NCBI GenBank assembly: GCA_947426865.1
Contig: CANEFS010000007.1
Location: forward strand, 1-43,572
DNA length: 43,572 nucleotides
Direction: 5' to 3'
Source: an uncultured Coriobacteriaceae bacterium
GTDB taxonomy: Bacteria > Actinomycetota > Coriobacteriia > Coriobacteriales > Atopobiaceae
A model generated the notes under the pieces. It did no database searches and was not told the DNA's origin. It saw nothing but the letters and a program-made list of their open reading frames with translations. A program made the translations under genes and the position numbers. The number at the start of each line of letters is the position of its first letter. Position 1 is the stretch's first letter. Positions 1-43,572 of the stretch are shown piece after piece.

Positions 1-40
1 GTCATTTGCTAGAATGCAAAATTGGTTCTTACACCACTTT

Positions 41-211
41 TTAGGACGCGACCAAATCTATTAACCCTAGACACACTTTTTGTCCTATAACCCCCAACTC
101 GGGAGGGGCGCATTTTTTTCTGCATGAGGGACGAGGGGTTTTCAAGAGCGCTTCGATCTGTTCTCTGTCTGTGTGAGAGAACGTCGTAAAGCGGTTTCTT
201 TTAGCTGGCAT
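41..211 (-). pseudogene. Short ORF probably truncated by a repeat/IS end
   Basis: A 56-codon ORF starts at an ATG at 209-211, behind a perfect AAAGGAGG ribosome site (217-224, 5-nt spacing), so translation initiation looks real. The first 25 or so residues (FSHTDREQIEALLK core) are protein-like and mildly recall the N-terminal helical region of helix-turn-helix transposases or regulators. From about codon 40 the frame runs through the 40-bp repeat at 54-93 and then stops. The simplest reading is a gene transcribed away from eno whose 3' part has been replaced by a mobile-element end. A second AAAGGAGG-like string lies just upstream. No function is assigned. Confidence 0.4.
54..93. repeat. Left arm of 40-bp perfect inverted repeat (IS-end-like)
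   Basis: This 40-bp block is the exact reverse complement of 43519-43558 near the other end of the window. The sequences diverge immediately on both sides. Inside it, GGGTTATAG and GGGTTAATAG (minus-strand reading) recur 26 bp apart. The string ACACACTTTTT (71-81) has a near copy, ACACCACTTTTT, at 31-42, just outside the block towards the window edge. Identical outer arms with repeated subterminal binding-type strings are what insertion-sequence ends look like. I cannot name the IS family, and no transposase is visible. Confidence 0.6.
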
Positions 212-1806
<1,595 letters not shown>

Positions 1807-1822
1807 CGTCCGTTTGAAATTG

Positions 1823-1861
1823 TGAGCGTGGACGGGGTTTTTCCTTCTGCGCTCGTTTTTT
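1823..1861 (+). terminator. Probable eno terminator
   Basis: GAGCG (1823-1827) pairs with CGCTC (1850-1854), followed by a T-rich run. The intervening sequence contains a second short pairing. The loop is long, so this is a moderate call supported by its place just after eno. Confidence 0.45.
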
Positions 1862-1914
1862 CTATCTCGTTCGTTTTTTTGTTTGCCTAACTTTTTAAAC
1901 TTTTTGAGAAACCC

Positions 1915-2898
1915 ATGCTTTCAGCTTATCTCGCTGCCGGTTCCGATGCGGTCAAAAGAAAAGCCGTCCAGGAGCGCCTTGTCAAAAAGATTGACGAGAG
2001 CCTCCGCGACTTTAACGTCGACATACTTGACGCCGCAAACTTAGAGCCGGAAACGTTATCAAGCGCCCTTTCGTCTCTTCCTTTTGGTGGGCCTTTTCGC
2101 GTTGTCTTCATAAACCATGCCGAGAAAATCACGAGCGCCCTCGCAGACGTCGCCGTCGCCTTCATCAAGGCAACCTCAAAAGATAAAGAGCCAAAAATCG
2201 TTGCGTTGTTTGACGCTGAGAACATTAACAAGCGAACCAAACTTTACAAAGAGATTGTGAAACTGGACAAGGATGCCTTCATCGATTGCGAGACGGTAAA
2301 AGCCTGGGAAATGCCGAGCTACGCGGCGAAGTTGGCTCCAGAATACGGGATTGGTCTAACGCCGCAGGTGGCAAGCGTTCTCGTAAAGCGTGCAGGCGAA
2401 GATCCGGCTTCAATTGCAAACGCTCTTCGAAGGCTCGCCAGTGAGTTTCCTGGCAAAAACATCACCGAGGCCAACGTGCGAGAGTGCATTGCCCTTACGC
2501 GCGAAGCCAAGCCGTGGGAGATAGTTGACGCGCTCTGCAATCAAAATCTCGCAGAAGCATTCACGGCGATAAACTCGCTTGATCAAGAGGGATACCTCTC
2601 TTTTCATCGCTTCTTCGCAGACCGTGTTCGCGAGCTTTTGTGCGCCAAAGAAGTAAGCGAGCGGGGAGGTTTTGCTTCTCCAAACCAGATCGCCCTCGAG
2701 TTTTTTGAGGGAGATGCGCAGGCTGCGCGCAACTTAAGCTGGAAGTTCAAAAATCATGGGCGCTGGGCACAATATTTTTCGAAGGCGCAACTGAAAGAGG
2801 CGCTTTTTGCTGCCGAGAAAACCGAAGGCAGCTTGAAGGGAACAGGGGATACAAAAACCGCCATCTACGAGATGGCTTCGAAGCTTACTCGTAGATAG
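1915..2898 (+). CDS. holA: DNA polymerase III subunit delta
   Basis: The product is the delta subunit of the clamp-loader complex, which opens the beta sliding clamp. It is 327 residues, normal for the Gram-positive family. An N-terminal AAA-like domain (about 15-145) includes SSLPFGGPFRVVFINHAEK, where many homologues have an FGxxR-type segment. The lid and collar regions follow, with VLVKRAGEDPASIANALRRL and a C-terminal helical collar. The start has no good Shine-Dalgarno sequence. In many bacteria holA sits between comEC and rpsT; here rpsT follows convergently but comEC is absent, eno lying in its place. Two CCGAGAAA motifs occur in frame as AEK. Confidence 0.9.
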   Translation: MLSAYLAAGSDAVKRKAVQERLVKKIDESLRDFNVDILDAANLEPETLSSALSSLPFGGPFRVVFINHAEKITSALADVAVAFIKATSKDKEPKIVALFDAENINKRTKLYKEIVKLDKDAFIDCETVKAWEMPSYAAKLAPEYGIGLTPQVASVLVKRAGEDPASIANALRRLASEFPGKNITEANVRECIALTREAKPWEIVDALCNQNLAEAFTAINSLDQEGYLSFHRFFADRVRELLCAKEVSERGGFASPNQIALEFFEGDAQAARNLSWKFKNHGRWAQYFSKAQLKEALFAAEKTEGSLKGTGDTKTAIYEMASKLTRR

Positions 2899-2948
2899 CG
2901 GCGTTTTCGTTTATTTTCGATTTATATTTAGTATATATGCAGTATGTC

Positions 2949-2974
2949 AAAAGGGCGCGTTGAGCGTCCTTTTT
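2949..2974. terminator. Bidirectional terminator between holA and rpsT
   Basis: AAAAGGGCGC and GCGTCCTTTT form a stem of about 10 bp with a 4-nt loop, flanked by A and T runs on opposite sides. It can therefore end both the + strand holA transcript and the - strand rpsT transcript. Confidence 0.8.
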
Positions 2975-2990
2975 GAATGAGCCGGAAAGC

Positions 2991-3422
2991 TTATTTTTCG
3001 TCCGCCTTCTTGTCTGCTTTGGCGTCGGCTTTAGTAGCAGCGGGTTTGGTTGCGGGCTTCGCGGCCGTCTTGGCAGACGGTTTCTTCTCCTCTTTAGCAG
3101 CCTCTTTCTTGGCGTCCTTGGCAGAAGAAGTTGCTTGGGCCTTTGTGCCCTTCTCGGCCTTCTTCAAGTCGTTGACGAGAACCTGGATGCCGTGCTTTCT
3201 GTTGGCAGCCTGATTTTTGTGGATAACACCTTTGGTGACAGCCTTATCTAAAAGACGAGCTGCACGCTGAGCCTGCTTTTGAGCCTCGTCGATATTGAGG
3301 GCCTCAACAGCCTTGTGGACCTCTTTGATTACCGTCTTAAGCTCGGAGCGGATAGCTTTGTTTCTAATGCGAGCCTTCTCATTCGTGCGATTACGCTTCT
3401 TTTGCGACTTAATGTTTGCCAC
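2991..3422 (-). CDS. rpsT: 30S ribosomal protein S20 with long Lys/Ala tail
   Basis: S20 binds 16S rRNA and helps assemble the small subunit. Residues 1 to about 88 are a typical S20 (MANIKSQKKRNRTNEKAR start; NRKHGIQVL near the end of the fold). A further 50 or so residues are almost entirely Lys, Ala, Glu, Pro and Thr, giving 143 residues against the usual 85-90. The start is a GTG behind GAAAGGA. The gene is divergent from lepA and convergent with holA. The tail is low complexity and probably disordered; it may add nucleic-acid contacts, but that is inference. S20 identity itself is firm. Confidence 0.95.
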   Translation of the reverse strand: MANIKSQKKRNRTNEKARIRNKAIRSELKTVIKEVHKAVEALNIDEAQKQAQRAARLLDKAVTKGVIHKNQAANRKHGIQVLVNDLKKAEKGTKAQATSSAKDAKKEAAKEEKKPSAKTAAKPATKPAATKADAKADKKADEK

Positions 3423-3495
3423 GAAAAAATCCTTTCATCTAAGGCCAGGTTATGTCTTTGCGCTTTAGCCGAGAAAAGACTTCGGCGTTGCGCGT

Positions 3496-3532
3496 GCAAT
3501 TTGACATTATATCACAGCAATTTGGCATTGTA
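3496..3532 (-). promoter_or_regulatory. Tandem promoter-like repeats for rpsT
   Basis: On the + strand GCAATTTGACATT (3496-3508) and GCAATTTGGCATT (3517-3529) form a direct repeat with a 21-bp period. On the minus strand these place a perfect TATAAT (3506-3511) and a TACAAT (3527-3532) upstream of rpsT, suggesting two spaced start sites or a repeated binding site. The -35 elements are weak. Confidence 0.5.
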
Positions 3533-3556
3533 CCATAGAAAATAGGGTTTATAAGG

Positions 3557-3562
3557 TAGAAT
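3557..3562 (+). promoter_or_regulatory. -10 element for lepA, implying a leaderless start
   Basis: TAGAAT at 3557-3562 ends only 7 nt before the lepA ATG at 3570, and no Shine-Dalgarno sequence is present. Transcription would begin at or next to the start codon, giving a leaderless mRNA. The -35 region is poor. Confidence 0.4.
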
Positions 3563-3569
3563 ACGATCC

Positions 3570-5420
3570 ATGAAATCGCAAGAAAAAGAGAACATACAAA
3601 ACGCACCTGCCGGTCTTTCGTCAGACCAGTCAAAAATTCGAAATTTCTCGGTCATCGCGCACATTGACCATGGAAAATCGACGATTGCTGACCGCATTCT
3701 TGAGCAGACCCACACTGTTTCTGAAAGGGAAATGACCTCGCAACTGCTTGACCAAATGGATATTGAACAAGAGCGAGGCATTACCATCAAATCGAATGCC
3801 GTGCGCGTGCTCTATACGGCAGATAACGGAAAAACTTATACGCTTAACTTAATCGATACACCAGGGCACGTGGACTTTACCTATGAGGTCTCGCGCTCTT
3901 TGGCAGCCTGTGAGGGGGTGGTGCTTGTTGTCGACGGAACGCAAGGCGTTGAGGCACAAACCGTTTCAAATACCCTTTTGGCGATGCAGGCAGATCTAGA
4001 GATATTGCCCTGCATCAACAAAATCGATTTGCCCAGCGCAGACATTGAGCGCACGAAAAAAGAGATTGAAGAAGAGCTTGCAATACCTGCAGACGACGCG
4101 ATTTGTGTGAGCGCCAAAACAGGGGAGGGAATTCACCAGCTCATGGAGGCAATCGTGGCCGATATTCCCGCCCCTCTTGGCGACCCACGCGCTCCTCTTA
4201 AAGCTCTCATTATCGATTCATGGTTCGATGCTTATCGCGGCGTTGTGGCTATCATTCGCATCTTTGAAGGAACGATTAAAGGACATGACAAAACGCACCT
4301 CATGGTAACCGATACCGACTTTGAAGTTGAAGAGGTAGGGGTCCGCCAACCTTCAGAGTTTCCCCTTAAAACGCTTAGTGCAGGGCAAGTGGGTTACGTA
4401 GTAACCGGCCTTAAAGACCCTGAATTAGTGCAGGTGGGAGATACGATTACGCTTAAAGACTGTCCCACAAAAGAGCCTTGCCAAGGCTACCGAGAAGCCA
4501 AGCCAATGGTCTTTACCGGCTTTTTCCCCATCGATACGAACCAGTATGAAACGCTTCGTGATGCATTGGAGAAGCTCCGCCTTAACGATCCCGCCCTCAC
4601 CTACGAAGCTGAAACTTCTGCCGCTTTGGGCTTCGGCTTTCGCGTGGGGTTTCTCGGCGTGTTGCACATGGAGGTGACCAAAGAGCGCCTGGAACGCGAG
4701 TTCGACCTTGAACTTGTCGCGACCGCGCCTTCTGTGGACTACCACGTTTTCACGACAGCCGGCGAGGTGCTTGAAATCACAAGCCCGCAAGATCTTCCTG
4801 ACTCTCAAGACATCGAGAAGATCGAGGAGCCGTTTTTAGCGGCCAAAATTATCGTGCCACCTGATTTTGTCGGGGCGGTCATGGATCTTACGACCGAGCA
4901 CCGCGGCGTTTTTAAGGACATGGTTTACCTTAGCGAAAATACGGTTGAGATGCACTATTCGATGCCGCTTTCCGAGCTCATCATGGACTACTTCGACCAG
5001 CTGAAAAGTCGCACGAAGGGATATGCTAGCCTGGACTATGAATTCGAGAAGTATGTCGAGTCGGACCTCGTGCGCCTCTCCATCCTGCTTGCAGGTGATG
5101 AGGTGGACGCGCTCTCGTTTATTGTGGACAGAGAAAAGGCGTATCAAAAGGGAAAGCTTTTGTGCGAGAAGCTCAAAAAGATTATTCCGCGCCAGCTTTT
5201 TGAAGTACCCATTCAGGCTTCAATAGGATCTCGCATCATTGCGCGCACAACCGTTTCCGCGAGAAGAAAAGACGTTCTTGCCAAGTGCTACGGGGGAGAC
5301 ATCTCGCGTAAGCGCAAGCTTCTTGAAAAGCAAAAAGAAGGCAAAAAACGGATGAAGCAGATTGGCTCGGTGGACGTTCCGCAAGAAGCTTTCATGGCTA
5401 TTTTGAATGTGGAAGAATGA
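3570..5420 (+). CDS. lepA: Elongation factor 4 (LepA), ribosomal GTPase
   Basis: LepA (EF4) is a translational GTPase acting on the ribosome, linked to back-translocation and 30S biogenesis. The 616-residue product shows the G1 loop AHIDHGKST, switch motif RGITIK, G3 DTPGHVDF and G4 NKIDLP, then EF-G-like domains II, III and V. It ends in the LepA-specific C-terminal domain rich in basic residues ([18 protein letters not shown]). An N-terminal extension of about 20 residues precedes the GTPase core. The stop overlaps the dus start by 4 nt, indicating translational coupling. The lepA-hemW-dnaJ order resembles other Gram-positive lineages, with dus inserted here and no hrcA, grpE or dnaK. Confidence 0.97.
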
Positions 5421-6532
5421 AGTCCTTCTCTGATTATCTCGCCCGCTCACCTTTTTTTATGGCGCCTATGGCTGGTGTTACGGACGCCGCCTATCGACTT
5501 ATGGCCAAAAAGGGCGGAGCGCGCCTTTGCTACACCGAGATGGTGAGCGTCTCTGGCATCCACTACGGATCGCAAGCCACCTTAAGTCTTCTGCAGCCGT
5601 TTGGCGGGACAAATCGGCGCTTGAAAGAAGCCGTGCTTTCGAACCTGCCCAACATTCCCTTTTTAACCGAGGGCCCTCTGGCCGTACAGCTTTTCGGCTC
5701 TGACCCGCAGCTTTTTGTTGAGGTCATACCGTTGCTTCAAGAGATTGTGGGGGAGCGCTTGGCGTTGATTGATATCAATATGGCTTGCCCCGTGAAAAAG
5801 GTGAGAAAGATAGGGGCCGGCTCGGAGCTTCTGCGAAATCCTGTGCGCGCGCAAAAAATCGTGGCGGCTTTAAAAGCGGCAACCGACCTTCCCATCACCG
5901 CAAAACTTCGCCTCATTGAATTCGAAGGAACCCCAGACCAGCGCCGAGAAGAACTCGTCGTGCCCGGTGTTTCTGAAATGGAAGTTCCCTTCTCCATGAA
6001 TCAAACGATAGCTTTTGCAAAGAAGCTGCAAGAGGCAGGTATTGACGGCATTACCCTTCATGGCCGCCCGGCCTCGCAGTTCTACCGAGGGCGTTCATGC
6101 TTGGAGGCAGTCGCGCGCGTGGGCCAGAATTTACGTGCCCCTCTCGTTGCCTCAGGAGATATGTTTACGGCACGCGCCGGTGTGAAGGCTCTTCATAACC
6201 CCGGCATCTCCGGCGTCATGTTTGCCCGAGGAACGCTCGGCAACCCCTGGATTTTCTCGGATGCTGAAAATTTGTTGGCCTCTCCTGAGAACGACGCGAC
6301 GCCCAAGCACTTCACGCACACGCGCGAGGAGAAGTTGGACGCCTTCATTGAACATATCGGCCTCCTTGTTTTGACCGACGGGCAGATTCTGCGTGCACGC
6401 ACGCTCTTTTGCCACTACATCAAAGATTTTCCCGAGGCTCGCAAATGGCGAAATCGCATCATGGGCGCCTCGACGGCTGAGGAATTTGTTGCGACCGCTC
6501 AGGCCTACAAAGAAGAGTTGGCCCATGATTGA
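5417..6532 (+). CDS. dus: tRNA-dihydrouridine synthase
   Basis: This FMN enzyme reduces uridine to dihydrouridine in the tRNA D-loop. The 371-residue product has the FMN-binding [13 protein letters not shown] start, the active-site Cys in NMACPVKKV (about residue 124), the GITLHGR segment, and the [15 protein letters not shown] phosphate-binding end of the barrel. A short insertion of about 25 residues ([15 protein letters not shown] region, about 165-195) follows AKLRL, which is not standard. The gene overlaps lepA by 4 nt and hemW by 8 nt, so the three are probably co-translated. The exact Dus subtype (DusB-like by context) cannot be fixed by eye. Confidence 0.92.
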
Positions 6533-7847
6533 GGCGCTTTACCTGCACTTTCCCTTCTGCAAACGGAAGTGTGACTACTGCTCGTTTTTCTCCTTCGACC
6601 TCATGAGAGGCCCCTGTGAGGAAGAAGAAGACAGAAGCGCTATCTCCGCCTACGTTTCTTTTCTTAAGCGGGAGCTTGAAAAGGTGAGGCGCGCGAGACT
6701 TATTGATGAGGTGAAAACGGTCTACGTTGGGGGTGGGACCCCTTCTCTTTTGTGCGCGGAAGATGTCGAGGAACTTTTTGAGCCCCTTAAAGGGTTGAGC
6801 TTTTCCGAAATTACTTTCGAAGCCAATCCCGAATCGCTTTCAGAAGGCCTCCTATGGGCCCTTAAAAAAGCGGGCGTTACGCGCGTTTCTCTTGGGGTTC
6901 AAAGCATAAACGACGACGAGCTGCGAAGCGTGCGTCGCCTTTCTTCTGCAAAAGATTGCGAGCGTGCCCTCCAGCTTTTAGACGAAACTGACCTGGGAGT
7001 TTCGGCTGACGTTATCGTTGGCCTTCCGCACCAAACGAAAGAAAGCCTCGAGAAAACCTTGAACCTCCTTTTGGCGCATCGTGTCAATCACTTAAGCGTC
7101 TATCCTTTATCAGTTGAGGAGGGAACGCCCCTTGAGCGCAACATTCAAGCGGGCAAAACGCGTGTGGGCAGCGAAGACGAAGAGGCAGAGCTCATGGAGG
7201 GCGCAGACAGCTTTCTTCAGGCAGCCGGTTATATCCATTACGAAATTGCAAACTATGCAAGGCCTGGCCACGAGGCGAAACACAACATTGCCTACTGGGA
7301 GGGTAAAGAGTACCTGGGGCTTGGCTTTGCGGGAGCCTCGATGCTTCAAAAAGAAACCTATGAAGCCCTGCTTCCGCTTTATCCCGCGCTCCCTGCTGTA
7401 GCTCAACGGCCGCACGTTCGCAAAACGATTTCAATGCCCGCGTGGGAGGGCGCCTCTCGCATTCATTTTTGCTGGGCGCCCATCTCTTCCAAAGCGCTCT
7501 TTTCGCATCAGAAAAACGAAACAAACGGCGCCTCCCCTTCGTGTAATCTGGAAGAGCTTCTCCTGGTAAAAGATTTTGAAGTGCTCAACCACGCACAAGC
7601 GGCAGCTGAAGACCTTATGCTAGGAGCCCGCCTGAAAGAGGGCTTGAGTCGAGAAACGATTGAAATTAGCGAAGATTTTCTCGGCAAAGAGATGGTGGAT
7701 GAGGCGATGAGCGAGCTTTGCAAAGAGGGATTTTTGATAGAAAAGCCTGGCGGATTTGAGGTGAGCGAACGAGGGTGGCTTCTTGGCAATCACATTTTTG
7801 GCAAACTATGGGACCTAGCAGGCGATACCGAAGTCTTCCATTTGTAG
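6525..7847 (+). CDS. hemW: Radical SAM heme chaperone HemW
   Basis: HemW is a coproporphyrinogen-oxidase-like radical SAM protein that delivers heme to target proteins. Near the N terminus CKRKCDYC gives the CxxxCxxC iron-sulfur motif, followed by VYVGGGTPSLL and the barrel segment VSLGVQSIND. The C-terminal half contains HNIAYWEGKEYLGLG, typical of the family. At 440 residues it is longer than the usual 370-400 because of an extra segment at about 285-350 (rich in Pro, Trp and Ser) before the winged C-terminal domain. The ATG at 6525 overlaps dus and follows AGAAGAG; the long in-frame extension further upstream lies inside dus and is discarded. Confidence 0.9.
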   Translation: MIEALYLHFPFCKRKCDYCSFFSFDLMRGPCEEEEDRSAISAYVSFLKRELEKVRRARLIDEVKTVYVGGGTPSLLCAEDVEELFEPLKGLSFSEITFEANPESLSEGLLWALKKAGVTRVSLGVQSINDDELRSVRRLSSAKDCERALQLLDETDLGVSADVIVGLPHQTKESLEKTLNLLLAHRVNHLSVYPLSVEEGTPLERNIQAGKTRVGSEDEEAELMEGADSFLQAAGYIHYEIANYARPGHEAKHNIAYWEGKEYLGLGFAGASMLQKETYEALLPLYPALPAVAQRPHVRKTISMPAWEGASRIHFCWAPISSKALFSHQKNETNGASPSCNLEELLLVKDFEVLNHAQAAAEDLMLGARLKEGLSRETIEISEDFLGKEMVDEAMSELCKEGFLIEKPGGFEVSERGWLLGNHIFGKLWDLAGDTEVFHL

Positions 7848-7922
7848 CCTCTCAAAGGCGAACTATCGCTAAAATAGACCCTCGGCAAGATTGAAAATTA
7901 ACCCGGGGCTAGGGAGCAAACT

Positions 7923-9008
7923 TTGGCTTCAATGAAAGATAAAGATTACTACGAGATTCTTGGGGTTTCTCAAACAGCGACCTCGGAAGAAATTCGCCAT
8001 GCCTTTCAAAAGAAGGCGCGGCGGCTCCATCCCGATGTTAACAAAGATGAAGACGCTGAGGCCGAGTTCAAGGAAGTTTCCGAGGCCTACGCCGTTTTAT
8101 CCGACCAAGAAAAGCGTTCGCGCTACGACGCTATGCGTTCCCGAAATCCGTTTGGCGCAGGTGCTGGAGCTTCCGGTTCCCCCTTCGACGACTTTGATTT
8201 TGGCAGCTTTGGAGGCTTTCCCTTTGGTGGCTTCGGCTTTGGCGGCAAGCAAAAGATGGGCGTGCCCGCCTACAATCCCAAGCCCGGCGCTGACGTCGTT
8301 ATCCATCTGACGATTGACGAAAAAACCGCTAAAGAGGGCGGCAAAAAAGCGATCACCTACGAGCGCTTCGTGGAGTGCAATCTTTGCCACGGAAAAGGCT
8401 CTGTCCAAAGCGCAGAAATCAAGGAGTGTCCTACCTGTCACGGAACGGGCCACATCGACGTAGATTTGGGAGTCCTCTTTGGTGGCGAGGGTTTTGGAGC
8501 GTTTCAAGTCCAGTGCCCGGAGTGCGAAGGTTCCGGAAAAGTTATCGCCGACCCCTGTCCTAATTGCAACGGCTCTGGCCGCATTCTTGCAGGTACCGAG
8601 GAGGTTATTGAGATTGGTCCTCGCACGCATGACGGCACAGAAATCCTCGTTCCCTACATGGGAAACGCTGGAACAAACGGGCAGAAGTCCGGGCAGCTTC
8701 GCGTGATTATCGATGTCCCCGCCGAGAAAATCTCGCCGGATGTGAAGTTTGGTTTTGCTTGCATTGGTTTTGCCGTTCCCTTTTTGCTTATCGGTGCTTT
8801 CTTACAGGTTCTAGGGGCCATGCTTCTTTTTGTGATTCTTCCTCTTTTGATGGGCATATCCCTTACTTTTAGAGCAATCGTGAAAAAGCATAATGCCTAC
8901 TGGTGGAGAAATGCAGGAGCGAGTATCTTGGAAGGAGCTACAAACGGTTTTTTTCTAGCCGCTGCCTTGGCGCTTTTGATGAGCTGCACGCAGGGAAGCG
9001 GGAGATAG
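7923..9008 (+). CDS. Membrane-anchored truncated DnaJ
   Basis: This is a DnaJ (Hsp40) co-chaperone with an unusual end. The J domain (about 7-70) has the Hsp70-stimulating HPD at 36-38. A Gly/Phe region (about 75-110) and a complete zinc-binding domain with four CxxCxGxG repeats (about 150-220) follow. Instead of full C-terminal peptide-binding domains, a short remnant leads into hydrophobic segments at about 277-318 and 340-356, so the protein is probably held in the membrane. The TTG start at 7923 is preferred because AGGGAG (7911-7916) lies 6 nt upstream; an ATG at 7932 is the alternative. It lies in tandem with a second DnaJ, and no dnaK or grpE is present here. Confidence 0.85.
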   Translation: MASMKDKDYYEILGVSQTATSEEIRHAFQKKARRLHPDVNKDEDAEAEFKEVSEAYAVLSDQEKRSRYDAMRSRNPFGAGAGASGSPFDDFDFGSFGGFPFGGFGFGGKQKMGVPAYNPKPGADVVIHLTIDEKTAKEGGKKAITYERFVECNLCHGKGSVQSAEIKECPTCHGTGHIDVDLGVLFGGEGFGAFQVQCPECEGSGKVIADPCPNCNGSGRILAGTEEVIEIGPRTHDGTEILVPYMGNAGTNGQKSGQLRVIIDVPAEKISPDVKFGFACIGFAVPFLLIGAFLQVLGAMLLFVILPLLMGISLTFRAIVKKHNAYWWRNAGASILEGATNGFFLAAALALLMSCTQGSGR

Positions 9009-9117
9009 CTCAAAGCGTGCGGGCGTTTAGGAATTTAAGCTTAAGCGCGCCCTAAATGAAAAAGTTTTAAAGAAATTGCGTAAAAGCATCGAGGTTCACT
9101 TTAAGGTTAAAAGATTT

Positions 9118-9855
9118 ATGCAAGAAAAACGTGACTATTACGAGGTTTTAGAGGTTTCTCGCTCTGCTGGTCAGGCAGAAATAAAGAAGGCTTTTCTTAA
9201 GAAAGCACGCCGCATGCACCCGGACGTTTCAAACGATGAGGATGCAGAGAGCAAGTTCAAAGAGCTGAACGAAGCCTACTCAGTTTTATCGGACGAGAGA
9301 AAGCGTGCCAACTACGACCGCTTTGGAACCGCTGAAGGAATGGGCTTTGGCGGGTTTGCTGCTGACGACCTCTTCTCAGGAATGGGCTTTCCCGATATTT
9401 TCTCGGATTTATTTGGAGGAGGCGGCACTTCGTTTCGTCAAAGACGGCGCCGCCCTGCCCCCACGCGCGATGAAGATCTGCGCATTCAAATGAATGTGAG
9501 CATAGCCGAGGCGCTGAAGGGCAAAGCTGAAACGGTCGAAATTCCCCAATACGTCGAGTGCGACGCGTGCAAGGGAACTGGTTCCAAGTCGCAAAAGGCC
9601 CCTCAGGCATGCCCCACGTGTCGAGGTATGGGCCAGGTCCGCGCTCAGACGCACTCTCCCTTTGGCGTGATGGAGGTGCAGACCCCTTGTCCCGAGTGTG
9701 GCGGGGAAGGAACCGTCATAGCAGACCCCTGTGAAAAGTGCGCAGGAGCTGGCATTCTTCAAAAAACCAGAATAATAAAGGTCACGGTCTCAGGCGAAGA
9801 TCTTTCAAAAACAGAGGCCGAATCTGACACTGAACCATCGGCCGAAAGCGCCTAG
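9118..9855 (+). CDS. DnaJ-family protein lacking C-terminal substrate domains
   Basis: This second Hsp40 homologue has about 245 residues against about 375 for full DnaJ. It has a J domain (RDYYEVLEVSR; HPD at 34-36), a Gly/Phe region, part of the first beta-domain, and four zinc repeats (CDACKGTG, CPTCRGMG, CPECGGEG, CEKCAGAG). It ends soon after the zinc domain in an acidic tail, so the second peptide-binding domain and dimerisation region are missing. The ATG at 9118 is chosen because it directly precedes the J domain; an in-frame TTG at 9076 would add 14 unexplained residues. It sits 109 bp downstream of the membrane-type DnaJ, suggesting a paired function. Confidence 0.85.
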   Translation: MQEKRDYYEVLEVSRSAGQAEIKKAFLKKARRMHPDVSNDEDAESKFKELNEAYSVLSDERKRANYDRFGTAEGMGFGGFAADDLFSGMGFPDIFSDLFGGGGTSFRQRRRRPAPTRDEDLRIQMNVSIAEALKGKAETVEIPQYVECDACKGTGSKSQKAPQACPTCRGMGQVRAQTHSPFGVMEVQTPCPECGGEGTVIADPCEKCAGAGILQKTRIIKVTVSGEDLSKTEAESDTEPSAESA

Positions 9856-9939
9856 CGCAGCCTTTCGCTTCTCGAGAATTTTATAGCCGAGAAACCCTGG
9901 CAGAGATAACCAAAGGATTCTTTAATCGCAGCAAAAACT

Positions 9940-11280
9940 ATGATGACCTCCAGAAACGCAGATACAAGCAATCCCAAACAACCAACTTTTTCGGTTGCCT
10001 TTGTGAATCTGGGGTGCCGCGTTAATCATGCAGAAATTGAAAAAATTCGCGTGGAGATAGAAGAGGTCGGAGGCTTTGTAGCTGCTCCTTCTTCTGCTCG
10101 TTATGCGGTTGTCAATTCTTGTGCGCTAACCGGCGAGGCTGAAGCTAAAACGAGAAAAGCAATTCGGCGCCTTGCAGCCGAGCCCTCTATCGAAAAGATT
10201 TTCGTTACCGGATGCGTTGCCAATCTTTTCCCAAACGAGGTAGGAGAAATGAGCAACAAAGTTCACGTTTATGCGAACAAGGAAGCGCTTAGTTCTTTCA
10301 TCTTAAAAGAGGCTCAAAGTAAAGTTCACCTTCAGAGCGAAGAATCTAAAGAGCGTGCTTGCTCTATTCAAGCCAAGAGTTTACAGGCGCCTAACCAGCG
10401 CAATCGGCGCGAGATTAAAATTCAAGAGGGGTGTTCTAACGCCTGTTCGTATTGCATCGTTTGGAAGGCGCGGGGACGTCCTCAATCCGTTTCGGTTTTT
10501 TCGATAAAAGAGCAGGTGGAAAAAGCACTCGAGGAAGGCATTGGAGAGATAGTTCTTACCGGAATCAATTTGGGAAGATTTCGTCTTGACCCTCAGGCAG
10601 AAAAAGAGCTTGCGACTGCAGCAGACGAAACTTCGCTTGCCACCCTCATCCAATATTTGCTCGATGAGACCGCCGCATCGCGCATTCGCCTGTCTTCCAT
10701 TGAGCCGACAGATATTGACGATTCACTTCTTGAGGTGATGGCACAAAATCCCGTGCGAGTCGCGCGCTACCTTCACATTCCCCTTCAGGCAGGAAGCGAT
10801 AAAACGCTCAAAAACATGAATCGAAACTATAAAAAGTCTCAGTTTAGAGATGCCGTCTCTCGGATCCGAGGGAAGCTTCCCGACATAGCTCTTGCAACCG
10901 ACATCATCGCGGGCTTTCCAGGAGAGACACCGGAAGACTTTGAGGAGAGTTTGTCATTTTCGCAAGAGATGAACTTTTCGAAGATGCATATTTTTCGCTA
11001 CTCAAAAAGGCCGGGCACGCCTGCGGCTGAGAGGACAGACCAGGTGTCCGCAGAAGAGAAGGCCGCGCGGTCCAAGAAGATGGCAGAACTTGCAACCAAT
11101 ATGAGGGAAAGCTTTGCAAAGAATTTGGAGGGCAAAACGGTTCAGGTTTACGTTGAAGAGCCGGGGCGTGGAAAAACGGAAGGACTCTTTGAAGCACGTT
11201 TACCAACCCATATTTCTCCTGGAAAGATGTATGAGGGAATAGTTCAATCTGTTCAAAACGATGTTCTCTCGGTAAAGTAA
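9940..11280 (+). CDS. mtaB: tRNA methylthiotransferase MtaB-like (radical SAM)
   Basis: The product is a methylthiotransferase family member, probably converting t6A37 to ms2t6A in tRNAs. The N-terminal UPF0004 domain supplies three Cys (NLGCRVNHAE, VNSCALTGEAE, VTGCVAN), and the radical SAM motif is CSNACSYC. The segment HIPLQAGSDKTLKNMNR and a short C-terminal TRAM-like domain follow. NLGCRVN rather than TFGCQMN separates it from MiaB, and the missing HGCxKN separates it from RimO. Start codons at 9940 and 9943 are equivalent; no close Shine-Dalgarno sequence is seen. It is one of three methylthiotransferases in this window and may share a transcript with ybeY. Confidence 0.88.
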   Translation: MMTSRNADTSNPKQPTFSVAFVNLGCRVNHAEIEKIRVEIEEVGGFVAAPSSARYAVVNSCALTGEAEAKTRKAIRRLAAEPSIEKIFVTGCVANLFPNEVGEMSNKVHVYANKEALSSFILKEAQSKVHLQSEESKERACSIQAKSLQAPNQRNRREIKIQEGCSNACSYCIVWKARGRPQSVSVFSIKEQVEKALEEGIGEIVLTGINLGRFRLDPQAEKELATAADETSLATLIQYLLDETAASRIRLSSIEPTDIDDSLLEVMAQNPVRVARYLHIPLQAGSDKTLKNMNRNYKKSQFRDAVSRIRGKLPDIALATDIIAGFPGETPEDFEESLSFSQEMNFSKMHIFRYSKRPGTPAAERTDQVSAEEKAARSKKMAELATNMRESFAKNLEGKTVQVYVEEPGRGKTEGLFEARLPTHISPGKMYEGIVQSVQNDVLSVK

Positions 11281-11326
11281 GAACAATCATCTGAGCACTT
11301 GAGAGGCATCGGAAGAAAGTAGCTAC

Positions 11327-11800
11327 ATGGAGAATGATTTTCTCGAAATCGACTATAACGACGTTGGCGAGCTTAGCTCTTTAGACCTTACAGAGCAGGA
11401 AGTGAAGCGAATTCTTGTCCACGTCCTTGCCGACCAAGACGTTTCGCGCCCTTGCGAAGTCAGCCTCAGCATTGTCACTAACGAAGAGATGCAAAAGGTT
11501 AACGCGCAGTGGCGAGAGGTTGACACCTCAACCGATGTCATCTCAATTGAGTGCGAGCGCCCCGATGACACGGACGTTGGGGAGGGCGAAATTGTTTGTC
11601 TCGGTGACATCTTTTTGAGCCCTGCCTACATTTCTGAGCAGGCAAAACACTTTCAAGCTTCCCTTAAAGATGAGACGACGCTTCTTCTTGTTCATGCAAT
11701 GCTCCATCTGCTGGGTTACAATCATATAGACGACAACGAAGCTCAAGAAATGGAAGCGCTTGAGGACAGACTCGTTGCAGAACTCAAAACGAGCGACTAA
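11327..11800 (+). CDS. ybeY: Endoribonuclease YbeY (rRNA maturation factor)
   Basis: YbeY is a zinc-dependent RNase involved in 16S rRNA 3'-end maturation and ribosome quality control. The 157-residue product contains the diagnostic HAMLHLLGYNH zinc motif (HxxxHxxxxxH) and the TDVISIE and GDIFLSP strands of the family. The ybeY-dgkA-era order is common in Gram-positive genomes and supports a ribosome-maturation role together with Era. The 46-bp gap after the mtaB-like gene suggests co-transcription. Confidence 0.95.
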   Translation: MENDFLEIDYNDVGELSSLDLTEQEVKRILVHVLADQDVSRPCEVSLSIVTNEEMQKVNAQWREVDTSTDVISIECERPDDTDVGEGEIVCLGDIFLSPAYISEQAKHFQASLKDETTLLLVHAMLHLLGYNHIDDNEAQEMEALEDRLVAELKTSD

Positions 11801-11863
11801 AGCGCGCCTTCCAAACAAGAAACGAACGAGTAATAAGCGCCCACCAAACAAAAAACGAACGAG
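11801..11863. repeat. Degenerate 30-bp direct repeat between ybeY and dgkA
   Basis: The segments 11801-11830 and about 11835-11863 both run from AGCGC through CCAAACAA to AACGAACGAG with few differences. The repeat fills the short intergenic gap. No function is evident. Confidence 0.5.
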
Positions 11864-11882
11864 GAAAATTAAGCGATAGCAC

Positions 11883-12269
11883 ATGATTCCTGGTCAAAAA
11901 GAAAATCATCCCACCTTTGGCAAGAGCTTCGGCTTTGCTCTTCAGGGACTCCGCTACGCCTTCAGAACCGAGCGCAACATTAAAATAATGGCGGCCCTTT
12001 TCGTTTTCGCCCTCATCCTTGCCTTTTTCCTTCGCTGCGACGCCAGCGAGTGGGGAATTATTTTCGTCGGCGCCGGCGTGGTCTTTGGCGCAGAACTTTT
12101 TAACACCGCCATCGAGACCATCGTCGATCTCGTAAGCCCCGAATATCACACGCTCGCAGGACACGCGAAAGATATATCTGCCGCGGCGGTCTACGCTCTT
12201 TCGTTTTTGGTAGGCGTTGCTGGCATCATCGTATTTATCACAGCGGCTTTCCGCCTTTTTGCTTCTTAA
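11883..12269 (+). CDS. dgkA: Diacylglycerol/undecaprenol kinase family membrane protein
   Basis: This small integral-membrane lipid kinase (128 residues) belongs to the DgkA/UdpK family, which in Gram-positives mainly phosphorylates undecaprenol to recycle the cell-wall carrier lipid. It shows an N-terminal amphipathic stretch (FALQGLRYAFRTERN) and hydrophobic helices at about 37-52, 57-75 and 96-123. The catalytic motif AELFNTAIETIVDL is followed by KDISAAAV. Position between ybeY and era is the usual one. Substrate choice (undecaprenol rather than diacylglycerol) is inferred from lineage. Confidence 0.9.
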   Translation: MIPGQKENHPTFGKSFGFALQGLRYAFRTERNIKIMAALFVFALILAFFLRCDASEWGIIFVGAGVVFGAELFNTAIETIVDLVSPEYHTLAGHAKDISAAAVYALSFLVGVAGIIVFITAAFRLFAS

Positions 12270-12303
12270 ACATGCCTTCCCTCAACTTATTCATTTCGCT
12301 TTT

Positions 12304-12347
12304 CCGAGAAACTCTCGCCTCCCGAGAAACTCTCTCTTACCGAGAAA
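12304..12347. repeat. Three CCGAGAAA copies with exact 18-bp period
   Basis: CCGAGAAAC begins at 12304, 12322 and 12340, each followed by CT/CC-rich spacer, within the dgkA-era intergenic gap. The spacing is exact and all copies point the same way. No other place in the window has this density of the motif. Confidence 0.8.
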
Positions 12348-12376
12348 CCCTTCTATAACAGCAGGGAAACTGTCTT

Positions 12377-12451
12377 ATGGCTGAAGATACTGACAACACC
12401 AACAACTCCGACAACATTAACGAGCTCAAAAAAACGGAGGGAGAAAAATGA
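12377..12451 (+). CDS. Possible 24-residue leader peptide overlapping era
   Basis: An ATG at 12377 with AGGGA 9 nt upstream opens a 24-codon frame rich in Asp, Asn, Glu and Lys (starting MAEDTDNTNNSDNIN). Its TGA overlaps the era ATG as ATGA, the arrangement seen in translationally coupled genes. It could be a small protein or a leader coupling translation to era. There is no homology evidence, and a chance ORF is possible. Confidence 0.35.
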   Translation: MAEDTDNTNNSDNINELKKTEGEK

Positions 12452-13404
12452 GCGAGAGGGTGGATACTGCGCGTACGGATTTTTCCAGAGAGGATGCGCA
12501 CTTTAAGAGCGGCTTCGTTGCCCTCATAGGCCGCCCAAGCGTTGGAAAGTCGTCGCTCCTAAATGCCCTTCTCGGAAACCATGTCGCCATTGCAAGCAAA
12601 GTTGCTCAAACAACACGTAAGCGCCTGCGCGGAATTTTAAACGAGGAAGGCGCCCAAATTATTTTTGTCGACACACCAGGCCTTCATAAACCGCAAGATG
12701 CGCTTGGCAAAAATCTCAACGCCGTATCGCTTTTTGAAGCAAATGATTCCGACGTCATCCTGTTTCTTCTCGACGCGACGAAGGAGTTCGGCCGAGGGGA
12801 CGTTTGGGTTTTGACGCAGCTTGCAAAAGAGGCAGATGACATTCCTGTTGACCTCATCATCACCAAAGCCGATGCGACGAGCGCAGAGACGATTGATTCT
12901 CAGATAGAAGCGGCAACCAAAGCCTTCGCAGATCTTGGGAAAAAGTTCGCGGCCACCGTGGCGCTTTCGGCAAAAGAGCACCTCAATCTTCAGCTTCTAA
13001 TTGAGATGGTCAGAGGCCAGCTCCCGGAAGGTCCTCGTTGGTTTCCTGAAGAACAGCAGGTAGATTCAACGCCTGAAGATATCGCGACCGAGTTCATCCG
13101 TGAACAGGTGCTCTTAAGTTGCCGAGAAGAGATTCCGCATGCGACAGCCGTGATAGTGAACGAGCTGGTGTGGCGGAGACAAGGCCTATGCCACATCGAT
13201 GCCCGCGTTCTCGTGGAGAGAAATAGCCAAAAAGCAATCGTGGTCGGCAAAAACGGCGAGATGATTAAAAAAATTGGCATGGCAGCAAGGAAATCGCTCG
13301 AAACTTACTTCCATGCAAAAATTCATCTCACCCTCAACGTGGATGTAGCCAAAAAATGGCGCGACGAAGAAAAGTACTTGAGGCAGCTCGGATATGCCGA
13401 ATAA
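12448..13404 (+). CDS. era: GTPase Era
   Basis: Era is an essential GTPase that binds the 3' end of 16S rRNA and checks small-subunit assembly. The 318-residue product has the P-loop GRPSVGKS, the switch region TTRKRLRG, DTPGLHKP, the ITKAD base-recognition motif, and a C-terminal KH domain (VVGKNGEMIKKIG). An N-terminal extension of about 22 residues precedes the GTPase fold. AACGGAGGGAG precedes the ATG at 12448. The stop overlaps recO by 11 nt, so era and recO are probably co-translated. Confidence 0.96.
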   Translation: MSERVDTARTDFSREDAHFKSGFVALIGRPSVGKSSLLNALLGNHVAIASKVAQTTRKRLRGILNEEGAQIIFVDTPGLHKPQDALGKNLNAVSLFEANDSDVILFLLDATKEFGRGDVWVLTQLAKEADDIPVDLIITKADATSAETIDSQIEAATKAFADLGKKFAATVALSAKEHLNLQLLIEMVRGQLPEGPRWFPEEQQVDSTPEDIATEFIREQVLLSCREEIPHATAVIVNELVWRRQGLCHIDARVLVERNSQKAIVVGKNGEMIKKIGMAARKSLETYFHAKIHLTLNVDVAKKWRDEEKYLRQLGYAE

Positions 13405-14254
13405 AACGAATACCTATCATGCAACGGCCCTCGTTTTAAGTCAAACGAAGCTAGGGGAGACCGACCTCATCTTGGCTCTCCTCTCGACAACAGGCGAGCA
13501 AATTCGTGCGGTCGCTAAAGGAGGCAGAAAACCGGGAAGTAAAATTGCTGGTAAAACTCGTCTTTTCTCGATAATTGAAGGATTGTTTGCCCGCGGGAAA
13601 AACCTTGACGTGCTCACCGATGCCCGCTTAAAAGAGACTCCTTTTTCCTTCGAGACCGACATGATCCTTTTGAGCTTTGCCTCGTGCATCGCCTCGGTTA
13701 CCCGCCTTGCAACCTATCCTGAAAACGTCGACCCCTTTTTGTGGGGCTCAACCGTTCGCGCTTTTAAAGCTCTTGAATATGCCCGAGAAGATCAGGGAAA
13801 AGAGGCTATCCTCTTGGCCGCGCATACCTTCAAGCTTCTTTCGCACGAAGGTTGGCATCCAACCGGGCTTCCAAAGGCAAAAGGGGCCCCTGAGCTCCTT
13901 GAAAAGATTTCTGAGGCACAGGATAAAACTCCTGTTAATGATGAGATATTCTCGGCAGCGAGAGGAGGATTTATTCCCGTAGAAAAGAGCGGATCTTACA
14001 CCGAATCTTATGCCCACACCTATGCTGATCCCTACGCTGAACAAGAATTTGTCTCCTCCACATTCCCTGCGCTCATCTCCTACGTTTTGAAGGCCACTTA
14101 CGACGAGGTTGAAAAAGAGCTTTTCGCTCTTGACTTAGAAAAACTCCTATCCGAGCGGGACGTAAAAGACCTTCTCTTTCTGTCTCACAGTTGGGCGACG
14201 ACTCACCTTGACACGCGCTTAAAGAGCTTTGAATACCTCGAAAAAATCCTTTAA
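13394..14254 (+). CDS. recO: DNA repair protein RecO
   Basis: RecO works with RecF and RecR to load RecA on SSB-coated DNA. The 286-residue product begins with the OB-fold strand YHATALVLSQTKLGETDLIL and contains the basic AKGGRKPGSK loop and the RLFSIIEG strand. The C-terminal helical part lacks the Cys4 zinc site of many Gram-positive and Deinococcus RecO proteins; only one Cys is present in the whole chain. The region carries instead an acidic, Tyr-rich insert (YTESY, YADPY). Zinc-free RecO proteins exist, so function is likely retained. It overlaps era by 11 nt. Confidence 0.9.
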   Translation: MPNKTNTYHATALVLSQTKLGETDLILALLSTTGEQIRAVAKGGRKPGSKIAGKTRLFSIIEGLFARGKNLDVLTDARLKETPFSFETDMILLSFASCIASVTRLATYPENVDPFLWGSTVRAFKALEYAREDQGKEAILLAAHTFKLLSHEGWHPTGLPKAKGAPELLEKISEAQDKTPVNDEIFSAARGGFIPVEKSGSYTESYAHTYADPYAEQEFVSSTFPALISYVLKATYDEVEKELFALDLEKLLSERDVKDLLFLSHSWATTHLDTRLKSFEYLEKIL

Positions 14255-14362
14255 AAATCCCTTGTAATCGTGGTAAAATACTAGCCGTTGTGCCTCCTAC
14301 TTAGTCAGCGTCTTACCAGCGCGATCTCAGTTGGAGGGGAAAGAAATGAGAAAGGTAAACGA

Positions 14363-14641
14363 ATGACGATTTCGAAAGAACGCAAACAAGAGCTGATTAA
14401 AAAATTCGGCAAGAACGAAAACGACTCGGGCTCGGCTCCTGTGCAGGTCGCAATCATGTCCGACCGCATCTCTGAGTTGACCGACCACATGAAGTCGCAC
14501 CCCAAGGACTTTCACACCCGTCGTGGCCTTTTGATGCTGGTTGGTAAGCGTCGCCGCTTGCTCTCCTACATCAAAAACAAAGATATTGAAGCGTATCGTA
14601 AGCTCATCGAAGAGCTGAAAATTCGCGACAATATTCAGTAA
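14363..14641 (+). CDS. rpsO: 30S ribosomal protein S15
   Basis: S15 is a primary 16S rRNA binder and forms an inter-subunit bridge. The 92-residue product has family motifs (FGKNENDSGSAPVQVA, LTDHMKSHPKDFHTRRGLL, GKRRRLLSYIK). The ATG at 14363 follows AGAAAGG (14350-14356); the longer in-frame reading upstream is not needed. A TAAAAT -10-like string at 14274-14279 and a strong terminator after the gene make this an independent unit. The 80-nt leader may carry an S15 autoregulatory structure, as in other bacteria, but none is drawn with certainty. Confidence 0.96.
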   Translation: MTISKERKQELIKKFGKNENDSGSAPVQVAIMSDRISELTDHMKSHPKDFHTRRGLLMLVGKRRRLLSYIKNKDIEAYRKLIEELKIRDNIQ

Positions 14642-14654
14642 AACGGCCGTTATT

Positions 14655-14680
14655 AAAGCCGAGATCTTCTCGGCTTTTTT
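14655..14680 (+). terminator. rpsO terminator built from the GCCGAGA motif
   Basis: AAGCCGAGA (14656-14664) pairs with TCTCGGCTT (14668-14676) over a 3-nt loop, followed by a T run. The stem is a head-to-head pair of the first 7 bases of the dispersed GCCGAGAAA motif. Confidence 0.92.
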
Positions 14681-14717
14681 GTTATTGCCCCCTCTTTTTG
14701 GTGAGAATATCTTTTGT

Positions 14718-14759
14718 CCTGCTCCCTTTAAGCGAGGGTGAGAGGGCCTAAAGAGCAGG
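14718..14759 (+). promoter_or_regulatory. Long hairpin in the pnp leader
   Basis: CCTGCTC (14718-14724) pairs with GAGCAGG (14753-14759), with a possible inner CCCT/AGGG stem. Leader stem-loops upstream of pnp are the RNase III target for autoregulation in enterobacteria. A similar role here is inference. Confidence 0.4.
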
Positions 14760-14853
14760 CGTAAGTGTTTTACGAAAAGCAGACCAAACAAGAAGCGTCA
14801 AGCTTCAAGAGGATAAAAAAGTAAGAAGAAGAAAGAAGAAAGAAGTAGTAAGA

Positions 14854-17070
14854 ATGGCAAAAGTTACACACGAATTTAGTTTATATGGAAAAGACTACGC
14901 ACTCGAATCGGGAGAGCTTGCAAAGCAGGCCACGGGCGCGGTTATCGTTCGCCAAGGAGACACCGAGGCACTCGTTACCGTGGTGATTTCCAAAGAGAGG
15001 AAGGATTTCGATTTCTTCCCTCTGACCGTTGATTTCATCGAAAAAATGTATGCCGTGGGACGCATTCCCGGAGGCTATTTAAAGCGTGAGGCACGCCCGT
15101 CTGAAAAGGCGACGCTTACCGCTCGCATGATTGACAGGCCGCTTCGTCCCTCGTTTTCTTCAGGCTTTAGAAATGAGGTACAAGTCGTTGCGATGCCTCT
15201 CGTTGCCGATCAAGTGAATCCCGTTGATGTCATTTGTGTCATGGGAGCAAGCTCTGCCCTTTTCCTTGGCGGCGTTCCCTACGAGGGACCTCTTGCCTGC
15301 GTGCGCATCGCTCGCGACCCCGAAAGCCACGAATACATCGTCAACCCAACTTATGCTGAGCGTGAAAAATCCGACCTTGACCTCGAGCTTGCCGGCTCCT
15401 CCACCTTCATCTCTATGTTGGAAGCTTCAGGAGATGAGGTCTCAGAAGAGGACATGCTTGACGCGATGGCTTTTGGTCAAGAAGCAATCGCAGCTTTTTG
15501 CCAAGAGCAAGAGAAGTTTTTCGAAAAATGGGCTGAGGCTAACGGACCAATCGAGCAAAAAGAGTACGAGCTTGACGAACCCGACCCCGCCATTCACGAG
15601 AAAATCTTCGCCTACTTTGCGGATATGGAAGAGGCTCTGAAAGACCCCGACAAAACGAAGCGCATCGAAAACGTTAACGCCCTTAAAGGAAAGATCAAAG
15701 AGCAATTCGACGAAGAGACTCTCGCCGAGAAATCCATTGAGATTGCAGCTGAACTCAAAGATCTAGAAAAGCACGCGATGCGCACGATGGTCGTCGAGAC
15801 AGGCGAGCGTGTTGACGGTCGTACCAACACCGAGATTCGTCCGCTCATGGTTAAAGGCGATTACCTGCCGCTCGTGCACGGCTCTGGCCTTTTCCAAAGA
15901 GGACAAACCCAAGTCCTTTCCGTTTGTACGCTTGGCATGCTTAACGAATGGCAGCGCCTTGACACCATCGAGCCCACAGAGGGCAAATACTACATTCACC
16001 ACTACAACTTCCCGCCCTTCTGCACGGGCGAGACGGGGCGCATGGGATCTCCTAAGCGCCGCGAAATTGGCCACGGCAATCTTGCCGAGCGCGCTCTTCT
16101 GCCCGTGATTCCTGCAACTGATGAGTTCCCCTACACCATTCGTGTCGTCTCCGAGGTTATGGAGTCAAATGGCTCCTCTTCTATGGCTTCTACCTGCGGC
16201 TCAACGCTTGCTCTCATGGATGCTGGCGTTCCTATCAAGCGCCCTGTTTCAGGCATTGCAATGGGTCTCATTCAGGAAAACGGCAAAACGGTCGTTCTCT
16301 CTGATATCCAAGGTTTAGAAGATTTTCTCGGCGACATGGACTTTAAAGTCACAGGTACCGAGAAGGGCATCACGGCCATGCAGATGGACAACAAGGCCAC
16401 CGGTCTCACGCCTGAGATTTTGGAGCAGGCCTTAAAGCAGGCGAAAGAGGGCCGTGCGTTTATCCTAAAGACGATGCTTGAAGCCATTCCTGAGTACCGC
16501 AAGGTTATGAAGGAAACGACGCCCAAGATCATTACCCTGCAAGTTGATAAGGAAAAGATTCGCGACATCATCGGCCAAGGCGGAAAAGTAATTCGCGGCT
16601 TGCAAGACGAAACTGGCGCCACTATCGAGGTTGAAGAGGACGGAACGGTTTACATTTCTGGTACCGGCAGCTCCGGTGAACTCGCAAAGGTTCGCATCGA
16701 AGAGATTGTCAAAGAGCCCGAGGCGGGCGAAGTCTACACGGGACGCGTTGTAGGTATTCAGGACTTCGGTGCGTTCGTTCAGATTCTTCCTGCTAAAGAT
16801 GGCCTTTTGCACATCTCGCGCATTGCAGAAGGACATGTTGAGAAGGTCGACGATTATTTGAATATCGGCGATGAAGTTGAAGTCAAAATCCTTGAGGTTG
16901 ACCCCAAATCCGGAAAGATTAGCCTTGACCGCCTGGACAAACCTGAAGGAGACGCTACTCCTCAGGGAGGAGCTTCCAAGCCTGTTTCGCAACATCGCGC
17001 GTCTCGTCCCACCCCCGACGTGGGTCAGCCAGGTCAAGGTGAGACAAGAAAGTTTCGCCGTCGCCATTAA
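14854..17070 (+). CDS. pnp: Polyribonucleotide nucleotidyltransferase (PNPase)
   Basis: PNPase is a phosphorolytic 3'-5' exoribonuclease of the RNA-decay machinery. The 738-residue product has two RNase PH domains. The second contains FCTGETGRMGSPKRREIGHG and SSSMASTCGSTLALMDAGVP. They are joined by the helical linker and followed by a KH domain (IRDIIGQGGKVIRG) and an S1 domain (GEVYTGRVVGIQDFGAFVQI). The C-terminal tail is basic. A purine-rich leader (GAAGAAAGAAG repeats) precedes the ATG. It lies downstream of rpsO, as in most bacteria, and directly upstream of rnj, grouping two RNases. Confidence 0.97.
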   Translation: MAKVTHEFSLYGKDYALESGELAKQATGAVIVRQGDTEALVTVVISKERKDFDFFPLTVDFIEKMYAVGRIPGGYLKREARPSEKATLTARMIDRPLRPSFSSGFRNEVQVVAMPLVADQVNPVDVICVMGASSALFLGGVPYEGPLACVRIARDPESHEYIVNPTYAEREKSDLDLELAGSSTFISMLEASGDEVSEEDMLDAMAFGQEAIAAFCQEQEKFFEKWAEANGPIEQKEYELDEPDPAIHEKIFAYFADMEEALKDPDKTKRIENVNALKGKIKEQFDEETLAEKSIEIAAELKDLEKHAMRTMVVETGERVDGRTNTEIRPLMVKGDYLPLVHGSGLFQRGQTQVLSVCTLGMLNEWQRLDTIEPTEGKYYIHHYNFPPFCTGETGRMGSPKRREIGHGNLAERALLPVIPATDEFPYTIRVVSEVMESNGSSSMASTCGSTLALMDAGVPIKRPVSGIAMGLIQENGKTVVLSDIQGLEDFLGDMDFKVTGTEKGITAMQMDNKATGLTPEILEQALKQAKEGRAFILKTMLEAIPEYRKVMKETTPKIITLQVDKEKIRDIIGQGGKVIRGLQDETGATIEVEEDGTVYISGTGSSGELAKVRIEEIVKEPEAGEVYTGRVVGIQDFGAFVQILPAKDGLLHISRIAEGHVEKVDDYLNIGDEVEVKILEVDPKSGKISLDRLDKPEGDATPQGGASKPVSQHRASRPTPDVGQPGQGETRKFRRRH

Positions 17071-17088
17071 ACGAACGTAGCGAGAGGG

Positions 17089-17110
17089 GAGAGAGGTGTT
17101 TTCCTCTCTC
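17089..17110 (+). terminator. GA/CT-rich hairpin after pnp
   Basis: GAGAGAGG (17089-17096) pairs with CCTCTCTC (17103-17110) over a 6-nt loop. Only a CT-rich tail follows rather than a T run, so it may be a 3'-end stabilising or attenuating hairpin rather than a full terminator. Confidence 0.4.
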
Positions 17111-17192
17111 TTCTCTCTTGCACTCACCTTGACTGGCTCACCTCCAGCGCTAAACAAACAGCAAAAAGAAACATTAAACGGAGTTAAAACAC

Positions 17193-19163
17193 ATGGTATT
17201 TAACGCGAAAAGTAAAAATCAAAAGCAAACTGCCGAGAAAAACCAAGCCACTTTGCCTCACTCTCAGCACGTGCAACACTCCTCAAACCCGCAAAATTTG
17301 AAGGCTCCGAATGGCTCTGGCAAGTTAAACGGAAGGGTTTCTCGGAAGCATCATTCAAACTCTTCGAGTCAATCGCAAAACAAACCAGCAAGCCAATCGC
17401 AAAAACACTTTGCAAACCAACCAGCAAGCCAATCGCAAAAACACTTTGCAAACCAACCAGCAAGCCAATCGCAAAAACACTTCGCGAATCGCTCATCTCA
17501 TCGTCAAAAAGATTTAGAACTGAAAATTATTCCTCTTGGTGGCCTCGATGGCATCGGGAAGAATATGACGGCTTTCGAGTGTGGCGGTGACTTAATTCTG
17601 GTCGATGCAGGCCTTATGTTTCCCGACGATGACCAACCCGGCATCGATTTGATTTTGCCTGATTACAGTTATGTGCTTGAAAACGAACACAAGCTAAAAG
17701 GCATCGTTGTCACGCACGGACACGAAGACCACACCGGCGCTTTGCCTTATCTGTTAATGGATTTGAATGTAGACGTTCCCATTTATGCCTCGAAGCTCAC
17801 AAACGGCCTTATCAAAGGAAAGTTGTCCGAGCATAACCTTAATCGCCAGAGGCTGATTAACGTCTCGCCCAGAGAGCGTATTATGCTTGGCCATTTTGAA
17901 GTCAACTTCTTCAGTATGACCCACTCCATCCCCGGTGCTTTTGGCCTCTATATCAAAACGCCTGCAGGAACCGTCATGCACACGGGAGACTTCAAGCTTG
18001 ACCAAACACCTATCGATGGCGTAACACCTGATTTCCAAGCGCTCGCAAAGTTTGGGGCAGAAGGCGTTGATCTTCTATTGAGCGATTCGACGAACTCGAA
18101 CGTGCCGGGATTCACAGGATCTGAGGCAAGCGTTGGTAAAAGCCTCTACGACATCATTAAAAATGCGCCTGGTCGCGTTTTTGTTGCCTCGTTTTCTTCG
18201 CACATTCACCGCTTGCAGCAAATTTGCAATGCTGCAGCGAAGACGCGGCGCAAAGTGGTGGTGACGGGCCGCTCTATGGTGACCAACATCAAAATCGCTA
18301 AAGAGCTCGGCTACCTTAAGGTTCCCAAAAATCTCATCATCGACGCCTTTGACACGGATAAGATTCAAAACGATAAAGTCATCATTTTATGTACCGGCTC
18401 TCAAGGCGAGCCCCTCTCGGCCTTATCAAGAATGGCAACGGGAGATCATAAAACGCTTTCTATCACCAAAGACGACACGGTTATTATTTCTGCCACGCCC
18501 GTGCCTGGCAACGAAAAATCCGTCCAGTCCATTATCAATTCCCTGTCCAAGATAGGTTGTGCCATCTTCGATAAATCAAACGCGCACGTCCACGTATCAG
18601 GACATGCCAGCCAAGAGGAGCTCAAGCTCGTCCTGGCGATGGTAAAGCCAGCCTATTTCGCACCGGTTCACGGCGAAGCGATGCATCTTAGAACCCACTC
18701 TAAACTAGCGCAAATTCTTGGCATTCCTCACGATCACATCTTCATTCTTGAAAACGGCGACACTCTTCTGATGAATAATCACAAGGTCCACCAAGGAAGC
18801 CAAATCGACACCGGCGTTTTCTTTGTTGACGGCATGCGCATCTCAGATGCTGACTCTTTCGTCTTAAGAGATCGCCAAAAGCTTTCGAACGACGGCCTTA
18901 TCACCTGCGTTGCGAGCGTCTCAAAGCGCTTTCAGAGTGCCTCAGATATCGAAATCGCCACACGTGGCACGTCCTTCTCCGAAGATAGAGAAGTGATGGA
19001 AGGAGCCGAGAATCTCGTGCGTGAAACAATCGATAACCATGCGCGCCAGAAAGGATCGACGGCTGAATCGATGAAAAAAGCTGTCCGCAAGGATCTCTCG
19101 AACTATATATGGACGAAAACCCATACAAGACCTATGATTGTGCCTGTGGTATTGGAGGTTTAA
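17193..19163 (+). CDS. rnj: Ribonuclease J with repeat-containing N-terminal extension
   Basis: RNase J is a metallo-beta-lactamase/beta-CASP RNase with 5'-3' exonuclease and endonuclease activity. The catalytic region begins at about residue 108 (LKIIPLGGLDGIGKNMTAFE) and shows THGHEDHTG, HTGDFKLD, the DSTNSN segment and a C-terminal HVSGHASQEE and PVHGEAMHL. The first 105 or so residues are Ser, Gln, Asn and Lys rich and hold about three copies of a 12-residue unit (PASQSQKHFANQ). Total length is 656 residues against about 555 typical. The stop is immediately followed by the ftsK start. The extension is probably disordered and may recruit RNA or partners (inference). Confidence 0.95.
   Translation: MVFNAKSKNQKQTAEKNQATLPHSQHVQHSSNPQNLKAPNGSGKLNGRVSRKHHSNSSSQSQNKPASQSQKHFANQPASQSQKHFANQPASQSQKHFANRSSHRQKDLELKIIPLGGLDGIGKNMTAFECGGDLILVDAGLMFPDDDQPGIDLILPDYSYVLENEHKLKGIVVTHGHEDHTGALPYLLMDLNVDVPIYASKLTNGLIKGKLSEHNLNRQRLINVSPRERIMLGHFEVNFFSMTHSIPGAFGLYIKTPAGTVMHTGDFKLDQTPIDGVTPDFQALAKFGAEGVDLLLSDSTNSNVPGFTGSEASVGKSLYDIIKNAPGRVFVASFSSHIHRLQQICNAAAKTRRKVVVTGRSMVTNIKIAKELGYLKVPKNLIIDAFDTDKIQNDKVIILCTGSQGEPLSALSRMATGDHKTLSITKDDTVIISATPVPGNEKSVQSIINSLSKIGCAIFDKSNAHVHVSGHASQEELKLVLAMVKPAYFAPVHGEAMHLRTHSKLAQILGIPHDHIFILENGDTLLMNNHKVHQGSQIDTGVFFVDGMRISDADSFVLRDRQKLSNDGLITCVASVSKRFQSASDIEIATRGTSFSEDREVMEGAENLVRETIDNHARQKGSTAESMKKAVRKDLSNYIWTKTHTRPMIVPVVLEV
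17385..17483. repeat. 36-bp in-frame tandem repeat in rnj
   Basis: Units start at 17385, 17421 and 17457 (the last partial). The first two are identical. Each encodes the 12-residue block PASQSQKHFANQ. Exact identity at the DNA level points to recent slippage or recombination. Confidence 0.85.
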
Positions 19164-21929
19164 GTGGCGCAAAAACGCAGCACATACAAAACGAGAAAGG
19201 CGCCTGCCAACCAAGCTCCAGCCCTCAAACGTTCCAACGGCAACGGAGGAAAACAAGGAGCGGGAAAGGGCAAAAATGCCAATGATGCCCATTTTCTCGA
19301 GAAAAGATCGACGAGCCAAGACATCGCCGGCGCGATCCTTGTGGTTATTGGTCTGGCTCTTGTTGTTCTGATTCTTGCTCCCACCAAGGCTCCTGTTGCC
19401 GCAGCACTCTATAACCTTTTCACGTTTGCTTTTGGTATAGGGGCAATTCTTGTTCCACTTGCTCTTTTAATCTATGCGGTTTCCCTCTTCTTTCAGGGCA
19501 TATGGGAGGTTACTTGGCGCTTTGCCCTTGGTCTCTTCACGATTGTGAGTGCGGCTTTGGGTCTTATTACGCTTTTAGGGACACCGACCTCCACGAATGT
19601 TCCTTCGTTTTTGACGCTTACGAACAGTGTTTTTGCAGCTAGCCATGGTGGCGCATGGGGAGGGCTTCTTGCATGGATCTTCCTCTCCGCGTTTGGGGCG
19701 GCGATTTCCCTCGTTATCTTCTTTGGTTTTATTATTGTGGGTATCGTTATCTGTGGCTTTTCTATCACGAATTTTGTTCAAAAATGGGCCGAAAAAACCG
19801 CACTTAAAAAAGAAGAGAAAGCAGCTTCTTCAACAAGCGGATCTCGCTTTTTGCGCTTCCGGCGTGGAGCTGCTTCTGAGCCTGCAAGCTTTATACCTGT
19901 TGCCACCCCTCGAGCTGACGGCCTCGCAAGTGCGAAGACGACCAAGATTGCAGCTCCCAAGACGACGTATTTGGGCGAGCGCAAGACGAGCGTTTTGAAG
20001 CGCAATCCCAAGACGGCAGAAGACATAAACTACGCTGCATTTAGTGACGAGGCGCTGGACGGCGCCGCTCAGCCTTCAGCCGAGAAAACCTTCCATCCCG
20101 AGCTCACACAATTTGTCGAGCCCACGGGGGCTATCGCCTCTGAGGGAACTGAAGGAACAGGAGCATTTGCGCCAGCTGGGTCTTCTAAAGGTGCTTCTGG
20201 CGGGGCTGTTGGAGGTGCTTTAGCGGACGGTTCTGAAGGAGTTCTCCCAGGTGCCCAAGTTGCTGGTGCAGGAGTTGTCGATCCAGGAGCTACGGGTGAG
20301 GGAGCTGCCGCCTTGGTTAGTGCAGGCATTATGGGAGCGGACGGTGCAAGTGAAGCGTCAAAGCTAAAGCCGCGCCAGGGAACTCCTCGCGCAGATTCTT
20401 TTGAAGATGCTGTTGAAAAACCAGCAAAAAAAGGAGTGGAAAAAGAGAAGGCAGCTCCCGAGGACGTTTCCTTGCCACCCATGGGGCTTTTGCAATCAAA
20501 TCCGCAGTCGGGTCTCTCGACAACTAACGAGAAGGACTTGCAAAAAACAGCCACTCGCCTACAGAATACCCTTGAAGAATTTGGCCTCAGGGCTCGCGTA
20601 AAGGGTTGGGTGTCAGGCCCGCTTGTCACTACGTTCAAAATTGAGATGGGTGAAGGCGAGCGCGTCAATAAAATCACGAACCTTGAAGATGATATCGCGC
20701 TAGCACTGGCCGCTACAAGCGTGCGTATTTATGCCCCCATACCTGGCACTTCTCTTGTTGGTATAGAAATTCCTAATGCAAAGCGCACAAACGTCTGCCT
20801 GGGGGATGTCTTGCCTTACGCCGAGGGTGGTCCTTTGGAGCTTGCCGTTGGACGCGACAGCGAGGGGCACCCGCATATCGTTGACCTTTCCAAGCTCCCG
20901 CACCTTCTTGTGGCGGGTACTACCGGTTCGGGCAAATCAGTCATGCTTAACGCTGCCATCATGTCGATTTTGATGCGCGCCACCCCGGACCAAGTCCGCT
21001 TTATTATGGTGGATCCCAAGCGCGTTGAATTTACCTGCTATACGGGGCTTCCGCATCTCTACGTGCCGGTTGTCAATGAGCCCAAGCAGGCTGCAAGCGC
21101 TCTGCAATGGGCTGTTTCTGAGATGGAGCGGCGCCTTCGCATTTTTGAGAGAGCCGGCGCGCGCGATATCACGGCCTACAACACGCTTGTTGGGAAGGGC
21201 AAACTCGACCCTGAGACAGAAAAGATGCCCTACTTCGTTATCGTTATCGACGAGCTTGCAGACCTCATGATGGTGGCTGGCAAAGAGGTCGAGTCGTCCA
21301 TCGTGCGAATCGCCCAACTTGGCCGCGCGGCAGGAATTCACCTGATTGTCGCCACACAAAGGCCCTCGGCTGACGTCGTTACCGGCCTTATCAAGGCAAA
21401 CATCGACAACCGCGTGGCGCTCTCCGTTGACAACGGAACCAACTCGCGTATCATCATCGATCAAAACGGTGCCGAAAAACTCTTGGGCAACGGTGATATG
21501 CTTATTAAACTGCGCGGAAGAAACACCCCGCAGCGCATTCAAGGCTGTTACGTTTCCGACCCCGAGATTGAAAAGGCCGTCAATTTCATCAGCAACCAAA
21601 CTCAAGCCGAATACCACGACGAAATTCTCACAGCCGTCTATCCCACCGGTCCTGCTGCAGGAGTCGCCGGGGGCCAAAGTGCGGACGAAGACGATCCTCT
21701 TCTTTGGGACGCCGCGCAAATCGTGGCCAAATCGCGCTTGGGGTCAACCTCTGGGCTGCAAAGAACGCTTCGCGTCGGATATGCTCGTGCTGGTCGCATT
21801 ATGGATATGCTTGAGGCTAAAGGTGTCGTCGGTCCCGCTGACGGTTCAAAGCCTCGAGAAGTGCTCGTCTCGCTCGAAGAGCTTGAGGAAATGATGAATC
21901 CACAAGAGGCGTCTGAGGAGGTCATATAG
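19164..21929 (+). CDS. ftsK: DNA translocase FtsK/SpoIIIE
   Basis: FtsK pumps DNA through the closing septum and aids dimer resolution. The N-terminal 200 or so residues hold several membrane helices (starting about residue 52). A linker of about 260 residues rich in Ala, Gly, Pro and Glu follows. The motor has Walker A GTTGSGKS, Walker B VIVIDELADLMMV, the TQRPSADVVTG motif and a C-terminal winged gamma domain (RVGYARAGRIMDMLEAKGVVG) for reading oriented DNA sequences. The GTG start has GGAGG 5 nt upstream and abuts the rnj stop. The total of 921 residues is normal. The presence of a gamma domain is relevant to the question of what the CCGAGAAA motif does. Confidence 0.96.
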   Translation: MAQKRSTYKTRKAPANQAPALKRSNGNGGKQGAGKGKNANDAHFLEKRSTSQDIAGAILVVIGLALVVLILAPTKAPVAAALYNLFTFAFGIGAILVPLALLIYAVSLFFQGIWEVTWRFALGLFTIVSAALGLITLLGTPTSTNVPSFLTLTNSVFAASHGGAWGGLLAWIFLSAFGAAISLVIFFGFIIVGIVICGFSITNFVQKWAEKTALKKEEKAASSTSGSRFLRFRRGAASEPASFIPVATPRADGLASAKTTKIAAPKTTYLGERKTSVLKRNPKTAEDINYAAFSDEALDGAAQPSAEKTFHPELTQFVEPTGAIASEGTEGTGAFAPAGSSKGASGGAVGGALADGSEGVLPGAQVAGAGVVDPGATGEGAAALVSAGIMGADGASEASKLKPRQGTPRADSFEDAVEKPAKKGVEKEKAAPEDVSLPPMGLLQSNPQSGLSTTNEKDLQKTATRLQNTLEEFGLRARVKGWVSGPLVTTFKIEMGEGERVNKITNLEDDIALALAATSVRIYAPIPGTSLVGIEIPNAKRTNVCLGDVLPYAEGGPLELAVGRDSEGHPHIVDLSKLPHLLVAGTTGSGKSVMLNAAIMSILMRATPDQVRFIMVDPKRVEFTCYTGLPHLYVPVVNEPKQAASALQWAVSEMERRLRIFERAGARDITAYNTLVGKGKLDPETEKMPYFVIVIDELADLMMVAGKEVESSIVRIAQLGRAAGIHLIVATQRPSADVVTGLIKANIDNRVALSVDNGTNSRIIIDQNGAEKLLGNGDMLIKLRGRNTPQRIQGCYVSDPEIEKAVNFISNQTQAEYHDEILTAVYPTGPAAGVAGGQSADEDDPLLWDAAQIVAKSRLGSTSGLQRTLRVGYARAGRIMDMLEAKGVVGPADGSKPREVLVSLEELEEMMNPQEASEEVI

Positions 21930-21930
21930 C

Positions 21931-23529
21931 ATGCCCCCTCGTTTTTCCCAAGTCCTACAAAGGAGACGCCAAGAGCTGCGTCTTACAACAAGTCAGGCCT
22001 CCCGCAACTTGCGCCTAAAAGAAGAGGTGCTCATCGCCTTTGAGGAAGGGGATTGGTCGAGAATCCCTCGCTCGGGCTATGCCCAAGGAATGCTCTCCAG
22101 TTATGCCCGCTATCTTGGTCTCAATCCATCTGAGATTATCCTTTTGTTCCAAGAGGACTTTGATGACTACTCTCAAGGCGGAGCCTTATTTGACCAGCTC
22201 CAGGGAAAGAGTACTCCGCTCGTTCAATCAAGAGTCACTCAATCCACAGGCTCCCGGTCTGGCTCTGCAGCAACAACGGGCGTCATCGGTGCTGGCTCTG
22301 TTGCTGGTGCCGCAGGAAACGCGTCAGGAGGGCGGCGCAGACGCCTACGCGGTCAAGATCTCTACGGCGCGCAAGGACCTGCCGGCTCAATGTTGGCAGG
22401 CTCGATTGAAGACGCCAAGATTTACGGAGCACGAGAGGTTTCTCGGCCAACGCCTTTATCGGGAAGTGCTGAGTATGGATACTCAAAAAAATATCTTGCC
22501 CAAAACACCCGCCGCGCCACCGAAGACACCCGTTACACCCACCGTAATCTCTACACCAAGTCAACCTCGGAAACGGTAAGGCGTGGCCACCAAAACTTTT
22601 TTGGCGAGATTCTAGGGGAGTATTCGAACGCTCCGTCGAGAAGACAGGCAGATCTTCGCTATCAAACGGGCGAAATAACCACGCGCCAGATTCAGTCTCA
22701 CATGTTCAGCGATGACCTCCGCTACGATTCGGCGCGCCCGTACGAGCAGGCCTCCTCTTCAAGAGGGCGCCTCGCTTCCAAAAACATCGTGACCCCTCAG
22801 CGCCCCAACGTTCAGCGTCGCGCGAGTTCTCCTCGGCCAGGCCAGGGTGAAAGAGGAGGAGAGGAAGCCCAGAAGGAAACGTTTTTTTCGAATACGAAAC
22901 GAACGATGGTGATAGCGTTTCTGATTTTGGCCGCGATTCTTCTGGTCCTCATTACACTTGGCATTAGAAGTTGCGCCTCGAAGATGGAGACGAACAATCA
23001 ACCCGCCCAGATTGCAAACCCCGATCAGTCTGCTACGACTCAAGACGCGACCGAGCAAACCAACAATGACTACGTTGAAGTAAAGGTTGAGGTTTTGCAA
23101 GGCGACGTTACCTGGCTTGAGATTAAGGATGCCAACAACACCGACGTTGCGCAAACGATTACTGGTCCGTGGTCGAAAACGTATCAGGTTACCTCGACAC
23201 TTCAAGTGAAGGCAGCTGAAGCCTCCGCCGTCTCTATTACGGCCAACGGCCAAGCGGTAAGCTTCGATAAGTCTTCTGCTGGGCTGAGCGTGGCTACGAT
23301 TAATGCGGCTGATTTTGGGGTGGCCCCGGCTGATCAAAACACTGATGCGAAGGCGGATAATTCGTCTATTTCCAATAGCAATGCAAACGCAAGCGACAAG
23401 ACGAAAAACTCTTCTTCTCAAACGTCAAACTCGTCAGGCTCATCTGGTTCATCTGACTCGAACAGCTCAGGTAGCTCAAAATCCGGTTCTGGTAGCTCCA
23501 AGAATGCAGGGCCTTTTTCGAAGAACTAA
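21931..23529 (+). CDS. RodZ-like helix-turn-helix membrane protein
   Basis: An N-terminal Xre-type/HTH_25 domain (about 5-75; RRRQELRLTTSQASRNLRLK, then SGYAQGMLSSYARYLGL) matches the cytoplasmic domain of RodZ, which links MreB to cell-shape control. A long Arg/Ser/Gly linker leads to one transmembrane helix (about 328-347) and an outer beta-domain of DUF4115 type (about 383-460), and then a Ser/Asn-rich low-complexity tail. The gene starts 1 nt after the ftsK stop, with GAGGAGG upstream, so it is co-transcribed with ftsK. The 530-residue length is large for the family because of the linker and tail. No mreB is visible here. Confidence 0.82.
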   Translation: MPPRFSQVLQRRRQELRLTTSQASRNLRLKEEVLIAFEEGDWSRIPRSGYAQGMLSSYARYLGLNPSEIILLFQEDFDDYSQGGALFDQLQGKSTPLVQSRVTQSTGSRSGSAATTGVIGAGSVAGAAGNASGGRRRRLRGQDLYGAQGPAGSMLAGSIEDAKIYGAREVSRPTPLSGSAEYGYSKKYLAQNTRRATEDTRYTHRNLYTKSTSETVRRGHQNFFGEILGEYSNAPSRRQADLRYQTGEITTRQIQSHMFSDDLRYDSARPYEQASSSRGRLASKNIVTPQRPNVQRRASSPRPGQGERGGEEAQKETFFSNTKRTMVIAFLILAAILLVLITLGIRSCASKMETNNQPAQIANPDQSATTQDATEQTNNDYVEVKVEVLQGDVTWLEIKDANNTDVAQTITGPWSKTYQVTSTLQVKAAEASAVSITANGQAVSFDKSSAGLSVATINAADFGVAPADQNTDAKADNSSISNSNANASDKTKNSSSQTSNSSGSSGSSDSNSSGSSKSGSGSSKNAGPFSKN

Positions 23530-23620
23530 ATCTCTTTGAAAAAGAGGCTGCTCCAAAAACGTTGCTCAGTGAAAGCCAGCCCAAGCGAAGAGAAAATAGA
23601 TTAACAATAAAGCTGACGAA

Positions 23621-23670
23621 AACGAGAAATACTGAGAAAAACTGAGAGAAACTGAGAAAACGAGAGAAAA
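23621..23670. repeat. Five decamers (ACTGAGAAAA type) with 10-bp period
   Basis: The 50 bp before yajQ divide exactly into AACGAGAAAT, ACTGAGAAAA, ACTGAGAGAA, ACTGAGAAAA and CGAGAGAAAA. The units resemble a degenerate CCGAGAAAA. The 10-bp phase would put the A-tracts on one face of the helix. The array ends next to the yajQ ribosome site (AAGGAG at 23674). Confidence 0.7.
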
Positions 23671-23684
23671 CATAAGGAGAAACC

Positions 23685-24182
23685 ATGGCTAAAGATTCGT
23701 CTTTCGATGTCGTGTCCGAAGTGGATATGCAAGAAGTTGACAACGCGTTTCAGCAGGCGACCAAAGAGATTTCTCAGCGCTACGATTTAAAAAACGCCAA
23801 CGCGACGCTTGAGTTTTCTAAACCCGAGAAAACTATCACCATCGTCGCGCCTGCCGACTTCGTCGTCATACAGGTGAGAGACGTTCTCAACACGAAGCTT
23901 ATCCGCCGCGGCGTGGACATCAAGGCGCTTAAATGGTCAGATCCAAAGCCTTCCTCGGGGGCCAATTTGACCTCCACGGCCCAAATTATGACGGGGCTGA
24001 GCTCAGAAGATGCAAAGCAAATTTCGAAAGACATCAAAGCGATGGGCCTTAAAGTGAAGCCCACCATCGAAGATGCTAAGGTTCGTGTTGCGAGTCCTTC
24101 TAAAGATGCACTCCAAGCGGTCATTCAAAACTTGCGAGGCGCTGACTACGACTTTGCCCTGCAGTTCGTGAACTACCGTTAA
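23685..24182 (+). CDS. yajQ: YajQ-family nucleotide-binding protein
   Basis: This is a UPF0234/YajQ protein, a family reported to bind cyclic-di-GMP, RNA or tRNA in different bacteria. The 165-residue product has the typical start SFDVVSEVDMQEVDNAFQQA, the KEISQRYDLKN motif, the KLIRRGVDIKAL segment and the closing RGADYDFALQFVNYR. The length is normal. AAGGAG precedes the ATG. The cellular role here is unknown. It is probably cotranscribed with rimO 53 bp downstream. Confidence 0.93.
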   Translation: MAKDSSFDVVSEVDMQEVDNAFQQATKEISQRYDLKNANATLEFSKPEKTITIVAPADFVVIQVRDVLNTKLIRRGVDIKALKWSDPKPSSGANLTSTAQIMTGLSSEDAKQISKDIKAMGLKVKPTIEDAKVRVASPSKDALQAVIQNLRGADYDFALQFVNYR

Positions 24183-24235
24183 TCGCATCTAAAACGCTCA
24201 AACTCCGTTCCGTACTTCTGGTTAGTAACTTTCTT

Positions 24236-25546
24236 ATGCCTTCTGTTTTCATTCAAACGCACGGATGCGCAAAGAACGAGGCTGACAGTCGTCACATGTC
24301 AGAGCTCCTTTCCCAGGCCGGGTTTTCCTTGGCAGAAGACCCCTCTTCTGCCGATGTTTTAATAGTGAATACCTGCGGCTTCCTCGAGGCTGCCAGCCGC
24401 GAATCTCTAGAAGCAACTCTTGAGCTTGCTCAAGGCAAGGGCGAGAAAACCCTCATCATGACAGGCTGCGTTCCCTCTCGCTACAAAGGGGACCTCGTCT
24501 CCGAGCTCCCTGAAGTGGACGCCTTTGTTGAAGCTTTGGATGAGGAAAGTATCGTCGAGGTCGTCGGAGCCGCCCTTAAAAGCAAAGAAATCCACACGCT
24601 CGCCCCTTCGCCTGAGGGTGAGACGTTCCCAAATAAGGGTTGGGAGTATGTAAAAATATCAGATGGCTGCAACCGTTTCTGCTCCTTCTGCACGATTCCT
24701 TTCATTAGAGGCCGCTACGCTTCGCGTCCCTCGAAAGAAATTTATACAGAAATTGAAGGCCTTCTCGAAAAGGGTTTGAAAGAGATTGTGCTGGTTGGGC
24801 AAGATACGGGCGTTTATGGAAGCGATTTTGCCGAGAAGCCAGACGAGCTTCAAAGCCTTGCTGACCTCGTTCGCTATCTTGCGCCGCTTTTTAACAAGTT
24901 CGGTGCGAAGTTTCGCATCCTCTATATCCAGCCGGACGGAATCACCGACGATCTTCTCGGTGCCTTTGCCGAGGTAGATGAACTTGTCAATTACTTTGAT
25001 ATTCCCATCCAGCACACGAGCTCGCGCCTTTTGAAGGCGATGAGGCGCAAAGGTTCTGCAGAAGAGTTTAGAGATCTGTTTTCTCACATAAAGAAAAAGA
25101 TTCCGGGAGCTATTCTGAGGACGACGGCGATGGTTGGCTTTCCCGGAGAGACCGAAAAAGAGTTTGAAAAGCTCTTGGATTTTATCGACGAGATTGGCTT
25201 CGACTATGTTTCGTCTTTTGCTTATTCCCGAGAAGAACCTGGTAGGGCAGCCTATTTAGAAGACCAGATTCCAGAAGATATAAAGCAGGAGAGGCTGCAA
25301 CTTTTAATGGATCGGGCGACGCTGGTAGGGGAGCGAAAGATGGCCGCTCATGTGGGAGAGACCGAAGAGGTGCTTATCACAGGAAAAGAGGACGGGCTAA
25401 GTATCGGGCGAACGTGGTTTCAAGCCCCCGATTCTGACGGGCTCGTTTCTTTCGAGGAAGAGTTGGAGGCCGGAAAGGTTTTCTCGGCCAAACTGGTTGA
25501 GGCGAATGGTTTTGATTTTGTAGGCGCCTTGGAGGGGGGCGTTTAA
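24236..25546 (+). CDS. rimO: Ribosomal protein S12 methylthiotransferase RimO
   Basis: RimO adds a methylthio group to an aspartate of ribosomal protein S12 using two iron-sulfur clusters. The product (436 residues) starts with the RimO-type THGCAKNEADS, followed by VNTCGFLEAA, MTGCVPS and the radical SAM motif CNRFCSFC. The motif DIPIQHTSSRLLKAMRRKG is present, with a C-terminal TRAM domain. THGCAKN and QHTS distinguish it from MiaB and MtaB. The start at 24236 has no obvious Shine-Dalgarno sequence. It is the second of three methylthiotransferases in the window. Confidence 0.94.
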   Translation: MPSVFIQTHGCAKNEADSRHMSELLSQAGFSLAEDPSSADVLIVNTCGFLEAASRESLEATLELAQGKGEKTLIMTGCVPSRYKGDLVSELPEVDAFVEALDEESIVEVVGAALKSKEIHTLAPSPEGETFPNKGWEYVKISDGCNRFCSFCTIPFIRGRYASRPSKEIYTEIEGLLEKGLKEIVLVGQDTGVYGSDFAEKPDELQSLADLVRYLAPLFNKFGAKFRILYIQPDGITDDLLGAFAEVDELVNYFDIPIQHTSSRLLKAMRRKGSAEEFRDLFSHIKKKIPGAILRTTAMVGFPGETEKEFEKLLDFIDEIGFDYVSSFAYSREEPGRAAYLEDQIPEDIKQERLQLLMDRATLVGERKMAAHVGETEEVLITGKEDGLSIGRTWFQAPDSDGLVSFEEELEAGKVFSAKLVEANGFDFVGALEGGV

Positions 25547-25694
25547 GCAATTTTTTTGCGCATCGTCGGTCGCCATCGAGGTACCGACTGTGTTTCCTGG
25601 TAGCTGAAGTTTAGACTCTGTGGTGTCCCTGCCTTGGGATTAAAGGGGAAACGCACTCCAGCAAGTAAAAGTTGTGGTTAAATAGAGAAGTTCT

Positions 25695-25706
25695 TTTCTA
25701 TAGAAA
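25695..25706. promoter_or_regulatory. 12-bp palindrome overlapping the pgsA ribosome site
   Basis: TTTCTATAGAAA is perfectly palindromic, and its right half overlaps the AGAAAGG Shine-Dalgarno sequence (25702-25708). It could be an operator or weakly mask the ribosome site in RNA; either is inference. Confidence 0.35.
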
Positions 25707-25715
25707 GGTTTGAGA

Positions 25716-26708
25716 ATGGCGACGAAAGCGACAAGTAAAAAAGCATCTGCGACAAAAGCTAGCACGACGAAAAAAGCCCCGGCAAAAAAAGCTGAAACCA
25801 AGGCAAAAGCTGAAACCAAGGCCACCGCAAAAGCAGCTTCAGCGAAAACTTCTCCAAAAAGAATCGCAGAAAAAACCACTCAAGCCACTTCTAAATCTGG
25901 TGGTAAAGGGCGCGCTTCTGCAGCCGAAAAGAAAACCGCCAGCGCCAAGGCAACAAAGACGACAAAAGCAACTAAGGCAACTAAGGCGACAAAAACGGCT
26001 GCTGCCAACAGAACCAAAGCCGTTAAAAAGGGCGCCGCAGCTCACGTCGAGAAGAAGGCAAAGGCCAAACAAGGCGCTCAAACTGGCGACAAAAAACAGC
26101 GCAAAGTCTCTACGTTCATTACTCCCAATTTTATTACCGTAGTTCGCATTATCCTTGCTTTTGCGTGGCTTGCTCTTTTTGACTTATTTATCGAGCCGCC
26201 CTCGGTGATGTCGTTGCAAATCACCCGATTTGCTTCGGTCAACGTTCCCATTCTTATCTTTGCAGGCGCCTTCCTCCTTATAGCTTTCACCGATCTTTTG
26301 GATGGCTACTACGCCCGCAAGAAGAATAAGGTTTCAAGCTTCGGCATCTTTCTCGATCCTATTGCCGACAAAATCCTCGTTATATGCAGCCTTTTGCTGT
26401 TGATGCAATACAACTATATCAATATCTGGGTTATAGTCATCATCGCCTCTCGAGAGTTTCTCGTTGCAGGTATTCGCATGTGTGTAGCCGAGAAAGGCAT
26501 TGTTGCTGCAGCTAATGGCCTCGGCAAAGCAAAGACGGTCATCACCATCCTGGCCATCTTTGGTTTCCTTGTATATATGGCGCTTCCTCCGCTCCTTCTC
26601 GCAACCATCATCCTTTTCTGGCTGTGCCAATTTCTGCTTCTGTTCGCCATCTTCTTTACGATTTGGTCGGGAATCGAATACTACACAGAGTACAAGCGCT
26701 ACCTGTAA
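25716..26708 (+). CDS. pgsA: CDP-diacylglycerol-glycerol-3-phosphate 3-phosphatidyltransferase with Lys/Ala-rich N-terminal extension
   Basis: PgsA makes phosphatidylglycerol phosphate from CDP-diacylglycerol in the membrane. The catalytic CDP-alcohol phosphatidyltransferase domain starts at about residue 137 (TPNFITVVRIILAF), contains the signature DLLDGYYARKKNKVSSFGIFLDPIADK (D-G-A-R...G...D...D) and has several transmembrane helices. The preceding 130 or so residues are almost only Lys, Ala, Thr, Ser and Glu, histone-H1-like and probably disordered. The ATG at 25716 is preferred over a TTG 6 nt earlier because AGAAAGG is 7 nt upstream. At 330 residues it is nearly twice the usual length. 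The catalytic identity is firm; the role of the extension is unknown. Confidence 0.92.
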   Translation: MATKATSKKASATKASTTKKAPAKKAETKAKAETKATAKAASAKTSPKRIAEKTTQATSKSGGKGRASAAEKKTASAKATKTTKATKATKATKTAAANRTKAVKKGAAAHVEKKAKAKQGAQTGDKKQRKVSTFITPNFITVVRIILAFAWLALFDLFIEPPSVMSLQITRFASVNVPILIFAGAFLLIAFTDLLDGYYARKKNKVSSFGIFLDPIADKILVICSLLLLMQYNYINIWVIVIIASREFLVAGIRMCVAEKGIVAAANGLGKAKTVITILAIFGFLVYMALPPLLLATIILFWLCQFLLLFAIFFTIWSGIEYYTEYKRYL

Positions 26709-26813
26709 AAACTTCCTTTTTACTACCTCCTTTCTCGCCGTAGAGAGTACGAGAACTTAAGCAGCAAGAAAACCTAAGCAGCAAGATAAGCTAAGGAACA
26801 CGAGAGCAAGACC

Positions 26814-27299
26814 ATGTTGTTATCCGACGTCATCGTTGATAAAGCCGAAGAGGTAATTGAGGCCGCACATAATGCGGGGAAAACTCTCGCTACGGCAGAG
26901 TCGTGCACCGGGGGCCTCGTCGGTGGCGCATTGACCTCAGTGCCAGGCTCTTCAGAGGTCTTTCTCGGCGGTATTATCAGCTACGCAAATGAGGTCAAAC
27001 AAAATCTTCTTCATGTAACGCCTGAGGTGCTCGACGATTTTGGGGCAGTTTCTGCCGAGTGCGCTGTGCAGATGGTAGAGGGTGCTCGCGACCAATTGGA
27101 CGTTGATATCGCCGTTTCCATCACAGGAATCGCAGGTCCCGGGGGAGGAAGTTTCGATAAACCTGTCGGTACCGTCTGGTTTGCTGTCGCGACAGCCGAG
27201 AAAACCGAGACAAAGCTTTGCACGTTTAACGGCTCGCGTGATACGGTGCGCGCCAACTCGATTCTTCAGGCTCTCAATCTTTTGCGAAAAGCTCTCTAG
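26814..27299 (+). CDS. pncC: CinA C-terminal-type nicotinamide-nucleotide amidohydrolase
   Basis: This CinA-family amidohydrolase (PncC) converts nicotinamide mononucleotide to nicotinic acid mononucleotide for pyridine-nucleotide recycling. The 161-residue product is the C-terminal CinA domain alone. It contains LATAESCTGGLVGGALTSVPG, ISYANEVKQ, the SITGIAGPGGG loop and the closing helix. The full-length CinA N-terminal COG1058 domain is absent. The pgsA-cinA-recA order is widely conserved in Gram-positives, where in streptococci it belongs to the competence regulon. It holds two CCGAGAAA motifs, one per strand. Confidence 0.93.
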   Translation: MLLSDVIVDKAEEVIEAAHNAGKTLATAESCTGGLVGGALTSVPGSSEVFLGGIISYANEVKQNLLHVTPEVLDDFGAVSAECAVQMVEGARDQLDVDIAVSITGIAGPGGGSFDKPVGTVWFAVATAEKTETKLCTFNGSRDTVRANSILQALNLLRKAL

Positions 27300-27307
27300 G
27301 TCTTTGC

Positions 27308-27324
27308 GGTGCAGACACCTTTTT
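27308..27324 (+). terminator. Weak terminator after pncC
   Basis: GGTG-CAGA-CACC followed by five T residues lies 9 nt after the pncC stop. The stem is only 4 bp, so termination would be weak. Confidence 0.35.
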
Positions 27325-27451
27325 CGTTCTTTCTTCTTTCTTTTTCCTTCTTACTCCTTTCTTCTTTCTTATTTTTTGCTAGTTCTATCGCGTCCACAGA
27401 TAATGCCCAAAATTCCAGAAGGGTTTCTCGACCTATTTTTTTGTAAGATTT

Positions 27452-27476
27452 GGGTTGGAAATGGGTTTGGGTTCGG
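27452..27476 (+). other. G-rich tract with quadruplex potential upstream of recA
   Basis: Five G runs (GGG, GG, GGG, GGG, GG) lie within 25 nt on the + strand about 40 bp before the recA promoter. The spacing would allow a two-tetrad G-quadruplex. The surrounding 270-bp gap is otherwise pyrimidine-rich and has no gene. Confidence 0.35.
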
Positions 27477-27512
27477 TTAGATGTATCGGGCAAAATCCTC
27501 TTGCCGAAGAGG

Positions 27513-27539
27513 TTGACATAGAACACATGTTCGTATACT
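27513..27539 (+). promoter_or_regulatory. recA promoter with LexA (SOS) box
   Basis: TTGACA (27513-27518) and TATACT (27534-27539) form a promoter with a short 15-bp spacer. Between them lies GAACACATGTTCG (27521-27533), matching the Gram-positive/actinobacterial SOS consensus GAAC-N4-GTTC exactly. LexA binding here would block RNA polymerase directly. Confidence 0.9.
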
Positions 27540-27572
27540 CTGTTCACGTCAAGAACAAAAGAGAGGTAATTT

Positions 27573-28739
27573 ATGGCACGTTCAAAAAATCTTAGCAGAG
27601 AAGTTTTTGGTCCATCTACCGGGGCAGAGCGCGAGAAGCGCATCGATTCTGCGACCGAAGAAATAACGAAACGATTTGGTCAAGGCTCCATCATGCGTTT
27701 TGGCGATGGGGGCCCTTCTTTAGAAATTGAGGCTATTCCCACAGGATCTATTGCTCTGGATGCCGCCTTGGGCATTGGAGGAGTCCCTCGCGGGCGTATT
27801 GTTGAGATTTACGGGCCTGAATCCTCTGGTAAAACGACGCTTTCTTTGGAGATTCTGGCAGAAGCCCAAGCAATGGGAGGAGCGGTTGCTTTTATCGATG
27901 CAGAGCACGCCCTTGATCCCGGCTACGCTGCTCGCATTGGCGTTGACATCGACGACGTTTTAATTTCGCAACCTGACACTGGCGAGCAAGCGTTGGAGAT
28001 TTGCGACATGCTGGTGCGTTCCGGCGCTATCGACGTTATCGTTATTGACTCAGTTGCAGCTCTTACGCCGCGCGCGGAGATCGAAGGGGAGATTGGCGAC
28101 ACCACCGTTGGTTTGCAAGCCCGCCTCATGAGCCAAGCTTTAAGAAAACTCGCCGGATCTCTTTCAAAATCGAACACGACCTGCATTTTTATCAACCAAC
28201 TTCGTGAAAAGATCGGCGTTATGTTTGGCTCACCCGAGACAACCCCTGGTGGCCGCGCATTGAAGTTCTTCTCTTCCGTTCGTCTTGATATTCGCCGTAT
28301 CGACTCGATTAAAAATGATGGCAATGTGGTTGGTAACCGCGTTCGTGTCAAGGTGGCCAAAAATAAGGTTGCCCCACCTTTCCAGCAGGCAGAGTTTGAC
28401 ATTATGTACGGCACAGGTATCTCTAAAGAGGGTTCTGCGCTGGACATGGCCGTCGATTACAAGATTATCGACAAGTCAGGTGCCTGGTACACCTACAAAG
28501 GAGAGCGTTTAGGGCAAGGACGCGAAGCGGCCAAAGAGTTCTTACGCACCAATCCTGATCTTCTTGATGAGATTGACCATCAAGTTCGCATCGCTTGCGG
28601 TCTCGAGTTTGAAGATGAAGTCGCTGCTGCCCCTGCAGAGAACAATGAAACCAAGAAGGAAGCCGAGCCTCAAGTAGAGGCAAAAGAGGACGTGAAAGCT
28701 CAAGAACCTGAGACCATTACGGCTAAGCCCTCAGCTTAA
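27573..28739 (+). CDS. recA: Recombinase RecA
   Basis: RecA forms filaments on single-stranded DNA for homologous recombination and triggers LexA self-cleavage. The 388-residue product has the Walker [20 protein letters not shown], the L2 loop region [19 protein letters not shown] and the [10 protein letters not shown] segment. It ends in an acidic Glu/Lys/Ala tail, as is usual. GAGAGG precedes the ATG. Expression is likely SOS-controlled through the LexA box at 27521-27533. The stop codon lies inside the terminator hairpin. recX follows 52 bp later. Confidence 0.98.
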
Positions 28740-28751
28740 AGCTGGGCTTTT
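28725..28751 (+). terminator. recA terminator containing the recA stop codon
   Basis: AAGCCC pairs with GGGCTT, and inside it CAGCTT pairs with AAGCTG. A T run follows. The recA TAA (28737-28739) lies at the loop, so ribosomes finishing recA could disrupt the hairpin and let transcription reach recX. This fits a partial terminator limiting recX. Confidence 0.75.
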
Positions 28752-28791
28752 GTAGCCTCATTCCAGGCTTCTAATTTTTTAGGGCTTACTG

Positions 28792-29586
28792 ATGGTTCAT
28801 GAGACGGGACAAGTTATGGCGCTCTCTTTTTACGACCCAGACGAAAAAGTTAAAAACACAGACGAGGTTAGAATGGTCTTTTCGCACGATTCTAACCTTT
28901 CCTTTACCTTAGTTCTGCCACCTAAACCCCTCAACACTTTTGCTAAAAAGAAGCCAAAAGCAGAGCTTTTTATTGAAGGTTTTCAAGCAGACGAGGCAGC
29001 ATCTGCTGCAACTGATTCGCCTTATTGGACAGGCCCCAAAACTCTGGGCAGGTCCATTAAGAAAAGCATTGAAGATTTCACCGGTGCCCTTTCCAGGGAA
29101 AACCTTGACGAAATTATCGCCTCGTGCACAAAGGCAGCGCTCAAAAAGCGCTTCCTTTCGCTTTTTTCTAAGCGCGACTATTCCGAAAAAGAGATTCTCG
29201 AGAAACTCTTGGATGACGGTTATCAAGCAGAAGATGTTTCCCAGCTTATCCAAAAGGCGAAAGAAGGAAAGCTCGTGAGCGACGAGCGCTTCGCCGACGT
29301 GTTTATTCGCTCGAAGTTAGCAATAGGGTGGGGGTCTCAAAAAATTGAGCGAGAACTCCACAAAAAAGGGATTGTGCTTGATGAGGTTAAGGGCTGGCCT
29401 GAGGAGTACTTCGAAAAAACAGATGAGGTTGAGCGTGCCCTGGGTTTGCTTCAAAACCGTTCAAAGTTTCGAGAGGCATCCAATCCATACGAAAAGTGTG
29501 TTCGTTTTCTTGTCGGCAAAGGCTATCGCTACGACATTGCCAAGCAGGCAACGAATCGTTTCATTGACCTTCTCAAAGATTCTTAA
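28792..29586 (+). CDS. recX: Regulatory protein RecX
   Basis: RecX binds and restrains RecA filaments. The C-terminal two thirds carry the three-helix RecX repeats (KRDYSEKEILEKLLDDGY, VSDERFADVFIRSKL, WGSQKIERELHKKGI). The N-terminal 110 or so residues are a less conserved beta-rich segment, giving 264 residues, long for RecX but usual in some Gram-positives. An ATG at 28816 is an alternative start with a GGGA string nearby; the upstream ATG at 28792 is kept with reservation. Its position after recA and the intervening partial terminator agree with lower expression than recA. Confidence 0.88.
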   Translation: MVHETGQVMALSFYDPDEKVKNTDEVRMVFSHDSNLSFTLVLPPKPLNTFAKKKPKAELFIEGFQADEAASAATDSPYWTGPKTLGRSIKKSIEDFTGALSRENLDEIIASCTKAALKKRFLSLFSKRDYSEKEILEKLLDDGYQAEDVSQLIQKAKEGKLVSDERFADVFIRSKLAIGWGSQKIERELHKKGIVLDEVKGWPEEYFEKTDEVERALGLLQNRSKFREASNPYEKCVRFLVGKGYRYDIAKQATNRFIDLLKDS

Positions 29587-29993
29587 AAGTCCAAGCCTAA
29601 CTTCAGACTCAAGCTTCGCGACCAACTTTGTGGAAGCTATTTTTTTCAAATCTACATTCATGAAACGACACGAGTTCAGCGCATTGAAATCTGGCACAAA
29701 AACCGCTACCATATTCATCGTCATAAAAGCGAACAGCTTGGTTTAGGCCAAGTACTTTATATACGATAAAAGACCTGGTAGAGATAAGGATTTTTACCGC
29801 TATCTAAAACGGCGAAAAGAATACGAAAGCAAGATGCATGTCGCTCACACGCGAAAACTGCGTGAAAGCCATGAATCCATACTTTTCATTTCGACCCTTT
29901 ATCTCTAAATCCTAGGCAAGCTCCGCTTTTAGACATGATACAAATCGGCAGGTATCCAGACGGTATCTGCATCTGAAACTAAAAGGAGCCAAC
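29587..29993 (+). other. 407-bp gap between recX and rny; possible gene remnant
   Basis: No confident gene is seen. One + strand frame reads about 100 codons interrupted by a single TAG at 29744-29746 and ending near 29907. After the TAG it encodes a charged protein-like stretch (DKRPGRDKDFYRYLKRRK). It lacks a clear start and ribosome site, so it may be a decayed ORF or chance. The last 60 bp hold a short direct repeat GGTATC and the AAAGGAG ribosome site of rny. No tRNA or known RNA fold was recognised. Confidence 0.3.
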
Positions 29994-31556
29994 ATGGTCG
30001 CACTATGGATTGCTTTAGCTGGTGTGGCAGGCATTGTTCTTGGAGGAGTGGTCGCCTGGTTCGTTATCAAAAACCGCGCTAACTCTTCCGTTCAATTAGC
30101 CGAGAAAAGGATCTCGGAAGCCACGACCCAAGCTCAAAGCATCAAAGAATCTGCAAAACGAGAAGCTGAAAGCGCGAAAAAAGAAGCGCTGATTTCTGCT
30201 CGTGAAGAAGCAATGCAGCTCAAACAAAAGCAGGAAAAAGAAGATGCGCGCAGAAAAAACGAGCTCAATAATCTTGAGAGTCGCATTATCCAGCGCGAAG
30301 AGTCTCTCGACAGAAGAAATGATTCGCTCAATTCCCGCGAGGAAAATCTCCAAATTGCGCAAGCAGAAATTGATGCGCGAAACGCAGAACTTGACTCAAT
30401 GCTTGCAACCCAGCAAGACGAGCTTGAAAGAATCTCTTCTCTGACTGCCCAAGAAGCCCACGACGAGCTTATTGCACGTATCAAGGAGGAATCCGTGGCA
30501 GAAGAGGCGCAAATCCTCCACGAGGCCGAAGCCCGCATTCGCTCCACCGCAGAAAGAAAGGCCCGCGAGATTATCTCTGTGGCCATTCAGCGCTCCGCCT
30601 CAGATCAAGCGGGCGAGCTGACAGTCACCTCTGTCCACATTCCTTCCGACGACCTCAAGGGTCGCATCATCGGTCGTGAAGGTAGAAACATCCGCACCTT
30701 CGAGCAAATCAGTGGCGTTTCGCTCGTAATTGACGATACGCCAGAGACGGTCATTCTGTCATCGTTTGATCCGGTCCGCCGCGAAACCGCGCGCGTGGCA
30801 CTGGAAAATCTCATTGCTGATGGACGCATTCATCCCGCACGCATCGAAGAGATGTACAAAAAAGCCGAGAAACTCGTCCATGACCGCGTTATGGAAGCGG
30901 GAGAACAAGCCGCCTTCGAGATGGGCATTCACGACTTGAAGCCTGAACTCATCGAGACGCTGGGCGCGCTCAAATACCGCTCTAGCTACGGCCAGAATGT
31001 GCTGCAGCACTCCGTCCAGGTCGCAGAGCTCGCTGGCCTTATCGCTTCAGAGATTGGTTTCGACGAGACGCTTGCAAAACGTGCCGGTCTTCTCCACGAT
31101 ATCGGTAAAGCGACAAGCCAAGAAGTCGGCGGCTCGCATGCCCTTATCGGCGCGGACTTGGCCAAAAAGGTTAACGAGCGCCCCGAGGTCATCCACGCCA
31201 TTCAGGCCCACCACGGTGACATCGAGCCCAACAGTGTCCTTGACATGCTGGTTATGGCAGCCGACGCCATTAGCGCTGCACGCCCCGGTGCTCGTCGCGA
31301 ATCGGCCGAGGCCTACATCAAGCGCCTTGAGCAGCTTGAAGAGATTTCGAACTCTCACAAAGGCGTCGAGAAAACCTACGCCATGCAAGCCGGTCGCGAA
31401 ATCCACGTTATGGTTCAGCCCGAGGAGATCTCTGATGCGGATTCTGTGGTTCTCGCGCACGATATCGCCAAAGAGATTGAGTCTTCCATGGACTATCCTG
31501 GCGAGGTGCGCGTTGTCGTGATTCGCGAGTCTCGCGCACTTGATGTTGCCAAATAA
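29994..31556 (+). CDS. rny: Ribonuclease Y
   Basis: RNase Y is the membrane-anchored endoribonuclease that starts mRNA decay in many Gram-positives. One N-terminal transmembrane helix (about 3-24) is followed by a long coiled coil (about 30-200, Glu/Lys/Arg rich). A KH domain (GRIIGREGRNIRTFE) and an HD domain with the metal motif LLHDIGKA and HHGD follow. Length is 520 residues, typical. AAAGGAG precedes the ATG. It is probably in one transcript with the GHKL ATPase 12 nt downstream. Together with pnp and rnj, the window carries three core RNA-decay enzymes. Confidence 0.97.
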   Translation: MVALWIALAGVAGIVLGGVVAWFVIKNRANSSVQLAEKRISEATTQAQSIKESAKREAESAKKEALISAREEAMQLKQKQEKEDARRKNELNNLESRIIQREESLDRRNDSLNSREENLQIAQAEIDARNAELDSMLATQQDELERISSLTAQEAHDELIARIKEESVAEEAQILHEAEARIRSTAERKAREIISVAIQRSASDQAGELTVTSVHIPSDDLKGRIIGREGRNIRTFEQISGVSLVIDDTPETVILSSFDPVRRETARVALENLIADGRIHPARIEEMYKKAEKLVHDRVMEAGEQAAFEMGIHDLKPELIETLGALKYRSSYGQNVLQHSVQVAELAGLIASEIGFDETLAKRAGLLHDIGKATSQEVGGSHALIGADLAKKVNERPEVIHAIQAHHGDIEPNSVLDMLVMAADAISAARPGARRESAEAYIKRLEQLEEISNSHKGVEKTYAMQAGREIHVMVQPEEISDADSVVLAHDIAKEIESSMDYPGEVRVVVIRESRALDVAK

Positions 31557-31568
31557 CGAGCGAGCTTC

Positions 31569-32801
31569 ATGCCTCAAAACGCAGATAAAACAAGGCACGG
31601 GGCAAAGGCCGCCGATGCCGCTAAGGCTGTAAATACCGTTAAAAACGCAAAGGCCGCCAAGGCCGTTAAGGCCAATGATAAGACTCCGAAGAAAAAAGCT
31701 TCTCCTGAGTCTTTGTCTGCCTTCGTTGATAAAATCACCGGCTCCAACACGCAACGCATAAGCGAGGCTCTGGGTGAAGGTTTCGTTCGCCTCAAGCTTG
31801 GTGAGGCCGAGAAACGCCAGGCTCTCCAAGACATTCGTTGCACGGAAGACGCCGTCATAGAGATGCTTCGAAACTCCCGCGACGCCGGTGCTAACGTCAT
31901 TTTTGTGGCCACCCACAAGGCGGACAATTTCCGCTATCTGACCATCTTAGACAACGGCGAGGGCATTCCTGCCTCGTTTCATAAAACCATCTTTGAGCCC
32001 CGTGTGACGACGAAGCTCGATAGCGCAAGCATAGATGAGTGGGGGATTCATGGGCGCGGTATGGCGCTTTTCTCGATATCTGCAAACGCCGATTTGGCTG
32101 AAGTTTCAGCCTCGGCAAAGGGGGAGGGCTCTGCGATAAAAGTTCTCATCAACCTTGAAAACCTGGGCGAGGTCAAAGACCAGTCCACCCTTCCCGACTT
32201 TGTAACCGACGAGGGAAGCGAGAAAATCTTAGGGCCAGGCCCCAACAACATCTACAAAACGTGTGGCTCGTTCGCCCTCTCGGAAGGGGGAGACTCGCTT
32301 ACGTTTGTGGGGTCTGATGCTGAAATCGTATCTTCGGTCAGGGCATTTTTCTCCTCCTCGAAAGGAAAGGGAAGGTTCCCCGATGCCCCTTCGGAAAGCC
32401 GCTTTGGCATCCTCACGCCTTTAATGGACGCGCAGGACGGAGAAGCTCTTGCAAAAGCAGCTGATTTTCTTGGCCTCTCAATTTCCGAGCGCAATGCGCA
32501 GCGTATTTTGGCAGGAGAAGTTAAACCTGTGCCTGACATTTTGCGCCGCATCAAAAACAAACCTAAAACCAAAAAGACAAAGAGTGCCGTGTCCAATCAG
32601 GCACTTCTCGACATCGCGCGCAACAAGCGCAAAATTAAAATAACGGATGAAGACAGAGATCAGATTTTAGAGGCCCTCTCGCAAGACCTTCTCGAGTTCT
32701 CGGAGCGCTATTATATGCGGCAAACGAGAGACCCAAAATTTGCTTTCAGGAACGGACATTTGCGCCTGGATTATTACTTCGATATCGATACCGACGTCTA
32801 A
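31569..32801 (+). CDS. GHKL-type ATPase domain protein of unknown role
   Basis: This 410-residue protein has an Ala/Lys-rich N-terminal segment (about 1-45) and then an Hsp90/MutL/histidine-kinase-like ATP-binding fold. The N box is EDAVIEMLRNSRDAGAN, the G1 box DNGEGIP, and the G2 lid GIHGRGMALFS. A central region with a PNNIYKT string and a basic C-terminal part with two helical segments (SERNAQRILAGEVKPVPDI; RDQILEALSQDLLEFSERYY) complete it. No kinase phosphorylation domain or DNA-mismatch domain is recognisable. It follows rny by 12 nt and precedes spoVS, so a link with RNA decay or gene regulation is suggested by context only. Confidence 0.7.
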   Translation: MPQNADKTRHGAKAADAAKAVNTVKNAKAAKAVKANDKTPKKKASPESLSAFVDKITGSNTQRISEALGEGFVRLKLGEAEKRQALQDIRCTEDAVIEMLRNSRDAGANVIFVATHKADNFRYLTILDNGEGIPASFHKTIFEPRVTTKLDSASIDEWGIHGRGMALFSISANADLAEVSASAKGEGSAIKVLINLENLGEVKDQSTLPDFVTDEGSEKILGPGPNNIYKTCGSFALSEGGDSLTFVGSDAEIVSSVRAFFSSSKGKGRFPDAPSESRFGILTPLMDAQDGEALAKAADFLGLSISERNAQRILAGEVKPVPDILRRIKNKPKTKKTKSAVSNQALLDIARNKRKIKITDEDRDQILEALSQDLLEFSERYYMRQTRDPKFAFRNGHLRLDYYFDIDTDV

Positions 32802-33112
32802 TTTTTGCTAATTTCCAAAAAACTGAAGAGATAAATTGTGAATTTTCACATCGTAGTGCACCCAAGATATAGGGGTGCGAAAGTCCTATAACCCCACAGA
32901 GGGAAGAGGGGCGGTTAAGATATGAAAGCCGCCTACCGCTCGCAAAATTTGTTCTCGAATGTGCAGGTAATCATGTAAAATATCTCTGCTACAAATAAAC
33001 GACGTATGACCGCAACAAAAACAAAGCAGCAAAACCCAGAACCAAACCAAAACGAAAAAGCAGCTAGAACAAAATTATCTGCAATTTAAAAAGAGAACAA
33101 ACGGAGAATAAC
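32802..33112. other. 311-bp intergenic region upstream of spoVS
   Basis: The region contains a near-perfect palindrome TGTGAA-TT-TTCACA (32837-32850), a hairpin GCACCC/GGGTGC (32858-32878), and GTCCTATAACCCC (32883-32895), which matches the outer part of the 40-bp inverted repeats. A TAAAAT string at 32976-32981 could be a -10 box. The last 100 bp are A/C-rich and hold a 27-codon ORF (33006-33089) without a ribosome site, which I do not call. ACGGAG precedes spoVS. Confidence 0.45.
32883..32895. repeat. Partial copy of the inverted-repeat end
   Basis: The string GTCCTATAACCCC is identical to 82-94, with an imperfectly similar GAGGGG/GGGGCG flank on the same side. It could be a solo IS-end remnant or a shared protein-binding site. 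Confidence 0.4.
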
Positions 33113-33487
33113 ATGGAATTCCTTAAGGTTTCTTCTAAGTCTTCACCTGCCAGCGTTGCAGGCGCCATCGCCGGAATGATCAAAGATGGCACGCCGGTAA
33201 AAATGCAAGCGGTAGGAGCGGGTGCGGTCAACCAAGCTATCAAAGCGGTCGCGATTGCGCGCGGTTTTTTGATTCCCTCCGGCTTCGATGTGGCCATTAC
33301 TCCCACCTTCTCCGATATCGAAATCGACGGCAACTCTCGGACGGCCATTCGAATTGCGGTCCACCCCATGAAGGTTAAGGCCTCAGATGTCGATTCTCTC
33401 GCCAACCTCGATGAAGCAGAAATTACCATTCTCCAAGAAGTCGAGAAGACCGAAGGCGACGAGGACAAAAAGGCAAAGGTCTCCTAG
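33113..33487 (+). CDS. spoVS: SpoVS-family (stage V sporulation protein S) protein
   Basis: SpoVS is a small Alba-like protein whose loss alters sporulation in Bacillus; homologues occur in non-sporulating bacteria, with unknown roles probably in nucleic-acid binding. Residues 1-86 fit the family closely (KVSSKSSPASVAGAIAG, QAVGAGAVNQAIKAVAIARG, FSDIEIDG, RTAIRIAVHP). A C-terminal extension of about 38 residues, acidic then basic, is added (124 residues total). No sporulation genes are near. In Bacillus relatives spoVS also lies downstream of rny, so the neighbourhood is ancient; the GHKL gene between them is the unusual part. Confidence 0.92.
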   Translation: MEFLKVSSKSSPASVAGAIAGMIKDGTPVKMQAVGAGAVNQAIKAVAIARGFLIPSGFDVAITPTFSDIEIDGNSRTAIRIAVHPMKVKASDVDSLANLDEAEITILQEVEKTEGDEDKKAKVS

Positions 33488-33559
33488 TTCACGGGGTTTC
33501 TCGGCCTCTTTCGTCAGACGGAGCGACCTCAAAAAACACTTTCTACCAGCAAGTTTCCG

Positions 33560-34966
33560 ATGTTAACGTATTATATCCGTACCTTCGGGTGCCAAATGAA
33601 CCTCAGCGATTCTGAGCGCGTTGCAGGGATTCTTGAAGCTTCCGGTCTCACCTTGGCTGAAAATATTGAGGCTGCTGACGTCGCTGTTTTCATGACATGC
33701 TGCGTGCGTGAAAAAGCAGACACGCAACTTTTTGCCAACGTTTCCGCGCTGAAGAATGCGCCGTTGCCACCCTCCGGAAAAAGGACGGTCATGGTAGGGG
33801 GGTGCATCGCCCAGCGCGACGGCGAGAAAATCCGCCAGTTTGCCTCCAACGTTGACGCCGTTTTTGGTACGCAAGCCCTGTCCTGTCTCAAGCCTCTTCT
33901 GGATAAGGCGCGCGCCGCAACTCGTGAGGAGCTCAAGAGAAGCCCGCTTGTTGATATCGACCAGCCTTACACGGATACTTCTGAGAAGCTCATCAAGCAC
34001 CCCGAGCGAAACTATGCCGCCTGGATTCCCATCATTTACGGCTGCAACAACTTCTGCTCCTACTGCATCGTTCCCTACGTGCGCGGCCGAGAGCGCTCGC
34101 GCCTTCCTGAGGCTATTCTCGAAGAGGCAAAAAAGCTTAAAAGCGCAGGTGTTAAAGAGGTCACGCTCCTGGGTCAAAATGTTAATAGCTACGGAAAAAG
34201 TTTTTCAGGAGCCGAGAAAAACGCAGCTGCCTCTACCACCGCCTCTGAGGCTACCCCTCATCTTGCCTACGGCTTTGCAGACCTTCTGCGTGACATTGCC
34301 GAGCTTGGCTTTGAGCGCATTCGTTTTACGAGCTCTCACCCAAAAGACCTCACTGATGGCATCATTGACGTGATGGCGAGCTACGACAATATCATGCCTC
34401 ACCTGCACTTAGCGGTCCAAAGTGGATCTTCTGCCATCCTCAAAAAGATGAACCGGAAATATACGCGTGAGGACTACCTTGCGCTCGTCAAGCACCTGCG
34501 CGAAAAAATCCCCGACCTCTCGCTTACGACCGACCTTATCGTAGGCTTTCCGGGAGAGACCGAGGGTGATTTTGAAGAGACGTTCTCCCTCGTTAAAGAG
34601 GCAAATTTCGATCGAGCGTTTACTTTTATATATTCCAAGCGCGAAGGAACGCCTGCTGCCACCTGGGAAAATGGCTCCACTGAAAGCGAGATTCACGAGC
34701 GCTTCGACCGCCTTGCATCGCTTATCCAAGAGCAAAGTTTCAAGGCAAATCAGAAGGAGAAAGGCCGCATTGTCGACGTTCTGGTTGAAGACGTTTCTAA
34801 GAAGGACCCCTCAATTTTGGTTGGCCATAACCCCAAAAATGTCACCGTTCATTTTCCGCTTCCCAAAGATGCCGACGCTTACGCTTTTATCGGCCAGATT
34901 GTGCCGGTAAAGATTGACGAGGCCAAAACGTGGTATTTGCGAGGTGAGCTTGCAGATGCAAACTAA
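33560..34966 (+). CDS. miaB: tRNA-2-methylthio-N6-dimethylallyladenosine synthase MiaB
   Basis: MiaB adds the 2-methylthio group to i6A37 in tRNAs reading UNN codons. The 468-residue product begins YYIRTFGCQMNLSDSE (first Cys), then MTCCVREKA and VGGCIAQRDG. The radical SAM motif CNNFCSYC is followed by the RGRERSR basic segment, LGQNVNSYG, HLAVQSGSSAILKKMNRKYT and a C-terminal TRAM domain. TFGCQMN and the VREKA segment are diagnostic. It overlaps miaA by 11 nt, coupling the two steps of the same modification. The start has no strong ribosome site; a TTTCTCGGC copy lies in the gap upstream. Confidence 0.96.
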   Translation: MLTYYIRTFGCQMNLSDSERVAGILEASGLTLAENIEAADVAVFMTCCVREKADTQLFANVSALKNAPLPPSGKRTVMVGGCIAQRDGEKIRQFASNVDAVFGTQALSCLKPLLDKARAATREELKRSPLVDIDQPYTDTSEKLIKHPERNYAAWIPIIYGCNNFCSYCIVPYVRGRERSRLPEAILEEAKKLKSAGVKEVTLLGQNVNSYGKSFSGAEKNAAASTTASEATPHLAYGFADLLRDIAELGFERIRFTSSHPKDLTDGIIDVMASYDNIMPHLHLAVQSGSSAILKKMNRKYTREDYLALVKHLREKIPDLSLTTDLIVGFPGETEGDFEETFSLVKEANFDRAFTFIYSKREGTPAATWENGSTESEIHERFDRLASLIQEQSFKANQKEKGRIVDVLVEDVSKKDPSILVGHNPKNVTVHFPLPKDADAYAFIGQIVPVKIDEAKTWYLRGELADAN

Positions 34967-35972
34967 GGCCTCGCTTATTGCCATTGTTGGGCCTACGGCC
35001 GTGGGAAAGTCTGAGGTTGCCCAATACATTGCCGAGAAAACCTCGGGCGAAATCGTATCAATCGATGCGTTTCAAATTTATAGAGGCATGGAAATTGGCA
35101 CAGCTAAGGTGCCCCTCGCAAAAAGGCGCGTAAAACATTACCTGCTGGATATTGCATCTCCCTTGGAAGAGTACTCGGTCGCGCGTTTTCAAAGGGAAGC
35201 GCGCTCCACAATCGATTCGCTTCTTGAAAAAGATACGTTGCCCGTTTTGGTGGGGGGTTCTGGCCTTTACCTCGACGCCGTTATCGACGAGATGGACTTC
35301 CCAAAAGGCGAGACTAAAAGTCCTACCCGCCAAAAATATGAGGACATGCTTAGACGAAGCGTTGAAGCTAATGCTGAAAGCGCAGCAGAAAACGCCCGCA
35401 AAAAAAAAGAAATCAAAATTGCAGAGGACGCGAAAGAAGCGCGCGAAAAAGCAGCAGAAGAACTGCACCAACTTCTCTTTGAAAAAGACCCTGAGGCTGC
35501 CAACCTCATCGACCCCCACAACGTGAAGCGCACTATAAGAGCGCTTGAGATGATTGAAGAGGGAAGGTCGTATTCTGCACAGCACGCAGGGCTCAAAACG
35601 CGCAAGCCGCACTACGATACCGCAATCTATGCGCTCACGCTCCCTCGCGAAGAGCTCTACGAAAAGATAAATGCGCGGGTTGATGCTATGTTTGCCGAAG
35701 GTTTTCTCGATGAGGTGAAGCGTCTCATTGAAGAAGGGCTTAAAGACAGTCTGACCGCTCAGCAAGCCATCGGCTACAAAGAGGCCCTTGCCTTTTTTGA
35801 CGGCTTTTGCAGCCTTGAGGAGGCGAAGGACGAGATGAAGAAGCGGTCTCGCCACTATGCAAAGCGCCAGCTTTCCTGGATCAAGCGGGATGGTCGCGCA
35901 ACGTACCTCGACGTTTCAAATCAAACGTTTGAAGAAATCGCCGAGAAGATTCTCTCGGAATTTTTAATATAA
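34956..35972 (+). CDS. miaA: tRNA dimethylallyltransferase MiaA
   Basis: MiaA transfers a dimethylallyl group to A37, making the i6A that MiaB then modifies. The P-loop is GPTAVGKSEVAQ, followed by SIDAFQIYRGMEIGTAK (usually DSxQxYRGMDIGTAK; here IDAFQ), GGSGLYLDAVID, and the HNVKRTIRALEMIEEG and RVDAMFAEGFLDEV motifs. A Lys/Glu-rich insert of about 35 residues (about 145-180) lies in the mid domain. The ATG at 34956 has GAGGTGAG upstream and overlaps miaB; the earlier in-frame extension lies within miaB and is rejected. Length is 338 residues. It converges on the membrane protein gene with only 24 bp between stops. Confidence 0.95.
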   Translation: MQTKASLIAIVGPTAVGKSEVAQYIAEKTSGEIVSIDAFQIYRGMEIGTAKVPLAKRRVKHYLLDIASPLEEYSVARFQREARSTIDSLLEKDTLPVLVGGSGLYLDAVIDEMDFPKGETKSPTRQKYEDMLRRSVEANAESAAENARKKKEIKIAEDAKEAREKAAEELHQLLFEKDPEAANLIDPHNVKRTIRALEMIEEGRSYSAQHAGLKTRKPHYDTAIYALTLPREELYEKINARVDAMFAEGFLDEVKRLIEEGLKDSLTAQQAIGYKEALAFFDGFCSLEEAKDEMKKRSRHYAKRQLSWIKRDGRATYLDVSNQTFEEIAEKILSEFLI

Positions 35973-35996
35973 GCTTCTCGAGCATTTTCAGCGCAT

Positions 35997-36890
35997 TTAA
36001 GCGGCGACATTCAAGCCGTTTAAACAAGCAGATAAAGCAAAAATCAAAAGCAACAATATGGGTTGGTGCATAAGATAGACTGCTAAAGAATGTCTTCCAA
36101 GCCAGTTGAGAGGCTTGCATTCTATCGAGAAAATCTTTCGCTTATAGTTTGCGCGCGAAAGGCTTGCTCCACATATCGTTCCCAAGAAAAACAGGAAGAA
36201 AAAGGGGATAAGCGGAAAATAGTCGCCTGATGCAAAAGTCTTGGAGGGAAAGCCGAGAAAAGCCAAGCCGTTCTCATACAGGCCAGAGAAGAGGGGAGGG
36301 AGAGGAACAGAAAGGCTCCCAATACCTATTTTTCCCGCGGGGATGGAATAGAGTAAAAGGAATAGCAAGAGAAAGACGCAAGCGACAGGCCACTTAAGAG
36401 GGGCGCAAGAATATCGTTTGATAACCCCCACAATAAGCGAGGAAGCACCTATCAAATAGATAATGCCAAAGCTAATAGGCGTATCAATATCCGCTATTGA
36501 AGTAGCGATGAAAATAAGCAGAGCAACAAGAAAGAAGAGTATTCCTCGGAAAATGTTGTTAGATGAAAAGCTGCTCATCCAGCCAGCAATAAATATAAAA
36601 GTCCAGGCAATGCTTGCTTCCCAAGCGACGTAAGGGAGCGAGGAAAAAGCAGCTGGATTTCCCCTCAGAAGTGAGCAGTCGTAGAGTCCGTGATAGGCAA
36701 TCATTGAGAGAAGAGCAAGACCTCGAATGAGGTCAAAGAGGGAAACGCGGCCGCGAAGGCTCGCCATCTGTCCAGGGGAGCCGTTCTTGCTTCCAACAGT
36801 TTCAGCTTTCTTTTGATGAGGTGAAAAGCCCCCCGTGTAGTCGAAATATTTTGCAACGTAGGTTTTAAACGAAGCAAAAATTTTGGACAT
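35997..36890 (-). CDS. HGSNAT/DUF1624-type membrane protein
   Basis: This 297-residue multi-pass membrane protein starts its conserved part at about residue 49 with SLFDLIRGLALLSMIAYHGLYD, which matches the DUF1624/heparan-alpha-glucosaminide N-acetyltransferase catalytic family (conserved FDxxRG and a His in the first helix). It ends with the family motif NWLGRHSLAVYLMHQPILL. About seven hydrophobic helices lie between. Members are thought to acylate or transfer groups across the membrane; the substrate here is unknown. It is 88 bp downstream of lexA on the same strand and could be read from the lexA promoter. Confidence 0.8.
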   Translation of the reverse strand: MSKIFASFKTYVAKYFDYTGGFSPHQKKAETVGSKNGSPGQMASLRGRVSLFDLIRGLALLSMIAYHGLYDCSLLRGNPAAFSSLPYVAWEASIAWTFIFIAGWMSSFSSNNIFRGILFFLVALLIFIATSIADIDTPISFGIIYLIGASSLIVGVIKRYSCAPLKWPVACVFLLLFLLLYSIPAGKIGIGSLSVPLPPLFSGLYENGLAFLGFPSKTFASGDYFPLIPFFFLFFLGTICGASLSRANYKRKIFSIECKPLNWLGRHSLAVYLMHQPILLLLIFALSACLNGLNVAA

Positions 36891-36978
36891 CTTTAACTCT
36901 CAAATAAGGGAAGGGCGGCTCTTGTGACGGGGAAGGCAGTTCTTGCAAAAAGGGGCAAATGGCCAGACACCTTAGCAA

Positions 36979-37650
36979 TTAAAACTGACGAATAAGAGCT
37001 GTAACGCGCCCGATTATCTCAGGGTTAGTTGCATAGATTGGCTCCATGCTGTCGTTTTCTGGCTGAAGACGGATGCGCGTTTTTTCTTTATAGAACGTCT
37101 TAACGGTTGCAGAATCTCCCAGAAGGGCAACGACAATTTCTCCATTGTGTGCCACAGGAGTTTGTGCCACTGCGATGAAGTCACCATCAAATATGCCGGC
37201 ATTAATCATGGAGTCGCCACTCACGCGAAGGAAAAAGGAAGTAGCATCTCCCACGAGGGAGGTGGGAACGGTGAGCATCTCCTCAATGTTTTCCTCGGCC
37301 AAAATGGGCTGACCTGCGGCGACGCGACCAACAAGGGGGAGCTGAATAGTGTTTTTATTAAGGTCTTGCTGGATAGAGATAACTTTTCCGCCGGTGGCCT
37401 TCTGTTTTTTAGCTGTCTTAGAGGGGATATCATTAGTTACAAGCTCAATGGTTCTTGATTTGTTTGCGATACGGCGAATGAGCCCCTTTTCCTCGAGCGT
37501 TTGAAGGTGCATGTGAACGGTAGAGGGGGATTTAAGCCCCACGGAAGAGCCAATCTCTCTCACAGAAGGCGGGTAGCCATGGACTTGCGAATATTCAAAA
37601 ATAAAATCGAAGATCTGTTGAACGCGCGGGCTTAAATGCGAACGTGCCAT
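36979..37650 (-). CDS. lexA: LexA repressor
   Basis: LexA represses SOS genes and is inactivated by RecA-stimulated self-cleavage. The 223-residue product has an N-terminal winged helix-turn-helix (LSPRVQQIFDFIFEY, PPSVREIGSSVGLKSPSTVHMHL), the Ala-Gly cleavage site in GRVAAGQPILA, the catalytic Ser in SGDSMINAG and the catalytic Lys in VKTFYKEK. The ATG at complement 37650 follows GGAGGAAGA; an 18-codon extension upstream is rejected. Two LexA boxes in its own promoter show autoregulation. It is divergent from nrdR, as in many Actinomycetota. Confidence 0.97.
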   Translation of the reverse strand: MARSHLSPRVQQIFDFIFEYSQVHGYPPSVREIGSSVGLKSPSTVHMHLQTLEEKGLIRRIANKSRTIELVTNDIPSKTAKKQKATGGKVISIQQDLNKNTIQLPLVGRVAAGQPILAEENIEEMLTVPTSLVGDATSFFLRVSGDSMINAGIFDGDFIAVAQTPVAHNGEIVVALLGDSATVKTFYKEKTRIRLQPENDSMEPIYATNPEIIGRVTALIRQF

Positions 37651-37675
37651 TCTTCCTCCAAACGTAGTTTTCTTA

Positions 37676-37714
37676 ATAGTACCCGAACATCCATTCGATT
37701 GCAAACATTTGTTC
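37676..37714 (-). promoter_or_regulatory. lexA promoter with two LexA boxes
   Basis: On the minus strand TTGCAA (37699-37704) and TACTAT (37676-37681) are separated by exactly 17 bp. GAATGGATGTTC (complement 37685-37696) lies in the spacer, and GAACAAATGTTT (complement 37703-37714) overlaps the -35. Each matches GAAC-N4-GTTC with one mismatch. Confidence 0.8.
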
Positions 37715-37841
37715 TAAAGACCAGGCGTACCCTTGACGTGCCCCTCACAAATTCGCAATCACGCGCTAACGCCATCACAAATAATTGTCGTCCTTAAAAG
37801 CTGAACCACAAAATACGGGACTGTTTTTGCGCGAACTACGC

Positions 37842-37847
37842 TATACT
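37842..37847 (+). promoter_or_regulatory. -10 element of nrdR promoter
   Basis: TATACT lies 28 bp before the nrdR ATG, followed by TAAGGAG as ribosome site. No clear -35 box and no NrdR-box palindrome were seen. Confidence 0.5.
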
Positions 37848-37875
37848 GTATCCGGTCAGTGAGTAAGGAGAGAAA

Positions 37876-38325
37876 ATGCATTGTCCAAAATGCGGTTTCG
37901 ATGATTCCAAAGTCGTAGATTCCCGCCCATCCGAGTCCAACGACGCCATCAGACGCCGCCGCGAATGTCTCAAATGTGGTTTCCGCTTCACCACCTATGA
38001 ACGCCGAGAAGATCTTCCGCTTATGGTCATCAAGCGCGACGACAAGCGCGAGCCTTTTGATCGGCAGAAGCTCATGAGGGGGCTTGTTGCCGCAACCGTC
38101 AAACGCGATATAGATGTGGCTCAACTTGATGCTCTCATAGATCAGGTCGAGTCAAAGCTTCGCGATAAAGACATGATGGAGGTTTCCTCCAAAGAGTTGG
38201 GCGAGCAAGTTTTGAAACTTCTGCGCAAGATGGACAAGGTTGCCTACGTTCGCTTTGCCAGCGTTTATCGCGATTTTGAAGATCCCAACGAGTTTAATGA
38301 AGAGTTGAAACGCCTCGGGAAATAG
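37876..38325 (+). CDS. nrdR: Transcriptional repressor NrdR
   Basis: NrdR represses ribonucleotide reductase genes in response to dATP/ATP levels. The 149-residue product has the zinc ribbon CPKCGF...CLKCGF, the RRRREC basic region, FTTYER and the ATP-cone domain (VIKRDDKREPFDRQKLMRG). Length and motifs are standard. No ribonucleotide reductase genes are nearby. Neighbours lexA, dut and trxB form a group around DNA damage, nucleotide pools and thiol reduction, which fits the regulator's role in dNTP supply. Confidence 0.97.
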   Translation: MHCPKCGFDDSKVVDSRPSESNDAIRRRRECLKCGFRFTTYERREDLPLMVIKRDDKREPFDRQKLMRGLVAATVKRDIDVAQLDALIDQVESKLRDKDMMEVSSKELGEQVLKLLRKMDKVAYVRFASVYRDFEDPNEFNEELKRLGK

Positions 38326-38471
38326 CAGGAAATAGCAGGAAAAAAAGCAGCAAATAACAAGATTAAGCAGCAAATAACTGCACGCAAAGAACAAAAAACA
38401 AACCTTCTTCAATCCGCTCTCTTTCCCTCTCTTGCGTTTTATGTGTTTATTGTTTGAAATAAGGAGCGCTC

Positions 38472-38918
38472 ATGCCTAAAAAGATAAATCTTCCCATCAA
38501 AAAGCTTGACCCAGAAATCGAGCTTCCCACCTATGCCTACGAAGGCGACGCCGGCCTCGATATCCGCGCCAACGAAGACGTAACGCTTCTACCGCTGCAA
38601 AGAAGGCTTATCTCCACAGGCTTTGCCATCGCCGTCCCGGAAGGTTTCGCAGGTTTTGTGCAACCTCGTTCTGGTTCTGCGCTGAACCTGGGTCTCTCGA
38701 TGCCCAACTCCCCAGGCCTCATCGACTCTCACTACCGAGGAGAGCTCAAGGTTGTGGCCGTTAATCTCGACCCCAAGCAGGCAATTCGTATCGAGAAGGG
38801 CGAGCGCATTGCTCAGCTCGTTATCCAAGAAGTCCCCATCGTCACGCTTGCCGAAGTCGACGAGCTTGATGAAACAGATAGGGGAGCGGGAGGCTTTGGC
38901 TCCAGTGGCACAGAGTAG
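38472..38918 (+). CDS. dut: Deoxyuridine 5'-triphosphate nucleotidohydrolase (dUTPase)
   Basis: dUTPase hydrolyses dUTP to dUMP, preventing uracil incorporation into DNA. The 148-residue trimer-type protein shows the five motifs: DAGLDIRA, PRSGSALNLGLS, NSPGLIDSHYRGEL, KGERIAQLVI and a C-terminal RGAGGFGSSG. AAGGAG precedes the ATG. The 3' end overlaps trxB by 14 nt. The gene probably starts a transcript in the 146-bp A-rich gap after nrdR, or is read through from it. Confidence 0.96.
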   Translation: MPKKINLPIKKLDPEIELPTYAYEGDAGLDIRANEDVTLLPLQRRLISTGFAIAVPEGFAGFVQPRSGSALNLGLSMPNSPGLIDSHYRGELKVVAVNLDPKQAIRIEKGERIAQLVIQEVPIVTLAEVDELDETDRGAGGFGSSGTE

Positions 38919-39858
38919 CGAAATCAAACACGATCTCATCATTTTAGGCGCAGGCCCAGCAGGTCTCACCGCCTCCATCTACGCTAATCGAGCGGCCGTT
39001 GACACGCTTACGCTCGAGCAGGGGAACTACGGCGGTCAGATGAATCTGACGCATGAACTCGATAACTATCCTGGCTTTTCTGCAATCTCTGGCGCTGACC
39101 TATCCGCAAAAATGCACGAGCATGCTGAAAAACTGGGTTGCAAATTCTCCTTCGATATTATCCAATCAATAGAAAAATCAGAGGACGAAGGCTTTCGCCT
39201 CAAAAGCAGCCTTCAAACATACAAATGTCGCTCCCTCATAATAGCAACAGGGGCAACGCCACGTCCCGCCGGCTTTGCCGGAGAGGAAACCTATACCGGA
39301 CATGGCGTCTCATATTGTGTGACCTGCGACGGCTTTTTCTTTAAAGACAAACTTTGCTACGTTCTTGGAGGGGGAAATTCTGCCTGTTTAGAAGCGGATT
39401 TCCTCACGCGTTTTGCAAAAAAAGTCATCATGATTGTCAGAAAAGACCACTTCCGAGCAACCGCCTCCCACGTAAAAAAGGTCACGAAAAATCCGAAGAT
39501 TGAGGTTCTTTATGATACCTCGGTGACCGAGCTCACAGGTGACGGCACGCTTGCCTCAGGGATTATGCTTCGTAACAACAGGACCGGCGAGACGACCACA
39601 GAAACCTACGACCCCGGCTCGTTCGGTGTCTTCGTCTTCACGGGCTTCATTCCTAACTCCAGTCTTGTTACTGGCCTCGTAAAAACGAACGACAACAACG
39701 AAATCATCGCTTCCGAGACGATGACCACTTCAGTCCCCGGTCTTTTTGCCGCCGGAGACGTTCGCGAGAAGCCCGTCAGACAAGTCATCACCGCCGCGTC
39801 AGACGGAGCGACTGCCGCGACGAGTGCGGCACTTTACCTCGGAAACCTCGTGATATAA
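38905..39858 (+). CDS. trxB: Thioredoxin-disulfide reductase-like flavoprotein
   Basis: This FAD/NADPH enzyme of the thioredoxin reductase family reduces thioredoxin or a related disulfide partner. The 317-residue product has the FAD motif LIILGAGPAGLTASIYANRA, the redox CVTC (CVTCDGFFF), the NADPH-binding GGGNSACLEADFL and the C-terminal FAD-binding GLFAAGDVREKPVRQ. No ATG is available. A GTG at 38905, 11 nt after GGGAGG, is the best start, with a TTG at 38896 possible; both lie inside dut. A promoter for the PTS genes overlaps its stop codon. Confidence 0.92.
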   Translation: MAQSSEIKHDLIILGAGPAGLTASIYANRAAVDTLTLEQGNYGGQMNLTHELDNYPGFSAISGADLSAKMHEHAEKLGCKFSFDIIQSIEKSEDEGFRLKSSLQTYKCRSLIIATGATPRPAGFAGEETYTGHGVSYCVTCDGFFFKDKLCYVLGGGNSACLEADFLTRFAKKVIMIVRKDHFRATASHVKKVTKNPKIEVLYDTSVTELTGDGTLASGIMLRNNRTGETTTETYDPGSFGVFVFTGFIPNSSLVTGLVKTNDNNEIIASETMTTSVPGLFAAGDVREKPVRQVITAASDGATAATSAALYLGNLVI

Positions 39859-39859
39859 T
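39854..39859 (+). promoter_or_regulatory. -10 element for the PTS operon
   Basis: A perfect TATAAT overlaps the trxB stop codon, 26 bp before EIIA. A TTTACC string 15 bp upstream is a weak -35. It would start the transcript close to the EIIA ribosome site (AAGAAAGGA). Confidence 0.55.
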
Positions 39860-39885
39860 CGAAAAAGCCACAAGAAAGGAACAAT

Positions 39886-40389
39886 ATGGCTCATCTTATC
39901 CTCACAGGACATGGAAACTTTGCAAAAGGGCTCGCGTCTGCCCTTAAAATGGTCGCAGGCAACGTCGACGCCTTTTCGGTTGTGACCTTCAACCAAGACG
40001 AAGCAGCTGACTTTCCCGATACTATCGAGAAAACTATTAACGATGGCCTTCAAAATCAGGGTTCCGTGCTCGTATTTTGCGATCTTAAGGGTGGAACTCC
40101 CTTCAATTGCTCCATGATGCAGGCCGCGCAAAACGAAAACATCGAGGTCATCGGTGGCGTCAACCTTCCTATCCTTATCGAGACGGTCTTTTCCCACCAA
40201 ACTGACACCGCCCTTCCCGCGAGTTCTCTAGCAGAGATTGCAATGAACGCAGCTTCCACTTCTATTTTCCGAGAAAACAAAGGCTCTTTTGGAAACGCCT
40301 TGCAAACTGAAGCAATTGATGCATCTGAAGCCGCTGATGCAGCAGAAGCTGCAGCTGAAGGCGTAGACGAAGAAGATGACGGAATCTAA
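39886..40389 (+). CDS. PTS mannose-family EIIA component
   Basis: This cytoplasmic phosphocarrier takes phosphate from HPr and passes it to EIIB. The EIIA-Man fold covers about residues 1-125, with the phosphorylated His at position 9 (LILTGHGNFAKGL) and the conserved DLKGGTPFN and GGVNLPILIE segments. A tail of about 40 residues rich in Ala, Glu and Asp follows, which is not part of the domain and probably disordered. It is the first gene of a set completed by EIIB, EIIC and EIID downstream. Sugar specificity is uncertain; EIIB features favour an amino sugar or mannose-type substrate. Confidence 0.93.
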   Translation: MAHLILTGHGNFAKGLASALKMVAGNVDAFSVVTFNQDEAADFPDTIEKTINDGLQNQGSVLVFCDLKGGTPFNCSMMQAAQNENIEVIGGVNLPILIETVFSHQTDTALPASSLAEIAMNAASTSIFRENKGSFGNALQTEAIDASEAADAAEAAAEGVDEEDDGI

Positions 40390-40488
40390 GGCTCAAACGT
40401 TATATGAGAGCAGGGCCAAATCAAAAACTAAAAGGCGCCATAAATACAATTTTTTCTCGGCGACAAACAAGTTTTTGAATCCTTGCTC

Positions 40489-40494
40489 TATAAT
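40489..40494 (+). promoter_or_regulatory. -10 element upstream of yajC
   Basis: A perfect TATAAT lies 35 bp before the yajC GTG in a 139-bp gap after EIIA. The -35 is weak. It suggests that yajC-EIIB can be transcribed separately from EIIA. A TTTTCTCGGC motif copy lies just upstream at 40452-40461. Confidence 0.45.
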
Positions 40495-40528
40495 ACTTTT
40501 GAACTTGTAACTACCACTGGAGGTTACT

Positions 40529-40825
40529 GTGCAAGAATTTCTTGAAGCGCTCGCCCCTGCTTCGTTCGCATTAGTTGTTCTCTTATTTCTCATCGGTATC
40601 GTTGCCTATTTCTTTTCAGCGAAAAAAACGAAACAACAGAAGAAACATTTCGAGAAGCTCCACAAAAAGCTCGCTCCCGGCAAGCATATTATGTTTTGCG
40701 GGGGTATTTTTGGAACGGTTCGCAGCGTCAAGCCCGACGAGGTTGAGGTTGAAATCGCCCCAAAAACTGTCATCACTATCTCAAGATATGCCATACAGAC
40801 CATCGTTGATAAGGAGAAAGAATAA
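40529..40825 (+). CDS. yajC: YajC-like protein
   Basis: YajC is a small accessory subunit of the SecDF-YajC protein-translocation complex. The 98-residue product has one N-terminal transmembrane helix (about 13-32, ALVVLLFLIGIVAYFF). A cytoplasmic domain with the family pattern KKTKQQKKHFEKLHKKLAPG and a small beta-domain (IMFCGGIFGTVRSV, VEVEIAPKTVITISRYAI) follows. The GTG start is behind GGAGG. Its stop overlaps the EIIB ATG by 1 nt, so it is translationally coupled to a PTS subunit rather than to secD/secF. Confidence 0.85.
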   Translation: MQEFLEALAPASFALVVLLFLIGIVAYFFSAKKTKQQKKHFEKLHKKLAPGKHIMFCGGIFGTVRSVKPDEVEVEIAPKTVITISRYAIQTIVDKEKE

Positions 40826-41304
40826 TGGCACCTCACATTTTGCTCACCCGTATTGATAATCGCCTGATTCACGGGCAAGTTGCAACGCAATGGAACGGCA
40901 CTGTGGGGTCGAATCTTATTCTCGTTGCAAACGACGACGTCGCCTCGAACCAGATGCGCCAAGGCCTCATGGACATGGCTGCTCCCGCCGGCGTTCAAAC
41001 GCGCTATTTCAGCCTTCAAAAAACGATTGATGTCATTCACAAAGCCAACGACAAACAGCTGATTTTCCTCATCTGCGAAACACCTCAAGACGTTTTGACC
41101 CTTGTTGAAGGCGGAGTTCCCATCACTAAAGTCAACATTGGAAACATGCACATGGCAGACGGAAAACGCCAGGTTGCAACCTCGGTTGCCGTCGATGATG
41201 ACGATGTTGAGACCTTTAAAAAACTGCAGGAGAAAGGCGTTGAACTTTTCATTCAGCGCGTTCCTTCAACCGGCGTTGAACATCTCGACAAACTCTTTAA
41301 ATAG
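40825..41304 (+). CDS. PTS mannose/sorbose-family EIIB component
   Basis: EIIB phosphorylates the incoming sugar. The 159-residue domain has the phospho-His at position 16 in RIDNRLIHGQVATQW, then VANDDVA and the VNIGNMHMADGKRQV segment typical of mannose/sorbose/N-acetylgalactosamine EIIB proteins, and the C-terminal FIQRVPS. It receives phosphate from the EIIA encoded upstream. A 257-bp gap with a terminator and repeats separates it from EIIC, so the two halves of the operon may be expressed at different levels. Confidence 0.95.
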   Translation: MAPHILLTRIDNRLIHGQVATQWNGTVGSNLILVANDDVASNQMRQGLMDMAAPAGVQTRYFSLQKTIDVIHKANDKQLIFLICETPQDVLTLVEGGVPITKVNIGNMHMADGKRQVATSVAVDDDDVETFKKLQEKGVELFIQRVPSTGVEHLDKLFK

Positions 41305-41450
41305 CTGTTTAGTTGCTTACAATAAGCTTATGACCTCGGATTTTGTGCTCAATTTGCCGTTTTAACTGGTATTTTGTTTGCTCAGACCCGAGACCATCGG
41401 CCTTGTAATACCAAATCTGACTAGAGAAGGGGAGAGGAAGGAGGAGAAAG

Positions 41451-41477
41451 AAAAAAGGGTGCTTGCACCTTTTTGTT
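41451..41477 (+). terminator. Terminator/attenuator between EIIB and EIIC
   Basis: GGGTG and CACCT arms around CTTG are flanked by A6 on the left and T5 on the right, giving an intrinsic-terminator shape inside the PTS gene set. It could lower readthrough to EIIC/EIID or be part of a regulated leader. Confidence 0.65.
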
Positions 41478-41485
41478 CGGGGGAT

Positions 41486-41521
41486 TTGTGGCGACAAGCT
41501 GCAATTGTGGCGATAAGCCAC
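41486..41521. promoter_or_regulatory. Operator-like direct repeat and hairpin upstream of EIIC
   Basis: TTGTGGCGACAAGC (41486-41499) and TTGTGGCGATAAGC (41505-41518) are 14-bp repeats with a 19-bp period and one difference. The second copy also forms a hairpin GTGGC-GATAA-GCCAC (41507-41521). It lies about 40 bp before the EIIC start. Confidence 0.55.
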
Positions 41522-41561
41522 GGTGTTTAGAGTAATTGCAAACAAAGAAAGGAGATAGGGA

Positions 41562-42365
41562 ATGGATTATGCAATTTGGCAAATCGCGTTGGTTTTTATC
41601 GTTACCTTTATCGCGGCTATTGACCAATTCAGTTTTCTTGAATCTCTTTATCAGCCTATCGTAATGGGTCTCGTTATCGGACTCATTTTAGGCGACGTCA
41701 ACACAGGACTTATTGTTGGCGGTACGTACCAGCTCATGACCATCGGTAACATGCCGATTGGTGGAGCTCAACCACCCAATGCCGTTATCGGCGGCATCAT
41801 GGCAGCCGTTCTTGCGATTTCGTTGAAACTTGAACCGACCGCGGCTGTTGCTATGGCTATTCCGTTCGCACTTCTCGGTCAATACGGCGTTACGCTGCTC
41901 TTTACGGCCATGAGTGTGTTCATGAAAAAAGCCGACTCCTATGCGCACGAAGCCAATCCTAAGGGTATTGCTCTTATCAACTTCGTCGCTATGGGCATCC
42001 TCGGTCTCATCTTTGGCCTCGTCGTTACCTTGTTCTTTATTGGTGGCGCAACATTTGGACAAACCGTTGTTAACGCTATTCCTGACTGGCTGATGAGTGG
42101 TCTTACGGCCGCCGGCCTCATGATGCGTTTCGTCGGTTTCGCAATCCTTCTGAAAGTGATGATGAACCGCGAGCTCTGGGGCTTCTTCTTCATCGGCTTC
42201 GCTCTGGCTATCATTACCTGCGCGATTCCCGATTTGGCGACGCCTGCCCTCCTTATCCTGGCCTTCATCGCCTTCGGCCTCGCGTTCTGGGACTTCCAGC
42301 TTCAATCCAAAACCAATGCGCAACCTGCTTTAAGCTCGGGAGGAGATGATGAAGATGGCATCTAA
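41562..42365 (+). CDS. PTS mannose/sorbose-family EIIC component
   Basis: EIIC is a membrane subunit forming the sugar channel together with EIID. The 267-residue protein is almost entirely hydrophobic with multiple helices. It carries the family signature GGTYQLMTIGNMPIGGAQPPN, where the mannose-type PTS has a conserved G-P/A-Q pattern, and ends in a short acidic cytoplasmic tail. AAAGGAGATAGGG precedes the ATG. Its 3' end overlaps EIID, whose ribosome site lies inside it. Confidence 0.95.
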   Translation: MDYAIWQIALVFIVTFIAAIDQFSFLESLYQPIVMGLVIGLILGDVNTGLIVGGTYQLMTIGNMPIGGAQPPNAVIGGIMAAVLAISLKLEPTAAVAMAIPFALLGQYGVTLLFTAMSVFMKKADSYAHEANPKGIALINFVAMGILGLIFGLVVTLFFIGGATFGQTVVNAIPDWLMSGLTAAGLMMRFVGFAILLKVMMNRELWGFFFIGFALAIITCAIPDLATPALLILAFIAFGLAFWDFQLQSKTNAQPALSSGGDDEDGI

Positions 42366-43428
42366 AGATCAAAAAGCCGAGAATACCTTCGTTATTCCCG
42401 ATCATTATAATAACCAAACCCCCGCGGCTTCTCTTGACAACAAGACGCTGAACCGCATGGTCTGGCGTTCGCTCTTTCTGCAGGCTTCGTTTAACTACGA
42501 GCGTATGCAGGCAGGCGGTTGGCTCTACGCCATTCTTCCTGGTCTCGAGAAAATCCACGGTGATAACAAGGAAGACCTTGCTATCTCGATGTCTCACAAT
42601 CTTGAGTTCTTGAACACGCACCCCTTTCTCGTGACATTCGTCATGGGTATCGTGCTGTCCCTTGAGCAAAACAAGGTTGATATCCCCACCATTCGTGCCG
42701 TCCGCGTTGCTGCGATGGGACCGCTTGGTGGTATCGGTGACGCTCTTTTCTGGATGACCTTGGTACCTATTTTGGCTGGTATTACCTCCAATATGGCTAT
42801 CGCCGGCTCCATTGCGGCGCCTTTTATCTTCCTTATCGTCTTTAACGTTATCCAATTTGCCGTCCGTTTCGTTCTTATGAAATGGAGTTACTCGACAGGG
42901 GAGAGCGCAATTTCGACATTCACTGAGGGTGGAAAAGCGTTTACACGCGCTGCCTCCATCATGGGTGTTTTCGTCGTCGGTGCTCTTATCGTGACGATGG
43001 GAAGCGGTACAAAGATTGCTATCGAAATCCCCAACGGCGAAACTCAGTCTTATTCTCCGCACACGGTTGTTGTGCCCAAGGAAAATGTTCCTGAGTTCAG
43101 CGCCAGCATGGAAGATGAAAACGGAAATCCGCTCGTTTCTACTGATGCAGATGGCAATAAGACAACTGCCGGTGCCGTCGATCTGGGCAATGGCTATGAC
43201 CAAGTGACTTATATGGAGAAGGTTACAACTCCTGTCACGGTCAACATTCAAAAGATCCTGGACACGATTTGTCCTTGCATCTTGCCCCTCGGCATTACCA
43301 TGTTGTTGTATTATCTGCTGTCCAAACACAGCTGGACGCCCATCATGTGCATTTGCTTGATTCTTGTGATTGCACTTGTGGGAAGTGGTTTTGGTCTCTG
43401 GCCGAACATTTGGCCGGCCGTTGGCTAA
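42355..43428 (+). CDS. PTS mannose-family EIID component with large insert
   Basis: EIID pairs with EIIC to import and help phosphorylate the sugar. The conserved N-terminal part has LNRMVWRSLFLQASFNYERMQ, then HNLEFLNTHPFLVTFVMG and AAMGPLGGIGDALFW. Between the helix near residue 210 and the C-terminal helices lies an extra hydrophilic segment of about 75-80 residues, rich in Asn, Asp, Gly and Thr, making 357 residues against about 270-300 usual. The ATG at 42355 is preferred (AGGAG 9 nt upstream); ATGs at 42346 and 42349 lie too close to that site. The 11-nt overlap with EIIC indicates coupling. Confidence 0.93.
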   Translation: MASKDQKAENTFVIPDHYNNQTPAASLDNKTLNRMVWRSLFLQASFNYERMQAGGWLYAILPGLEKIHGDNKEDLAISMSHNLEFLNTHPFLVTFVMGIVLSLEQNKVDIPTIRAVRVAAMGPLGGIGDALFWMTLVPILAGITSNMAIAGSIAAPFIFLIVFNVIQFAVRFVLMKWSYSTGESAISTFTEGGKAFTRAASIMGVFVVGALIVTMGSGTKIAIEIPNGETQSYSPHTVVVPKENVPEFSASMEDENGNPLVSTDADGNKTTAGAVDLGNGYDQVTYMEKVTTPVTVNIQKILDTICPCILPLGITMLLYYLLSKHSWTPIMCICLILVIALVGSGFGLWPNIWPAVG

Positions 43429-43460
43429 ACTCACTTGAACGTTTCATAACGTTTCCAAGA

Positions 43461-43492
43461 AAAGAGGCTCGCGCGTGCGAGCCTCTTTTTTT
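43461..43492 (+). terminator. Strong terminator of the PTS operon
   Basis: AAAGAGGCTCGC (43461-43472) and GCGAGCCTCTTT (43477-43488) form a perfect 12-bp stem with a 4-nt loop and a following T run. Confidence 0.95.
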
Positions 43493-43518
43493 GTTTTTCT
43501 TTATGGGGGCTCGCGTGT

Positions 43519-43558
43519 GGGTTATAGGACAAAAAGTGTGTCTAGGGTTAATAGATTT
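43519..43558. repeat. Right arm of 40-bp perfect inverted repeat
   Basis: This segment is identical in reverse complement to 54-93. The outward flank (43559-43572) differs from the left outward flank. It is likely the end of an insertion sequence at which the assembled segment stops, the two arms then being the two ends of copies of one element. Confidence 0.6.
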
Positions 43559-43572
43559 CATCGGGATATCTA

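Follow-up and report, generated by a model that had tools for sequence, protein, structure and literature searches.

Among the membrane-tethered J-domain proteins of bacteria, DjlA of E. coli and Caulobacter (class C) is presumed to recruit DnaK to the inner membrane; it consists of one N-terminal transmembrane (TM) segment, a TerB-like middle region and a C-terminal J domain, and is not known to carry a zinc domain or a CTD. DjlB and DjlC possess a J domain and a single tail anchor, again with no known zinc domain or CTDI. To our knowledge, the known bacterial membrane J proteins share hardly more with DnaJ than the J domain. Both DjlB and DjlC are tail-anchored members of class C and partners of HscC (PMC8215388). 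In plant ORANGE (DnaJE1) and other thylakoid DnaJ-zinc-finger proteins, TM helices are combined with a zinc domain of the DnaJ type; ORANGE has two predicted TM helices before the zinc domain, lacks a J domain and is thought to be Hsp70-independent (PMC12063368). Lineage-specific DnaJ duplicates with domain loss, DnaJ 2 and DnaJ 2B, have been described in actinobacteria (PMC12799103), the main text of which contains neither "Coriobacteri" nor "membrane".

The window (the whole 43,572-nt stretch of DNA analysed here, from an uncultured member of the Atopobiaceae) encodes a DnaJ paralogue, TMJ, that is predicted to be membrane-tethered and resembles each of these proteins in part. It shares with DnaJ (class A) the order of J domain, G/F region, four-repeat zinc domain and CTDI, and where DnaJ continues into CTDII, a dimerisation domain and a disordered tail, TMJ has three predicted TM helices instead. 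Like DjlA it would be membrane-tethered, although its J domain is N-terminal and its anchor C-terminal; like DjlB and DjlC it combines a J domain with a C-terminal membrane anchor; and like ORANGE it joins a zinc domain to TM helices, the J domain being present in TMJ only. A subset of DnaJ 2/2B has lost the zinc finger and kept the C-terminal domains, whereas TMJ has kept the zinc finger and lost CTDII. CbpA and other class B proteins, in turn, have CTDI and CTDII without a zinc domain, whereas TMJ has four zinc repeats and no CTDII. Profile matches and domain positions thus bear out the remark in the preliminary description of this DNA that the domain order is unlike that of DnaJ, CbpA or DjlA; the DjlA model NF006948 aligned with only 32 J-domain residues (E 0.0085, 15.7 bits against a cut-off of 162). 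Membrane J proteins as such are already known (DjlA, DjlB/DjlC and class C proteins with TM regions), and TMJ adds a new architecture to them. Neither a membrane DnaJ from Coriobacteriales nor a class A-like protein in which CTDII is swapped for a three-TM domain was found described in the open-access literature other than the main survey of J-protein architectures in bacteria (Barriot et al. 2020).

Reading frame and DnaJ-like domains

TMJ occupies a single open frame at 7923-9008 on the forward strand. The TTG start, giving 361 aa, is plausible because AGGGAG lies 6 nt upstream and a MASM opening is found at the equivalent position in many homologues. Residue numbers taken from the AF2 model follow the 358-aa numbering from the ATG at 7932. 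The features are as follows.

7911-7916, +, probable Shine-Dalgarno sequence AGGGAG for the TTG start of TMJ, read from the sequence
7923-9008, +, TMJ, 361 aa from TTG or 358 aa from ATG 7932
7944-8129, +, J domain with HPD intact (PF00226, E 9.1e-26 at these coordinates)
8139-8276, +, G/F-rich linker, disordered in the AF2 model (pLDDT < 50 over residues 71-114)
8286-8375, +, CTDI, first half, strands 122-127 and 137-148 (AF2, 6jzb alignment, PF01556)
8376-8579, +, zinc domain with four CXXCXGXG repeats (PF00684)
8580-8723, +, CTDI, second half, strands 217-228, 237-240 and 256-261 (AF2, 6jzb alignment, PF01556)
8736-8804, +, predicted TM helix 1, residues 269-291 (hydropathy, conservation, AF2)
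8823-8879, +, predicted TM helix 2, residues 298-316 (hydropathy, conservation, AF2)
8871-8921, +, positive loop with the WW(R/K)NA motif (mean net charge +3.0 in 66 homologues)
8922-8984, +, predicted TM helix 3, residues 331-351, the end of AF2 helix 322-353 (hydropathy, conservation, AF2)
8985-8987, +, Cys352 at the far end of TM3 (94% of aligned homologues, and the third family too)
9076-9855, +, adjacent DnaJ, 259 aa, homologous start at ATG 9118, stopping after the zinc domain

The J domain and the zinc domain both score above the Pfam cut-offs in the protein search (PF00226, E 1.6e-24; PF00684, E 4.6e-14), and H33, P34 and D35 are invariant, in agreement with the earlier statement that the J domain, the G/F region and the four zinc repeats are intact. 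Q26 in the J domain is invariant among TMJs as well; in E. coli DnaJ the corresponding residue of the DnaK-binding helix II is Lys, so that the affinity for DnaK may differ.

The same description held that the protein had lost its C-terminal peptide-binding domains, which is true of one part of that region and not of the other. CTDII and the dimerisation domain are indeed absent, the match of the bacterial DnaJ model TIGR02349 being confined to model positions 1-261 of 354 (227.5 bits against a cut-off of 377.2). CTDI, however, is kept, and so are the zinc finger that it carries and one client site out of two. S. pneumoniae DnaJ (6jzb) aligned unbroken by phmmer with TMJ residues 4-265, a stretch that takes in the J domain, the linker and the whole of CTDI together with the zinc domain. 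AF2 places the CTDI strands at 122-148 and 217-261, and Foldseek superposed this part of the model on DnaJA2 and Ydj1. PF01556 (DnaJ_C) reached positions 3-75 of 152 in the TMJ of the window, below cut-off (E 0.012), and was matched in all 20 of the 20 homologues, with a best E of 2.8e-11. As the TIGR02349, 6jzb, PF01556 and AF2 matches extend through CTDI, the loss is confined to CTDII and the dimerisation domain. The zinc domain sits inserted within CTDI, and among class A features the G/F region, the four-repeat zinc domain and the CTDI beta-sandwich are all present.

The predicted membrane domain

In place of CTDII and the dimerisation domain stand about 100 residues with three TM helices, predicted by hydropathy, conservation and AF2. 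Kyte-Doolittle analysis gave hydrophobic segments at residues 272-321 and 335-353 (361-aa numbering), and the AF2 model (12-row alignment, mean pLDDT 69.9, pTM 0.46) contains helices at 269-291, 298-316 and 322-353 (358-aa numbering), the block having a pLDDT of about 78-87. The C-terminus is therefore hydrophobic as originally proposed, with three predicted helices rather than two, and the suggested examination of homologues found the hydrophobic helices there as well. Their conservation across three families indicates that the hydrophobic C-terminus is not a product of chance.

Across 66 sequences, the three TM segments are nearly free of charge and contain no conserved acidic residues, the TM1-TM2 loop has a net charge of 0, and the TM2-TM3 loop, which holds the WWRNA motif, has a mean net charge of +3.0. 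Under the positive-inside rule, a neutral first loop and a positive second loop place the chaperone part in the cytosol and the C-terminus outside, so that the predicted topology is N-in, C-out; membrane insertion is likewise predicted from hydropathy, conservation and the AF2 helices. Several positions are strongly conserved in the same 66 sequences, namely G274 (100%), G279 (98%), P283 (94%), G308 (97%), W324 (100%), W325 (95%), S351 (91%) and C352 (94%), and this conservation exceeds the needs of a plain anchor. The third family likewise has the three hydrophobic segments and the terminal Cys. A lipoprotein site at Cys352 was considered and rejected, the lipobox [LVI][ASTVI][GAS]C being incompatible with the commonest tetrapeptide, MFSC (23 of 66), and with a position -3 that is mostly M or F. 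No Pfam family matched the TM part consistently, DUF6132 coming closest with matches to 2 of 16 members (E 0.0089), so no partner is indicated by it; a PDB profile search returned significant matches to the CTDI half only, and PHROGs matches were confined to the DnaJ part.

Distribution, origin and gene neighbourhood

TMJ had first been presented as one odd protein, yet it proves to be a clade-wide paralogue beside a normal dnaJ. The proposed search of related genomes recovered the same architecture, full-length or nearly so, in 135 of the 140 genomes of Atopobiaceae, the family to which the window belongs, as well as in Coriobacteriaceae and a third family; the remaining five Atopobiaceae are partial drafts (57-91% complete), one with no match and four with weak DnaJ matches only. 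A profile of the TMJ C-terminus, A2, matched 71 Atopobiaceae, 66 Coriobacteriaceae and 2 third-family genomes at E <= 1e-12, the families being named from loci (Kribbibacterium, Parafannyhessea, Atopobium and uncultured Atopobiaceae; Collinsella aerofaciens for Coriobacteriaceae). TMJ was not seen in Eggerthellaceae or other sampled Actinomycetota, where A2 matched the CTDI half only, and the A2 genome searches in sampled Actinomycetota found no homologue of the TM domain without the DnaJ part. Two individual genomes depart from the usual arrangement: G533 of the third family (L156:4909-7335) carries, upstream of a DnaJ of full length, two tandem TMJ copies that differ only close to the N-terminus, and in G003 (L050:4047-5143) TMJ is broken into two overlapping frames by a frameshift or a sequencing error.

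Trees restricted to the columns that the proteins share (J, zinc and CTDI) united all TMJs in one group (SH-aLRT 100) with a long stem, on the Coriobacteriia DnaJ side of the tree (88). TMJ is most likely a duplicate of DnaJ. A joint clade of TMJ and the neighbouring DnaJ had a p-AU of 0.49, and it is thus possible that the two arose by an old tandem duplication.

Throughout the clade the genes run lepA-dus-hemW-TMJ-dnaJ-mtaB-(phoH)-ybeY-dgkA-era, TMJ lying immediately upstream of dnaJ in a conserved pairing, and the named Eggerthellaceae loci read hemW-hrcA-dnaJ-rsmE-mtaB with TMJ absent. In the window, phoH is missing at 11281-11326, relatives having it between mtaB and ybeY (L037:8093-9070); its absence is consistent with genome reduction, the genome measuring 1.04 Mb. 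hrcA was undetected in most Atopobiaceae tested, the genome of the window included. It lies between TMJ and dnaJ in G020 (L048:3346-4479), and an HrcA-like frame has the same position in G012 (L046:3473-4478). From its presence there in a few genomes, TMJ probably entered between hemW and hrcA, most lineages having lost hrcA afterwards. Control of TMJ by CIRCE or HAIR was also considered and set aside, neither element (with up to 3 and 2 mismatches, respectively) being present at the window locus or the Atopobiaceae loci examined; a CIRCE-like repeat does precede hrcA in the named Eggerthellaceae. On another contig of the window genome, dnaK, grpE and a class B dnaJ precede a MerR-type gene interpreted as hspR, and clpB is encoded there as well. 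The dnaK-operon DnaJ at L163:6985-7983 (G000:C3) is zinc-less (class B) and located between grpE and a MerR/HspR-like gene.

The dnaJ adjacent to TMJ (9076-9855) corresponds in position to the full-length dnaJ of the relatives examined (363-457 aa there). Here the zinc domain is followed by an acidic tail, without the second half of CTDI and without CTDII, and 84 nt separate the gene from the next. A search of the window genome (94% complete, reduced) with a relative's full DnaJ did not find the missing C-terminal part, its only C-terminal matches being the class B DnaJ and the CTDI of TMJ. The truncation of this neighbour leaves TMJ as the sole J protein found in the window genome with a zinc domain and a complete CTDI, and within the window the domain loss in the neighbour is more unusual than that in TMJ. 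In Synechocystis, the J domain and G/F region of the main DnaJ are enough for viability and not for heat resistance (PMC7609799), which suggests that such a truncation is tolerable.

Proposed role and alternative readings

The reading we prefer, with a probability of roughly 0.7, is that TMJ is a DnaJ duplicate converted into a membrane-tethered DnaK co-chaperone. The family itself is well supported; a membrane-anchored DnaJ-type protein, as first described, is upheld by the conserved predicted helices that follow the DnaJ part, and the suggested recruitment of DnaK to the membrane remains the natural interpretation of the architecture. The J domain, G/F linker, zinc domain and CTDI would face the cytosol, and the three-helix domain that took the place of CTDII and the dimerisation domain would anchor the protein N-in, C-out, with a short external TM1-TM2 loop, a positive cytosolic TM2-TM3 loop and the conserved Cys where TM3 reaches the outside. 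Clients of class A proteins are bound by both beta-sandwiches with the assistance of the zinc domain (PMC8215388). On the simplest model, CTDI and the zinc domain of TMJ may capture unfolded segments near the inner face of the membrane, candidate clients being secretory precursors or the loops of membrane proteins that are still nascent or have misassembled, and the J domain would then trigger ATP hydrolysis by local DnaK, clamping the captured segments. Both DnaK stimulation and the type of client are presumed from the domain composition; dnaK and grpE are encoded in the window genome. As TMJ is without a dimerisation domain, any avidity would have to be supplied by the membrane domain or by clustering.

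A truncated adjacent dnaJ in a reduced genome makes decay at the TMJ locus plausible, and TMJ might accordingly be a frameshift, an assembly error or a decaying pseudogene of an ordinary dnaJ. The architecture is nevertheless full length in more than 130 genomes, comprising 135 of the 140 Atopobiaceae and members of two further families, so that the frameshift against which a check had been advised is not supported. Moreover, the lost C-terminal part of DnaJ is not encoded beside TMJ, and TMJ is under purifying selection, the median dN/dS among pairs of moderately close homologues being 0.35 for the TM domain and 0.16 for the remainder of the protein. The open frame is a real gene without a frameshift; the chance of the contrary is negligible, and for the family as a whole that explanation is already refuted by its clade-wide full-length architecture and purifying selection.

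The division of labour within the protein could also be the reverse, with the TM domain doing the work, as the sensor, transporter subunit or assembly factor of one complex, and the DnaJ part regulating it by coupling it to DnaK. Class C J proteins that serve only one client provide a model, Caulobacter DjlA controls an efflux pump post-translationally (PMC10754441), and the TM domain of TMJ has conserved residues of its own beyond hydrophobicity (W324, W325, C352, P283 and G308). However, the A2 searches never met this domain apart from the DnaJ part, its TM segments hold no conserved acidic residues, and the parts that bind clients in general, the zinc domain and CTDI, are retained; we consider this arrangement unlikely. 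Still less probable is that TMJ, rather than acting alone, partners or regulates the DnaJ encoded next to it, for instance in a heterodimer holding that DnaJ at the membrane. The tight pairing of the two genes through the clade would suit such a role, but TMJ is without a dimerisation domain, the adjacent DnaJ of the window is without one too, and both genes persist. A more far-reaching form of the co-chaperone reading should also be mentioned, tentative and on balance doubtful, in which TMJ is a dedicated, clade-wide membrane arm of the Hsp70 system and its three-TM domain itself recognises a partner, be it the translocon, an insertase, a protease or unassembled membrane proteins; if true, DnaK of Coriobacteriales would serve as a chaperone for membrane proteins or for export.

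J-domain proteins determine where Hsp70 acts, and TMJ retains much of the client-holding apparatus of DnaJ, placed by prediction at the membrane, in clades that are mostly gut-dwelling, with abundant bacteria of the human gut (Collinsella) and of the rumen among them. The window genome offers in addition a natural truncation experiment for dnaJ beside TMJ, and the family as a whole represents a testable case of a general chaperone becoming membrane-localised.
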